Part shown: in pieces, positions 1 through 49,803 of the stretch | How the letters are laid out: the number at the start of each line of letters is the position of its first letter | Position numbering within the stretch: the stretch's first letter is position 1 | NCBI GenBank assembly: GCA_947624275.1 | Contig: CANQJR010000004.1 | Location: 1 to 49,803 of the forward strand | Direction: 5' to 3' | DNA from: an uncultured Bacilli bacterium | GTDB lineage: Bacteria > Bacillota_I > Bacilli_A > RF39 > UBA660 | DNA length: 49,803 nt | The notes under the pieces: generated by a model | Database searches by the model: none | What the model was told of the DNA's origin: nothing | Seen by the model: the letters and a program-made list of their open reading frames with translations, nothing else | Made by a program: the position numbers and the translations under genes

Positions 1-939
1 GCAGGAAGATTCTATTGTGTTGATTTAGCGTATGACTCTTATTTGTATCACATCGGTAATGAAAGTGATTGCCATTATTTTGGTGTTTATGATAAAAATA
101 GTTTTAATCGTTTTCATGTACCTATGGAAACAGAATTGATAACCGATTATACTAATAAAATATCACTTATGGATGACGTTGATTTAGCTAATATTAATAA
201 ATATTTTCATTCTTCACTTCAAAAGATGAAAGTAATGCAGTACGTTCGTGATAATAATACTTCATTTATCATTAGTGGCTTACAGATTCTTGGTGATAAG
301 ACAACACCGTTATATAAGTATTTGTATTGTGATTATGCGGAAAATGGTAGAATGAGTAAATCAAAAATCTTGTTATCAGAAATGAACTTTTTTGAGAACA
401 TCAACGTTAAAGAAGAATTATCTAATCAAATAAAATATTTAGAAGGCATTAGTAATAATGATAATACTTTAAAACAACAGGAATTTGAATTAAAAGAAAA
501 ATATGCTTTAGTAAAGAAAATAGATGATTACATGGTTAATGTTTTCTTAGATGATGAGAAAATTGAAAATATGGGAGAGGTAAATTACTTAGGATATTTT
601 GAATATCAAAATGGTGAATTTAACGTTATGAACAATCCTAGTAATTTAGAAAGAAGTGTCATTAAGTCACGTAAGTACCGAAGAGATGATGGTAGTGTTT
701 TCATCATCGAAAGAGATAAGAATGTCAATGGTTTATTCTATTACAATTACTATGAGTTTGTTACAACGGATAATGGTCTAGAATTAGAAGAAAATCATTT
801 TATAACCGATAATGATTTAATTACGATAGCGAAAGAGTTTGATAAATATATTGCTAATGTATTCTTCTATAAGAAAAGACTATTGAGTTGTATTAATGAA
901 CTTGGTGGTTACTTAGGATATTGTAATTATGGAAATTAG
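1..939 (+). CDS. Hypothetical protein, 5' end cut by the window
   Basis: The reading frame is open from base 1, so the gene begins upstream of the window. An internal TTG at 43 is not a convincing start because the frame continues upstream of it without a stop. About 312 residues are visible. They are acidic and rich in Tyr, Asn and Asp, with no membrane segment, signal peptide, P-loop or catalytic motif I recognise. A charged, possibly helical stretch lies near the middle (around bases 400-520). The gene ends in a TAG that overlaps the first stem of a strong terminator, so it is the last gene of its transcript and is separate from ruvA. I do not recognise the family. Codon use looks like that of the neighbours, so transfer is not suggested. 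Confidence 0.75.
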   Translation, partial: AGRFYCVDLAYDSYLYHIGNESDCHYFGVYDKNSFNRFHVPMETELITDYTNKISLMDDVDLANINKYFHSSLQKMKVMQYVRDNNTSFIISGLQILGDKTTPLYKYLYCDYAENGRMSKSKILLSEMNFFENINVKEELSNQIKYLEGISNNDNTLKQQEFELKEKYALVKKIDDYMVNVFLDDEKIENMGEVNYLGYFEYQNGEFNVMNNPSNLERSVIKSRKYRRDDGSVFIIERDKNVNGLFYYNYYEFVTTDNGLELEENHFITDNDLITIAKEFDKYIANVFFYKKRLLSCINELGGYLGYCNYGN

Positions 940-962
940 AGTTCTTTATGAACTCTTTTTAT
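938..962 (+). terminator. Rho-independent terminator
   Basis: AGAGTTC pairs with GAACTCT across a five-base loop and is followed by a T run. It overlaps the TAG stop of the upstream gene and insulates it from ruvA. Confidence 0.85.
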
Positions 963-990
963 TTTCATTTAAAGTTATTTATTATATAAT
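962..990 (+). promoter_or_regulatory. Probable sigma-A promoter of the ruvA operon
   Basis: A perfect TATAAT lies at 985-990, with a weak -35 (TTTTCA, 962-967) 17 bases upstream. It sits directly after the terminator and about 18 bases before the ruvA start, with GGAGGC as ribosome-binding site. Confidence 0.5.
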
Positions 991-1007
991 GATAATGGAG
1001 GCAAGTT

Positions 1008-1565
1008 ATGTATAGTTATATCTTTGGAAAAATAGAAGAAATTACAGGAAGTTATATAGTAATAGATAATAATGGTATTGGGTATCAAGTATACACACCT
1101 AATCCTTATGCTTTTAATGAGGGAGAAAATTATAAAGTATATATATATCAATTGATAAGAGAAGATGAAAATAGTTTATATGGTTTTAAAACACAAGAAG
1201 AGAAAGACTTGTTTTTAAAGTTAATTAGTGTTAAAGGTTTGGGATGTAAGATGGCTCTTCCCATTTTGGCAACTGGTTCGATCAGTGGAATAGTTGATGC
1301 GATTGAAAGAGAAAATCTTTTGTATTTAAAAAAATTTCCTAAGATTGGGGAGAAAGTGGCCAAACAGATCATTCTCGACTTAAAAGGAAAGTTGAATATG
1401 CAGATCAGTGCTGACTATGTTGAAAGTTCAACTGATGAATTGATTGAGGTTTTGAAAGGTCTCGGTTATAAAGATAAAGAAATCAAAGCTATTGTTCCGA
1501 AAGTAGATAATACGTTGACGATCGAAGAACAAGTTAAGGAAGCTTTGAAATTGTTACTAAAATAG
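1008..1565 (+). CDS. ruvA: Holliday junction branch migration protein RuvA
   Basis: RuvA binds four-way DNA junctions as a tetramer and loads the RuvB motor; together they migrate Holliday junctions during recombinational repair. The 185 residues match the usual family length (about 200). The N-terminal OB-fold begins MYSYIFGKIEEI (residues 1-62). Two helix-hairpin-helix motifs follow, around SVKGLGCKMALPIL (about 73-87) and KFPKIGEKVAKQIILDLKGK (about 109-128). A small C-terminal three-helix RuvB-contact domain ends the protein. The ATG has a GGAGG site eight bases upstream. It is the first gene of a run ruvA, nucleotidase, ruvB, queA with only a few bases between genes, so they are probably one transcript. 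Confidence 0.96.
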   Translation: MYSYIFGKIEEITGSYIVIDNNGIGYQVYTPNPYAFNEGENYKVYIYQLIREDENSLYGFKTQEEKDLFLKLISVKGLGCKMALPILATGSISGIVDAIERENLLYLKKFPKIGEKVAKQIILDLKGKLNMQISADYVESSTDELIEVLKGLGYKDKEIKAIVPKVDNTLTIEEQVKEALKLLLK

Positions 1566-1572
1566 GTGGAAT

Positions 1573-2145
1573 ATGCGAATTGGAATAGATATTGATGATA
1601 CGATTGCTGATACTAATGAAATGTTAGAGGCATATGCTGGAATTTATGATAAACTTTATAAAGATGGTCATGGAATAATTGATGAGAATTGTTATACATT
1701 TAATGGAATGTATGATTGGAATGAAGAAGATCGCCTCGATTTTTTAAAGACTTATATGGTTGAAGTTTTAGAAAATGTCGAAGTGAAAGATTACGTCGTA
1801 GAAATAATTAGAAAACTTCGCCAAGAAGGGCATGAAATCATTTTTATCACGACTAGAGATGGTGAATACATCGATGATTGTTATGGTTTGACTAAGAAAT
1901 GGTTAGACGAAAAGAAGATAGAATATGATATGATCATTGCTGGTGATAAGAGAAAGAGTGATTATGCTGAGAGTTTGCAATTTGATCTATTCATCGATGA
2001 TAGCGTCAAAAATTGTACCAAAGTCAGTGAAAAGGGAATAGAAGTTCTATTATTTGATACTAGATATAATCGTGATAATAAAGAGTTCAAAAGAGTTAAG
2101 AATTGGTTAGAAGTATATGAATACATTCATGATATGAAAAAATAA
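1573..2145 (+). CDS. HAD-family 5'(3')-deoxyribonucleotidase-like protein
   Basis: Probable cytosolic nucleotidase of the NT5C/YqfW type (HAD superfamily). The N-terminus carries the HAD catalytic motif DIDDTIADT (residues 5-13), whose first Asp would form the phospho-enzyme and second Asp act as acid/base. Motif II is the Thr in FITTRDGE (about 96-103) and motif III/IV is the Lys and Asp pair in DKRKSDY and DLFIDDS. At 190 residues it is the usual length for the family. The true substrate, a (deoxy)nucleoside monophosphate or another small phosphate, cannot be read from the sequence. It lies 7 bases after ruvA and 18 bases before ruvB, interrupting the usual ruvA-ruvB adjacency. Confidence 0.85.
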   Translation: MRIGIDIDDTIADTNEMLEAYAGIYDKLYKDGHGIIDENCYTFNGMYDWNEEDRLDFLKTYMVEVLENVEVKDYVVEIIRKLRQEGHEIIFITTRDGEYIDDCYGLTKKWLDEKKIEYDMIIAGDKRKSDYAESLQFDLFIDDSVKNCTKVSEKGIEVLLFDTRYNRDNKEFKRVKNWLEVYEYIHDMKK

Positions 2146-2163
2146 AAATAGTTGGAGGTGCCT

Positions 2164-3201
2164 ATGGAAAGAGATAGAATCTTGACGAGTGATGAAATAA
2201 CTGGGGATGATTTTGAACAGTCAATTCGTCCAGAATTATTGAATGATTACATTGGTCAAAAGGATGTCAAAGAGAACATCAGAGTTTTTATTGAGGCCGC
2301 TAAATTGCGTGATGAACCTCTTGATCACGTCTTGTTGTATGGTCCTCCTGGACTTGGTAAGACGACACTTGCCTATATCATCGCTAATGAACTTGGAAGT
2401 AATATCAAAACTGCGAGTGGTCCAAGTATTGAGAAGAGTGGAGACTTGGCCGCTATTTTGTCTTCTCTTGAACCTGGCGATGTCTTATTTATTGATGAGA
2501 TTCATCGAATGCCCAGTTTCGTTGAAGAAATTCTTTATCCTGCCATGGAGGATTTCACATTGGACATCATTGTCGGTGGTGATGGTAATAGCCGCAACTT
2601 GCGCATCAATTTACCACCATTTACTCTCGTTGGGGCAACTACTAGGGCTGGTGATTTGACTTCACCGCTCCGTGATCGCTTTGGGATAATTGCCAAATTA
2701 CAATATTATACGACTGATGAGTTACAAGACATAATTAAGAGAACTTCTCGCGTTTTGGGAATGCCAATTGATGAAGATGCTTCTTTTGAATTGGCCAGTC
2801 GCAGTCGTGGAACGCCGAGAATTGCCAATCGTCTCTTTCGCAGAGTGAGGGATTTTGCTTTGGTCGATGGCGATGAAAGCATCAATTTAGAAGTGACGAA
2901 AAAGGCTTTGAAGAGATTGAAAGTTGATGAGGCTGGTCTCGATGATACCGATCACCAACTATTGCGTGGCATCATTGAAAAATTTAATGGTGGACCGGTT
3001 GGAATAGAGTCAATTGCCAGTGTCATTGGAGAAGAGACGACGACGATTGAAGATGTCTATGAACCATATCTCTTACAATGCGGATTTTTAAAACGCACCC
3101 CTCGTGGCCGTGTCGTCACTGAAAAAGGTTATCGTCAAGTCAATATGACTTATCAAAATAGCCTATTCGATATGGAAATAGAAAGTGAGGATGAGGAATA
3201 G
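2164..3201 (+). CDS. ruvB: Holliday junction DNA helicase RuvB
   Basis: RuvB is the AAA+ hexameric motor that pulls DNA through the RuvA-bound junction. Visible motifs are Walker [10 protein letters not shown] (near residue 61), Walker B FIDEIHR, sensor 1 GATTRAG and the arginine-finger segment LRDRFG. They are followed by the lid and a C-terminal winged helix ending [15 protein letters not shown] chose the ATG at 2164, giving 345 residues, because GGAGGTG lies at 2154-2160. An in-frame TTG at 2152 is inside that ribosome site and would lengthen the protein by four residues. The stop TAG is immediately followed by the queA ATG. Confidence 0.97.
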
Positions 3202-4230
3202 ATGAACGTCCAAGACTTTGATTATGATTTGCCTGAGGAGTTGATTGCTCAAACGCCACTAGCTGAACGTTCTTCTTCTCGTCTTTTAGTTTTGAACAGA
3301 AAAACTGGTGAAATTGAACATCGCCATTTTTTTGACATCATTGACTATTTAAATCCAGGGGACACTTTAGTCATGAACGATACGAAAGTCATACCGGCCA
3401 GATTGATCGGTGTCAAAGAAGAAACAGGTGCTGTCATTGAAATATTGCTTCTCAAAAATATTAATGATAATGAGTGGGAAGCTCTAGTAAAACCAGCTAG
3501 AAGAGTTAAAGTTGGGACCGTCGTCTCCTTTGGTGACGGTTTGTTGAAGTGCCGCTGCATTTCTGAACGCGAAGAGGGTATTAGAGTTTTTGAACTCTTA
3601 TACGATGGCATTCTTTATGAAATTCTCGATGAGTTAGGAACGATGCCACTTCCACCTTACATCCATGAAAAATTGGAAGATCAGAATCGTTATCAAACAG
3701 TTTATGCTAAAAATTTGGGTAGTGCTGCTGCTCCGACAGCTGGTCTACATTTCACCAAAGAATTGATGCAAAAATTGGAAGAAAAAGGTATCAACATCTG
3801 TTATGTGACTCTTCACGTCGGACTGGGTACTTTTCGCCCTGTCAATGTCGATAACATCCTAGAACATCACATGCATAGTGAGTATTATGAAATTAGTGAA
3901 GAGACTTGTGATGTCATCAATGCGACTAAGAAAAGGAAAAATCGTCTCGTTGCCGTTGGAACGACAACTGTTCGCACTTTAGAATCAGTCATGCAACGCT
4001 TCGGCGAATTAAAGCCATGTTATGGTACAACTGATATTTTTATCTATCCGGGCTATGAGTTTAAAATAGTCGATAATTTGATAACGAATTTCCACTTGCC
4101 CAAATCGACTCTGATCATGTTGATAAGTGCTTTGTGTGGTCGCGATAAAGTTTTAAATGCCTACAAGATTGCCGTTGAAGAAAAATATCGTTTTTTCTCT
4201 TTTGGTGATAGCATGTTCATCATTGATTAA
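3202..4230 (+). CDS. queA: S-adenosylmethionine:tRNA ribosyltransferase-isomerase QueA
   Basis: QueA transfers and isomerises the ribosyl moiety of SAM onto 7-aminomethyl-7-deazaguanine in tRNA to make epoxyqueuosine at wobble position 34. The 342 residues are family-typical. They begin with [16 protein letters not shown] and carry the conserved [37 protein letters not shown] and [11 protein letters not shown] blocks. The ATG abuts the ruvB stop with no spacer, indicating coupled translation. The ruvAB-queA order is widely conserved in Bacillota. The usual next gene, tgt, is not downstream here and must lie elsewhere if the pathway is complete. Confidence 0.97.
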
Positions 4231-4280
4231 TAGTCAGTACTATTTTTTCCCAAAATGGCATATGCTTTATTGGTGATCTT

Positions 4281-5504
4281 ATGAAACAATACATATTAAT
4301 AATAGTAGTAATGTTTACAATTGCTACTTTTTTTATCATTGGCGATAAAAAGAGTGAAGAAAATCCTAAAGGCGATAGAACGACGATTAATGTTTCAGAA
4401 AAAAATGATGGGACAAAACTGTCCAATAATAAAATTAGAGCTATCTATTTCTCTTATATTGAATTAGAAGAATACATCAAGGGAAAGAGTAGTGATGAGG
4501 CAAAAAAAAATATCGATGATATCATTGACAATTTGGCCAAAGATGGTTTCAATTGGTTGATTCTCCATGTCCGTGCTTTTTCTGATAGCGTCTATCCTTC
4601 AAAAATATTTCCTAGTAGTAAGAATGTGACTGATGATGAATTGCCCTTTGACATCTTAGATTATTTTATTAAAAAAGCTCATCAAAAAGACATCGAAATC
4701 CACGCTTGGATCAATCCCTATCGAATAGCGAGTGATGATAATTTTGTCATTGATAAAAATCATCCTGCTTATAAATTTTTAGGTACCAATAACATTCAAA
4801 AGATTGAAGGAAAAGGTCTTTATTATAATCCGGCTAGCGAAGAAGTCATCGCTTTGATCGTAAGTGGTGTTGCTGAAATAATCAATAACTATGATGTCGA
4901 TGGCATTCATCTCGATGACTATTTTTATCCGAGTAAAGATATCGATGACGTCAATTATATAGAATATCAAAAAAATGGTGGTCAACTATCGCATTCTGAA
5001 TATCGTTTGGACAACGTTTTGAAAATGATCAAAAATATTCATGATGTCATCAAAAAGAAAAGTGATAAAATTCTTTTTGGCATTGCCCCAGAAGGAAACA
5101 TTGATAACAATTATTCAAGCAATTATTTAGATGTTAAAAAAATATTGAGTTGTCATGACTATGTCGATTACATCATGCCGCAAATCTACTTCGGCTTTTT
5201 GAACGAAAATCGTCCTTATCAAGAGAATATCCAAGATTGGGAAAAACTGATCAAAGATGACTCCCTTTTATTAATACCAGCTCTAGCACTATACAAATCA
5301 GGCAATGATGACAAATATGCAGGCAGTGGCAAAAATGAATGGATTGACAACACGGACATTTTAAAAAAGCAAATTGTTTATTCACAAAACATTCCACACT
5401 ATGCTGGTTTTTCTATTTTTCGTTACGCATTCTTTTACAATTCTAAAAAGCAGAATGATAATATGGTGAGGGAAGTTCAAAACATTAGAGAAATTTTAAA
5501 ATGA
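4281..5504 (+). CDS. GHL10/DUF187-type glycoside hydrolase-like protein, membrane anchored
   Basis: Belongs to the glycosyl-hydrolase-like family that includes Bacillus YngK. Residues 1-21 form a hydrophobic N-terminal anchor or signal peptide without a lipobox Cys, then a short polar linker. The TIM-barrel-like domain starts around residue 50 (RAIYFSYIE). Family hallmarks are WLILHVRAFSDSVYPS, HAWINPYRIA, and DGIHLDDYFYP, where the paired Asp are the likely catalytic or substrate residues. Further down are FGIAPEGN and DYIMPQIYFG. It probably acts outside the membrane on a cell-wall or exopolysaccharide glycan; the substrate is unknown. The ATG follows TTGGTGATC, a weak Shine-Dalgarno. It lies 50 bases after queA without an obvious terminator and ends at a strong one. 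Confidence 0.88.
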   Translation: MKQYILIIVVMFTIATFFIIGDKKSEENPKGDRTTINVSEKNDGTKLSNNKIRAIYFSYIELEEYIKGKSSDEAKKNIDDIIDNLAKDGFNWLILHVRAFSDSVYPSKIFPSSKNVTDDELPFDILDYFIKKAHQKDIEIHAWINPYRIASDDNFVIDKNHPAYKFLGTNNIQKIEGKGLYYNPASEEVIALIVSGVAEIINNYDVDGIHLDDYFYPSKDIDDVNYIEYQKNGGQLSHSEYRLDNVLKMIKNIHDVIKKKSDKILFGIAPEGNIDNNYSSNYLDVKKILSCHDYVDYIMPQIYFGFLNENRPYQENIQDWEKLIKDDSLLLIPALALYKSGNDDKYAGSGKNEWIDNTDILKKQIVYSQNIPHYAGFSIFRYAFFYNSKKQNDNMVREVQNIREILK

Positions 5505-5505
5505 T

Positions 5506-5527
5506 GATAACTTCGGTTATCTTTTTT
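5506..5527 (+). terminator. Rho-independent terminator with UUCG tetraloop
   Basis: GATAAC, TTCG loop, GTTATC, then six T. The very stable UUCG tetraloop and T run end the ruvA-to-GHL10 transcript. Confidence 0.93.
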
Positions 5528-5612
5528 GTTGTATTTTAGACTATTAAAGTTTCTCAAAATAAATTATAATTATATTTAGATGACTATATGAATAATTGAT
5601 GGAAGTGATAGT

Positions 5613-8015
5613 ATGGATATAAACTTTTTAGATGATGATAGCGTTTTAATCGTTCCCCATTCTGTAAAGACGAGCATTTTAAAAAAAATAGATGAGAGCG
5701 GTAATTTGTTGAACGTCAAGTTTATGTCGCGTGAAGAATTCATTGAAAAGAGTACTTTTTCATACGATGATAATGCTTTGTTATATTTGATGGATGAATA
5801 CGATTATGATTATGGTGTCGCTAAGACGCTGATGGATAATATGCGTCTTGTTGAAAAGAGAGAATATCCGAGTTCCAAATTAAAGCGATTAGTATCTTTG
5901 AAAGAAGAGTTATTACAGAAGGATTTGATAACTATCGATTCCTTTTTTCCCCGTTATTTGCAAAATAAAAATGTTTATATATACGGTTATCAACACCTTG
6001 ACAATCTGTTTTTGAAATCGTTAGAGAGTTATCGTTATCAATTCATCACAGAACCAAAAAATGATGTTTCTCAAAAGATAGTCGTTCATCGTGCCAACAG
6101 TTTAGAAGAAGAGGTCGATTTCGTTTTTAATCGCATCGGTGATCTGATCCATAATGGAGTAGATATAAACGATATTTTCATCGTCAATTTTTCTTCTAAA
6201 TATGAAAATACTTTTGCTAAGTTATCAAAATTTTATAATCTACCAATTGAAGATTTAGGGTATTCCATTTATTCGAGTGAGATAGTTAAAGAATATTTAA
6301 AAATATTAAGAGATAATCAAAGTATCGAACAGGCTTATGACTTTATAAAGAGTAAGTATGATTCTTTCGAAAATAGTAAATTGTTGAACATCATCTTAAA
6401 TGTCTCTAATCGTTTTAATGATTTAAACTATTCTTTTGATAAAGTTTTTATCTTGATCGAGGATGCTTTAAAAAACAGTTTTTTAAAAGTGCACAACTAT
6501 GAGAATAAAATATCTTTTGGTGAAATGAATCCTGTCTTATATGACGATACTAAATATGTCTTTTTGATCGGTTTCAATCAAAATGAATTGCCACATTTAT
6601 ATGGCGATGAAGATTACTTGACTGATGCAGAAAAGAAATTGCTTGGGATGGAGACAGCCTCTTTGAAAAATCAATTGGAAAGAGAAAAGGTTACGGACTT
6701 TATTGAGAGAGTTCCTCATTTGACTTTGTCTTATCCCCTCCATCATTTATCTGAAGAATATCATCTCTCCAATCTTGCCATTGATAACAATTATGAAATC
6801 GTCGATGTCAATTTATCCGAAAATAATTATTCTAAAGATTATGCCCGTCTCAAACTGACCAAATATTTGGATGATTTTGTCAAATATGGAACGATTGAGA
6901 AAGACTTATTCAAATATTATAACAATTATGAAATCAATTATTTGACTTATAATAATTCTTTTAAAGGGTTATCTAAGGAGCGCTTATTAAAAAAGATCAA
7001 TAATGAATTGATATTGTCTTATTCCGCCATCAATAACTACAATAAGTGTCATTTTCGCTATTACGTCGAAAACATTTTGAGATTGAACAAATATGAAGAG
7101 ACTTTCCCCATCAAAGTTGGTAACTTATTTCATTATTTATTGAGTTTGTGCTTTGACGATGATTTTGATCTCGATAAAGAGTGGGACAATTATCTATCAC
7201 AAATGAATTTGAGCGATAAAGAGCAAGTGTTTTTAGTCAAGTTGAAAGAAGAGTTTTTGCTCATTTTAGATTTTGTCAAAAACTTGCATCATGAGACTTC
7301 TTTGACCAATACTTTGATGGAACATAAAGTATATGTTGATAAGAGCCGTGATATCGATGTCAAGTTCATGGGTATCATTGACAAGTGTATGTATCGCGAA
7401 AAAAATGGGGAAACGCTAGTCAGCATTATCGATTATAAAACGGGTAATCCTGACAACAATTTGTATCAAGTAGCCTATGGCTTGAACATGCAATTGCCTA
7501 TTTATTGGTATTTGATAAAAAAAGGTAGTGTTTTTGCTAATAGTAAATTTGTCGGTTTCTATATTCAAAAAATTTTACATAGTGAACTGAAGAAAGAAGA
7601 GAGTAAAAATTATCATGAAGCGAAGTTGAATAACTTAAAACTGATTGGATATTCTACTGATGATAGGACAAGATTAATGGCCTTTGATCCGACTTATGAA
7701 AAGAGTTCATTCATCAAGAGTATGTCCGTTAAACAGGATGGTGAGTTTGGTTCTCGTGCCAAAATTATCGATGACCAAACTTTGGACTTATTAGTCGAGT
7801 ATATCGATAAAATAATTGAGAATGATATAAATAATATTTTGACATGTGACTTTTCTATCAATCCTAAACAGATAGGTGATGATGACGAAATAACTAGTTG
7901 TGTGTATTGTCATTACAAAGATTTGTGTTATCGCCGCAACGAGGATGTTTCCAAGAAGAGTGAATATCATAATTTCAGTTTTTTAGGAGGTGATAGTGAT
8001 GCCAGATTGGACTAG
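5613..8015 (+). CDS. addB: AddB-like nuclease subunit of the helicase-exonuclease AddAB (compact form)
   Basis: AddB pairs with AddA to resect double-strand breaks and respond to Chi-like sites; its C-terminal nuclease cuts one strand. Here a RecB-type PD-(D/E)XK nuclease domain is clear: GNLFHYLLSLCF, then the core VSIIDYKTGNP and QLPIYWYLI. The four iron-sulphur cysteines are in place: C479 (NKCHFRYYVEN) and the C763/C766/C772 cluster near the C-terminus. At 800 residues it is much shorter than Bacillus AddB (about 1,160). No Walker A is visible at the N-terminus, where a decayed stretch (IVPHSVKTSIL) stands in its place, so helicase function would rest on AddA. The ATG follows GGAAGTGATA. 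The reading frame overlaps addA by 17 bases. Confidence 0.9.
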   Translation: MDINFLDDDSVLIVPHSVKTSILKKIDESGNLLNVKFMSREEFIEKSTFSYDDNALLYLMDEYDYDYGVAKTLMDNMRLVEKREYPSSKLKRLVSLKEELLQKDLITIDSFFPRYLQNKNVYIYGYQHLDNLFLKSLESYRYQFITEPKNDVSQKIVVHRANSLEEEVDFVFNRIGDLIHNGVDINDIFIVNFSSKYENTFAKLSKFYNLPIEDLGYSIYSSEIVKEYLKILRDNQSIEQAYDFIKSKYDSFENSKLLNIILNVSNRFNDLNYSFDKVFILIEDALKNSFLKVHNYENKISFGEMNPVLYDDTKYVFLIGFNQNELPHLYGDEDYLTDAEKKLLGMETASLKNQLEREKVTDFIERVPHLTLSYPLHHLSEEYHLSNLAIDNNYEIVDVNLSENNYSKDYARLKLTKYLDDFVKYGTIEKDLFKYYNNYEINYLTYNNSFKGLSKERLLKKINNELILSYSAINNYNKCHFRYYVENILRLNKYEETFPIKVGNLFHYLLSLCFDDDFDLDKEWDNYLSQMNLSDKEQVFLVKLKEEFLLILDFVKNLHHETSLTNTLMEHKVYVDKSRDIDVKFMGIIDKCMYREKNGETLVSIIDYKTGNPDNNLYQVAYGLNMQLPIYWYLIKKGSVFANSKFVGFYIQKILHSELKKEESKNYHEAKLNNLKLIGYSTDDRTRLMAFDPTYEKSSFIKSMSVKQDGEFGSRAKIIDDQTLDLLVEYIDKIIENDINNILTCDFSINPKQIGDDDEITSCVYCHYKDLCYRRNEDVSKKSEYHNFSFLGGDSDARLD

Positions 8016-11000
8016 AGAACAACAAGAAGCCATCGATAAAGAGGGATGCAATATCATCGTATCAGCTGGAGCTGGCAGTGGAAAAACAGCTGTTTTATCT
8101 GAACGCGTCATTCGCAAATTGAAAGATGGGGTTAAAATTGATGAAATCTTAATCTTGACTTTTACTAATGCCGCCACTTTTGAAATGAAAGATCGCATTC
8201 GTAAAAAGATGTTAAAAGATGTCTCATTAAAAGATCAACTCGATCTATTGGATTCTTCCTATATTACGACTTTTGACAGTTTCAGTTTAGCGATGGTCAA
8301 AAAATATCACTATCTCTTGAACATCGATCGCAATATTTCTATCATCGATAGCAGTATCATCTATAATGAAAAAATAAAAATTCTTGATGAAATAATGGAT
8401 CGATACTATCGCGAAAAGGATCCTGATTTTATCGAATTGATCAATGACTTTTGTGTTAAAGATGATTCTGATATTAAAAAGTACATGATCAAATTGAATG
8501 ATAAAATGGATCTGTTAATGGATAAAGAAACATTTTTAGACGATTACATTGCTAAATACTTTGATCCATCATTTATAGAAAAAAGAAAAAAAGAATACTT
8601 GCACAATGTCAATACGAAATTTTCAATGGTCAAAGAAAGAGCTCACGATTTATTATCTTTAGCTGAAAAAAAGTTGTATATCGATTTAGAACCTATCGTC
8701 AACAAGTATGATGAAGCCAACACCTATGATGACATTTCTGATTGTTTGACTTTGAAATTGCCAACGCTTGCTCCCAAAAGTGCTGATGAGTTGAAAGATG
8801 CCAAAGAAAAGTTGAGTGTAGCCATAGCTGATTTAAAAAAATATATGCCTTTTAGTTCGGAAGAAGAATTGGTTGAAAAAGTAGAGATGACTCTTCCATA
8901 CAATCGCATTATTGTCAAAATCATCAAAGAATTGAATGAAAGAATTATGGCCTTCAAAAAGAGAAATAATGCTTATGAATTCAATGACATTGCGCATTTG
9001 GCCATTGAGGTCGTTCAAGACAATGAAGAAGTAAGAAAATCTTTGCGTGACTCTTTTAAAGAAATTATGATTGATGAATATCAAGACACATCTTACCTTC
9101 AGGAGTATTTCATCTCACTCATTGCTGATGACAATGTCTATATGGTCGGTGATATCAAACAATCGATTTATCGTTTCCGCAATGCTGAACCATTGATCTT
9201 TAAAAATAAATATGATAAGTATTCTCTTGACGATGGGGGATACAAGATCGATCTGTTGAAAAACTTCCGCAGTCGTTCTGAGGTGTTGAACAACATCAAT
9301 CTCATTTTTGATGCCATCATGGATGATTGCTTTGGCGGAGCTAGATATCGTGAATCGCATCGTTTATCGTTTGGCAATAATTCTTATGAAGATAGCGGTA
9401 AGACGACTCAAAACTACGATATGGAAGTCTATAACTATGAGCTTTCTAAGGACGTACATTATACATCTGATGAGATTGAAATCTTTATCATCGTCCAAGA
9501 CATAATTAAAAAAGTAAAAGAGCATTATCAGGTCTTTGACAAGGATGATAAAGTTTTGCGCGATGCGACATACAGTGATTTCTGCATTCTTTTAGATCGT
9601 GCCACCAAATTTGATCTATACAAGAAAATTTTTGAGTATTTTGGTGTGCCTTTGACCAAATTCACTTCGACTAACATCAAAAAAGATGATGAAATCATTT
9701 TGATAAAAAATATTTTATCGCTCCTATGTTGCCTTCAAAATGAAGATTATGGCGTCGATTTTAAATATAATTTTATGTCGATTGGCAGAAGTTATCTCTG
9801 TTGTTATGACGATGAACAATTATTTGATTATCTAGATTCTGATGCGTATAAAACGAGTCAACTATATCAAACACTCATGACCATTTTGAAGGATGCTGAG
9901 ACTCTTTCATTATCGAGAATAATCGAAAAAATTATTGACCAATTCGCTTTTTATATGAAAAGTATTTCGGTTGGTGAAGTGGAAAAAGTTAGCATTCGTC
10001 TAGAGTATATTATCAATTTGGCCAAAGAAATGGAAAAGATGGGATTTGGAATAGGCGAGTTTAAAGAATACTTGGAGAGAATCATTGATAGTGAAGAAAA
10101 AATGGAATGCGACATCAGTGATAATATTGGTGATAGCGTCAAAATCATGACCATTCATAAATCAAAGGGATTGGAGTATTACATATGTTATTTTGCTGGA
10201 TTTAAAAATGAATTCAATTTCCGTGATTTGAGTCAAAGATTCATATTTCAAGAAAAATATGGCATAATCTGTCCATATTTCGAAGAAGGAATAGGGGATA
10301 CTTTTTATAAGATTATGAATCGCGAAGAAAATTTGATCGCTGAGATAAGTGAAAAAATCAGGCTCTTTTATGTAGCTCTTACCAGATGTCGTGAAAAAAT
10401 GATCATTGTCTGTCCACTAAAAGATCAAGATATGTCTTTATTGGATGGGACAGTCGATACAAATATTCGCAATAAATATAAATCTTTCTTAGATATATTC
10501 AATAGTATTTCTTCCATCTTAAATCCCTATGTCAAAAAGGTCGACTTGGAAGAGTTACATCTAACTCGTGACTATAATTTGATTAAAAAAACTAATTACA
10601 AAGATAAGATTGTGAAGACTGATGAATTGATCGTCAATTATGAATTGTCCATTCCTAATGAAGAAGTTACTTCGCTCCATTTTTCTAAGAACAGTGCTGA
10701 TTTACTTCCAGGCGAAGTGCGCGATAAAATGAAATTTGGTACGAAGATGCATTATTTATTCGAGATGTTCGATTTTAAAAATCCTGATTTTTCCACAGTT
10801 GATGAAAGGGATCGAAAGTATCTAGAAAAATTTCTAAATAGTGGTCTTTCATTTGATGGTAAGATATATAAAGAATATGAATTTTTATATGAAGAAGAAA
10901 ATATAGTCAAACATGGTGTCATCGATTTGATGATTGAATATCCAGATTTGATCAAAATAATCGATTATAAATTAAAAAACATTGATGATGAGAACTATCT

Positions 11001-11139
11001 AAAACAATTGAGTGGTTATCGAAATTATGTCATGAATAAAACCGCTAAAAAAGTGGAGATATACTTGTATTCAATCATCGATGGAAAATTACAACAACTT
11101 CAAAATGGCGGTTTGGAAAAAGAAATCGTAAACAGTTAA
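7999..11139 (+). CDS. addA: ATP-dependent helicase/nuclease AddA
   Basis: AddA is the UvrD/RecB-type 3'-5' helicase and second nuclease of AddAB. Superfamily 1 motifs occur in order: motif I SAGAGSGKTAV (about 22-32), Ia ILTFTNAATFEMK, II IMIDEYQDTS, III VGDIKQSIYRFRNAEP, IV LLKNFRSRSEV, V IMTIHKSKGLEY and VI FYVALTRCREK. The C-terminal nuclease core reads VIDLMIEYPDLIKIIDYK. I place the start at the ATG 7999 (1,046 residues): AGGAGGTGA lies at 7985-7993, and the in-frame GTG at 7990 is inside that site. Length is slightly under Bacillus AddA (about 1,230). Overlap with addB implies translational coupling. Confidence 0.96.
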   Translation: MPDWTREQQEAIDKEGCNIIVSAGAGSGKTAVLSERVIRKLKDGVKIDEILILTFTNAATFEMKDRIRKKMLKDVSLKDQLDLLDSSYITTFDSFSLAMVKKYHYLLNIDRNISIIDSSIIYNEKIKILDEIMDRYYREKDPDFIELINDFCVKDDSDIKKYMIKLNDKMDLLMDKETFLDDYIAKYFDPSFIEKRKKEYLHNVNTKFSMVKERAHDLLSLAEKKLYIDLEPIVNKYDEANTYDDISDCLTLKLPTLAPKSADELKDAKEKLSVAIADLKKYMPFSSEEELVEKVEMTLPYNRIIVKIIKELNERIMAFKKRNNAYEFNDIAHLAIEVVQDNEEVRKSLRDSFKEIMIDEYQDTSYLQEYFISLIADDNVYMVGDIKQSIYRFRNAEPLIFKNKYDKYSLDDGGYKIDLLKNFRSRSEVLNNINLIFDAIMDDCFGGARYRESHRLSFGNNSYEDSGKTTQNYDMEVYNYELSKDVHYTSDEIEIFIIVQDIIKKVKEHYQVFDKDDKVLRDATYSDFCILLDRATKFDLYKKIFEYFGVPLTKFTSTNIKKDDEIILIKNILSLLCCLQNEDYGVDFKYNFMSIGRSYLCCYDDEQLFDYLDSDAYKTSQLYQTLMTILKDAETLSLSRIIEKIIDQFAFYMKSISVGEVEKVSIRLEYIINLAKEMEKMGFGIGEFKEYLERIIDSEEKMECDISDNIGDSVKIMTIHKSKGLEYYICYFAGFKNEFNFRDLSQRFIFQEKYGIICPYFEEGIGDTFYKIMNREENLIAEISEKIRLFYVALTRCREKMIIVCPLKDQDMSLLDGTVDTNIRNKYKSFLDIFNSISSILNPYVKKVDLEELHLTRDYNLIKKTNYKDKIVKTDELIVNYELSIPNEEVTSLHFSKNSADLLPGEVRDKMKFGTKMHYLFEMFDFKNPDFSTVDERDRKYLEKFLNSGLSFDGKIYKEYEFLYEEENIVKHGVIDLMIEYPDLIKIIDYKLKNIDDENYLKQLSGYRNYVMNKTAKKVEIYLYSIIDGKLQQLQNGGLEKEIVNS

Positions 11140-11157
11140 TTTTTAAGAGGTGAGAAG

Positions 11158-12792
11158 ATGGAAAAAATTTATGTTTTTGGACATAAGAGACCTGATACTG
11201 ATAGCGTTTGTGCTTCTATTGCAATGGCACATCTATTGAATTGTGTCGATGAAGATGTTGAGGCAACACCACGCATATTGGGTTCAATTAATAATGAGAC
11301 GCAATTTGTTTTAGAACATTTTGGTGTCAAGATTCCCAAATATTTAAACGATGTCAAAGTGCACGTGCGCGATGTCAATTATTTGCGTGATTTTTATATT
11401 GATAAATGTGACACCATTAAAAATGCTTATGATTTGATGATAACTGAACAGACCAGTGCCATTCCCATCGTCGATATCAAAAATAATCGTCAATTAGTCG
11501 GATTGATCACTTTAAAAGAATTGGCCAAAGAATTAGTGGATGGCAATCGTAAAAAGATTCATACGTCATACGATAATCTTTTAAAAGTTTTGGATGGTAA
11601 AGAGTTAATTCGTCATGATGATGAAATCGATGGTAATGTTTTGACGGCCACTTTTAGAAGTACGACGTTTTTACACGATGTCGAATTGCGAAGCGATACC
11701 ATTTTAGTTGTCGGTGATCGCCATAGCATTTTAGAATACGCTATCGAATCTGGCGTAAAATTGATCATCTTAGTTGGCAATAGTGAGATCAAAGCTGAAC
11801 ATTTGACTGCTGCTTTGAAAAAGCACATCAATATCATTCGCACGACTAAAGACAGTTTTGAAGTCAGTAACATCTTATCACTTGCTAATTACACTACGAC
11901 TATTTCTTCTCAAAATCCGCCCGTGACCATTAGAGAAAATGACTATTTGACTGATTTCGAAGAGATTTATAGCAAACTAGCTTACAGCAATTATCCTGTC
12001 ATCAGTAATGATAATCAGTGCCTTGGATTGATCAAAATAACAGATGTAAACGATAAAAAAAGAAAAAAAGTGGTCTTGGTGGACCACAATGAAAAAGATC
12101 AAAGTGCTGATGGATTAGAAGAGGCTGAAATCATGGAGATAATTGATCACCATCGCCTAGGAATGTTTTCGACTTCCTCACCAATCAATTTCCGCAATAT
12201 GTCAGTTGGCAGCACGTGTACCATTATTCACAGTCTATACGAACAATACGGAATTGCCATACCCCGAGAAATCGCCGGTTTATTGTTGTCAGCCATCTTG
12301 TCAGATACGCTCCTTTTAAAAAGTCCAACTACTACTAATATCGATATTGCTGCTGTCCAAAAACTAGCTGATCAATTGGACATCGAATATGAACAATACG
12401 GTTTGGAAATGTTTAAAAGAGGATCGAGTCTACAAGATAAGACGATTGAAGAAATAATTTATCAAGATTTCAAACAATTCATTGCTGAAGATAAAAAGAT
12501 TGGCATTGGTCAAGTCTTCACCATCAATTATGATGAAATTGATGTTAAAAGGGATGAATTCGTTAAGACTATTAATGAACAAGCCCAAAATAATAATTAT
12601 GACATCATCTGTCTCTTCATAACGGACATCATTCATAACGGTTCATACGTCTTGTACAACGATAAAGCGCGCAATACGATTTCACTTGCCTTTGGTGTCA
12701 ACGATATCGAAGAAGGTCACTTTTTAAATGATGTCGTTTCGCGCAAAAAACAGATGATCACAGCTATCATTGATGTCATCGAAGGAAAATGA
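11158..12792 (+). CDS. ppaC: Manganese-dependent inorganic pyrophosphatase with CBS and DRTGG domains
   Basis: Family II pyrophosphatase (DHH/DHHA2) that hydrolyses PPi to two phosphates in the cytosol. The N-terminus FGHKRPDTDSVCASIA supplies the His and Asp metal ligands. After about residue 70 the catalytic domain is interrupted by a regulatory insert with two CBS motifs flanking a DRTGG-like domain. The DHH core resumes at IMEIIDHHRLG, and the C-terminal DHHA2 domain contains the SRKKQ substrate-binding motif. At 544 residues this is the CBS-PPase architecture; known members are inhibited by AMP/ADP and activated by ATP or diadenosine polyphosphates. RBS AGAGGTGAGAAG precedes the ATG. It is 18 bases after addA and probably co-transcribed. 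Confidence 0.95.
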   Translation: MEKIYVFGHKRPDTDSVCASIAMAHLLNCVDEDVEATPRILGSINNETQFVLEHFGVKIPKYLNDVKVHVRDVNYLRDFYIDKCDTIKNAYDLMITEQTSAIPIVDIKNNRQLVGLITLKELAKELVDGNRKKIHTSYDNLLKVLDGKELIRHDDEIDGNVLTATFRSTTFLHDVELRSDTILVVGDRHSILEYAIESGVKLIILVGNSEIKAEHLTAALKKHINIIRTTKDSFEVSNILSLANYTTTISSQNPPVTIRENDYLTDFEEIYSKLAYSNYPVISNDNQCLGLIKITDVNDKKRKKVVLVDHNEKDQSADGLEEAEIMEIIDHHRLGMFSTSSPINFRNMSVGSTCTIIHSLYEQYGIAIPREIAGLLLSAILSDTLLLKSPTTTNIDIAAVQKLADQLDIEYEQYGLEMFKRGSSLQDKTIEEIIYQDFKQFIAEDKKIGIGQVFTINYDEIDVKRDEFVKTINEQAQNNNYDIICLFITDIIHNGSYVLYNDKARNTISLAFGVNDIEEGHFLNDVVSRKKQMITAIIDVIEGK

Positions 12793-12797
12793 TTTCA

Positions 12798-13106
12798 TCA
12801 TATGAAAAAAACGGGTTCATTATACTTGATCTCTGGTTTAGATGTCGTCTGTTCGACGTTTTGTTGTTTTGGCGTTTCCTTTTGACCATCATCTTCATTG
12901 ATGGCATTAGCTATTTTAAAGATGGTTTTGGTATTGTTCCAAAGTGGTTTAATTTGATAAAAAATAGGTATGGCTTGATTGACGACATTTAGTGTCCTTT
13001 GAGCGCCATTTAAAATATCTCCTAAATTTAGACCGCGTAATCCACCAAAAAGAGAGAAGCGTGGGGCCATATTGGAAAAAGGAAAGTAGGGGTAACTATT
13101 AAACAT
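12798..13106 (-). CDS. Small YqfQ/VrrA-like protein
   Basis: A 102-residue product beginning MFNSYPYFPFSNMAPRF, with a Gly/Leu segment (SLFGGLRGLNLGDILNG). It is followed by a predicted amphipathic stretch RTLNVVNQAIPIFYQIKPLW and a polar tail. The order, a low-complexity start then a ...NGAQ...VVNQA...P...IKPLW... helix, resembles YqfQ (VrrA) of Bacillus; this family call is from memory and uncertain. It is coded opposite to its neighbours, with an excellent ribosome site (AAAGGAGGAATAAA) before the ATG, so it is a real gene rather than a shadow. Its stop is six bases from the end of the pyrophosphatase gene (convergent). A CATATAATA box upstream could be a mother-cell sigma -10. Confidence 0.72.
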   Translation of the reverse strand: MFNSYPYFPFSNMAPRFSLFGGLRGLNLGDILNGAQRTLNVVNQAIPIFYQIKPLWNNTKTIFKIANAINEDDGQKETPKQQNVEQTTSKPEIKYNEPVFFI

Positions 13107-13125
13107 TTTATTCCTCCTTTACATT

Positions 13126-13134
13126 ATTATATGA
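13126..13134 (-). promoter_or_regulatory. Candidate -10 of the YqfQ-like gene (CATATAATA)
   Basis: Read on the minus strand, CATATAATA ends 20 bases before the start codon. It contains TATAAT, so sigma-A use is possible. It also fits the CATAnnnTA pattern of sigma-K type promoters, with an AC 15 bases upstream. Which sigma uses it cannot be decided from sequence. Confidence 0.4.
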
Positions 13135-13149
13135 ATTAATAAAAAAAAG

Positions 13150-13178
13150 TTTAAAATTGAAAAAAGGTATGTTATAAT
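13150..13178 (+). promoter_or_regulatory. Extended -10 promoter of pilC
   Basis: TGTTATAAT (13170-13178) is an extended -10. A weak -35, TTTAAA (13150-13155), lies 17 bases upstream. The pilC start is 34 bases downstream. Confidence 0.7.
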
Positions 13179-13212
13179 TTAAGATAGAATGATGATAAGA
13201 GGGTGCTAGAGT

Positions 13213-14631
13213 ATGCGTGAGGCGATAAGATTTCCGTTGACAGTTTTACAATATGCTTTAAAAGGTATTTCTTATTTACACAGTTTAATATCTAGAAAAG
13301 ATTATGATGTTGACCCTAATCGTTTGGAAGGGGAAGAACTAGTCAAAGAACTAGAACGTGTCAAAAAGCAGAGTAATGACTTCAAAAAAGTTAAAGAGAT
13401 AGATAAGAATGAAGAAAAGGGTAAATTGCAATCATTCCGTTACGTCGTCAAGAATGCTATGGGTGAAAATGTTAAAGGTATCTTTGATGCCGTTGATATG
13501 ACGGCGGTTAGAGTTTTCTTGACCAATGAGGGATATGAGATAGTCAGCATTACTCCTCGTGGAAAATTTGATATCGATTTGAGCTTCGGTAGTGGTAAAA
13601 TTCGTACTGCCGACTTGTCATTCGCTCTAATTCAATTGTCAACTTATATAAAAGCTGGTATTCCGCTAATCGATTCCATGCGCATCTTAGCTAAGCAAAC
13701 GACTAATGCTAATCTTAAGAGAATTTATGATAAAGTAATTTATGAATTGGTAATTGGACAACCATTTTCAGTTGCTTTGGAAAAACAGGGAACAGCTTTC
13801 CCAAGCATTTTGATCAACATGGTTAAAACCAGTGAGATGACTGGTGACCTTGCTGGTACTTTGGATGAAATGGCTGATTATTTTACGGATACTGAAAAGA
13901 CGCGTAAAGAGATGATGTCAGCCCTCATTTACCCAGCTGTTATCTTTACGTTGTGCGTTGGTGCCGTTTTCTTCTTAGTCATGTTCGTCGTACCACAGTT
14001 TATTGATATGTTCTCCAGCCAAGGAGCTGAATTGCCAGCTATAACTAAGTTTGTCATTGCAGCCAGTTCATTTTTGCAAAGTTATTGGTGGGCTATCATT
14101 CTCGGTGTGGCCGTTACCATTTTTGTCGTCAGATGGTTGTATAAAAATATCAAGGCTGCTCGTAAGGCTATGCAAGTGTTTATCATGAAGTTGCCAGCTT
14201 TTGGAAATACGATCATTTATGGACAAGTGTCAACGATTACTCGTACGTTCGCATCACTTTTAAATCATGGTGTATTCATAACTGACAGTATGGAAATCTT
14301 GACTAATTTGACCAATAATGAAATATATAAAGAGATTTTGTCGAGAACATTGATCGGCTTGAGTAAAGGAGCCAAATTGAGTGAAACCTTTAAAGGTGAA
14401 TGGGCTTTTCCAGTCGTTGCATATGAAATGATAGTTACAGGTGAGTCGACAGGTCAATTGGCATTGATGATGCAGAAAGTTTCAGAGCACTTTGGAAACT
14501 TGCACCACAATTCAGTCACAGTAATAAAGAGTTTGATTGAACCAGTTGTAATCATCTTCTTAGCAGTAGCGGTTGGATTTATTCTAATGTCTATCATTTT
14601 GCCAATGTTCGATTTGTACGGACAAATCTAG
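13213..14631 (+). CDS. pilC: Type IV pilus / type II secretion inner-membrane protein, PilC/GspF family
   Basis: Polytopic platform protein of type IV pilus or competence pseudopilus machines that works with a PilB-type ATPase to assemble pilins. Two GspF domains are visible. The first begins after residue 135 (DLSFALIQLSTYIKAGIPLIDSM) and ends in the TM segment AVIFTLCVGAVFFLVMFVVPQF. The second begins at TITRTFASLLNHGVFITDSM and ends in IEPVVIIFLAVAVGFILMSI. The hallmark GESTGQL precedes the last segment. The first 130 residues form an extra N-terminal region with a small domain (SFRYVVKNAMGENVKG) seen in PilC-like proteins. The prepilin peptidase follows 11 bases later. No PilB ATPase or pilin gene is nearby. 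Confidence 0.92.
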   Translation: MREAIRFPLTVLQYALKGISYLHSLISRKDYDVDPNRLEGEELVKELERVKKQSNDFKKVKEIDKNEEKGKLQSFRYVVKNAMGENVKGIFDAVDMTAVRVFLTNEGYEIVSITPRGKFDIDLSFGSGKIRTADLSFALIQLSTYIKAGIPLIDSMRILAKQTTNANLKRIYDKVIYELVIGQPFSVALEKQGTAFPSILINMVKTSEMTGDLAGTLDEMADYFTDTEKTRKEMMSALIYPAVIFTLCVGAVFFLVMFVVPQFIDMFSSQGAELPAITKFVIAASSFLQSYWWAIILGVAVTIFVVRWLYKNIKAARKAMQVFIMKLPAFGNTIIYGQVSTITRTFASLLNHGVFITDSMEILTNLTNNEIYKEILSRTLIGLSKGAKLSETFKGEWAFPVVAYEMIVTGESTGQLALMMQKVSEHFGNLHHNSVTVIKSLIEPVVIIFLAVAVGFILMSIILPMFDLYGQI

Positions 14632-14642
14632 GGGGAATTTTT

Positions 14643-15410
14643 GTGGAATTGAAGTTATACATAACATTTTTCATGTTTATATTTGGATTGATTTTTGGAT
14701 CTTTTTTCAACGTCGTCGGTTGGCGTCTTCCGGCTAAACTATCACTGGTAAAACCAGGTAGTTTTTGCCCTAAATGTAAACATAAATTGCGATGGTATGA
14801 ATTGATTCCTCTTTTTTCTTATTTGATTCAAAGAGGAAGATGTCGCAATTGTCACGCCAAGATACCAAAGTTTTATTTCATCATCGAACTGTTGACTGGC
14901 ATTTTATTTGCTCTGTCATTTTGGATATTTGGATTCAGTTTCAATTTTGTCTTAGCCATTTTATCAGCATCTTTTTTTGTCATCGTCATCGTCAGCGATT
15001 CCAATTATTTGGTCATTCCTGACGAAGTCACCATTTTCTTTTCGCTTGCTGTCATCTTTGCTAGAATAGTTATAAATGGTGTTGGCAATGCTTTGAATTA
15101 CTTGGTTTGTGGCATAATATCTTTTCTCATTATGTACGTGTTGATGCTTTTGGGGAATTTTCTCTTTAAAAAAGAATCTTTGGGTGGAGGAGATATAAAA
15201 CTGATGTTTTTCATCGGTTGTACTCTAGGCTTTGAAATGTCTATGTTTTCCATCTTTTTATCGAGTTTCATAGCTTTACCACTTTCTTTGATTCTTTATT
15301 ATAGAAGTAAAGATAGTGTCATTCCATATGGACCATTTCTTTTGGTAGCAACTTTTATCATCGTTGCTCTGCAAATCAGTCCAGCTCTCATCTTGAATTT
15401 GAGTATATAG
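14643..15410 (+). CDS. pilD: Prepilin peptidase / N-methyltransferase (PilD/ComC family)
   Basis: Membrane aspartic protease that removes prepilin leaders and, in this two-domain form, methylates the new N-terminus. The N-terminal methyltransferase-type domain has FGSFFNVVGWRLP and a zinc-binding quartet CPKCKH...CRNCHA (about residues 40-72). The protease Asp residues are in SDSNYLVIPDE and the GGGDIK motif of the peptidase A24 family. Six or more hydrophobic segments are visible in 255 residues, the family length. I accept the GTG start at 14643 because GGGGGA lies seven bases upstream and MELKLYITFF leads directly into TM1. It probably shares the pilC transcript and ends at a terminator. 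Confidence 0.93.
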   Translation: MELKLYITFFMFIFGLIFGSFFNVVGWRLPAKLSLVKPGSFCPKCKHKLRWYELIPLFSYLIQRGRCRNCHAKIPKFYFIIELLTGILFALSFWIFGFSFNFVLAILSASFFVIVIVSDSNYLVIPDEVTIFFSLAVIFARIVINGVGNALNYLVCGIISFLIMYVLMLLGNFLFKKESLGGGDIKLMFFIGCTLGFEMSMFSIFLSSFIALPLSLILYYRSKDSVIPYGPFLLVATFIIVALQISPALILNLSI

Positions 15411-15427
15411 ATTTATATACTTTTTTT
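15402..15427 (+). terminator. Rho-independent terminator after pilD
   Basis: AGTATATA pairs with TATATACT around a four-base loop, followed by seven T. It overlaps the pilD stop codon. Confidence 0.88.
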
Positions 15428-15450
15428 ATTGCCTATATTTGTAAAATCAT

Positions 15451-15480
15451 TTGTCTTTTTACATATCTTCAATGTATAAT
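15451..15480 (+). promoter_or_regulatory. Sigma-A promoter of dnaI
   Basis: TTGTCT (15451-15456), an 18-base spacer, and a perfect TATAAT (15475-15480), 17 bases before the dnaI start. Confidence 0.7.
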
Positions 15481-15497
15481 AAATTTAGGTGATAAGA

Positions 15498-16397
15498 ATG
15501 ATAAAAACAGAAACTTTATTTTCAATGGATGAAAAGAGTCAGTTATCTTTAAAACAAGAATTTATCAAAGCTTTAAAAGATTCTGATTTCACTAAAATGG
15601 TCAACGATTTGAAATGTGATGAAGACGTTCTTATCAAATATACGAGTCGTTTACAAGAATGTTGTTTGGAGAAGAAAAATTGTCAAAATTGTCAGGGAAT
15701 ATTCGATTGTCATAATCGTGTTCGCGGATTTGTCTTGACACCTACTAATAATAAAAAGACGATCACTTTTTCTTATCGCGGATGTCCTTTCACTAAACGT
15801 GATGAATATCGTGGCAATGTTTCTTTTTTTGACATATCCAAAGAGATCAAAATGGCTTCTTTGGCCAATGTCTATACTAAAGATAAAAATCGTGTCAACG
15901 TTTTAAAAAAGATCAAAAGTTACTACAGCAATTATTTTACGGATAAAAGAGATACGGGCCTATATCTATATGGCAATTTTGGAAGTGGCAAAACTTATTT
16001 GTTGGCGGCTTTATTGAACGAGTTAGCTAAAAAGGATGTCAAGAGTACGATCGTACACGTGCCCGAGTTGATTCGTGGTTTGAAAGAATCGTTCGCTACT
16101 GATTATGGTGAGCGCTTTGCCATTTTGAAGACGACGCCAATATTGCTTTTGGATGACATTGGGGCTGAACATTTAACCCCTTGGTCACGCGATGAAGTAT
16201 TGGAGCCACTTCTTCATCATCGCATGAATGAAAATTTACCAACTTTTTTCACATCGAATTTGAGTTTAGAAGAGTTGGAACAGCATTTCATCATCAATGA
16301 TACATCGATCGATATGATCAATGCGAGAAGAATTATAGAGAGAATAAAGAGGTTAGCAGAACCAGTTGAATTAGTGAGTAAAAATATCAGGGAGTGA
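15498..16397 (+). CDS. dnaI: Primosomal protein DnaI (helicase loader)
   Basis: DnaI loads the replicative helicase at oriC and at restarted forks in Bacilli. The N-terminal zinc-binding helicase-interaction domain shows CCLEKKNCQNCQGIFDCHNR (near residues 52-71). The C-terminal AAA+ domain has Walker A GNFGSGKTYLL, Walker B ILLLDDIGAEHLTPW, and sensor 1 FFTSNLSLEEL. I start at ATG 15498 (299 residues) because AGGTGA at 15487-15492 is the ribosome site; the in-frame GTG at 15489 lies inside it. In Bacillus dnaI lies just upstream of thrS, and the same neighbourhood is kept here with one gene between. dnaB is not adjacent. Confidence 0.95.
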   Translation: MIKTETLFSMDEKSQLSLKQEFIKALKDSDFTKMVNDLKCDEDVLIKYTSRLQECCLEKKNCQNCQGIFDCHNRVRGFVLTPTNNKKTITFSYRGCPFTKRDEYRGNVSFFDISKEIKMASLANVYTKDKNRVNVLKKIKSYYSNYFTDKRDTGLYLYGNFGSGKTYLLAALLNELAKKDVKSTIVHVPELIRGLKESFATDYGERFAILKTTPILLLDDIGAEHLTPWSRDEVLEPLLHHRMNENLPTFFTSNLSLEELEQHFIINDTSIDMINARRIIERIKRLAEPVELVSKNIRE

Positions 16398-16402
16398 TTT
16401 TG

Positions 16403-18319
16403 ATGCACATGGATTATGACCAGCGTATCAGCAAAATAAATGGTAATAACAGAGATGAGTATAAAAAGACTTTATCTCTCATAAATGCTTTGCGCAAAGA
16501 ACTCAATGGCTTCAATTACGAGGGGGATTATCGAAATCTATCCCATTTTTTAATAAAGATAAATGAACTGCGTCCCAGTCTCAATAGTCGTAAACAGAAA
16601 GTAATTGATGTGGAAATAGTTAAATTGCATAAGATGGTTCGCGATTTAATCACCTCAAGACCTAATTACATCACCAAAAGAGATAGTAATTTTTTGGAGT
16701 TGAAAACCATTATTGATAATCTTGAGGGTATGAATTTGTCTTATATGTATCATTATATTGACCAATATGATGGCGATGCATATAATTTGATTCGCTATTT
16801 GTTATTTGAAGAAAAAAATTTATTTTTTGTAAAATATGCCTTAGAGCGTTATCCCCATTTTATGAATATCAGAGATGGCGAAGGAAACGGCATCATTTTT
16901 GAAGTCGTCGATAAATATTTACAAGCCATTAATGATTATATTGCCAGCGATTTGAATTATAGTGATGATCTATTTTTCTTTGACCAAGTTTTAGAAATAG
17001 TCATCAATTCTGAAAAAATGGATTATTCTTTAGAAATGACCCGTTGTTGTCTAAAGAAAATCGATGACTTTTTAAATGATTTTGATTACAGTAAATTAAA
17101 TGGAGAAAAGAAAAATAAATTAATTTTTTGGGCTAATGAATTGAAAAATAAGTTAGAGGGGAAAGAAAAAGAAGAGACATTAGGACATCTATCTTATAAA
17201 ACGGATATAACGATCGATTTCAATGAAGCGATTCTATCCGAGAGTAAAAGGTTCGATATCGACTCTTTACAACGCGAATATAAAAAGAGACGCTTGATCG
17301 AAGATGAATACATAATAACGGTCGATGGTGACGAAGCTGAAGAAATAGACGATGGCCTATCAGCTTGTAAATTAGAAAATGGTAACTATTTATTGGGAGT
17401 GCACATCTCTGATCCGTTTGGTTATTTGAATAAAAATAGCATTTTATATGATGAAGCTTATCGTCGAACTACTTCGATATATTCACCACTGGAGAGAACT
17501 AGTTCGATGTTCCCTGAAAATTATGCCAAAGATTATATGTCTTTGACGGAAAATAAGAATCGTTTTGCAACTAGTTATTATCTAGAGATAACGCCAACCG
17601 GAGAAATTTTAATGGATAGTTGTCGCTTTGAAAAGACTGTTGCCAAAGTCGATAAAAGTCTCACTTATGAAAAGTTCAATGAGTTGGTTCAAAGAGGAAG
17701 CAGTGATTCCCGTTTAGAACAGACCATTGGTATTCTCCAAGAGATATGTGATGTCTTGAGTAAGAGAATCGTCATGGATGAACGATATCGCATTGCTAAT
17801 CGGGAGACGTTGAACACGAGTGGTACCAATATTATTGGTAATGGTAATGGCGAGAAAATCATTGAGTATGCCATGATTGCCGCCAATTCAACGGTGGCTA
17901 ATTATGCTGCTATGAAAGGAATTCCTTTCATTTATCGCGGTCATGAGTTGAGTCGTGAATATTTGGAAAAAATCGATTACTTCAGCAATCTCTTTGAAGA
18001 AAATCCCACTACTGAGAATTATGACGTCTTCGTCAAATTGTTAAAGGGAACTTATCCCACAGCTTTTTATACGACTGACCAAAACATCAAACACATGGGA
18101 ATTGGTATTCCGCACTATTGTCATTTGACCAGTCCTCTCCGCCGTTTTGCCGATTGTTTAGCTAATGAAGCTTTGGAAATGTTCTATTTCAACACGCCAC
18201 CCGATGATAAGAAAGTTTATGATTTTGAGGAGAGATTGAAAGAGGGATGTCGTCACATTAATGAAAAAAGGAAAACGATTGATTATTTTACCAAACGATA
18301 TATCAATGCTAAAAAATAA
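16403..18319 (+). CDS. RNB-domain exoribonuclease (RNase II/R family), divergent
   Basis: A 638-residue protein whose C-terminal half is an RNB 3'-5' exoribonuclease domain. The catalytic acidic cluster is VDGDEAEEIDDGL (about residues 307-319) and the RNA-grip segment is HLTSPLRRFADCLANE near the C-terminus. The usual family pattern is D-x5-D-x-DD; here the second position of that pattern is Glu, while the other three Asp remain. The N-terminal 280 residues are predicted helical, with no cold-shock or S1 signature I can see, and no C-terminal S1 domain follows. GGGAG (16390-16394) supports the ATG at 16403, five bases after the dnaI stop. Likely co-transcribed with dnaI. It may be an active nuclease or an altered-activity variant. 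Confidence 0.88.
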   Translation: MHMDYDQRISKINGNNRDEYKKTLSLINALRKELNGFNYEGDYRNLSHFLIKINELRPSLNSRKQKVIDVEIVKLHKMVRDLITSRPNYITKRDSNFLELKTIIDNLEGMNLSYMYHYIDQYDGDAYNLIRYLLFEEKNLFFVKYALERYPHFMNIRDGEGNGIIFEVVDKYLQAINDYIASDLNYSDDLFFFDQVLEIVINSEKMDYSLEMTRCCLKKIDDFLNDFDYSKLNGEKKNKLIFWANELKNKLEGKEKEETLGHLSYKTDITIDFNEAILSESKRFDIDSLQREYKKRRLIEDEYIITVDGDEAEEIDDGLSACKLENGNYLLGVHISDPFGYLNKNSILYDEAYRRTTSIYSPLERTSSMFPENYAKDYMSLTENKNRFATSYYLEITPTGEILMDSCRFEKTVAKVDKSLTYEKFNELVQRGSSDSRLEQTIGILQEICDVLSKRIVMDERYRIANRETLNTSGTNIIGNGNGEKIIEYAMIAANSTVANYAAMKGIPFIYRGHELSREYLEKIDYFSNLFEENPTTENYDVFVKLLKGTYPTAFYTTDQNIKHMGIGIPHYCHLTSPLRRFADCLANEALEMFYFNTPPDDKKVYDFEERLKEGCRHINEKRKTIDYFTKRYINAKK

Positions 18320-18331
18320 ATTTTCATGATA

Positions 18332-18359
18332 TTGACAAAAAAAATAAATATGATATTAT
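18332..18359 (+). promoter_or_regulatory. Promoter of the thrS T-box transcript
   Basis: A perfect TTGACA (18332-18337) followed after 16 bases by TATTAT (18354-18359); a TTATAT two bases later gives an alternative 18-base spacer. It lies just upstream of the T-box stem I. Confidence 0.75.
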
Positions 18360-18369
18360 ATGAATAGTT

Positions 18370-18580
18370 AAAAGCGTTGACAAGAAATATGATTGTATGA
18401 GTATTTTTAATAGAGAGTTTGTGGTTGGTGGAAACAAATATGAATCTCATATAGTTACTCTTCTTGTAGCTGGACCGTAATGGGATTCCCGGGGTGACTC
18501 GTTAAAATGAATTGAGTTAAAAAATGGATGGTACCGTGTTCGCACTCCTGTTATATATTATATATAATAGGAGTTTTTTA
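18370..18580 (+). promoter_or_regulatory. T-box riboswitch, threonine specific, upstream of thrS
   Basis: Uncharged tRNA binding favours an antiterminator and switches thrS on. Stem I closes with ACAAGAA (18380-18386) pairing with TTCTTGT (18461-18467). The AG bulge AGAGAG (18412-18417) and the GGTTGGTGGAAAC distal loop follow. The 3' side of the specifier loop contains ACT (18457-18459), a Thr codon matching the synthetase downstream. The conserved T-box TGGTACCGTG is at 18529-18538. The terminator stem is ACTCCT (18544-18549) with AGGAGT (18569-18574), an AT-rich inner stem and a T run. This accounts for most of the 305 bases between the RNB gene and thrS. Confidence 0.95.
18544..18579 (+). 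terminator. Regulated terminator of the Thr T-box
   Basis: ACTCCT and AGGAGT enclose a second inverted repeat (TTATATA / TATATAA), followed by TTTTTT. It forms when charged tRNA-Thr prevents antitermination. Confidence 0.9.
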
Positions 18581-18624
18581 ATTGGTAGAGAAGATAAAAA
18601 ATAATAAGAAAGAAGGAATGAAAA

Positions 18625-20370
18625 ATGATTAATGTAAAAGATGATGAAAGATTGGCAATGTTGAACCATTCATGTGCACATCTACTTGCCCAAGCTGTTA
18701 AACACTTATATCCCAATGCGTTGTTTTGGGTAGGGCCTGTCATTGAGAATGGCTTTTATTACGATATTGATTTGGGCGAGGAAGTTATCAAGGAAGAAGA
18801 TTTAGAAAAAATTGAAAGAGAAATGAAAAAATGTGCCAAAGATGGTAAGAGAATCATTCGCCATGAGATATCTAAAGAAGAGGCTTTGGAACTCTTTAAA
18901 AATGATCCTTATAAAATAGATTTAATTTCTAGAATGGATGAGAATAAACAGATCATTTCTTGTTATACGCAAGGAGATTTTACTGATCTCTGTCGTGGTC
19001 CTCATGTAGATACGACTAAAGAGTTAAAATATTTTAAACTTCTAAAAGTCAGTGGTGCCTATTGGAAGGGTGATTCTAATAACAAGATGCTTCAAAGAAT
19101 TTATGGTATCTGTTTTGAAAGTGAAGATGAATTGAACGAATATCTCCACATGCTTGAAGAAGCAGAGCGAAGAGATCATAAAAAGTTGGGAAAAGAATTA
19201 GGATTATTCATGATGAGTGAATATGGTCCTGGTTTTCCATTCTTCTTGCCCAAAGGAATGATTTTGCGAAACGTTTTAGAAAACTTTTGGTATGAAGAAC
19301 ATACAAAAGAAGGATATGAGTTCATCAAGACACCAATCATGTTGAGTCGTGAACTTTGGGAAGTGTCTGGTCATTGGGAAAACTATCGTGAAAACATGTA
19401 CACTTCTACGATTGATGAAAAAGAATTTGCCATTAAACCGATGAATTGTCCTGGTGGTATGTTGGTCTACAAAAATAGTCTTCACTCATATAAGGATTTA
19501 CCAATTCGCTGTGGCGAGTTAGGTCAAGTTCATCGTCATGAGGCAAGTGGAGCCTTGAACGGTTTATTCAGAGTGCGCACCTTTACGCAGGATGATGCCC
19601 ACATCTTCATGCGAGAAGATCAAATTGAAGAAGAAATAATTCGCTTGATTGCTTTCATCGATCGCATTTATTCAATTTTTGGACTAACTTACGACATAGA
19701 ATTGTCAACGAGACCAGAAGAAAAATATATTGGAACGATTGAGTCTTGGAATAAGAGTGAAAAGATCCTCAGTGATGCTTGTCATCGCGCTGGTCACGAT
19801 TGTAAAATCAATCCTGGTGATGGAGCCTTTTATGGTCCAAAACTAGATTTCCATATCAAAGATTCACTTGGAAGAATTTGGCAGTGTGGTACTATCCAAC
19901 TAGATGCGAACTTGCCAGAACGTTTTGATTTGACATATGTTGCTCAAGATGGAACTAAACAGAGACCCATCATGTTGCACCGCGTCATCTTCGGTTCAAT
20001 CGAACGTTTCATCGGCATTTTAATTGAACACTTTGCTGGTGCTTTCCCAACGTGGTTAGCTCCTGTTCAAGTAAATGTCATCCCTGTCAATGTCGAAGCA
20101 CATAGCGATTATGCCAAGAGAGTAGTTGAGCGATTGAAAAAGGAAAATATAAGAGTAGAACTAGATGATCGCAATGAAAAATTGGGTTATCGCATGCGCG
20201 AGAGTCAGACGATGAAGATTCCATATAGCATTGTGTTGGGAGATAAAGAAGCTTCGACTGATAGCGTGACATATCGTCTTTATGGTGAACAGGACACCAC
20301 GACAGTGACACTTGAAGAGTTTGTTTCAATGATTAAAAATGTCATCGATACAAAAGCCTTACTAAAATAG
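18625..20370 (+). CDS. thrS: Threonyl-tRNA synthetase lacking the N-terminal TGS domain
   Basis: Class II synthetase charging tRNA-Thr. The protein begins straight in the editing (N2) domain: HSCAHLLAQAVKHLYP supplies the HxxxH zinc-like editing motif and DLCRGPHV the Cys/His pair. The catalytic core follows (GPGFPFFLPKGMILRN; motif 2 around GQVHRHEASGALNGLFRVRTF; motif 3 near the end), then the anticodon-binding domain (LAPVQVNVIPVNVEAHSDYA). Zinc ligand Cys is in KPMNCPGGML. At 581 residues it is about 60 shorter than the E. coli enzyme, matching absence of the TGS domain. The ATG is backed by AGAAGGA. Expression is set by the T-box upstream; no terminator is evident after the stop. Confidence 0.96.
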   Translation: MINVKDDERLAMLNHSCAHLLAQAVKHLYPNALFWVGPVIENGFYYDIDLGEEVIKEEDLEKIEREMKKCAKDGKRIIRHEISKEEALELFKNDPYKIDLISRMDENKQIISCYTQGDFTDLCRGPHVDTTKELKYFKLLKVSGAYWKGDSNNKMLQRIYGICFESEDELNEYLHMLEEAERRDHKKLGKELGLFMMSEYGPGFPFFLPKGMILRNVLENFWYEEHTKEGYEFIKTPIMLSRELWEVSGHWENYRENMYTSTIDEKEFAIKPMNCPGGMLVYKNSLHSYKDLPIRCGELGQVHRHEASGALNGLFRVRTFTQDDAHIFMREDQIEEEIIRLIAFIDRIYSIFGLTYDIELSTRPEEKYIGTIESWNKSEKILSDACHRAGHDCKINPGDGAFYGPKLDFHIKDSLGRIWQCGTIQLDANLPERFDLTYVAQDGTKQRPIMLHRVIFGSIERFIGILIEHFAGAFPTWLAPVQVNVIPVNVEAHSDYAKRVVERLKKENIRVELDDRNEKLGYRMRESQTMKIPYSIVLGDKEASTDSVTYRLYGEQDTTTVTLEEFVSMIKNVIDTKALLK

Positions 20371-20437
20371 AAGTTTGTCAAAAAATGTAAAAGAAAATTA
20401 ATATACATTGTTGAAATACTTTACTTAATTACACCCA

Positions 20438-20446
20438 TGCTATAGA
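20438..20446 (+). promoter_or_regulatory. Candidate extended -10 of the WG-repeat gene
   Basis: TGCTATAGA (20438-20446) has the TGn extension and a near-consensus -10. No good -35 is placed 17 bases upstream. It lies 21 bases before the start codon. Confidence 0.4.
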
Positions 20447-20466
20447 CTTATAGATAGGTGATAAAG

Positions 20467-22266
20467 ATGAATGGTGAGAATAATTGGAACAATCAATATA
20501 ATGCAAACAATGATAGCTTAAATATGGACAATCAGTATAAAGCAAACAATGATAGTCTAAATGCGAGTAATCAGTATAATGCAAACAATAATGATTTAAA
20601 TATGAGCGGGCAGTATAACACGAATAGTGATACTTTTAACGCAAATGATCAGTATGGTGTTAATAACACAATGGGATTTGATCCTATTAATAATGATACA
20701 AATAATTTTAATATGAATGGATCAAATAATGGTATTAATGAAAATGGTGAAGAACCAAAGAAAAAGAAAAAAATTGGCGTTTATTTGGTAATAATTATCG
20801 TTTTTATCTTAGCGGTTGCTTTCTTGGTTTATCACACAGTAGCGTCAAACAAAAAAATGGATAACAATGTGAACAATAATGAAAATGATAATGGTAACGA
20901 GGTCACAGAACAGCCTCCAGAAGATAATCCTGAAGAAGGTGACACTAGTGGTAGTACTACTGGAGATGAGAAAGAGCCAGAAAGTACAGTTCCTAAAAAA
21001 TTATATGTTTCTTTTCGCTCTTTTGAAGAAGTAAAAAAATTGCCCAATTATGTCCAATTATGTGGAAAAGGAAAAATCGTTTGTTCTAATTATGAGTTGA
21101 GTGGTTCTTCTTATCATTTGTTGAATGAAAATTATTCGTATAAACTCAGCAAAAAAGGTGTCGTTTTTTATGATAATGCGACTGGTAAAACTGTAACTGT
21201 TGACGAGAGCAAGGAATATCATGTACTTGGTGATAGTACTAGACTAACTACTTCAGATGCTATAACGAGTAGAAATAGTAATAAATACGTAGTTGTTGCT
21301 GGCAACAAAAAAGGAACTGGTCTTATAGATTATAAAGGAAAAAAGATAATTGATATCAAATATGACGATTTGATGTTAATCAATAATGATGAAATGATAG
21401 CTCTAAAAGATGGAAAATATGGTGTCATTAATGCCAAAGAAGAAAAAATTATTGATTTTAAATATGAAGAAATGCAAAAGCTTAATGAAAATTACTTGGT
21501 CGTTCAAAAAGATCATAAATTGGGAATAATTGATACCAAGGGTAATGTGGTAGCTCCATTTAATGAGAAAATGGCTGATATTGGATCTTTTGCTTTAAGA
21601 CTTTGTTGTTCAAACGAAAATAATTTTAGCATAATAAATGGTGAAGATGAAATCATAATATCATATAAAGATGCTTCAAAGATAGATGACCATATGAGAT
21701 ATGGATATGGTGATTCTTATCTCATCATTGATAGTGATGGAAATTATCGCTATGAAGATGAAATTTATCAAAAATATTACAATTATAGCAAAAATTATGT
21801 TTATGTATTGATTCAAGGTTCAAAGATTAATATATATAATCAAAGCAAAAAGTTGGTTGCTTCTAAAGATTTTGGCAAGGAAAATACGGTTAGTGTTGAA
21901 GGTTATTTGGATACAGAAAATTTAGTCATTAGAACTATTGATGATAATCTTGATGACATGAGATATTATTATAATAATAATACTCAAGAGATAGTTACTG
22001 ATAAAGAGTTGGACAAAAAGGTTAAGGAAGCTGCTGATGAGGAGAATGACAAAATATATGCATTAACTTCTGAAAGTGGAGAATTAACCGTCAATGCAGA
22101 AGGTAAGGATAAAAAAATATATTCACCAAATAAAAAGTTGATCCTAACAATTAATAAAACCGATGATATTGAATACCTATATGATAACTATTACGTAGTT
22201 ACTAATAAAGATAAGGAAAAAACATATTATTACATCAATTATCCTGCTTATAATATGTATAGTTAA
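20467..22266 (+). CDS. Membrane-anchored WG-repeat protein with N-terminal tandem repeats
   Basis: A 599-residue protein with three parts. Residues 9-68 are a 13-residue Asn-rich tandem repeat. After a KKKKK stretch, one TM helix (about residues 100-121: IGVYLVIIIVFILAVAFLVYH) places the rest outside the cell if the N-terminus is cytoplasmic. An Asn/Glu/Thr linker follows. The extracellular part contains WG-type repeats seen as GLIDYKGKKIIDIKYD, GVINAKEEKIIDFKYE and GIIDTKGNVVAPFNE (about 285-365). The function is unknown; WG repeats are thought to form beta-propeller-like binding surfaces. The ATG at 20467 is preferred over a GTG inside the AGGTGATAAAG ribosome site. Followed by a strong terminator. 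Confidence 0.82.
   Translation: MNGENNWNNQYNANNDSLNMDNQYKANNDSLNASNQYNANNNDLNMSGQYNTNSDTFNANDQYGVNNTMGFDPINNDTNNFNMNGSNNGINENGEEPKKKKKIGVYLVIIIVFILAVAFLVYHTVASNKKMDNNVNNNENDNGNEVTEQPPEDNPEEGDTSGSTTGDEKEPESTVPKKLYVSFRSFEEVKKLPNYVQLCGKGKIVCSNYELSGSSYHLLNENYSYKLSKKGVVFYDNATGKTVTVDESKEYHVLGDSTRLTTSDAITSRNSNKYVVVAGNKKGTGLIDYKGKKIIDIKYDDLMLINNDEMIALKDGKYGVINAKEEKIIDFKYEEMQKLNENYLVVQKDHKLGIIDTKGNVVAPFNEKMADIGSFALRLCCSNENNFSIINGEDEIIISYKDASKIDDHMRYGYGDSYLIIDSDGNYRYEDEIYQKYYNYSKNYVYVLIQGSKINIYNQSKKLVASKDFGKENTVSVEGYLDTENLVIRTIDDNLDDMRYYYNNNTQEIVTDKELDKKVKEAADEENDKIYALTSESGELTVNAEGKDKKIYSPNKKLILTINKTDDIEYLYDNYYVVTNKDKEKTYYYINYPAYNMYS
20491..20670 (+). repeat. 39-bp coding tandem repeat, four copies plus a partial fifth
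   Basis: Units at 20491-20529, 20530-20568, 20569-20607 and 20608-20646, with a partial unit to about 20670. Each encodes a 13-residue unit resembling NQYNANNDSLNMD. The first three are very similar in DNA sequence; the fourth is diverged. It lies in the N-terminal, probably cytoplasmic, part of the WG-repeat protein. Confidence 0.9.
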
Positions 22267-22302
22267 ATCAATTTAGTTAAATAATTAAATATAAAAATAA
22301 TT

Positions 22303-22336
22303 AGACACATTTATGTAAAGTGTGTCTTTTTTTTTA
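22303..22336 (+). terminator. Rho-independent terminator after the WG-repeat gene
   Basis: AGACACA pairs with TGTGTCT across an 11-base loop and is followed by a run of nine to ten T. Confidence 0.92.
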
Positions 22337-22344
22337 TTTGTTTA

Positions 22345-22373
22345 TTTACAAAGTGGGGAATAAATAGTATTAT
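22345..22373 (+). promoter_or_regulatory. Sigma-A promoter of the mra (division and cell wall) operon
   Basis: TTTACA (22345-22350), a 17-base spacer and TATTAT (22368-22373). An AAAGTGGGG element lies inside the spacer. Confidence 0.78.
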
Positions 22374-22383
22374 ATACTTAGCA

Positions 22384-22410
22384 GTGGTTGATTGTGGTGA
22401 AAAGTGGGGG
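22384..22410 (+). promoter_or_regulatory. MraZ operator: GTGG repeats at 10-bp spacing
   Basis: GTGG occurs at 22384, 22394 and 22404, exactly one helical turn apart, as in known MraZ binding sites. A fourth copy, at 22353 within AAAGTGGGG, lies 31 bases upstream. The third copy doubles as the ribosome-binding site of mraZ. MraZ bound here would cover the transcription start and leader of its own operon, consistent with autorepression. Confidence 0.82.
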
Positions 22411-22417
22411 ATGCAAA

Positions 22418-22861
22418 ATGCTCATGGGAGAGTTCCATCATAACATTGATGAAAAAGGAAGACTTACTTTACCATCTAAGTTTCGTGATGATCTAGGTGA
22501 TGAATTCGTCGTCACTCGTGGGTTTGAAGGCAGTTTATTTGTTTATCCCCAAAAGGAATGGGAAAAGATTTATTCTCGTTTGAACAGTTTGCCATTCACC
22601 AAGAAAAATGCACGTGATTTTAAACGCTTTTTCCTATCCGGTGCTACTGCGACAGTATTTGACAAACAAGGTCGAATCAATATTACCTCTCCATTGATTG
22701 CTTACGCCGATTTGCAAAAAGAGTGCGTCATAGTCGGCGTAGGTGATCATCTAGAAATTTGGTCCTTAAAGAGATGGAACGATTTCTATAATTCGAATGA
22801 AGCTGAGTTGTCAGATATTGCAGAAGATTTATTTGATTCAAATTGGGAAATCGGTGATTGA
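22418..22861 (+). CDS. mraZ: Transcriptional regulator MraZ
   Basis: MraZ is a ring-forming AbrB-like DNA-binding protein that controls the division and cell-wall cluster it heads. Two SpoVT/AbrB-type halves are visible: MGEFHHNIDEKGRLTLPSKF at the N-terminus and SGATATVFDKQGRINITSPL near residue 75, each with the conserved DxxGR turn. The C-terminal tail reads GDHLEIWSLKRWNDFY. I start at ATG 22418 (147 residues) behind GTGGGGG. A longer frame from GTG 22388 would translate through the operator repeats and is unlikely. The stop TGA lies one base before the rsmH ATG. Confidence 0.96.
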   Translation: MLMGEFHHNIDEKGRLTLPSKFRDDLGDEFVVTRGFEGSLFVYPQKEWEKIYSRLNSLPFTKKNARDFKRFFLSGATATVFDKQGRINITSPLIAYADLQKECVIVGVGDHLEIWSLKRWNDFYNSNEAELSDIAEDLFDSNWEIGD

Positions 22862-22862
22862 T

Positions 22863-23786
22863 ATGCATATCAGTGTATTGTTGAATGAGTCAATCACAGG
22901 ACTTAATTTGAAAGAGGACGGTATCTACGTAGATTGTACTTTGGGATATGCTGGTCATTCCAGCGAAATTTTAAAGCGAATAAGAAGGGGTTGTCTTTTC
23001 GCCATTGATCAAGATAGTGATGCCATCCGCTACAGTGAAAAAAAATTAGCAACCATTGGCAATAATTTTGAAATAATAAATACTAATTTTGTAAATATAA
23101 GAGATGAATTAGAGAAGAGAAATGTTTTTGAAGTAGATGGTATATTGTTCGATTTAGGTGTTTCATCACCACAATTGGATGATAAGGACCGTGGATTCAG
23201 TTACCATCAAGATGCACCACTTGACATGCGCATGAATCAAAAACAGGCGTTATCTGCGAAAGTAGTAGTTAACACGTATGAAGAAAAAGCCCTTGCCGAT
23301 ATCTTTTTTAAATATGGTGAGGAAAAGTATGCTCGTAGCATTGCCAAGAACATTGTCAAGTATCGCGAGAAAAAAGAGATTGAAACGACATTAGAACTAG
23401 TTGAAATAATCAAAAGTTCAATTCCTGAAAAGGCTAAGAGAGATAAACATCCTGCTCGCAAAGTTTTTCAAGCGATTAGAATTGAAGTAAATGATGAATT
23501 AAATGTATTGACTGAGGCCATTATGGAAAGTTTATCACTATTGAAAGTTGGCGGAAGACTTGTCGTCATAACTTTCCATTCCTTGGAAGATCGAATTGTC
23601 AAAAACATATTTAGGGAAGCGACTGAAATCGATCCTAAAGTTAAAGGATTACCAGATATACCTTTAGAGTATCTTCCCAAATATCGTTTGATAAATAGTA
23701 AAGTAATCGTGCCTAGCGATGAAGAATTAGAGGCTAATAATCGTAGCCGCAGTAGTAAATTGCGCATAATTGAAAGAATAGGATAA
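22863..23786 (+). CDS. rsmH: 16S rRNA (cytosine1402-N4)-methyltransferase RsmH
   Basis: RsmH methylates N4 of C1402 in the decoding centre of 16S rRNA using SAM. The 307 residues begin HISVLLNESITGL. SAM-binding motifs are YVDCTLGYAGHSSEIL and FAIDQDSDAI. The conserved DGILFDLGVSSPQLD, RGFSYHQDAPLDMRM, KVFQAIRIEVNDEL and VITFHSLEDRIVK blocks confirm the family. The start at ATG 22863 is preceded by GGTGATTG, which overlaps the end of mraZ, so translation is coupled. A longer upstream in-frame extension inside mraZ has no support. Confidence 0.97.
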   Translation: MHISVLLNESITGLNLKEDGIYVDCTLGYAGHSSEILKRIRRGCLFAIDQDSDAIRYSEKKLATIGNNFEIINTNFVNIRDELEKRNVFEVDGILFDLGVSSPQLDDKDRGFSYHQDAPLDMRMNQKQALSAKVVVNTYEEKALADIFFKYGEEKYARSIAKNIVKYREKKEIETTLELVEIIKSSIPEKAKRDKHPARKVFQAIRIEVNDELNVLTEAIMESLSLLKVGGRLVVITFHSLEDRIVKNIFREATEIDPKVKGLPDIPLEYLPKYRLINSKVIVPSDEELEANNRSRSSKLRIIERIG

Positions 23787-23803
23787 AAAGGAGATAGATC
23801 ATT

Positions 23804-24118
23804 GTGAAAAAGAAGAAGACAAGAATTGTTAAGAGAAGATTTTTCTTTACTAAATTTGAGTTGCTTTTGTATGGATTTACATTGTTTTTAATAGTAGTTT
23901 CACCACTTGCCATCGTCTTTTCACAAGCTACTTTATCAAAGATCAATTATGATGTAGAAAGATTAAAAAGTGAAGTTACTAGTCAAGAGAGAACTAATGA
24001 AAGCTTATCGATGAAAATAAGTGAACTTGCTTCCTTAGAAAAAATTCAGGAAGTTGCAGATGCTGAAGGATTGAAGTATAATAATAGTAATATAAAGTCA
24101 GTCAATACTTCAGAATAG
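23804..24118 (+). CDS. ftsL: Cell division protein FtsL
   Basis: Small bitopic divisome protein that, with DivIC/FtsB, activates septal peptidoglycan synthesis. It has a basic cytoplasmic tail (MKKKKTRIVKRRFF), one TM helix (about residues 20-41) and an extracellular coiled-coil segment (INYDVERLKSEVTSQERTNESL). A C-terminal part LEKIQEVADAEGLKYNNSNI resembles other FtsL proteins. At 104 residues the length is normal. The start is GTG at 23804, placed ten bases after AAGGAGAT. Sequence identity in this family is low, so position between rsmH and a class B PBP carries much of the call. Confidence 0.9.
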   Translation: MKKKKTRIVKRRFFFTKFELLLYGFTLFLIVVSPLAIVFSQATLSKINYDVERLKSEVTSQERTNESLSMKISELASLEKIQEVADAEGLKYNNSNIKSVNTSE

Positions 24119-24130
24119 GATAGTGATACG

Positions 24131-26353
24131 ATGAAAAGTAAAAAGAAGACCAAAATTAATTCGAATACGGTAAAATTACCAGTATGGCTAATTATGATTG
24201 GTCTTCTTTGTTTTGTTGCTCTGATTGCCAGATTATCAGTATTAGCTCTTTCTTCGACGATTGATGATATTGATATTCAAGCCTTTGCGAGAAATCGTAA
24301 TAGCACGACCAAGACTTTGTTGGCCAAGAGGGGAACGATCTATGACGTCAATGGCAATGTACTAGCGGAGACTGTCTCATCATATACTCTAATAGCTTTT
24401 CTATCACCAGATCGAACTACTAATCCTGCCAAACCACAACACGTCGTCGATATCGATTATACGGCTACTGAACTTGCCAAAGTCATCAACTTGGATTATG
24501 AGACAATTGTCAGATATTTATCCAAAAAAGATGTGTATCAAACCGAATTTGGTAGTGCTGGACGTGGTTTGACCGAACTTCAGAAAGAAGAGATTGAGAG
24601 TCTAAATTTGCCAGGAATCGGTTTTATCGCTACTCAAAAGCGTTATTACCCTTATGGTGATTTTTTATCATATACTTTGGGTTATGCCAAAGAGAAGACA
24701 ATTGTTGATGAAAATGGTAACGAAATAACCACGCTAGTTGGGGAAATGGGCATTGAAAAATCTTATGATGAGATTTTGCGCGGTACCAATGGTTATACTT
24801 TTTATCAGCGCGATCGCAATGGTTATAAAATAGCTGATACCAAAGAAATCACGGTCGAAGCAATCGATGGGCAAGACGTGTATTTGAGTATCGATGCCAA
24901 TGTTCAACTGTTTTTGGAACAAGCCCTAAAAAATGCACAACAGAAAAAGTATAAGTGGGAATGGTATACTATTTTGATTGCCAATGCCAAGACGGGAGCC
25001 ATTCTAGGATCAGCTTCTAATCCTTCCTTTGATCCAAATAAGCGCAATATGACCAATTATCTCGATTACAATGTCGCATATCCCTTTGAACCAGGTTCGA
25101 CGATGAAGACTTTTACTTATATGGCAACGATGGAAAACAGCAAATATGATGGAAATGATCGTTATAAGTCCGGTACTTTTGTCACACAAGATGGTACAGA
25201 AATAGGTGACTGGGATCGTCATGGATGGGGAAGAATAACGTATGATCGCGGTTTCACTCTATCTAGTAATACTGGTATTATTTCTCTTCTTCGCAACAAT
25301 ATCAATCAGAGCATTTTAAAATCATATTTCAACAAATTGGGCTTCGGTTTGCCAACAGGAATAGAACTGCCAAACGAATCGAGTGGAAAAGTGGCTTTCA
25401 ATTATGAAACAGAGTATTATAATGCCGGTTTTGGTCAAGGAATTACGACCACGCCAATTCAAAACGTCAAAGCTTTGACTTCGATTGCCAATAATGGCAT
25501 GTTATTACAACCTTATTATGTTGACAAAGTTGTCAATCAAAAGAATGAAGTCACTTATCAAGGTGAGCGAACTGAAATAGATCAAGTCGCATCGATTGAA
25601 ACTGTAAATAAAATAAAGGATTTGATGGAAGGCGTAATAAGTGGTAATAGCAGCACTTGTACTGGTTATCCTTATTATATGAAAGGTTATGATGTCATCA
25701 TCAAAACCGGTTCAGCCCAGGTTGCATCTAGTACTGGATATAATACTGGTGAAGTCATCAAGGGAATTGCTGGAATGTTTCCTAAGGACAATCCTCAGAT
25801 AATCTTATACATGGCTGCCAAAAAACCATATGATGGAACCGGATTCAACGTTAGACCGATGTCCACCGTTTTCAAAGAGATAATTAAAAATATCAGTAGT
25901 TATTATGGAATATATAAAGGAAAAAATAATAAAACGGATGCCGTTCCTACTTATGAAGTTGAGAGTTTCATAAATAAAAAGACGGCCGATGTCCAAAAGG
26001 TATTAAATGATTTCGGTTTGAAGACGATCGTCATTGGTGATGGCGATAAAATAATTGAACAATATCCAAAAGAGAATATGGTTTTGACGAAAAAAGATAT
26101 GGTCATTCTAGTCACCAATGATAAAAAGAATATTAAAATGCCTAACTTTAAAGATTGCAGTTTAAACGAAGCTAAGACGATTCTATCTTATTTAGGTATC
26201 GACTATGAATTGGTTGGCAATGGTTATGTGAAAAAACAGAGCATTAAAAAGGATACTCCAATAAAAGACGATATGAAATTGAAGTTGACTTTTGAAGAGT
26301 ACTACGTTCCAGAAGAAAAAGAAGAAACTCAAACCGAGGAAGAAAAAAAGTAG
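24131..26353 (+). CDS. Class B penicillin-binding protein with two PASTA domains (PBP2B/SpoVD type)
   Basis: Septal peptidoglycan transpeptidase. A short basic tail and one TM helix (about residues 18-40) are followed by the dimerisation domain beginning KRGTIYDVNGNVLAETV. The transpeptidase domain holds the serine motif PGSTMK, the SxN motif in LSSNTGI and KTGSAQ. Two PASTA domains end the protein (about 620-670 and 680-725), then an acidic tail. The PASTA pair and the position after ftsL fit either PBP2B (vegetative division) or SpoVD (sporulation); the mra location favours the former. At 740 residues the length is normal. It is the last gene of the cluster: no mraY, murD or ftsW follows. 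Confidence 0.94.
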   Translation: MKSKKKTKINSNTVKLPVWLIMIGLLCFVALIARLSVLALSSTIDDIDIQAFARNRNSTTKTLLAKRGTIYDVNGNVLAETVSSYTLIAFLSPDRTTNPAKPQHVVDIDYTATELAKVINLDYETIVRYLSKKDVYQTEFGSAGRGLTELQKEEIESLNLPGIGFIATQKRYYPYGDFLSYTLGYAKEKTIVDENGNEITTLVGEMGIEKSYDEILRGTNGYTFYQRDRNGYKIADTKEITVEAIDGQDVYLSIDANVQLFLEQALKNAQQKKYKWEWYTILIANAKTGAILGSASNPSFDPNKRNMTNYLDYNVAYPFEPGSTMKTFTYMATMENSKYDGNDRYKSGTFVTQDGTEIGDWDRHGWGRITYDRGFTLSSNTGIISLLRNNINQSILKSYFNKLGFGLPTGIELPNESSGKVAFNYETEYYNAGFGQGITTTPIQNVKALTSIANNGMLLQPYYVDKVVNQKNEVTYQGERTEIDQVASIETVNKIKDLMEGVISGNSSTCTGYPYYMKGYDVIIKTGSAQVASSTGYNTGEVIKGIAGMFPKDNPQIILYMAAKKPYDGTGFNVRPMSTVFKEIIKNISSYYGIYKGKNNKTDAVPTYEVESFINKKTADVQKVLNDFGLKTIVIGDGDKIIEQYPKENMVLTKKDMVILVTNDKKNIKMPNFKDCSLNEAKTILSYLGIDYELVGNGYVKKQSIKKDTPIKDDMKLKLTFEEYYVPEEKEETQTEEEKK

Positions 26354-26380
26354 TGCTAAAATCCATTATATAATTCAAAA

Positions 26381-26400
26381 AAAGAGACATATGTCTCTTT
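26381..26400. terminator. Bidirectional terminator between pbp and def
   Basis: A perfect 20-bp palindrome of AAAGAGACAT and ATGTCTCTTT, flanked by A on one side and T on the other, serves both convergent genes. Confidence 0.88.
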
Positions 26401-26948
26401 TATATTGCTCGATATTTTTCCTTTCCTTTAAAAGGATTATTTTTATCTATTTTGTCAGTGAACAATATGCCATCCAAATGGTCATATTCATGTTGGAAGG
26501 CTACCGCTAATTCTTCACGAACGCGAAATTTGACCGGTTCGCCATCAGTATTATATCCTTCCATTGTGATTCTCGCATGCCTTGGAACAATTCCTTCAAC
26601 CGGGCGATTGACGCTCAGACATCCTTCTCCTTCTTCGACGTAAATCATCTCACTAGAGGAACTGACAATTTTGGGATTGACGATGACATAATTTTCAAAT
26701 TTACCTTCTTCATACTCATAGACGACGACGAAATAGCGTTTAGCTATTCCTAGTTGAATAGCTGCCATTCCCATTCCAGGTCGCAAGTTGTATTTTTCAC
26801 TCTCTTCTGGTATCTGGCTAAGAGTCAAATGTTCAATCATCTCATCAATGATCTTTTTATCTTTTTCATCCATCGGAAAGATTACATCTTTGCTTTTCGT
26901 ATGAAGAATTTTATTCTTTTCATCTAAAATATCTTTATCTTTTAGCAT
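26400..26948 (-). CDS. def: Peptide deformylase
   Basis: Removes the N-formyl group from nascent proteins using a metal ion. All three motifs are present: GMGMAAIQLG (motif I), EGCLSV (motif II, with the metal Cys) and QHEYDHLDG (motif III, HExxH). An insert and the EGCLSV spelling match the longer type 2 deformylases of Gram-positive bacteria. I start at the ATG at 26948 (182 residues), preceded on this strand by GTGGTGATTATC. The open frame extends 30 codons further, but that part is hydrophobic, not family-like, and runs into the preceding terminator region. Convergent with pbp. Confidence 0.95.
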   Translation of the reverse strand: MLKDKDILDEKNKILHTKSKDVIFPMDEKDKKIIDEMIEHLTLSQIPEESEKYNLRPGMGMAAIQLGIAKRYFVVVYEYEEGKFENYVIVNPKIVSSSSEMIYVEEGEGCLSVNRPVEGIVPRHARITMEGYNTDGEPVKFRVREELAVAFQHEYDHLDGILFTDKIDKNNPFKGKEKYRAI

Positions 26949-27007
26949 GATAATCACCACAAATAACATTGTAACATAAAAGTTTAGATAAAGAAATAAT
27001 ATTGACT

Positions 27008-27034
27008 CAAAAAAAGAAGTAGTAAAACTACTTC
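27008..27034 (-). terminator. Rho-independent terminator of the YjcZ-like gene
   Basis: GAAGTAGT and ACTACTTC form an eight-base stem with a three-base loop; on the minus strand it is followed by a T run. Confidence 0.88.
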
Positions 27035-27046
27035 TCAATAGGATTG

Positions 27047-27211
27047 TTATCTTGCAAATCTAGATCCAATGACAATTACTAATAAGATAAATAGTACTAA
27101 AATAATGGCATAATATGATGAATTATTGTTTTGATATTGCATTGGATAGTATGGATAAAATGGATAACTATTGTTTCCACAACACGTTGATCCTCCACCA
27201 TAATAATACAT
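27047..27211 (-). CDS. YjcZ-like small sporulation protein
   Basis: A 54-residue product: a Tyr/Gly-rich head (MYYYGGGSTCCGNNSYPFYP), an Asn/Gln linker, then one hydrophobic helix SSYYAIILVLFILLVIVIGS with a basic end. The helix closely resembles the FALIVVLFILLIIVG signature of the YjcZ sporulation family; the overall layout is similar but longer at the N-terminus. Strong evidence of expression: AAAGGAGGT lies eight to ten bases before the ATG, and a terminator follows the stop. It is divergent from recD2 and upstream of def but insulated from it. The family call is by memory of the helix pattern. Confidence 0.75.
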   Translation of the reverse strand: MYYYGGGSTCCGNNSYPFYPYYPMQYQNNNSSYYAIILVLFILLVIVIGSRFAR

Positions 27212-27237
27212 AGCCTGACCTCCTTTACTATTACTAA

Positions 27238-27283
27238 TATAGTTTATTTAGAATTTTTAAAAATGACACAACTATAGTTTATT
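27238..27283. repeat. Two 11-bp direct repeats, 35 bp apart, in the yjcZ/recD2 divergent promoter region
   Basis: TATAGTTTATT occurs at 27238-27248 and again at 27273-27283 on the same strand. Both lie between two divergent genes, so they may be binding sites for a regulator; chance in AT-rich DNA is also possible. Confidence 0.5.
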
Positions 27284-27298
27284 CCTATCGTTGTTCGA

Positions 27299-27327
27299 TT
27301 GTAATTTTATTCTTTTTGCGTTAGAAT
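27299..27327 (+). promoter_or_regulatory. Probable promoter of recD2
   Basis: TTGTAA (27299-27304), a 17-base spacer and TAGAAT (27322-27327), 24 bases before the GTG start. Confidence 0.55.
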
Positions 27328-27350
27328 TAAAGAAGTTTGGAGTTGATAGT

Positions 27351-29555
27351 GTGCAATCATTTATTAAAGGAAACTACAAAAGAAGTTTATTTCAAGGAGA
27401 TAATGGTTATTTAGTCGGTCTTTTCAAGATCAAAGATGCTGATGAAGAGAATCAGAGTTTGATAGGAGAGACCATTACTTTTACTGGCTATTTTCACGAA
27501 ATAAATGAAAATGATACTTACATTTTAAATGGTCAATTCGTGGTTCACTCCAAGTATGGCGAACAGTTTTTAGTCGATAGTTATGAAAGATGCATGCCCG
27601 AAGAAAAAGATGCTATCGTGGAATTCCTATCCAGTGGATTGTTTCATGGCATCGGTGAAAGAAAGGCTCAAAAGATCGTTGATTTTTTGGGCAAAGATAC
27701 TTTAAATATCATCATGGACAATCCAGATAACTTGTTGTTGATCAAGGGCATAAAACCGAAAGATATTTCCATATTACACGATACTCTTGAAGAATATCAA
27801 GCGAGTTATAAAATAATTGTCGCTCTAAACGATTTTGGATTTGCAACGCGCGAGAGTATGTTAATATATAATAAGTATAAAAATAGGACTTTAGAAATAA
27901 TTGATCGAGATATCTATGAGATATATGAAGACATCAAAGAGATATCCTTCAAGAAAATCGATTCCATCGCTTTAAAAAATGCTTATCAGTTCGATGATGA
28001 AAGGCGAATCAAAGCTTCAATCATCTATGTCTTAAATGAAGTTTGTAATGCGATGGGACATTGTTATTTATCATTGGAAGATATATATTATTACACTTGT
28101 CGTTTCCTCAATTATAGAATGGAAGAGGAAGTCTTTAAAAAGAATGTTCAAGCCCTATTAGTTGATCTAAAAATTGTCAAAGAAGAAAATAGATATTACT
28201 TGAAAGCGATATATGAAGATGAGATGTTAATCGTCAATCGCGTCAAATATTTGATGAGTCTAAAAGATGCCAATCCGCAAAAGTTGGATATCATGATTGG
28301 CGAATTAGAAAAATACTTGGAAATAGAATATAATGATGAACAGCGTTTAGCTATTAAATATTCGCAACAAAAACACTTTTTGGTAATAACTGGTGGACCG
28401 GGAACGGGAAAGACGACAATCGTCAAAGCCATTGTCGATCTGTATGATGAAATTGAAGGCATTGGTCGTCAAAACTTGAAAGATGAAATAGCTCTTCTTG
28501 CACCGACAGGACGAGCTGCGAAACGCCTTACAGAAACCGTGGGATTACAAGCTTATACCATTCATCGCTTTTTAAAATGGAATAAAGAGAGTGATCATTT
28601 CCAAATAAATGAACACAATAAAAGTTTGGTCAATTTGGTCATCATCGATGAGGGCAGCATGATCGATGTTTCACTATTTGCGGCTCTGTTGAGAGGCTTA
28701 CAAAGCAATACGAAAATAATTGTTGTCGGTGATTATAACCAGCTGCCAAGTGTTGGTCCAGGCCAAGTCTTAAAGGATCTGATCGAGAGCAAAAAAATCA
28801 ATCTCGTCGAGTTGAGCGGCCTCTATCGCCAAGCCAGTGATTCCAACATCATCAGTTTGGCCTATGACATTAACAATGGTTTGATCAATCGCCATTTGTT
28901 CAACGCTGGTTCTGATCTCTTATCAAGAGAAGTCGAGTCAGATTTGGTCTTGGAAGAGATTAAAAAAATATGTAATAGTTATCATAATAGCGATTATAAA
29001 GATTTTCAAATTTTAGTTCCCATGTATAAGACTAAGAATGGTATCGATAATATTAATAAATTAGCCCAAGAGATATTTAATCCAGCATCGCCATTAAAAA
29101 AAGAAATTAGAGTTGGCGATGTGATCTATCGTGAAGAAGATAAGATTTTGCAATTGTCGAATATGCCAGAAGATAATGTCTTCAATGGCGATATCGGTAT
29201 TATTGACAGCATTGAAAAAAAGGAAATAATTGTCAATTTTGATGGCAATTACGTGCGCTATACACCAGCTAATTATAACAAGTTCATGCATGGATATGCG
29301 ATCAGCGTCCATAAATCTCAAGGAAGCGAATTCAAAACGGTCGTTTTACCAGTGGTCAATGACTATGGCAAAATGTTATATCGCAAATTGTATTATACGG
29401 GAGTGACACGAGCTAAAAGAGAATTATATGTCATCGGTGATTTGAACGCTTTAAAAAGAGCGGCTTTAAATGATGATATCGATATAAGAAAGACATCTAT
29501 TCGCGAAAAGTTGATCAAAGTGATGAAGGAAAGTGGTGATTGCGATGAAAAATAA
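27351..29555 (+). CDS. recD2: ATP-dependent 5'-3' DNA helicase RecD2 (RecD-like, YrrC type)
   Basis: Superfamily 1B helicase not tied to RecBC, active in replication-fork and mismatch-repair related processes in Bacilli. The N-terminal OB-like part (about 1-95) precedes helix-hairpin-helix repeats (HGIGERKAQKIVDF, LIKGIKPKDI). Helicase motifs are Walker A GGPGTGKTT (about 348-356), LLAPTGRAAKRL, Walker B VIIDEGSMID, VVGDYNQLPSVGPGQ, and near the C-terminus YAISVHKSQGSEF and YTGVTRAKREL. I start at GTG 27351 (734 residues) because TTGGAG lies eight bases upstream. The frame opens 20 codons earlier, over the promoter, and that part is not family-like. Confidence 0.95.
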   Translation: MQSFIKGNYKRSLFQGDNGYLVGLFKIKDADEENQSLIGETITFTGYFHEINENDTYILNGQFVVHSKYGEQFLVDSYERCMPEEKDAIVEFLSSGLFHGIGERKAQKIVDFLGKDTLNIIMDNPDNLLLIKGIKPKDISILHDTLEEYQASYKIIVALNDFGFATRESMLIYNKYKNRTLEIIDRDIYEIYEDIKEISFKKIDSIALKNAYQFDDERRIKASIIYVLNEVCNAMGHCYLSLEDIYYYTCRFLNYRMEEEVFKKNVQALLVDLKIVKEENRYYLKAIYEDEMLIVNRVKYLMSLKDANPQKLDIMIGELEKYLEIEYNDEQRLAIKYSQQKHFLVITGGPGTGKTTIVKAIVDLYDEIEGIGRQNLKDEIALLAPTGRAAKRLTETVGLQAYTIHRFLKWNKESDHFQINEHNKSLVNLVIIDEGSMIDVSLFAALLRGLQSNTKIIVVGDYNQLPSVGPGQVLKDLIESKKINLVELSGLYRQASDSNIISLAYDINNGLINRHLFNAGSDLLSREVESDLVLEEIKKICNSYHNSDYKDFQILVPMYKTKNGIDNINKLAQEIFNPASPLKKEIRVGDVIYREEDKILQLSNMPEDNVFNGDIGIIDSIEKKEIIVNFDGNYVRYTPANYNKFMHGYAISVHKSQGSEFKTVVLPVVNDYGKMLYRKLYYTGVTRAKRELYVIGDLNALKRAALNDDIDIRKTSIREKLIKVMKESGDCDEK

Positions 29556-30045
29556 ACGAAAAAAAATAAATGTTTTATTGGTGATATTTTCCATCGTTCT
29601 TGTAGTAATAGCAATTGTAGAAATAGTGATGTTTAAAAAATATTATGATCTTCCTCACGATAGTCAAAACGTCGAAAGGGAAGATTCGAACAAGATTCAT
29701 CCCGATGAGTCATTAGATAATTATCCCTATATTGGAATTTATAACTATAGTGAAGAAAATGATGAGTGCAGCGAATCTATAACGCTTGCTTTGACCAGTG
29801 ATTATCGGGCTATTTTCTATGTTGGCAATTGTTATAAAAAAGCTTTTTATTATGGCAAATATCGCATCGCTGATCACAAGATCTATCTTTATTCATTAAT
29901 ATTAGAAGATTCTAGTAGTGATGATGAATTGCGCGTTGAAGATGAGGAAATATATTTCAACTTGACGGATGATTCTGAAGTGATAACTTCCATTTATGGT
30001 CGTGATGAAAGCGTCAGATTGAAAAAAATGTATAACGTCGTATAA
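29545..30045 (+). CDS. Small bitopic membrane protein of unknown function
   Basis: A 166-residue product with a basic start (MKNKRKKINV), one TM helix (about residues 10-32) and an acidic exported domain rich in Tyr, Asp and Ser. A pair of Cys (NDECSES and GNCYKKA) could form a disulphide outside the cell. The C-terminal domain looks beta-rich (YRAIFYVGNCY, YYGKYRIADHKIYLYSL). I know no family for it. The ATG at 29545 has GGTGATT upstream and overlaps the last 11 bases of recD2, so it is probably translationally coupled; an in-frame GTG at 29533 is inside the ribosome site. Confidence 0.75.
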   Translation: MKNKRKKINVLLVIFSIVLVVIAIVEIVMFKKYYDLPHDSQNVEREDSNKIHPDESLDNYPYIGIYNYSEENDECSESITLALTSDYRAIFYVGNCYKKAFYYGKYRIADHKIYLYSLILEDSSSDDELRVEDEEIYFNLTDDSEVITSIYGRDESVRLKKMYNVV

Positions 30046-30072
30046 AAAAAATTATTTTATTCATAATATTAG

Positions 30073-30084
30073 TGGTATATACCA
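30073..30084. repeat. 12-bp perfect palindrome upstream of a small gene
   Basis: TGGTATATACCA, 27 bases before the start of the 51-aa gene. A possible operator; no regulator can be named. Confidence 0.35.
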
Positions 30085-30111
30085 ATCATATTTTTAGAAA
30101 GAAGGATTTTT

Positions 30112-30267
30112 GTGAATAAAATGATGAAAATTCTAGCTCTTGGAGCCATGGGCTATGGTGGATTCTGGTTATATAAAAAATATAATCCTGATTATAAGAG
30201 AGATATTAAAAAGTATGTAGACAAAATGGCTAATAGAGTAGAAGAAATGAATGAAAATATGATGTAA
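30112..30267 (+). CDS. 51-residue predicted membrane-associated small protein
   Basis: The GTG start has AGAAGGA seven bases upstream. The product runs MNKMMKILALGAMGYGGFWLY, then a charged helical tail (YNPDYKRDIKKYVDK, ANRVEEMNENMM). A short hydrophobic helix followed by an amphipathic helix resembles the small DUF3918-type proteins of spore-formers, but the match is loose. A very good terminator directly follows the TAA, which supports a real gene. Function unknown. Confidence 0.65.
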   Translation: MNKMMKILALGAMGYGGFWLYKKYNPDYKRDIKKYVDKMANRVEEMNENMM

Positions 30268-30269
30268 TG

Positions 30270-30300
30270 AATATCAAGAGTTAGGCTCTTGATATTTTTT
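30270..30300 (+). terminator. Rho-independent terminator
   Basis: ATATCAAGAG pairs with CTCTTGATAT around a five-base loop, followed by six T. Ends the recD2 to small-protein stretch. Confidence 0.94.
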
Positions 30301-30322
30301 ATGTCGACATGCTGATAAAATG

Positions 30323-30358
30323 TGTCAAATACTGTAATATATTGGAACACATTTGACA
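30323..30358. promoter_or_regulatory. Inverted repeat, candidate operator before the AI-2E-family gene
   Basis: TGTCAAAT (30323-30330) and ATTTGACA (30351-30358) are exact inverted copies separated by 20 bases. The right half overlaps the likely promoter area of the permease gene. A dimeric repressor could bind; none is identified. Confidence 0.4.
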
Positions 30359-30393
30359 TAATTATGTTATGATAAAAATAGGTGGGTGATTAT

Positions 30394-31533
30394 ATGTTTG
30401 GCAGAAAACATAATTCTGAAAAAATTGATTATGAAGTCTTGAATGAACTGATCAGATTTTCACGTAATTTCGTCAAATTGATTTTTGGAATAAGTATCGT
30501 AGCTCTAGTCGTTTTGATTACACATATGAGCAAAGAGTTAAAACTGATAAATATATTGGGTGATATCTTAGGCATTTTGTCACCATTCTTCATCGGTGTC
30601 ATTTTGGCTTGGCTCCTCGATCCAATCGTCACCTTTTTACAGAACAAAGGTGTCAAAAGAGGAATAGGGGCAACGTTTATTTACATCGTTCTGATTGCCG
30701 TAATCGTTTTAATAGTAAATTTATTGATACCTTCACTTGCTGATCAAGTCAATGAAATAATCGCTTCAGCTCCTAGTACGATTAAGAGTTTGACCGAAGA
30801 AATAGATACGTTCATAATTAAGATATCTAATAGTTATAATCTCGATTATGAAGTTATTAAAAACAATATATTTGAGATCTTCAATTCCATCACTATTGAT
30901 GCGCCAACGACCATCATCTCCTTTGTCAAGAATCTCATCAGTGGTGGTTTGAACGTCATCATCGGTTTCTTAATCGGTTTCTACATGTTACTCGATTTTA
31001 AAGGAGTTAGAAAACAATTGTCTAAATTCGTTCCTAAAAAACATCATGAAGAAGTGAGCAATTTGGCAGATACTCTAAATCTCCAATTGCGCAAATATGT
31101 CTATGGAACATTGATAGTCATGTTCTTATTGTTCATTTGTCAAAGTATCGGTATGTCAATTGCTGGTATGAAAGCGCCATTGGTATTCGGTCTTTTCTGT
31201 GCCGTGACTAATATCATTCCATATCTAGGTCCATACATCGGTGGCATTCCTGCCGTCGTCGTTGCTTTTACCATTTCGCCACGTGTCGGAATTGGTGTTT
31301 TGATTTCGGTGTTGGTCTGTCAAGGATTGGAAAGTTATTTGTTGACACCGACGATTATGAGCAAGACGATGAAGTTACATCCAGTTACGATCATCATTGG
31401 CTTATTGCTATTTGGTCATTTTTTTGGTATACTTGGTATGTTATTTGCAACACCAATCATTTCTTGTTGCAAGATAATTGCTAATTTCTTCATAAAGAAA
31501 TACGATTTGTTTGACTTTGAAGAAAATGATTAA
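30394..31533 (+). CDS. AI-2E family (PerM/YdbI-type) membrane permease
   Basis: Integral membrane protein of the AI-2E/UPF0118 family; members export small molecules or act in cation antiport. Several hydrophobic segments are visible: LIFGISIVALVVLITHM, ILGILSPFFIGVILAWLLDP, ATFIYIVLIAVIVLIVNLLIPSL, the central GGLNVIIGFLIGFYMLLDF, and a C-terminal cluster. The family signature region is TNIIPYLGPYIGGIPAVVVAF, followed by PVTIIIGLLLFGHFFGILGML. At 379 residues it is normal. ATG 30394 follows GGTGGGTG; an in-frame GTG at 30382 lies in that site. Substrate unknown. The end of the gene lies immediately before an alanine T-box. Confidence 0.9.
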   Translation: MFGRKHNSEKIDYEVLNELIRFSRNFVKLIFGISIVALVVLITHMSKELKLINILGDILGILSPFFIGVILAWLLDPIVTFLQNKGVKRGIGATFIYIVLIAVIVLIVNLLIPSLADQVNEIIASAPSTIKSLTEEIDTFIIKISNSYNLDYEVIKNNIFEIFNSITIDAPTTIISFVKNLISGGLNVIIGFLIGFYMLLDFKGVRKQLSKFVPKKHHEEVSNLADTLNLQLRKYVYGTLIVMFLLFICQSIGMSIAGMKAPLVFGLFCAVTNIIPYLGPYIGGIPAVVVAFTISPRVGIGVLISVLVCQGLESYLLTPTIMSKTMKLHPVTIIIGLLLFGHFFGILGMLFATPIISCCKIIANFFIKKYDLFDFEEND

Positions 31534-31536
31534 GAT

Positions 31537-31720
31537 GCGTTGAAAAAGATGAGTATGATTCATAAAATTTTCATAGAGAGCTCTGGTTTGGTGAAACAGA
31601 GTAAAATTTTGATCAGAAAGCTACTTTTGAGCATCATCGGAAATTTCCGTTATTCAATCGAGACCAGAGTAGGATGGTACCGTGTCTTTGACACTCCTAC
31701 GTTTTGGTCTCTTTATTTTT
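31537..31720 (+). promoter_or_regulatory. T-box riboswitch, alanine specific, upstream of cmk-alaS
   Basis: The AG bulge AGAGAG (31575-31580) and the GGTTTGGTGAAAC distal loop identify stem I. The 3' side of the specifier loop carries GCT (31620-31622), an Ala codon, followed by CTTTT pairing with AAAAG at the stem base. The conserved TGGTACCGTG is at 31675-31684. The terminator pairs GAGACCA (31660-31666) with TGGTCTC (31705-31711). The first gene controlled is cmk, the second alaS. A promoter is not obvious; it would overlap the end of the permease gene. Confidence 0.92.
31660..31720 (+). terminator. Regulated terminator of the Ala T-box
   Basis: Outer stem GAGACCA / TGGTCTC and middle stem GTAGGA (31669-31674) / TCCTAC (31695-31700), followed by TTTATTTTT. 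Confidence 0.85.
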
Positions 31721-31732
31721 AGGAGGATTTAT

Positions 31733-32401
31733 ATGAGTTTTAAAATTGCTATTGATGGACCAGCTGGTGCTGGTAAAAGTACTATTGCTAAATTATTAGC
31801 TAAACGATTGAATATTGTATATGTTGATACAGGAGCCATGTATCGCGCCATTGGTCTGTTTTGTTTACAAAAAAATATTGACATTGAAGATGAAGAAAAA
31901 ATTAATGATTACATCGATGACATTGAAGTTGAAATTATTTATGACAATGGTAATCAACAAGTCATTTTAAATGGCTGCAATGTCAGTGATGACATCAGAA
32001 CAGAACAGGTCAGTTGGGCTGCTTCAACGACTTGTAAGTACGCTAGAGTTCGTGAGAAAATGGTTTCACTCCAAAGAAAACTGGCTGAAAAAACTGATGT
32101 CGTCATGGATGGAAGAGATATTGGTAGTGTCGTCTTGCCAAATGCTGAATTGAAAATATTTTTGACGGCCAGTCCAGAAGTTCGTGCGCAAAGACGTTAT
32201 CTCGAAAACTGTGAAAAGAACATATCTTGTTCATACGAAGAAATTTTAGAGAATATTAAAAAGCGTGACCTTCAAGATACGACGCGTCAAAACTCACCAC
32301 TCGTTCAAGTGGAAGATGCCATTTTATTAGACTCTTCTGATATGACCATTGACGAAGTGACAGCAGAGATCATGAAATTAGTTGAAGAAAGGAAAAAGTA
32401 A
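31733..32401 (+). CDS. cmk: Cytidylate kinase
   Basis: Phosphorylates CMP and dCMP with ATP, recycling pyrimidine nucleotides. The P-loop GPAGAGKST is at residues 8-16, followed by VDTGAMYRAIGLF, MDGRDIGSVVLPNAELKIFL (the CMP site) and the lid region around RAQRR and KRDLQDTTR. At 222 residues it is the expected size. ATG 31733 has a perfect AGGAGG seven bases upstream; a longer open frame starting inside the T-box is not credible. It lies 2 bases before alaS and behind an alanine T-box, so its expression should respond to alanine-tRNA charging. Confidence 0.96.
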   Translation: MSFKIAIDGPAGAGKSTIAKLLAKRLNIVYVDTGAMYRAIGLFCLQKNIDIEDEEKINDYIDDIEVEIIYDNGNQQVILNGCNVSDDIRTEQVSWAASTTCKYARVREKMVSLQRKLAEKTDVVMDGRDIGSVVLPNAELKIFLTASPEVRAQRRYLENCEKNISCSYEEILENIKKRDLQDTTRQNSPLVQVEDAILLDSSDMTIDEVTAEIMKLVEERKK

Positions 32402-32403
32402 TT

Positions 32404-35097
32404 ATGAAAAAATTGAGTAGTACAGAAATTAGAAATTTATGGCTCGATTTCTTTAGAAGTAAAGGACATAATGTCTTGGAAAGTGCTTCTCTTGTTCCCT
32501 ATGACGATGATAGTCTCTTATTCATCAATGCTGGTGTGACACCTTTGAAGAAATATTTTGATGGAACTGTCGTACCTGAGAATAAGCGCATTGCGTCCAT
32601 TCAGAAATGTATTAGGACGACAGATATCGATAACGTCGGTGTGACGAAGAGACATCAAACATTTTTTGAGATGATGGGCAATTTTTCCATTGGTGACTAT
32701 TTCAAAGAAGATGCTTTAGAGTTTGCATACGAATTCTTGACTAGTGAAAAATGGGCAGATATTCCTAAAGAAAAAATTTATGTAACTGTTTATAAAGATG
32801 ATGAAACGGCTTACGACAAATGGATTGAATTGGGATTGGATCCAACTCATGTCATAAGATTAGAAGGTAATTTTTGGGAAATTGGTGAAGGACCTTGTGG
32901 TCCCGATTCAGAAATCTTTTATGATCGTGGTGAATCATATGATCCAAATGGTGACGCCTTAGAAAAGTTTAAAAACGATGAAGAACAAGAGCGCTATATC
33001 GAAATTTGGAATAATGTCTTCAGTCAGTACAATTCTAAAGCTGGTTTGAAAAGAGAAGAGTATCCTGAACTTCCCAATAAAAATATTGATACAGGTGCAG
33101 GACTTGAGCGTTGGTGTTGTATATTCCAAGATGTTGATTCGACTTTCGATACTGACTTGTTCGTACCCATCATTCAAAAAATTGCCGATTTGAGTTCTAA
33201 ACCATATGATGGCGAGATGCCATTCAAGGTCATAGCTGATCACATCCGTGCTGTCACGATGGCTTTGTCAGACGGAGCTGTTTTTGAAAATACTGGACGT
33301 GGTTATGTCTTGCGTCGTCTACTCAGAAGAAGTGTGCGAATGGGAAAAAAATTGGGATTGAATGAACCATTCCTCTACAAATTGGTCGATACAGTTGTCA
33401 CTATTATGAAAGATAGTTATCCCGAATTAGAGAACACTATGGGCAATGTCAAAGCTCTCGTTCTCCAAGAAGAAGAATTGTTTCATAAGACACTTGCTTC
33501 CGGAGAGAGACGCCTAGCTCAATTGATCGAGGAGAGCATTGATAATACTGTAAGTGGTTATGATGTGTTCAAATTGTATGATACATATGGATTTCCTTTT
33601 GAGTTGACTTTGGAATATTTGGAAGAAGCCAATATGACGACTGATCGTGATGAATTTGAAAAATACATGGAAGAACAGAAAAAGATTTCGAAAGACACTT
33701 ATCATCAAGAATCTAGTATGAATATTCAAAATGATGAATTATTAAATTTTAAAGATAAAAGTGAATTCGTTTATGATGTCTATGAGATGGACAGCAAAGT
33801 AATCGGTCTAATCAGTGATGGTCACTTTGTCGATGAATTGTCTAGCGACGGTTATGTCGTTTTGGATAAAACTTGCTTTTATGCGACGAGTGGTGGTCAA
33901 GTTGCCGACCGAGGGGCTATGAAAAATGATCACTTCAAAGCCAAGGTCATTGATGTCGTCAAAGCACCTAATGGCCAACATCTCCACAAAATCGAATTGG
34001 TTGAGGGAAAGATAAAATTGGGTGATGAATGCGAAATAAAAATCATCGAACAAGATCGTGAAAGAACGGCATGTAATCACAGTTCTATTCATATTTTGCA
34101 AAAGACTTTACAAGAAGTTTTGTCAGAAAACGTCCATCAAGCTGGCAGTTATGTCGATAGTGAACGTTTGCGCTTTGACTTCACTTTTACTGGTAAGATT
34201 AGTGACGAGGATATAATAAAAATTGAACAGAGGGCTAATGAGCGCATTCAATTAAATAGTGATAGCGTGATTGAGACTATGCCCCTTGAGGAAGCGAAGA
34301 AAAGAGGAGCTATGGCTCTATTTACGGAAAAGTATAAAGACATAGTTCGCGTCGTTAAAATTGGTGATTCACTCGAATTGTGTGGTGGTACTCATGTCAA
34401 AAATACGAGGGAAATCGGTTCTTTAGCCATTTTAAAATTGGAATCTAAAGGTAGTAACCTCTATCGTATTGAAGCGGTCACTGGTGAATTGATCGAAGAG
34501 AGCATTCGTCAAGCTGTCAATAGTTACGTTAGCGAGATCAAAAAGCAGTTGGACAAAGCTAAGTCAATATTGAAAATGGCCAAAGATTTGGGAAAAGATT
34601 TAGAGTTTGACATCGTGCTCGATCAAGTTCCTATGAACTCTTATAGTGCTATCATCTATAATCGCAATCAATTGGAATACATCCAAAACGAAGTCAAAAA
34701 ACTTGAAAAAGAATATCAACAATTAAAAACGCAAGACATCGTCAGCGATTTGAGCGCTTTTGAAAGTGATAAAGAAATGATAAATGGTGTCACCGTCATT
34801 TTGCACGTGACAGAAAATTTCGATGTTGCTGCTTTAAAATCGATTGCTGACAAATTGGCCAATGAAAACGCTAATGCTTTTGTCTTGTTAGTCAATAATG
34901 ACAATGGAAACGTCAATTTCATTTGTCGCAGCAATTCTTCCATCAATGCTGGAATGGTCGTCAAGAGTGCTTCCGTTCAATCGCTAGGCAATGGTGGCGG
35001 TTCAGCAACATTTGCTCAAGGTGGCGGAAAAACAGATGAGTATATAGAGGAAATATTTGCCAATATACGCAAGATGATTGCAAATGATAAAAACTAG
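32404..35097 (+). CDS. alaS: Alanyl-tRNA synthetase
   Basis: Class II synthetase for tRNA-Ala with an editing domain. The catalytic domain starts STEIRNLWLDFFRSKGHNV, with INAGVTPLKKYF and FFEMMGNFSIGDYF. The editing domain motif HxxxH is in NHSSIHILQKTL and the distal zinc pair in CGGTH. A coiled linker follows, then the C-terminal DHHA1-type domain ending GGGGSATFAQGGGKTDE-like glycines. At 897 residues the full-length family size is met. The start is supported by the GAAAGGA upstream and by the N-terminus matching the family. Terminator after the stop. Confidence 0.97.
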   Translation: MKKLSSTEIRNLWLDFFRSKGHNVLESASLVPYDDDSLLFINAGVTPLKKYFDGTVVPENKRIASIQKCIRTTDIDNVGVTKRHQTFFEMMGNFSIGDYFKEDALEFAYEFLTSEKWADIPKEKIYVTVYKDDETAYDKWIELGLDPTHVIRLEGNFWEIGEGPCGPDSEIFYDRGESYDPNGDALEKFKNDEEQERYIEIWNNVFSQYNSKAGLKREEYPELPNKNIDTGAGLERWCCIFQDVDSTFDTDLFVPIIQKIADLSSKPYDGEMPFKVIADHIRAVTMALSDGAVFENTGRGYVLRRLLRRSVRMGKKLGLNEPFLYKLVDTVVTIMKDSYPELENTMGNVKALVLQEEELFHKTLASGERRLAQLIEESIDNTVSGYDVFKLYDTYGFPFELTLEYLEEANMTTDRDEFEKYMEEQKKISKDTYHQESSMNIQNDELLNFKDKSEFVYDVYEMDSKVIGLISDGHFVDELSSDGYVVLDKTCFYATSGGQVADRGAMKNDHFKAKVIDVVKAPNGQHLHKIELVEGKIKLGDECEIKIIEQDRERTACNHSSIHILQKTLQEVLSENVHQAGSYVDSERLRFDFTFTGKISDEDIIKIEQRANERIQLNSDSVIETMPLEEAKKRGAMALFTEKYKDIVRVVKIGDSLELCGGTHVKNTREIGSLAILKLESKGSNLYRIEAVTGELIEESIRQAVNSYVSEIKKQLDKAKSILKMAKDLGKDLEFDIVLDQVPMNSYSAIIYNRNQLEYIQNEVKKLEKEYQQLKTQDIVSDLSAFESDKEMINGVTVILHVTENFDVAALKSIADKLANENANAFVLLVNNDNGNVNFICRSNSSINAGMVVKSASVQSLGNGGGSATFAQGGGKTDEYIEEIFANIRKMIANDKN

Positions 35098-35126
35098 GAA
35101 ATGTCAATTAGACATTTTCTTTTTTT
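35098..35126 (+). terminator. Rho-independent terminator after alaS
   Basis: AAATGTC pairs with GACATTT around a five-base loop, followed by a T-rich run. Confidence 0.85.
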
Positions 35127-35182
35127 CAAATTTATATATAAATGTATCATTATGTGGTATTTTATAGTATGGAGGAATAAAT

Positions 35183-37501
35183 ATGAATATGAGTTATCAT
35201 TTTAAAAAGAATTTTTTGATGATCATTTCTATTTTAAACACTATCGCATTCTGTTTTTATTTTGGTAGTGAGATAGCGTCTGGCACTTCGATAACGGGAA
35301 TAATATATTTTATATTAGCTGTTGTCAATGCTTTAGCACCTTTCATTTTATTGAAGTTTTTTGAAGAAAAAGTGTCTTTTTACTTTTTGAGTGTCTTCTT
35401 TGCCATTGACAGTTTTATCAGTATCAATATTCCCCTTTATCTAATTGGTATCATCTCTTTAGTCGTCTCTTTATTACCGTGTGACAAAGAAAAAATTTCC
35501 TTGGCGAAAATCATCAAACGCCATCCGTTGTTCGCTTCGTTTACCATCATAATTAGTGGTATGAGTTTTCTGCAGTCATCGAGTGTTTTGGAATACTTGG
35601 GCGATTCTCTCTATGGTTTTGATATGTTGGGGGAGTTGATTGCCTCCGTATTCATCTTTGGTCTCATCATGCTCTCTCGAAAGAAAAAGATCGTTTATCA
35701 GAATAATGGGGCGATTCAAGATGCTTTAATGGTTAGTTTGCCATTCATTATTTTCATCATCTATTTAGCGGTTGGTCTATTGTCGGTCAATATCGCTTCA
35801 GGTAATGCTTTAATTACCATTGATGAAATAGTGATAACTATCATATTTTATTTGGCCGTCGGTTTCTTTGAAGAATTTTTAATCCGCGGCATGGTTTTGA
35901 ACATTTTGATTGAAAAGTTCGGCAATGATCGAAGAGGAATATGGAAGTCAGTAATCTTATCCAGTACCTTCTTTGGGCTAATTCATTTTGTCAATATTTT
36001 GACTGGTGCTTCTTGGCAAGGCGTTTTGATTCAAATGATTGCGGCGACATTCATAGGCATCTATTTGGCATCGATCTATTTGCGTAGTGGCTCTGTTTGG
36101 ACGACGGTCCTTCTTCATGGAATATATGATTTAGTCATCAGCATTCCAACCTTTTTTGTAACTGATGAAATAGTCGATACGATTGTTCAATACGCTGAAA
36201 GTATTTCTAATTACAGTTGGGCGAGTGCTCTTTTTGCCGCCATTTATGTCTTGTTGGCTCTCTTTCTTCTCCGCAAGAAAAAGATGGCCGATGTCGTGGC
36301 CATTAGAGAAGGAAAATACATCTATGATAAGCACGACGATTTGGCCAAAGTCATCGTTGTCATCTTCATCTCTAGCTTTGTCGCTCTATTCAGTTATTCC
36401 ATTTTTAACTCTTTCATGAGTCTTCGCCATTTAGCGGATAGGGCGTATCAAAGAATAACTATGAATGGTGATCATTCCTATCAATATTCTTTGCCATTTG
36501 TCAATGGCGAACTGACATATGAAAATATGAGTGATGAGATGCGCCTTTTGTTGGCGATAAAAAATCTAGAAGACGATGATTTTGAATATTCCCATTCCAT
36601 CAGTGACGCTGAGGACGAGGTTAAAGATCAAGCGATAATCACTTATGTCAAAGAGGAAAAAGTTGAAAAGTCATTACAAGAAATATTCGGTCAAAAAAGT
36701 TCTTTTCAAGCTGTTGATGTCGATATCAGCCATAAGACCACTTGCAGTTTTGAATCACAACAGAAACGCTATGTGTGCACTACGACTAATAATGACCAAG
36801 ATGACAATATTAAAATCTATTCCAATATCAGCGAGATAAATCTCGAAAGTGGTACCGAAATAGAATACTCAGTCTATTATTTAGTCGAAGATTTAAACAC
36901 GAATACTCTGTATACCGATATCGATCTGAAAACTGTTTTGGCCTATGATACGACGATTAAAGATCTAACTGGTGATGTCACCTATGATGAAAATGATGAT
37001 AAAAATACAGAGTTTTGGAAAGCAATAATGGATGCGATGGGTGAAATACCGACATATCGTTTGACTTTTAAAAGTGATTCTTTGATGGAAAACGTCTCTT
37101 TTCAAAAGAGTGAATTCATCTTTGACAGTGTTACAAATGTCATCAACAAAGAAGAAAATATTGCCGACAGCACTTATCAATATGACACCCAAAATTATCA
37201 TTTCATCTTTAATAAAAAAGATTTCTCCATTCTCGAAGAGAAGAATAGAACTAGTCTAGTCAAAAATGGTATCATTCAGCTAAAAATAGAACAAGTAGCG
37301 AGTGATGATTGGCTCCCTAAATATAAGAATAGTAATGGAAGAGTTACTTTTGGCAACAATGAGTACGCTGTTAATAAAAATGAATATTTGATATATAAAA
37401 ACAATTTCTACATCATCGAGATGAATGAATCGACTGATAAAAAATTGCGAGATAGTTTGATCGATGTATTGAACACTTTACAATTTAAAGATCATGGATA
37501 A
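35183..37501 (+). CDS. CPBP-family intramembrane protease with a long C-terminal domain
   Basis: The N-terminal half (about residues 1-420) is polytopic and contains the CPBP (Rce1/Abi) glutamic protease motifs: EEFLIRG near residue 230, FGLIHF near 264-269 and HGIYD near 312. The active-site Glu pair and His are intact. A further TM segment (VIVVIFISSFVALFSYSIFNS, about 393-413) leads into some 350 residues that look soluble, extracellular, acidic and Tyr/Asn-rich, with no family I recognise. CPBP proteins are normally 200-350 residues, so at 772 this is a fusion. Strong GGAGGA ribosome site. It is monocistronic between two terminators. The substrate is unknown. Confidence 0.85.
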   Translation: MNMSYHFKKNFLMIISILNTIAFCFYFGSEIASGTSITGIIYFILAVVNALAPFILLKFFEEKVSFYFLSVFFAIDSFISINIPLYLIGIISLVVSLLPCDKEKISLAKIIKRHPLFASFTIIISGMSFLQSSSVLEYLGDSLYGFDMLGELIASVFIFGLIMLSRKKKIVYQNNGAIQDALMVSLPFIIFIIYLAVGLLSVNIASGNALITIDEIVITIIFYLAVGFFEEFLIRGMVLNILIEKFGNDRRGIWKSVILSSTFFGLIHFVNILTGASWQGVLIQMIAATFIGIYLASIYLRSGSVWTTVLLHGIYDLVISIPTFFVTDEIVDTIVQYAESISNYSWASALFAAIYVLLALFLLRKKKMADVVAIREGKYIYDKHDDLAKVIVVIFISSFVALFSYSIFNSFMSLRHLADRAYQRITMNGDHSYQYSLPFVNGELTYENMSDEMRLLLAIKNLEDDDFEYSHSISDAEDEVKDQAIITYVKEEKVEKSLQEIFGQKSSFQAVDVDISHKTTCSFESQQKRYVCTTTNNDQDDNIKIYSNISEINLESGTEIEYSVYYLVEDLNTNTLYTDIDLKTVLAYDTTIKDLTGDVTYDENDDKNTEFWKAIMDAMGEIPTYRLTFKSDSLMENVSFQKSEFIFDSVTNVINKEENIADSTYQYDTQNYHFIFNKKDFSILEEKNRTSLVKNGIIQLKIEQVASDDWLPKYKNSNGRVTFGNNEYAVNKNEYLIYKNNFYIIEMNESTDKKLRDSLIDVLNTLQFKDHG

Positions 37502-37518
37502 AAATCTGTGATCTTTTT
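37487..37518 (+). terminator. Rho-independent terminator overlapping the end of the CPBP gene
   Basis: AAAGATCA (37487-37494) pairs with TGATCTTT (37509-37516), with a 14-base loop and a T run. Confidence 0.75.
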
Positions 37519-37568
37519 GTTTAAATTATCATTTTTGGTCCATTATATAAGTGAAAGGAGATAATGAA

Positions 37569-37802
37569 ATGCCATTGAATTATGAAGAAGTACCTAATAA
37601 TATTTTAACTGGTAAAGATTTAGACTATTTAAGTGATATGTTTGAATGGAATTATGGAGCTTATAAGAAAACGACGAACGATGAGAAGAACATTGTTGAT
37701 CAAGATCTGAAGATGGTCTTTGATGAATCTGTTCAAGCATTTGACAACAATTTGAATAATATTTTAAAAATATTGGAAAGCCGAGGACCAAGTAATGAAT
37801 AA
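37569..37802 (+). CDS. Small acidic protein paired with a CotF-domain coat protein
   Basis: A 77-residue acidic, mostly helical product (MPLNYEEVPNNILTGKDLDY). It has AAAGGAG eight bases before the ATG at 37569 and overlaps the next gene by eight bases, so the two are translated together. Small helical partners often sit beside CotF-type genes in spore-formers; I infer a spore-coat related role from position only. A CATTATATA sequence upstream is a possible mother-cell -10. No catalytic motif. Confidence 0.75.
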   Translation: MPLNYEEVPNNILTGKDLDYLSDMFEWNYGAYKKTTNDEKNIVDQDLKMVFDESVQAFDNNLNNILKILESRGPSNE

Positions 37803-38109
37803 TAAAATTTCTAATCCCAAAGTAGAAGTGCCAGAAGGACTAGCTCTGAATGAGAAAGATTATATCACTTGTCTTTTGACAACTTTGAAAGATATGGTCA
37901 AAAATTATGTCATTGCGATGACAGAAGCGAGCAATAAGTTTCTCTTCGATTGTTACTATGAATCTTTTTCTAACTTGATGATGCTTCAAAGAAAGGTATA
38001 TGACGTCATGTTTAGAAAGGGATGGTACCAACTAGAAGAACAAGAGAAAACGAAAATTGATACCAAGTTTCAAACTCTCTTAAAAGAATATCAAACTCTT
38101 AGTAACTAA
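37795..38109 (+). CDS. CotF-domain spore coat protein
   Basis: A 104-residue protein whose body matches the coat F domain: KVEVPEGLALNEKDYITCLL at the start, the NEASNKF-like block as MTEASNKFLFDCYYESF, and MLQRKVYDVMFRKGWYQLE near the end. CotF domain proteins are ferritin-like helical proteins deposited in the coat by the mother cell. The ATG overlaps the previous gene and has GAGGA upstream. A perfect 10-bp-stem terminator follows the stop. This places spore coat genes inside an otherwise housekeeping region. Confidence 0.9.
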   Translation: MNNKISNPKVEVPEGLALNEKDYITCLLTTLKDMVKNYVIAMTEASNKFLFDCYYESFSNLMMLQRKVYDVMFRKGWYQLEEQEKTKIDTKFQTLLKEYQTLSN

Positions 38110-38118
38110 GAGTTTTTT
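38093..38118 (+). terminator. Rho-independent terminator after the CotF gene
   Basis: AAACTCTTAG and CTAAGAGTTT form a ten-base stem with a TAA loop, followed by T residues. Confidence 0.94.
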
Positions 38119-38119
38119 A

Positions 38120-38147
38120 TTGCTAAAATAGATAAATCTGTTATAAT
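38120..38147 (+). promoter_or_regulatory. Extended -10 promoter of holA
   Basis: TTGCTA (38120-38125), a 16-base spacer and TGTTATAAT, with the TATAAT at 38142-38147. Confidence 0.75.
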
Positions 38148-38168
38148 AGTCTAAAAAGTGGGTGGACT

Positions 38169-39107
38169 ATGAAAACGATTTATTTAATATTATCTAGTGA
38201 TTATGTATCCATCAAGGAAAATATCGATGCCATTTTAAAAAAGAATGAATTGAGTAAAGACGATTTGATAAGATATGATTTGAATGAGACATCTATAGAT
38301 CAAGTCATCACTGAGTTAGATACATATAATTTTTTATTGCCACGCAAAATAGTTGTTTGTGAAAATTGTACTTTTTTGAATGGTGGTAAAACTAAAAATG
38401 CGAACGATCAAAAACTTGATGACTTCATCAAATATTTAAACAATCCCAGTCAAGAAAATATTTTAATTTTAATAACGGATAAATTGGATGAGCGAAAAAA
38501 TGTCGTCAAAGTCTTAAAAAATAATGCGGTGATAGTCGATGGTGCCATCAATATTGAAAAAGTTTTAAAGAGTCATTTAGACGATTTTAAAATTGATGGT
38601 CAAACCATTCAATATTTGATCAATTATTGTAATGGTGATAATGAAAAAATTTTGAATGAATTAGAAAAATTAAAAGATTATAAAGGAAACGACAAAGAGA
38701 TTAAAAGAGAGGATATCGATCGAGTAGTCATCAAAAGTTTTAGTGATAATATCTACGATTTAGTCGATGCGATCATGATGCGCAAACGACAAAGAGCTAT
38801 TGATATATACAATGAATTACTTCATAATGGCATCGATTTAAATAGGATATTGAACTTGTTAACTGATCAATTTAGAATGATTTATAATGGCAAAATTTTA
38901 TTAAAAGAACATCACAACAATTATGATGGAGTGGCAGCACTACTAGGTATTCATCCATATCGTTTTCGAAAGGCTATGGAGAAGAGTTATAATTACTCAA
39001 CTAGGGATGTTTTACAAAAGATAAGTGACTTGGATGATATCGAAATAGCTATGAAGACTGGTAATGACACTAGCGCTAGTTTTGAACTTTTCATCTATAA
39101 TATTTAG
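38169..39107 (+). CDS. holA: DNA polymerase III delta subunit
   Basis: HolA opens the beta clamp as part of the clamp loader. The 312 residues show the typical pattern: a RecA-like N-terminal domain (MKTIYLILSSDYVSIKENID), a middle segment NILILITDKLDERKNVVK, the LINYCNGDNEKILNELEKL region, and the C-terminal collar ILNLLTDQFRMIYNGKIL, with ALLGIHPYRFRKAMEKS. No Walker A, as expected for delta. The usual partner rpsT is not downstream; instead a 589-aa unknown follows 18 bases later, perhaps in the same transcript. Confidence 0.93.
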   Translation: MKTIYLILSSDYVSIKENIDAILKKNELSKDDLIRYDLNETSIDQVITELDTYNFLLPRKIVVCENCTFLNGGKTKNANDQKLDDFIKYLNNPSQENILILITDKLDERKNVVKVLKNNAVIVDGAINIEKVLKSHLDDFKIDGQTIQYLINYCNGDNEKILNELEKLKDYKGNDKEIKREDIDRVVIKSFSDNIYDLVDAIMMRKRQRAIDIYNELLHNGIDLNRILNLLTDQFRMIYNGKILLKEHHNNYDGVAALLGIHPYRFRKAMEKSYNYSTRDVLQKISDLDDIEIAMKTGNDTSASFELFIYNI

Positions 39108-39125
39108 TGGTATAGGGGTAATGGT

Positions 39126-40895
39126 ATGAAATTTATAGACTATGAAAAAAGAATAAGAGATAGTTTTCCCATCTTGATTGAATCTTATGTCTCCCAATAT
39201 GGGGAAAAGTATCGTGAACACATAACAAGTACTTTAGAAAAAGTCAAATTCTGTATCTATGCCAATCCGTATAACATCACTAAGTATTTAGATCGCAAAG
39301 AAGTGGATGACTATATGAAGGCAGTTTTAGACACTTGTTCCGAAATCGGACTTGATATTTCTAAGATAACTCTTGTAGATGATAAGATGCAGATTAGAGA
39401 TGAAAAGTTGTCATTGTTCATCGAGACACTCTTTGGTGATATAAATACGCCAAAAGGACTTTTGGCTTTTGATGAAAAATATAATTTTTTAGATGCAGAA
39501 GATTTCATCGTTCAAGAACGTATGAAGGTATTAGAGTTTTTTCGTTTTAAGGATGCAAAAACGGATACCAATACTTATATGTGTGCTGATGATTACGACA
39601 AGTATTATAAAATTATAAAGGAATTGTTACAGATATTTAAATCCAAGTTAAAACAATACAACGACATCGATTATGATGAATTGTATCAATTTGCCAAAAA
39701 AATTGATGGCGATATGAATGATTTAGTACCAATTTTTCAAAAAAGATTTTTCAATTTGATCAAAGATTATCTGAGTGAAAGTGATAGACAAAAACTAGAA
39801 GATGATCAAGAATGCGATTTGCGCAATTTGGATTGTTATGACATTTATTTTGATGAGGATAAACTGAAGGATAGGGATATCGTTTTTGCTTTTGCCACAG
39901 GTGGTTTGATCGACTATTTTAAAAAGTCCTATACTGATCAATTGATGGATGATAACACGAGTTTAGGAACAAAAAAAGAAATCGTTGAGCAAAGATTAAA
40001 ATATTTGAGATCTGTTGGGGTTGATACTAAATATTTTGACTGGCATAAATTGTGTTGTGATTGGTATCAGTTGGCTGCGCTTCAATCCTTTTTGCCATCA
40101 CAAGATTATTTAGACGAGGTGTTGGCAATCAAGCATCAATGTGAAACAGATTTATTCAGTCAAATGGCTCAAATGTGTGTACTCAATGATTGTCAGGTAA
40201 ATGGTGATTGGAATTTAATCGATGCCATCATCAGTGGTGAAAACTTAGGAGAATGTTTTCCTGATGTACAAAATGGTTATGATGCCAATAATCAACGCTT
40301 TATTGTGGTCATTGATGCTTTAAATGAGTGTTATAACAATTTGGATGTCACTATCGATCATGAATTGCGTCACATCATTGAAACTAGCTTGCAAGAGATG
40401 GAAGATGGATTACTATCGTGTAAGACGGGTGTTTCTGAATATGTCATCGACTTACATAAAAGTGAGCGTCGCAATAAATTGAAGGATGATGTGGATAAAA
40501 AAGAGGAAGTAAAATTTTTAAATTATAATGAAGGCGTTACTGAAAAGTTATCAATCGAGTCTACACAAGCGCGTTGGTCTAAAAAACAATATATTTTTGC
40601 GGATAAATATGCTCCCATCATCGTCGATACCAATTCGACATATCAGTCTTATTTAGAAAATATTGATATCTTTTTCAATTCGATGAGAGAAGATTTGATC
40701 GATGCCCAAATAAATGCTGATAAGAGTCGCATTTTTAAGATTATCCCATGTGCTATATTGCAAAGAATTAATGATGTGATCCAAGATGTATCTCCTAAAA
40801 ATCGTGCTTATCTTAACGGACTAGTCGATGGTTTAAATTGTTCTAAAAGAGAAAGAGACCAAAAAGTTAAAAGGATAGGAAAAAGAGAAATGTAG
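39126..40895 (+). CDS. Uncharacterised 589-residue protein with HExxH motif
   Basis: An acidic soluble protein with no signal peptide or TM helix. Residues 412-416 read HELRH within TIDHELRHIIETSLQ, an HExxH zinc-binding motif in a helical setting. About 55 residues on, NEGVTEKLSIE (about 467-477) provides an EGxTE block that in many gluzincin peptidases gives the third ligand. This suggests a zinc metallopeptidase, but the first 400 residues match nothing I recognise and the call is inference. The ATG at 39126 follows GGGGTAATGGT. It lies between holA and a degenerate polysaccharide deacetylase, both on the same strand, and possibly in one transcript with holA. Confidence 0.75.
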   Translation: MKFIDYEKRIRDSFPILIESYVSQYGEKYREHITSTLEKVKFCIYANPYNITKYLDRKEVDDYMKAVLDTCSEIGLDISKITLVDDKMQIRDEKLSLFIETLFGDINTPKGLLAFDEKYNFLDAEDFIVQERMKVLEFFRFKDAKTDTNTYMCADDYDKYYKIIKELLQIFKSKLKQYNDIDYDELYQFAKKIDGDMNDLVPIFQKRFFNLIKDYLSESDRQKLEDDQECDLRNLDCYDIYFDEDKLKDRDIVFAFATGGLIDYFKKSYTDQLMDDNTSLGTKKEIVEQRLKYLRSVGVDTKYFDWHKLCCDWYQLAALQSFLPSQDYLDEVLAIKHQCETDLFSQMAQMCVLNDCQVNGDWNLIDAIISGENLGECFPDVQNGYDANNQRFIVVIDALNECYNNLDVTIDHELRHIIETSLQEMEDGLLSCKTGVSEYVIDLHKSERRNKLKDDVDKKEEVKFLNYNEGVTEKLSIESTQARWSKKQYIFADKYAPIIVDTNSTYQSYLENIDIFFNSMREDLIDAQINADKSRIFKIIPCAILQRINDVIQDVSPKNRAYLNGLVDGLNCSKRERDQKVKRIGKREM

Positions 40896-40922
40896 TTATC
40901 ATATAATTAAGTGGTGAAGTAT

Positions 40923-41771
40923 ATGTTTAAAAATTTATTCCCACTTTTCTTTTTTGTCTTGTTATCTCTTTTTTCTTTTTATATAACTTCAGTCATGATT
41001 GACTCGATCAAACATTTAGATCCCATCATGCACGATATCGAAAATAATAAACTTTTATATGAAGTACCAGCAATCGATGCCAATATTGATGAAGAGAAGA
41101 TCGTTCCTGGCATCAGCGGTTTTAAAATCAACATCGATAAGAGTTATCAAATCATGAAAAAATATGGAAAGTTTGATGACAATCTCTTAGTGATTGAAGA
41201 GGTATCGCCCAATTTATCTCTAAACAATTATTATGATAAATATATTTCTTTTGGCAATTCTCGTTCTAATAATGTCAGTCTAATTTTTAAAATTGAAAAT
41301 GCCAATTACTTAGAAGAAATAGTTGAAATATTACATGAAAAGGGCGTCACTGGCACTTTTTTTGTCGATGACATCTTTCTTAAAAACAATCAAGATATGA
41401 TTAAATTATTATATTTGAATAATCAAAAAATTGAATATTTATCTCATAATTCTGAAAATTTATCTTCATCGATCAATGAGATCAATCAAGTTTTAAAGAG
41501 TTACGTCAATCAAAGCCTTTCTTATTGTTATAGTGATAATCTCAATAATGATCTTTTAAAAGCTTGTGCCAGTAAAAAATTGCACACCATCATTCCCAGT
41601 GTCAACACTGATAAATTTCCTTATTATGAATTAAAGGATAAAATTCAAAATGGTTCAATCATCAGCTTGGAAAACAATGCTCAAATCGTTGAAGAATTGA
41701 AATATATCATCAATTACATAAGACAAAACAATTATAAAATAGTCTCTTTAGAAAAATTGTTGAAAGAATAG
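40923..41771 (+). CDS. Degenerate polysaccharide deacetylase-like (NodB-fold) membrane protein
   Basis: Residues 2-22 form an N-terminal TM anchor. An extracytoplasmic linker contains IVPGISGFKINIDKSYQIMKKYG and ISFGNSRSNNVSLIF. The remainder follows a polysaccharide deacetylase order (LEEIVEILHEKGVTGTFFVDDIF, then IEYLSHNSENLSS) and ends KIVSLEKLLKE. The first catalytic Asp motif, usually TFDDG, is replaced by IFKIENA, and the HxxxH metal motif is reduced to one His, so it is probably not an active deacetylase. The ATG at 40923 (282 residues) follows GTGGTGAAG. It lies directly upstream of spoIIGA. A role in the envelope or spore is possible but not shown. Confidence 0.75.
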   Translation: MFKNLFPLFFFVLLSLFSFYITSVMIDSIKHLDPIMHDIENNKLLYEVPAIDANIDEEKIVPGISGFKINIDKSYQIMKKYGKFDDNLLVIEEVSPNLSLNNYYDKYISFGNSRSNNVSLIFKIENANYLEEIVEILHEKGVTGTFFVDDIFLKNNQDMIKLLYLNNQKIEYLSHNSENLSSSINEINQVLKSYVNQSLSYCYSDNLNNDLLKACASKKLHTIIPSVNTDKFPYYELKDKIQNGSIISLENNAQIVEELKYIINYIRQNNYKIVSLEKLLKE

Positions 41772-41787
41772 ATTTCGACAATTTTTT
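41752..41787 (+). terminator. Rho-independent terminator after the deacetylase-like gene
   Basis: AAAAATTGTTGAAA pairs with TTTCGACAATTTTT with one G-U pair and a seven-base loop, then T residues. Its right arm contains the Spo0A-box-like TTCGACA. Confidence 0.82.
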
Positions 41788-41807
41788 ATTTTGAGTAAAT
41801 ATATACT
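41774..41807 (+). promoter_or_regulatory. Candidate Spo0A-controlled spoIIGA promoter
   Basis: TTCGACA (41774-41780) is the reverse complement of the 0A box TGTCGAA; its last six bases TCGACA are one mismatch from a -35. TATACT (41802-41807) follows after 21 bases. The Bacillus spoIIG promoter also has an over-long (22-base) spacer and 0A boxes near the -35. The predicted transcription start would be very close to the ribosome site, which weakens the case. Confidence 0.5.
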
Positions 41808-41822
41808 TTAAATGGTGGTGAA

Positions 41823-42569
41823 ATGAAAGTATACATCGATTTAGTTTTTTTATTGAATGTCTATTTAGATTTTTTTATTCTTCTCACGACTTCTTTGATA
41901 TTGAAAAGAAATGTCTCATTGAAGAGAATATTTTTGGGTAGTGTAGTAGGTGGTTTGACCATCGTCTTATTATTTATAAAATTAAATGCACTACTTTTGT
42001 TCATAGGTAAATTCCTATTCAGCATTTTGATGATCTTAGTGACTTTTTCTTATCAAAATTTCAAATATTTCATCAATAATTTGGGCTATTTATATGTTAC
42101 TAGTATCATCTTAGGAGGGGGATTATACCTTTTCGATTTAGAGTTATCACTCGATAATATCATTTTTGTCTTAATCATCAGTTTGGCCATTCTATATTTT
42201 TATTTAAAAGAGATGAAGAAGATGCGAAACAACTATAATAATTATTTAAATGTTGAAATAGAATACAAGAAGAATAAATACAATTATATAGGATATGTCG
42301 ATAGTGGTAATCATCTAGTCGATCCATATCAAAAAAGGCCCATAAGTTTGATAGATATCGATGATTTTGATTATGAGTATGAGGATATTATTTTTGTTCC
42401 CTATGAGACGGCAAGTGGTGATGGACTGATGAAATGTATCAAGGTTGATAAAATGATTGTCGATGGCAAGGTCTATCGAAAAAGTCTAATCGGTTTCATG
42501 CGAGATAAGATCAAAATGGATGGTGTTGATATCATCTTGAATAATGAATATATTGGAGGGAAAGAATGA
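41823..42569 (+). CDS. spoIIGA: Sporulation sigma-E factor-processing peptidase SpoIIGA
   Basis: Membrane aspartic protease that cleaves the pro-sequence of sigma-E in the mother cell after septation. The N-terminal half has five or so hydrophobic segments (MKVYIDLVFLLNVYLDFFILL and following). The cytoplasmic protease domain has YVDSGNHLVDP (about residues 159-169), the conserved DSGN active-site motif, with VPYETASGDGLMKCIKVDKM and VDIILNN downstream. At 248 residues it is a little shorter than the Bacillus protein (309). The start follows GGTGGTGAA. It overlaps sigE by four bases (ATGA), giving the expected spoIIG gene order. Confidence 0.94.
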   Translation: MKVYIDLVFLLNVYLDFFILLTTSLILKRNVSLKRIFLGSVVGGLTIVLLFIKLNALLLFIGKFLFSILMILVTFSYQNFKYFINNLGYLYVTSIILGGGLYLFDLELSLDNIIFVLIISLAILYFYLKEMKKMRNNYNNYLNVEIEYKKNKYNYIGYVDSGNHLVDPYQKRPISLIDIDDFDYEYEDIIFVPYETASGDGLMKCIKVDKMIVDGKVYRKSLIGFMRDKIKMDGVDIILNNEYIGGKE

Positions 42570-43255
42570 TAAGTATTATTTTATTAGTTATTGAATTATT
42601 GGATAGATATAATTGTTTTTTTTATGTTGGGGCAACTGATAAATTGCCAGAACCTCTGAGCAAAGAAGCAGAGGAATTCTATTTAGTCATGGCTAGTGAT
42701 GGCGATTTGATGGCTAGAGATAAGTTGATAGAACACAATTTGCGATTAGTCGTCTTCTTGGCTAAAAAATATGAAAATACGAAAGTTGATTTAGAAGATT
42801 TGGTCAGCATTGGGACGATTGGATTGATCAAAGGCATTAAGACTTATAGTATGGATAAAAATATAAAATTGGCCACTTATGCTTCCCGCTGTATCGACAA
42901 TGAAATATTGATGTATCTTCGCAAAAACAAAAAAGTGAAGACGGAAGTCAGTTTTGAAGACTCATTGAGTTTTGATGGAGAGGGCAATGAATTACACTTA
43001 GAAGATGTTTTGGGTACCGATTCCAACATTGTGACACGACCATTAGAAGATGAGTATGAACGAAAAATTGTTTTGGACGAAATAAATAAATTGCCACCGC
43101 GTGATAAAGAAATAATGGTCTTGCGCTATGGATTGGGTGATAGAGAAGAGATGACTCAAAAAGATGTCGCTGAACTCTTGGGCATCAGTCAATCATACAT
43201 ATCGCGCATTGAGAAAAAGACGATCAAAAAATTGAAAGCTATGATGAAGAGTTGA
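42566..43255 (+). CDS. sigE: RNA polymerase sporulation sigma factor SigE precursor
   Basis: Mother-cell sigma factor. The hydrophobic amphipathic pro-sequence MISIILLVIELLDRYNCFFYVG (about residues 1-22) precedes LPEPLSKEAEEFY, where SpoIIGA would cleave. Region 2 runs from ARDKLIEHNLRLVVFLAKKYE through GTIGLIKGIKTY to YASRCIDNEILMYLRK, which matches sigma-E region 2.4 closely. Region 4 is KLPPRDKEIMVLRYGLG then KDVAELLGISQSYISRIEKKTIKKL. At 229 residues it is normal. sigG, often next in Bacillus and Clostridium, is not here; gpsA follows after a terminator. Confidence 0.96.
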   Translation: MISIILLVIELLDRYNCFFYVGATDKLPEPLSKEAEEFYLVMASDGDLMARDKLIEHNLRLVVFLAKKYENTKVDLEDLVSIGTIGLIKGIKTYSMDKNIKLATYASRCIDNEILMYLRKNKKVKTEVSFEDSLSFDGEGNELHLEDVLGTDSNIVTRPLEDEYERKIVLDEINKLPPRDKEIMVLRYGLGDREEMTQKDVAELLGISQSYISRIEKKTIKKLKAMMKS

Positions 43256-43280
43256 ATATGATGCGATTATCATATTTTTT
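43255..43280 (+). terminator. Rho-independent terminator after sigE
   Basis: AATATGAT and ATCATATT with a six-base loop, then T residues; it begins at the last base of the sigE stop codon. Confidence 0.88.
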
Positions 43281-43333
43281 CTTTATCTTTTGCCTCAGAT
43301 ATGATATCTTTGATTTATGATAGAGGTGATAAT

Positions 43334-44308
43334 TTGAAAGTGACCATATTGGGAACAGGAGCATACGCTGTTGCTCTTTCCTTGATGTTTGATAAAAATG
43401 ATTGTGACATAACTTTTTGGACCAAAATAGAAAAAGAAGCCCAAATGCTAGAACGAGAAAGAGAAAATAGTATCGTTTTACCAGGAGTTGAGATACCTAA
43501 AAATAGTGTGATTACGATGAGTATGAAAGAAGCAGTTACTAATGCTGATCTAATTGTCATTGCTGTGCCTGCTAAATATGTCGACTCTGTCAGTAGTGAA
43601 CTAAAAACATGTATCGATCCTTCTCAACACATTTGTATAGCGTCAAAAGGAATTGAACAGGAGACTTGTTCCTTTGTCTCTGATATTTTGATGCGCTATA
43701 TCAAAAGTGCGAATATTGCCGTCATATCTGGACCATCGTTTGCGAGTGACATTGCCAGTTTTGCTCCAATCGGTCTAACTCTTGCGACGACTAATGCTAA
43801 AACAGAGAAATTGATTAAGGCGGCTTTACAAAACGATTCTTTGAAACTGCGCACTACTGATGATTTAATTGGTGTCGAATTGTGTGGAGCGTTGAAAAAT
43901 GTCATTGCCATCGCTTCTGGTATCATAGCGGGAATGGGCTATCCCGAGTCGACAAAGGCGATGTTCGTGACAGAGTCTCTCCATGACGTCAAAGAGTTGA
44001 TCAAATCGCTCGGTGGGAAAGAGAACACTATTCTGTCATTTGCCGGTTTTGGTGATTTGTTATTGACGGCCACCAGTTTGAAGAGTCGCAATTTTAAATT
44101 GGGATATTTGATCGGTTCCAAAGAAAAGAAAGAAGTTATAGATGATTATATAGCTAACAATACGATTGAAGGATTGTACACATTAAAATCAATTTATAAA
44201 CTTTTGCGCAACAGAGAAGTTGATATGCCCATAATTGATTTGATATATGATATAATTTATGAAGAACGCGATATTAATGATCTGATTAAATATTTGATTT
44301 ACAAATAG
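43334..44308 (+). CDS. gpsA: Glycerol-3-phosphate dehydrogenase (NAD(P)+)
   Basis: Makes sn-glycerol-3-phosphate from dihydroxyacetone phosphate for phospholipid synthesis. N-terminal Rossmann motif GTGAYAVAL (usual GxGxxG/A variant); then IAVPAKYV, CIASKGIE, ISGPSFASDIA with the substrate Lys region, and VELCGALKNVIAIASGI, then GFGDLLLTATSLKSRNF. The start is best read as TTG at 43334 (KVTILGTGA follows), with AGGTGA at 43324-43329; a GTG six bases later is the alternative. An upstream ATG in the same frame (43319 region) would place the ribosome site inside the gene. 324 residues, family size. tcdA starts 13 bases later. Confidence 0.95.
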   Translation: MKVTILGTGAYAVALSLMFDKNDCDITFWTKIEKEAQMLERERENSIVLPGVEIPKNSVITMSMKEAVTNADLIVIAVPAKYVDSVSSELKTCIDPSQHICIASKGIEQETCSFVSDILMRYIKSANIAVISGPSFASDIASFAPIGLTLATTNAKTEKLIKAALQNDSLKLRTTDDLIGVELCGALKNVIAIASGIIAGMGYPESTKAMFVTESLHDVKELIKSLGGKENTILSFAGFGDLLLTATSLKSRNFKLGYLIGSKEKKEVIDDYIANNTIEGLYTLKSIYKLLRNREVDMPIIDLIYDIIYEERDINDLIKYLIYK

Positions 44309-44321
44309 AATGGTGGTAAAT

Positions 44322-45023
44322 ATGGAACAGTTTTCAAGAACAGAACTATTGTTGGGAAGAGATAAAATGCAGCTTTTAAGTCAGAAGAAAATTGCCATTT
44401 TTGGCATAGGAGGAGTCGGGTCCTACGTCTGTGAAGCTTTGGCACGATGTGGTATCAATAACTTCGTTTTAATCGATGGTGATAGCGTTGACATATCTAA
44501 TATCAATCGTCAAATCGAAGCCACTTTAGACACTGTTGGCAAGCGCAAAGTCGAAGTAATGAAAGAGCGCATTCTCTCCATCAACCAAAATGCTAAAGTT
44601 GATATTTATGACCAATTTTATCTACCTGGTGATGAGTTGAACATCATCGATTCCAGTCTTTCATACATCGTTGATGCCATTGATACTATCTCTGCTAAAA
44701 TAGATATCATCATACGTGCTCAGCAATTAAATATACCAATTATTTCCGCTATGGGTGCTGGCAATAAATTGGATCCGACCAAGTTGGAGATAAGTGATAT
44801 TTATAAGACTAGCGTCTGTCCACTAGCTAGAGTTATGCGTTATGAATTAAAAAAGAGGAATATAAAATCATTGAAAGTCGTTTACTCTAGAGAAATACCC
44901 ATTAAATTAGATGATGCCCCTATGAATAGTCAAAATAAAAGAGTTCCTGGATCCATATCTTTTGTGCCATCAGCTATGGGTCTAATAATAGCTAGTGAAA
45001 TAATTCGTGATATCATTAGCTGA
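44322..45023 (+). CDS. tcdA: tRNA threonylcarbamoyladenosine dehydratase TcdA (CsdL)
   Basis: E1-like enzyme that uses ATP to cyclise t6A37 to ct6A in ANN-reading tRNAs. The N-terminus MEQFSRTELLLGRDKM is the family signature. The ATP-binding motif GIGGVGSYVCEALARCG (about 28-44) and DGDSVDISNINRQ follow, with a DAIDTISAKIDII block. SVCPLARVMRYELKKRNI and the C-terminal RVPGSISFVPSAMGLIIASE end it. I start at ATG 44322, giving 234 residues, behind GGTGGTAAAT; the ATG at 44310 is upstream of the ribosome site. Convergent with the minus-strand phosphoesterase. Confidence 0.95.
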   Translation: MEQFSRTELLLGRDKMQLLSQKKIAIFGIGGVGSYVCEALARCGINNFVLIDGDSVDISNINRQIEATLDTVGKRKVEVMKERILSINQNAKVDIYDQFYLPGDELNIIDSSLSYIVDAIDTISAKIDIIIRAQQLNIPIISAMGAGNKLDPTKLEISDIYKTSVCPLARVMRYELKKRNIKSLKVVYSREIPIKLDDAPMNSQNKRVPGSISFVPSAMGLIIASEIIRDIIS

Positions 45024-45036
45024 CATAAGCATACAA

Positions 45037-45061
45037 AAACCACTAATCTAGTTAGTGGTTT
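45037..45061. terminator. Bidirectional terminator between tcdA and the phosphoesterase gene
   Basis: AAACCACTAA and TTAGTGGTTT with a five-base loop. On the minus strand it is followed by a clear T run; on the plus strand the T run is broken (TTTAATATTT). Confidence 0.82.
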
Positions 45062-46064
45062 AATATTTGTAACGATACTTTCCTTTAGTCTTAGTATATT
45101 TATTCGTTTCTCTATTTTCATCATCAACGTGATTATTGCCACTTTTATTGGGCAATTTATATTCCAATTCATTTAATATATAAACTTTATCACCAAAGTA
45201 AATCTGTTTAAAACAGGCGTCTTTAATATATTCATTTTCAAAATTGCATTCCATGTCTATCCCTGTTGGTAACGTTTCTTTGCTGGTACAAATATTAGAT
45301 ATCGATGGAACACGAACTGTTAGTGGGACATTGCAATTGGAAGGAATTTCAAAATTGTGCCCATGGCCATTAAAAGAGATTGATGGCGTGATAGATGAAT
45401 CGACAGTCATCCCTTTAATGCTGTGAAACAAACGGATTAAATCATTTTTTAGGGCAATATAGGTAGTATTAAATCCATTTATGATGATATCGTGACGATA
45501 ATTATTAGTTATTTCTATGATACTTTGCTTACCGATAGTTAAACCGCTCAAGTCGTGATCACCACCGACAGCAAAAGTTAAAATGTTTTTATCAAAAGGG
45601 TAGTGTTTCACGAAGAAATCGATTTGTTCATATAATGAATCAATGGTTTTAATACCTTGACCAAAACTGCCATCAATTAGATCGCCACAACACAAAATTA
45701 TATGAATGTCATTGGCTACACAATATTCAAAAACTTTTGAAATAAGTTCTTGATCCCATTTTGAATTGCCATAGTGTAAATCAGAAATGATAAAAGTGCG
45801 TAAATTTTGTTCATCAGCTTTTAAGATGATAGAATTGATTTTATTACAATCATTGATATTTTTAAGTGTTTCTAAATCATTGATAGGTCTGTAAACTATT
45901 TCTCCATTGGCGTGATACAAGCGCTGCAAAAACAGACCCTTATTCCTCAAATTGGTCAAATTGTTGAAAAGTTGTTTATTAGATAGATTCAATTCCTGAC
46001 ATATCTCATTACAACTTTTCTCTTCGTTCAATAATTTAATCAATTTAACAGTTTGATCTGACAT
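45060..46064 (-). CDS. Metallophosphoesterase with N-terminal winged-helix domain
   Basis: Residues 1-65 look like a winged helix-turn-helix (VKLIKLLNEEKSCNEICQEL, then LSNKQLFNNLTNLRNKGL), followed by a calcineurin-like phosphoesterase domain. Metal-binding motifs are SDLHYG (D-x-H), CGDLIDG (GDxxD), GGDHD in place of the usual GNHD, and NGHGH. This suits a nuclease or phosphodiesterase; the substrate is unknown. The C-terminus is Lys/Thr/Tyr rich. ATG at 46064 follows GAGGGTGAAAAC on this strand; the frame opens eight codons earlier over that site. The ABC exporter lies upstream on the same strand, about 98 bases away. Confidence 0.85.
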   Translation of the reverse strand: MSDQTVKLIKLLNEEKSCNEICQELNLSNKQLFNNLTNLRNKGLFLQRLYHANGEIVYRPINDLETLKNINDCNKINSIILKADEQNLRTFIISDLHYGNSKWDQELISKVFEYCVANDIHIILCCGDLIDGSFGQGIKTIDSLYEQIDFFVKHYPFDKNILTFAVGGDHDLSGLTIGKQSIIEITNNYRHDIIINGFNTTYIALKNDLIRLFHSIKGMTVDSSITPSISFNGHGHNFEIPSNCNVPLTVRVPSISNICTSKETLPTGIDMECNFENEYIKDACFKQIYFGDKVYILNELEYKLPNKSGNNHVDDENRETNKYTKTKGKYRYKY

Positions 46065-46123
46065 GTTTTCACCCTCGTTTGTTATCAACTAATCAATTTT
46101 ATTCTATTATTAAAATAGCGAAA

Positions 46124-46146
46124 AGTCAAATTGGATTTCTTTGACT
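46124..46146 (-). terminator. Weak hairpin between the ABC exporter and the phosphoesterase gene
   Basis: AGTCAAA and TTTGACT with a nine-base loop; on the minus strand it is followed by only four T. It may reduce read-through. Confidence 0.45.
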
Positions 46147-46161
46147 ATTCTTTTCATAATT

Positions 46162-47928
46162 CTATTTAATTTTTCCCATGTACATATCTTGAAAAATGCC
46201 AGGAGTTTCTCTCAATTCATCAAATTTTCCTCTTTGTACAATTTCTCCTTTATCGAACACCAACACGTAATCACAATTTTTCAAAGTGGTCAATCGATGG
46301 GCAATTGAGATTACCAATGTTTTATTCTCTTTTTGTAATAGTTCTATTTGTTTTTGAATGTATTTTTCCGAAGTGTTATCCAAAGCGCTAGTAGCTTCAT
46401 CGAGTATCAAAATCTGCGGCTTTCGCAAAAAGACTCTAGCGATAGCTATTCTCTGTTTCTGTCCACCAGATAGATTTTTTCCTCCTTCAGATACAAGCGT
46501 GTCATAACCATTGGGTAGTGACTTTATAAAATCGTCTATATAGGCTTTGTGAGCTGCGAGTTCTATTTCTTCGTCACTGACTTTTTCATTCACGCCATAA
46601 CATATGTTGTCGCGAATAGTACCAGCGATGATAAAAGGATTCTGGGGAACTAATGCCATCATATCGGCAATATCGTGGCGTGATAAATCTTTTAAATTTT
46701 GGCCATCGATGATGATTTCTCCTGATGTGTTTTCTTCCAGTTTAGTCAATAATTTGATGAGAGAAGTCTTACCACAACCAGATGGACCAACTATGCCGAT
46801 AAATTTTTCTTTATCGATGTCCAGATTTAAATTGGATATGACTTTTTTATCATTATTTTTATAACGAAAATCAACATTTTTAATTTTGATGAAAAATTCG
46901 GAATTGTTCCTTTTCTTTTTACTTTTATTTTCATTACTTTCGTAAGAGAAGTCACGCTCTAAATCGATGATATTAAAATATTCTTTGGCCAAGATGGTCG
47001 ATTCGGATAGTTCATCAAAGATGCGATGGAGTTCGCGCAGTGGCGTCGTCAATTGGGTAAAGCATAGATATGCCGTTAAAACTGTACCAATACTGATGAC
47101 GTTTTCACTAGCTAAATAGGCAGAAGTACCAATTATCAAAACAGTGAAAACGGCCTCATTAATAAATTTTAAACAATCATAAAATGCCATGGCCTTATGA
47201 TGTTTCATTTCCTTTTGGCGCAAATACTCTGATTTGTCCGTGAAACGATTGACTTCATTTTCAGCACTATCAGTCACCCTGATCACTTCAATGCCGTTGA
47301 TCAATTCTACCATCGTTCCATCCATGGCAGATTTTTCTTCTAACAATTCAACTCTAATACCTTTTTGAGTATATATCTGTCTAAAGACGATGATGATTCC
47401 AATGGGAACGACCAATAACATTAAAATTGATAAAAAGACTGGCAACTTTGAAAAGATGACGATTATGGCAGCTATGCCACTAAATATGGCTGGTGCAAAA
47501 TCCATGAACATCAATTTTAATAATTTGATAGTTCCCTCTAGACTTCTGTTCAATTTGCCATGAATGTTACCCGTCATATTCTCTTTAAAATATGAGAATG
47601 GGGCATGTAGAAGTGAATTAATAGCTTCAGAACGGGCCTTTTTTTCACATCTCGTACAAGTGTCTTCAACGAGTATTCTTCTTATTACTTTAATTATTTC
47701 ATTGACGACCGTCACAACTAAGATGAACAAGAGAAATGGTATTACTTTGATGAATGATAAATTGCTCTGTTTTAAAATGTCATCAGTCAACTTCCCAATG
47801 GATAGTGGTAATAATTGACTTAAAATAGCTGATATGATCATTATTATAATTATGATGACAAAATTAATTTTTTGTCTTCTGTTCAACATTTGATAAATTC
47901 TCTTAATTAAATTTGGTTTTTTATTCAT
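46162..47928 (-). CDS. ABC exporter, fused membrane and ATPase half-transporter
   Basis: Type I half-exporter (MsbA/multidrug-like) that should act as a dimer. The N-terminal transmembrane domain (about residues 1-310) has six hydrophobic segments beginning INFVIIIIIMIISAILSQLLP. The ATPase domain has Walker A GPSGCGKTSL, Q-loop LVPQNPFIIAGTIRDN, signature LSGGQKQRIAIARV, Walker B ILILDEATSALD and the switch His in ISIAHRLTTL. Substrate unknown. Two start codons three codons apart exist (47937, 47928); 47928 sits six bases after GGGATG and is preferred (588 residues). There is no partner ABC gene beside it. Confidence 0.94.
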   Translation of the reverse strand: MNKKPNLIKRIYQMLNRRQKINFVIIIIIMIISAILSQLLPLSIGKLTDDILKQSNLSFIKVIPFLLFILVVTVVNEIIKVIRRILVEDTCTRCEKKARSEAINSLLHAPFSYFKENMTGNIHGKLNRSLEGTIKLLKLMFMDFAPAIFSGIAAIIVIFSKLPVFLSILMLLVVPIGIIIVFRQIYTQKGIRVELLEEKSAMDGTMVELINGIEVIRVTDSAENEVNRFTDKSEYLRQKEMKHHKAMAFYDCLKFINEAVFTVLIIGTSAYLASENVISIGTVLTAYLCFTQLTTPLRELHRIFDELSESTILAKEYFNIIDLERDFSYESNENKSKKKRNNSEFFIKIKNVDFRYKNNDKKVISNLNLDIDKEKFIGIVGPSGCGKTSLIKLLTKLEENTSGEIIIDGQNLKDLSRHDIADMMALVPQNPFIIAGTIRDNICYGVNEKVSDEEIELAAHKAYIDDFIKSLPNGYDTLVSEGGKNLSGGQKQRIAIARVFLRKPQILILDEATSALDNTSEKYIQKQIELLQKENKTLVISIAHRLTTLKNCDYVLVFDKGEIVQRGKFDELRETPGIFQDMYMGKIK

Positions 47929-47958
47929 ATTTTTCATCCCAATGTTTTAAATTTTTAC

Positions 47959-48294
47959 ATGCCATATTTTAACATCTATTTAAATGGTTTTCAAGGTAAT
48001 TTGATATGTATAAGAGAATTTAGTAGAGCAAGTATTTGTCAAATTATAAGAATGATTAATGAATTAAAAGGTACTAACATTAGACCAATTAAATTTAGTA
48101 ATGAAATTGCAAGAATTAAATATGAAAGGCATATACTTACAAAAGAAGATAGAATAAGAAAATTACATAAAAAATTAGAAAAGGCAAATGAAATTGAAAC
48201 TTCAGAAGATTATTTTAAAATATCAAATAATGTTTTTGGTGAAAGAAGAGCTACATCTCGTCAAAAAATTATAAAATTGAAAAAACAGTTATAA
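47959..48294 (+). CDS. Hypothetical 111-residue basic protein, possibly acquired or a remnant
   Basis: The frame is intact from ATG to TAA, but no ribosome site precedes it and no promoter is clear. The product is basic (many Lys and Arg), with a helical tail LTKEDRIRKLHKKLEKANEI and FGERRATSRQKIIKL. Its codon use is even more AT-biased than the neighbours, with few C-ending codons (ATA, AGA, AAA and TTA dominate, while neighbours often use ATC and GTC). That suggests foreign origin or a decaying gene. I do not recognise the family. It lies head to head with the ABC exporter with a 30-base gap. Confidence 0.45.
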   Translation: MPYFNIYLNGFQGNLICIREFSRASICQIIRMINELKGTNIRPIKFSNEIARIKYERHILTKEDRIRKLHKKLEKANEIETSEDYFKISNNVFGERRATSRQKIIKLKKQL

Positions 48295-48420
48295 AATAAA
48301 TTTATAAAAGCTATTATTTTAACATATTAGTAATAAACCAATTAGTATGATTTTTCTTTTACACACCATTATTTGCTAGCGAATAGCGTAGTGTGTTACC
48401 ATTTCGGAAAATGTTTTTTA

Positions 48421-48449
48421 GTCAAGTATTTTTAATTACTTGGCTTTTT
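48421..48449 (+). terminator. Plus-strand Rho-independent terminator without an obvious gene
   Basis: GTCAAGTA pairs with TACTTGGC (one G-U pair) across an eight-base loop, then TTTTTAT. The nearest plus-strand ORF ends 127 bases upstream. Confidence 0.7.
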
Positions 48450-48457
48450 ATATGTAC

Positions 48458-48480
48458 AAAAAAACTAACATTTATGTTAG
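48458..48480 (-). terminator. Terminator of the minus-strand tRNA-Thr
   Basis: CTAACA and TGTTAG with a TTTA loop; on the minus strand it is followed by seven T. It lies 43 bases after the tRNA 3' end. Confidence 0.88.
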
Positions 48481-48522
48481 CTGCTATTATCTCGAAATTA
48501 TGGTTCGAGTTTCCTATCATAA

Positions 48523-48596
48523 TGGTGCCGATAGCGAGAATTGAACTTGCCTCTGATCCTTACCAAGGACCTGTTTTACCACTAAACTATATCGGC
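48523..48596 (-). tRNA. tRNA-Thr(GGT)
   Basis: On the minus strand a 74-base cloverleaf folds: acceptor GCCGATA / TATCGGC, D-stem GTTT / AAAC, anticodon stem GGTCC / GGATC around loop TTGGTAA (anticodon GGT), and TTCAATT T-loop. CCA is encoded. G1-C72 and C2-G71 fit Thr identity. One T-stem pair (51-63) is A-C. The GGT anticodon would read ACC and ACT. Confidence 0.9.
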
Positions 48597-48604
48597 ATGA
48601 CTAA

Positions 48605-48610
48605 ATTATA
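48605..48610 (-). promoter_or_regulatory. Extended -10 of the tRNA-Thr gene
   Basis: Read on the minus strand, TGTTATAAT ends nine bases before the mature tRNA 5' end. A good -35 is not clear. Confidence 0.55.
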
Positions 48611-48716
48611 ACATATATCTAATTAGTTTTGCCATACTAATGATGGTGAAAAGATGAAATTTATTTTATTTATCGTGATTTAAACATTAATATTTTAGTA
48701 AAGTTCATCCTCTAAA

Positions 48717-48745
48717 TTGACATTTTAATCTCTTCATAGTATTAT
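48717..48745 (+). promoter_or_regulatory. Promoter of the five-TM protein gene
   Basis: Perfect TTGACA (48717-48722), a 17-base spacer and TATTAT (48740-48745). A TATAAT three bases further on is an alternative -10. Confidence 0.78.
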
Positions 48746-48769
48746 AATAGTCAATTTTAGGGGGATATT

Positions 48770-49627
48770 ATGAATTTATTTATAGTTTTTATGCATTTTG
48801 TTTTTACTTTACCACTTTTTTTCATAACAGAATATTTTAACAAAAAAGATATTTCTATCATTCAAAAAATTTTAATTCCAGTCATTTATATCATCATCGT
48901 GGCTGGATTGTTTAGTGAGATAAAGAGTAATATTTATTTGATTGTCGTTTTTGAAGTTATCCTACATAGCTTTTATACCAATAATATCGTCAATAAAAAT
49001 ATCTTATTAAATAAGAAAGAGTATTATATAAATTCAATTGTAAGTATCGTTTTATCTATTTTTATCTATGATTATTTCATTTCTAAAGTTGACGACATTT
49101 TGCCAGTGGCTAGTGAGTTTAGGGGATTGCTTTGGTTTTTGGTAATCATTTTCCTCTATGATTTATTAAAAAACAATCTTGTTAAAGTTAAAAGTAAAAA
49201 TCAAAATAGTTCATTAGATCATCAAAATGAATATGTTGTAATGATGTATGCCAAAATGAAAAATAAGTATTATAAATTGATAAAGAGTAAAGAAAAGTTA
49301 ATAAATAGACTTACTTATGCCATTATGATTTATGAAAATTATCGCATTCCTTTCATTTATCGCAAAATAAATAATATGAAAAATCGTTTTATTAAAGGAA
49401 ATAAAAAATATGGAATTATGCAAATCGAATCAGAATATGAAATAGATGATGAAAAGAGTATCAGATTGACAATGAACATGTTAGATAAAGATTATTCAAA
49501 AATGGATAAAAAACTTAGTGATGAAAAGACAATTATTAATCTTTTAAAAAAGAAATATGGTGATGAAGAAAGTATTAATTATGTTTTATCCATATATAAT
49601 CGACTATTGGAGTTTGATAATAAATAA
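48770..49627 (+). CDS. Five-TM protein with a C-terminal lysozyme/transglycosylase-like segment
   Basis: A 285-residue product. Five hydrophobic helices occupy about residues 1-22, 28-51, 54-74, 84-104 and 119-138. The soluble C-terminal part contains AIMIYENYRIP (about 189-199) and KYGIMQIES (about 218-226). These recall the catalytic Glu and the GLMQ motif of SLT/goose-lysozyme folds, but the similarity is by eye. Lys-rich segments after helices 1, 3 and 5 would put the C-terminus inside the cell, at odds with a wall hydrolase. GGGGGAT lies five to ten bases before the ATG. Function unknown; monocistronic with its own strong promoter. Confidence 0.8.
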   Translation: MNLFIVFMHFVFTLPLFFITEYFNKKDISIIQKILIPVIYIIIVAGLFSEIKSNIYLIVVFEVILHSFYTNNIVNKNILLNKKEYYINSIVSIVLSIFIYDYFISKVDDILPVASEFRGLLWFLVIIFLYDLLKNNLVKVKSKNQNSSLDHQNEYVVMMYAKMKNKYYKLIKSKEKLINRLTYAIMIYENYRIPFIYRKINNMKNRFIKGNKKYGIMQIESEYEIDDEKSIRLTMNMLDKDYSKMDKKLSDEKTIINLLKKKYGDEESINYVLSIYNRLLEFDNK

Positions 49628-49679
49628 TATAAATATAATTGGATAAAATATTAGTATGTCATTTATGAGCAAAAAATAG

Positions 49680-49708
49680 TTGTCAAATAATTTATGTTAT
49701 GATACAAT
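49680..49708 (+). promoter_or_regulatory. Promoter of tRNA-Met
   Basis: TTGTCA (49680-49685), a 17-base spacer and TACAAT (49703-49708), 18 bases before the tRNA. Confidence 0.75.
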
Positions 49709-49726
49709 TATATTGCTCGTGTTTAT

Positions 49727-49803
49727 GGCGATGTAGCTCAGCTGGCTAGAGCGCCTGGTTCATACCCAGGAGGTCGGGGGTTCGATCCCCTCCGTCGCTA
49801 CCA
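49727..49803 (+). tRNA. Elongator tRNA-Met(CAT)
   Basis: A 77-base cloverleaf with encoded CCA at the window edge. Anticodon stem CCTGG / CCAGG around loop TTCATAC gives anticodon CAT. D-arm GCTC...GAGC and T-arm GGGGG TTCGATC CCCTC are intact. It closely follows the Bacillus elongator tRNA-Met; it lacks initiator features such as the unpaired 1-72 end and GGG/CCC anticodon stem. A lysidine-type Ile tRNA also reads CAT but is a less good match. Confidence 0.92.

Follow-up and report, generated by a model that had tools for sequence, protein, structure and literature searches.

A probable Spo0A-activated spoIIGA-sigE promoter in uncultured Bacilli: one 0A box and a constant 21-bp spacer, overlapped by an intrinsic terminator

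The short region in front of the spoIIGA and sigE genes of this bacterium raises the question of whether a sequence resembling a 0A box is a promoter element used by Spo0A or only half of the palindrome of a terminator. In the window, that is the whole analysed stretch of 49,803 nucleotides, TTCGACA (41774..41780; reverse complement TGTCGAA) stands at the -35 position of the forward strand, which carries all the features of the window described here. It is followed by a spacer of 21 nucleotides (41781..41801) and by the -10 element TATACT (41802..41807), for which the family consensus is TATAAT or TATACT. The ribosome-binding site GGTGGTG is found at 41814..41820, and 15 nucleotides separate the end of TATACT from the ATG start codon of spoIIGA at 41823. 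Direct reading confirms the arrangement described in an earlier note, with the heptamer at the place of the -35 element and TATACT 21 nucleotides later, in front of spoIIGA-sigE. A scan of either strand shows that this is the only combination of NCGACA or TTGACA, 21 nucleotides and a strong -10 element in the window. Dinucleotide shuffling of the window's own 110 nucleotides gives GACA at this distance from a -10 element in 1.1% of the shuffles and TTCGACA in none of 5000. The explanation favoured here, which is considered highly probable, is a Spo0A-activated promoter of sigma-A type for spoIIGA-sigE that has one 0A box and a spacer fixed at 21 bp and that shares its bases with an intrinsic terminator.

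The genes around the site are recognised from their protein matches. The gene directly downstream of the promoter, spoIIGA (41823..42569), encodes the sigma-E processing peptidase and matches TIGR02854 (E 2.5e-33, not reaching the curated cut-off). It overlaps by 4 nucleotides with sigE (42566..43255), which is matched best by NCBIfam models of SigE (E 9.7e-92 and 1.1e-86, neither reaching its cut-off). The upstream, co-directional gene (40911..41771) encodes a YlxY-like sporulation protein of the polysaccharide-deacetylase family (TIGR02873, E 2.9e-29, below the cut-off). A homologue of spoIIGA was found in 84 of 98 genomes in the family.

Upstream regions of spoIIGA from 83 of these 84 genomes, with seven more from a class-wide search, gave 90 loci for comparison, and nearly all of the compared genomes are uncultured assemblies. 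This comparison, which had been proposed as a check, shows that the core of TTCGACA and the 21-nucleotide spacing are conserved among relatives. GACA is located exactly 21 nucleotides before a -10-like hexamer in 85 of the 90 loci, as against a mean of 0.5 and a maximum of 3 in shuffled sequences. When the -10 element was picked blind to the box, GACA was found at 21 nucleotides in 70 of the 90 loci and at every other single spacing in at most five. The box and the spacing were also present in 72 of 79 further named MAG loci, a few of which are possibly the same records as in the first set. Nearly every genome represents a different genus, and most of the SpoIIGA proteins share 35-52% identity with that of the window, so the conservation is not explained by recent common descent. 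In the two relatives nearest to the window, whose SpoIIGA shows 69-70% identity, TTCGACA and the spacer length are kept and the spacer sequence has changed, as has the left hairpin arm in one of them. Throughout the family the spacer sequence is little conserved except for a T-tract.

The commonest form of the box at spoIIGA in the family is AACGACA, and the base preceding GACA varies among the 85 loci (C in 51, T in 26 and A in 8). Spo0A of Clostridioides difficile binds TGTCGAA, with G2, C4 and G5 as important bases (PMC3485338). Many spoIIGA boxes in the family lack the G5 contact base because of the variation before GACA. A scan of the family from -40 to +24 showed no conserved second box in tandem, whether at +/-10 or at any other position.

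The distance between the -10 element and the start codon, 15 nucleotides in the window, is 15-16 nucleotides in 63 of the 85 relatives. Because this distance is conserved, the spoIIGA transcript is predicted to begin on or just before the ribosome-binding site. In the window the predicted start at approximately 41813-41816 overlaps GGTGGTG, and the caution that the start would fall nearly on the ribosome site was therefore well placed. The short distance implies that the transcript is probably nearly leaderless.

Other families of the class display the same or a related spacing. The 21-nucleotide spacing was found in f11 (5 of 7 loci by the stricter count and 7 of 7 by the other), f16 (5 of 6), f5 (3 of 5) and in single loci of f13 and f18, and the spacing is 20 nucleotides in f3 (2 of 2). 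In f8 (L101, L102, L107-L111), GACA is located 31 nucleotides from the -10 element in 6 of 8 loci and 32 in one. Since 31 equals 21 plus about one helical turn, these spacings suggest that the face of the DNA helix matters for the placement of the box. A search at the phylum level found no genome above the SpoIIGA cut-off. Inspection by eye shows a degenerate sequence resembling the box at 21 nucleotides in some f8 loci.

The window's own genome encodes Spo0A (E 4e-42) with receiver and Spo0A_C domains. Compared with the Spo0A chain 1lq1_A, its DNA-binding domain matches with E 2.9e-46 and is identical in the stretch SRVERAIRHAIEV, and its recognition helix matches the B. subtilis sequence. 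Sequences like the box are also found in front of other genes. Upstream of spo0A (L001, L128-L156) a perfect TTCGACA is present in 24 of 30 family loci, with repeats of GACA or TTCGACA at 9-10, 18-20 and 30 nucleotides, and none has a perfect box in reverse orientation. Upstream of spoIIAA the opposite orientation, TGTCGAA, is found in 20 of 26 loci, compared with 0.13 in shuffles, and none of these regions, which served as a contrast set, has the box-N21 layout. In the spoIIAA regions (L324-L349) TTTTGTCGAA is oppositely oriented, and a conserved pattern resembling GTATAAAA...GTGCTAAAT, perhaps another type of promoter (sigma-H?), often comes after it.

CGACA-N21-TATAMT occurs at only two sites in the window's own genome, upstream of spoIIGA and of a membrane histidine kinase gene. 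This count is in itself no evidence, since a control with the reversed pattern also gives two. The kinase (405 amino acids, HisKA and HATPase_c domains; G000:C24:4765-5979, reverse strand, loci L278 and L294) carries the sequence TTCGACA-N21-TATAAT with box-like repeats in steps of 10 nucleotides. Among its homologues in the family, 25 of 30 have GACA at 21 nucleotides from the -10 element, mostly as TTCGACA and often with a second box 10 nucleotides downstream, and it is this recurrence that makes the kinase site count as evidence. The enzyme is likely to be a Spo0A-activated sporulation kinase, i.e. a case of positive feedback. The single and often imperfect box at spoIIGA would fit a late target with a high threshold, and the perfect tandem boxes of the kinase gene an early feedback target. 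The earlier suggestion of a conserved output site of the phosphorelay is supported, at the level of sequence, by the conservation of the box and its spacing, by the presence of Spo0A in the genome and by the boxes at other targets of Spo0A type.

Of the alternatives, the one that survives best is a sigma-A promoter, constitutive or regulated in some other way, in which GACA is part of the -35 element and the long spacer serves to keep expression weak, with no part for Spo0A. Several family members with TTTGACA or ATTGACA come close to the sigma-A -35 consensus. However, AACGACA, the form found most often, is poorer as a -35 element and better as a 0A box, and the constant spacer of 21 nucleotides is far from 17. 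Furthermore, the TTCGACA-N21 module is found again at the kinase gene and perfect boxes again at spo0A and spoIIAA, which makes a promoter independent of Spo0A unlikely. The conservation of GACA could be due in part to sigma recognition, as GACA also ends the sigma-A -35 element TTGACA, and the sequence separates the two demands incompletely.

The earlier note had cautioned that the match to the box could come from a palindrome half, and in the window TTCGACA is indeed located inside the right arm of a hairpin with a stem of 15 bp. The left arm (41751..41765) is at the end of the upstream coding sequence, the loop (41766-41772) contains the stop codon of that gene, and the right arm (41773..41787) is followed by a T-rich tail to approximately 41792. 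The end of the stem and the T-tract are thereby carried by the promoter spacer, and a T-tract is also found in the spacer of the family. The folding energy is -13.8 kcal/mol (z = -3.9). A fold of locus L184 that lacked the left arm was left out of account. As in intrinsic (Rho-independent) terminators, the stem-loop and T-tract come just after a co-directional gene. The hairpin differs from these in that its stem is mostly A-T with few G-C pairs (a G-C-rich stem is typical but not essential in A/T-rich genomes) and in that its bases are shared with a promoter. A simple terminator scan requiring at least three G-C pairs did not list it. The gene upstream of spoIIGA is co-directional in nearly all family loci and its identity, as read from the sequence, varies among the genomes (FtsZ-like tails, YlxY-like and others), consistent with a hairpin that acts as a terminator.

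These features and the co-directional genes would also fit a heptamer that is nothing other than a terminator arm with an accidental likeness to a 0A box. The relatives make this very improbable. An automatic classification places the box in the left arm of the hairpin in 57 loci and in the loop in 7, the hairpin wholly upstream of the box in 17, often with a T-tract extending into the box, and the box in the right arm in 2, one of which is the window (L010, classed as a loop, is a left arm by eye). The box remains fixed at 21 nucleotides whichever of these positions the hairpin takes. This is the opposite of a box that drifts while the pairing of the stem is kept, the outcome named beforehand as speaking against a Spo0A site. 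Together with the conservation in 85 of 90 loci, the shifting hairpin refutes a terminator origin as the sole explanation of the box. The proposal that the box doubles as the right arm of the terminator is correct for the window and does not hold as a general layout, since most relatives use the box as the left arm.

Where the box forms the left arm, changes in the base before GACA are matched in its pairing partner (C-G in 27, A-T in 8 and T-A in 7). The stem is thus able to change, but GACA is constant. In 10 left-arm loci the C before GACA is retained opposite an unpaired T. When left and right halves were exchanged between genomes, a hairpin score of at least 18 was obtained in 0.27 of the recombined sequences, compared with 0.53 of the real ones. 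With GACA fixed, the base before it co-varying with its partner and the recombined halves scoring lower, selection appears to act in the same bases on the DNA box as well as on the RNA hairpin. An inverted pair of 0A boxes (ACGACA...TGTCGT) binding a Spo0A dimer, with the hairpin as a DNA operator and no RNA terminator, would account for the right arm TGTCG of many relatives, which is a second box in reverse, but is rejected as most unlikely because pairing persists with right arms that are not box-like (e.g. CATTTCT and TCACTTCT, which pair equally well), a T-tract follows the stem, the hairpin is upstream of and unrelated to the box in 17 loci, and the window's own left arm has TTGTTGAAA and no perfect box.

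The Spo0A-activated promoter favoured here has a close counterpart in B. subtilis, where the spoIIG promoter also stands before spoIIGA-sigE with a 0A box at the -35 position, a sigma-A-type -10 element and an over-long spacer. The B. subtilis spacer is 22 bp, several 0A boxes are present, and the activation of spoIIG is described by a model of polymerase repositioning. The features of this type of promoter are found here: a 0A box over the -35 position, a sigma-A-like -10 element with a spacer several bp longer than 17, the spoIIGA-sigE genes directly downstream and, in the genome, a Spo0A with a conserved DNA-binding domain. A set of several boxes is absent, and such a set is not regarded as essential to the type. 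In contrast to B. subtilis spoIIG, the spacer is 21 bp, there is one conserved box, the promoter is overlapped by the intrinsic terminator of the gene before it and the predicted leader is very short. The spoIIE promoter of B. subtilis is similar in being a Spo0A-controlled sigma-A promoter with a long spacer but belongs to another gene. PMC12090719 cites Spo0A control for both sigma-A promoters of B. subtilis, spoIIG and spoIIE, the latter from York 1992. The region upstream of spoIIGA in C. difficile is likewise a target of Spo0A but differs in having no perfect box, and the Spo0A DNA-binding domain gives only a low-affinity shift there (PMC3485338). Literature searches found no paper with the words for the long spacer, and none combining Spo0A, the 0A box and an intrinsic terminator.

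Sporulation genes differ between members of the family. No genome reaches the cut-off in a search of the family for SpoIIE (TIGR02865), and no full SpoIIE was recognised (loci L114-L127); the weak matches are mostly open frames of about 250 amino acids covering only the phosphatase region. The family may have lost SpoIIE or may have a very diverged form of it. One genome of the same genus as that of the window (G057, 97% complete) has no match to spoIIGA or to the kinase, and its weaker Spo0A_C match lies in a frame of 157 amino acids. The Spo0A match is weak, short or absent in most family genomes without spoIIGA, and sporulation may have been lost several times.

According to the favoured reading, the single 0A box lies over the -35 position and 21 bp separate it from the -10 element, a distance that would be about 4 bp too long for polymerase alone. 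The promoter would be nearly silent during growth, i.e. without Spo0A~P, because polymerase could not use both elements well over this distance. When sporulation begins, phosphorylated Spo0A would bind the box and allow polymerase to engage the -10 element productively, as in the model for spoIIG of B. subtilis, and the transcript would start at the ribosome-binding site or a few bases before it. Transcription from upstream would be halted inside the promoter, with no early leak of sigma-E, because the terminator of the preceding gene is packed into the same bases. More tentatively, and with less than even confidence, this may be a rigid single-box module found throughout the phylum, with GACA exactly 21 bp or one helical turn more (31 bp) from the -10 element, merged with the terminator of the preceding gene into a block to read-through and a developmental switch, and giving a nearly leaderless transcript of the sigE operon.

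The region is thus a likely output site of Spo0A with an oddly long spacer, fixed to the base pair across a family of uncultured bacteria with small genomes and varying by one turn in a related family. Well over a hundred natural variants are available with which to test the way an over-long promoter is made to work by Spo0A. The promoter and an intrinsic terminator seem to evolve in the same bases, with neither losing its signature, and functional control of sporulation in these gut bacteria is supported.
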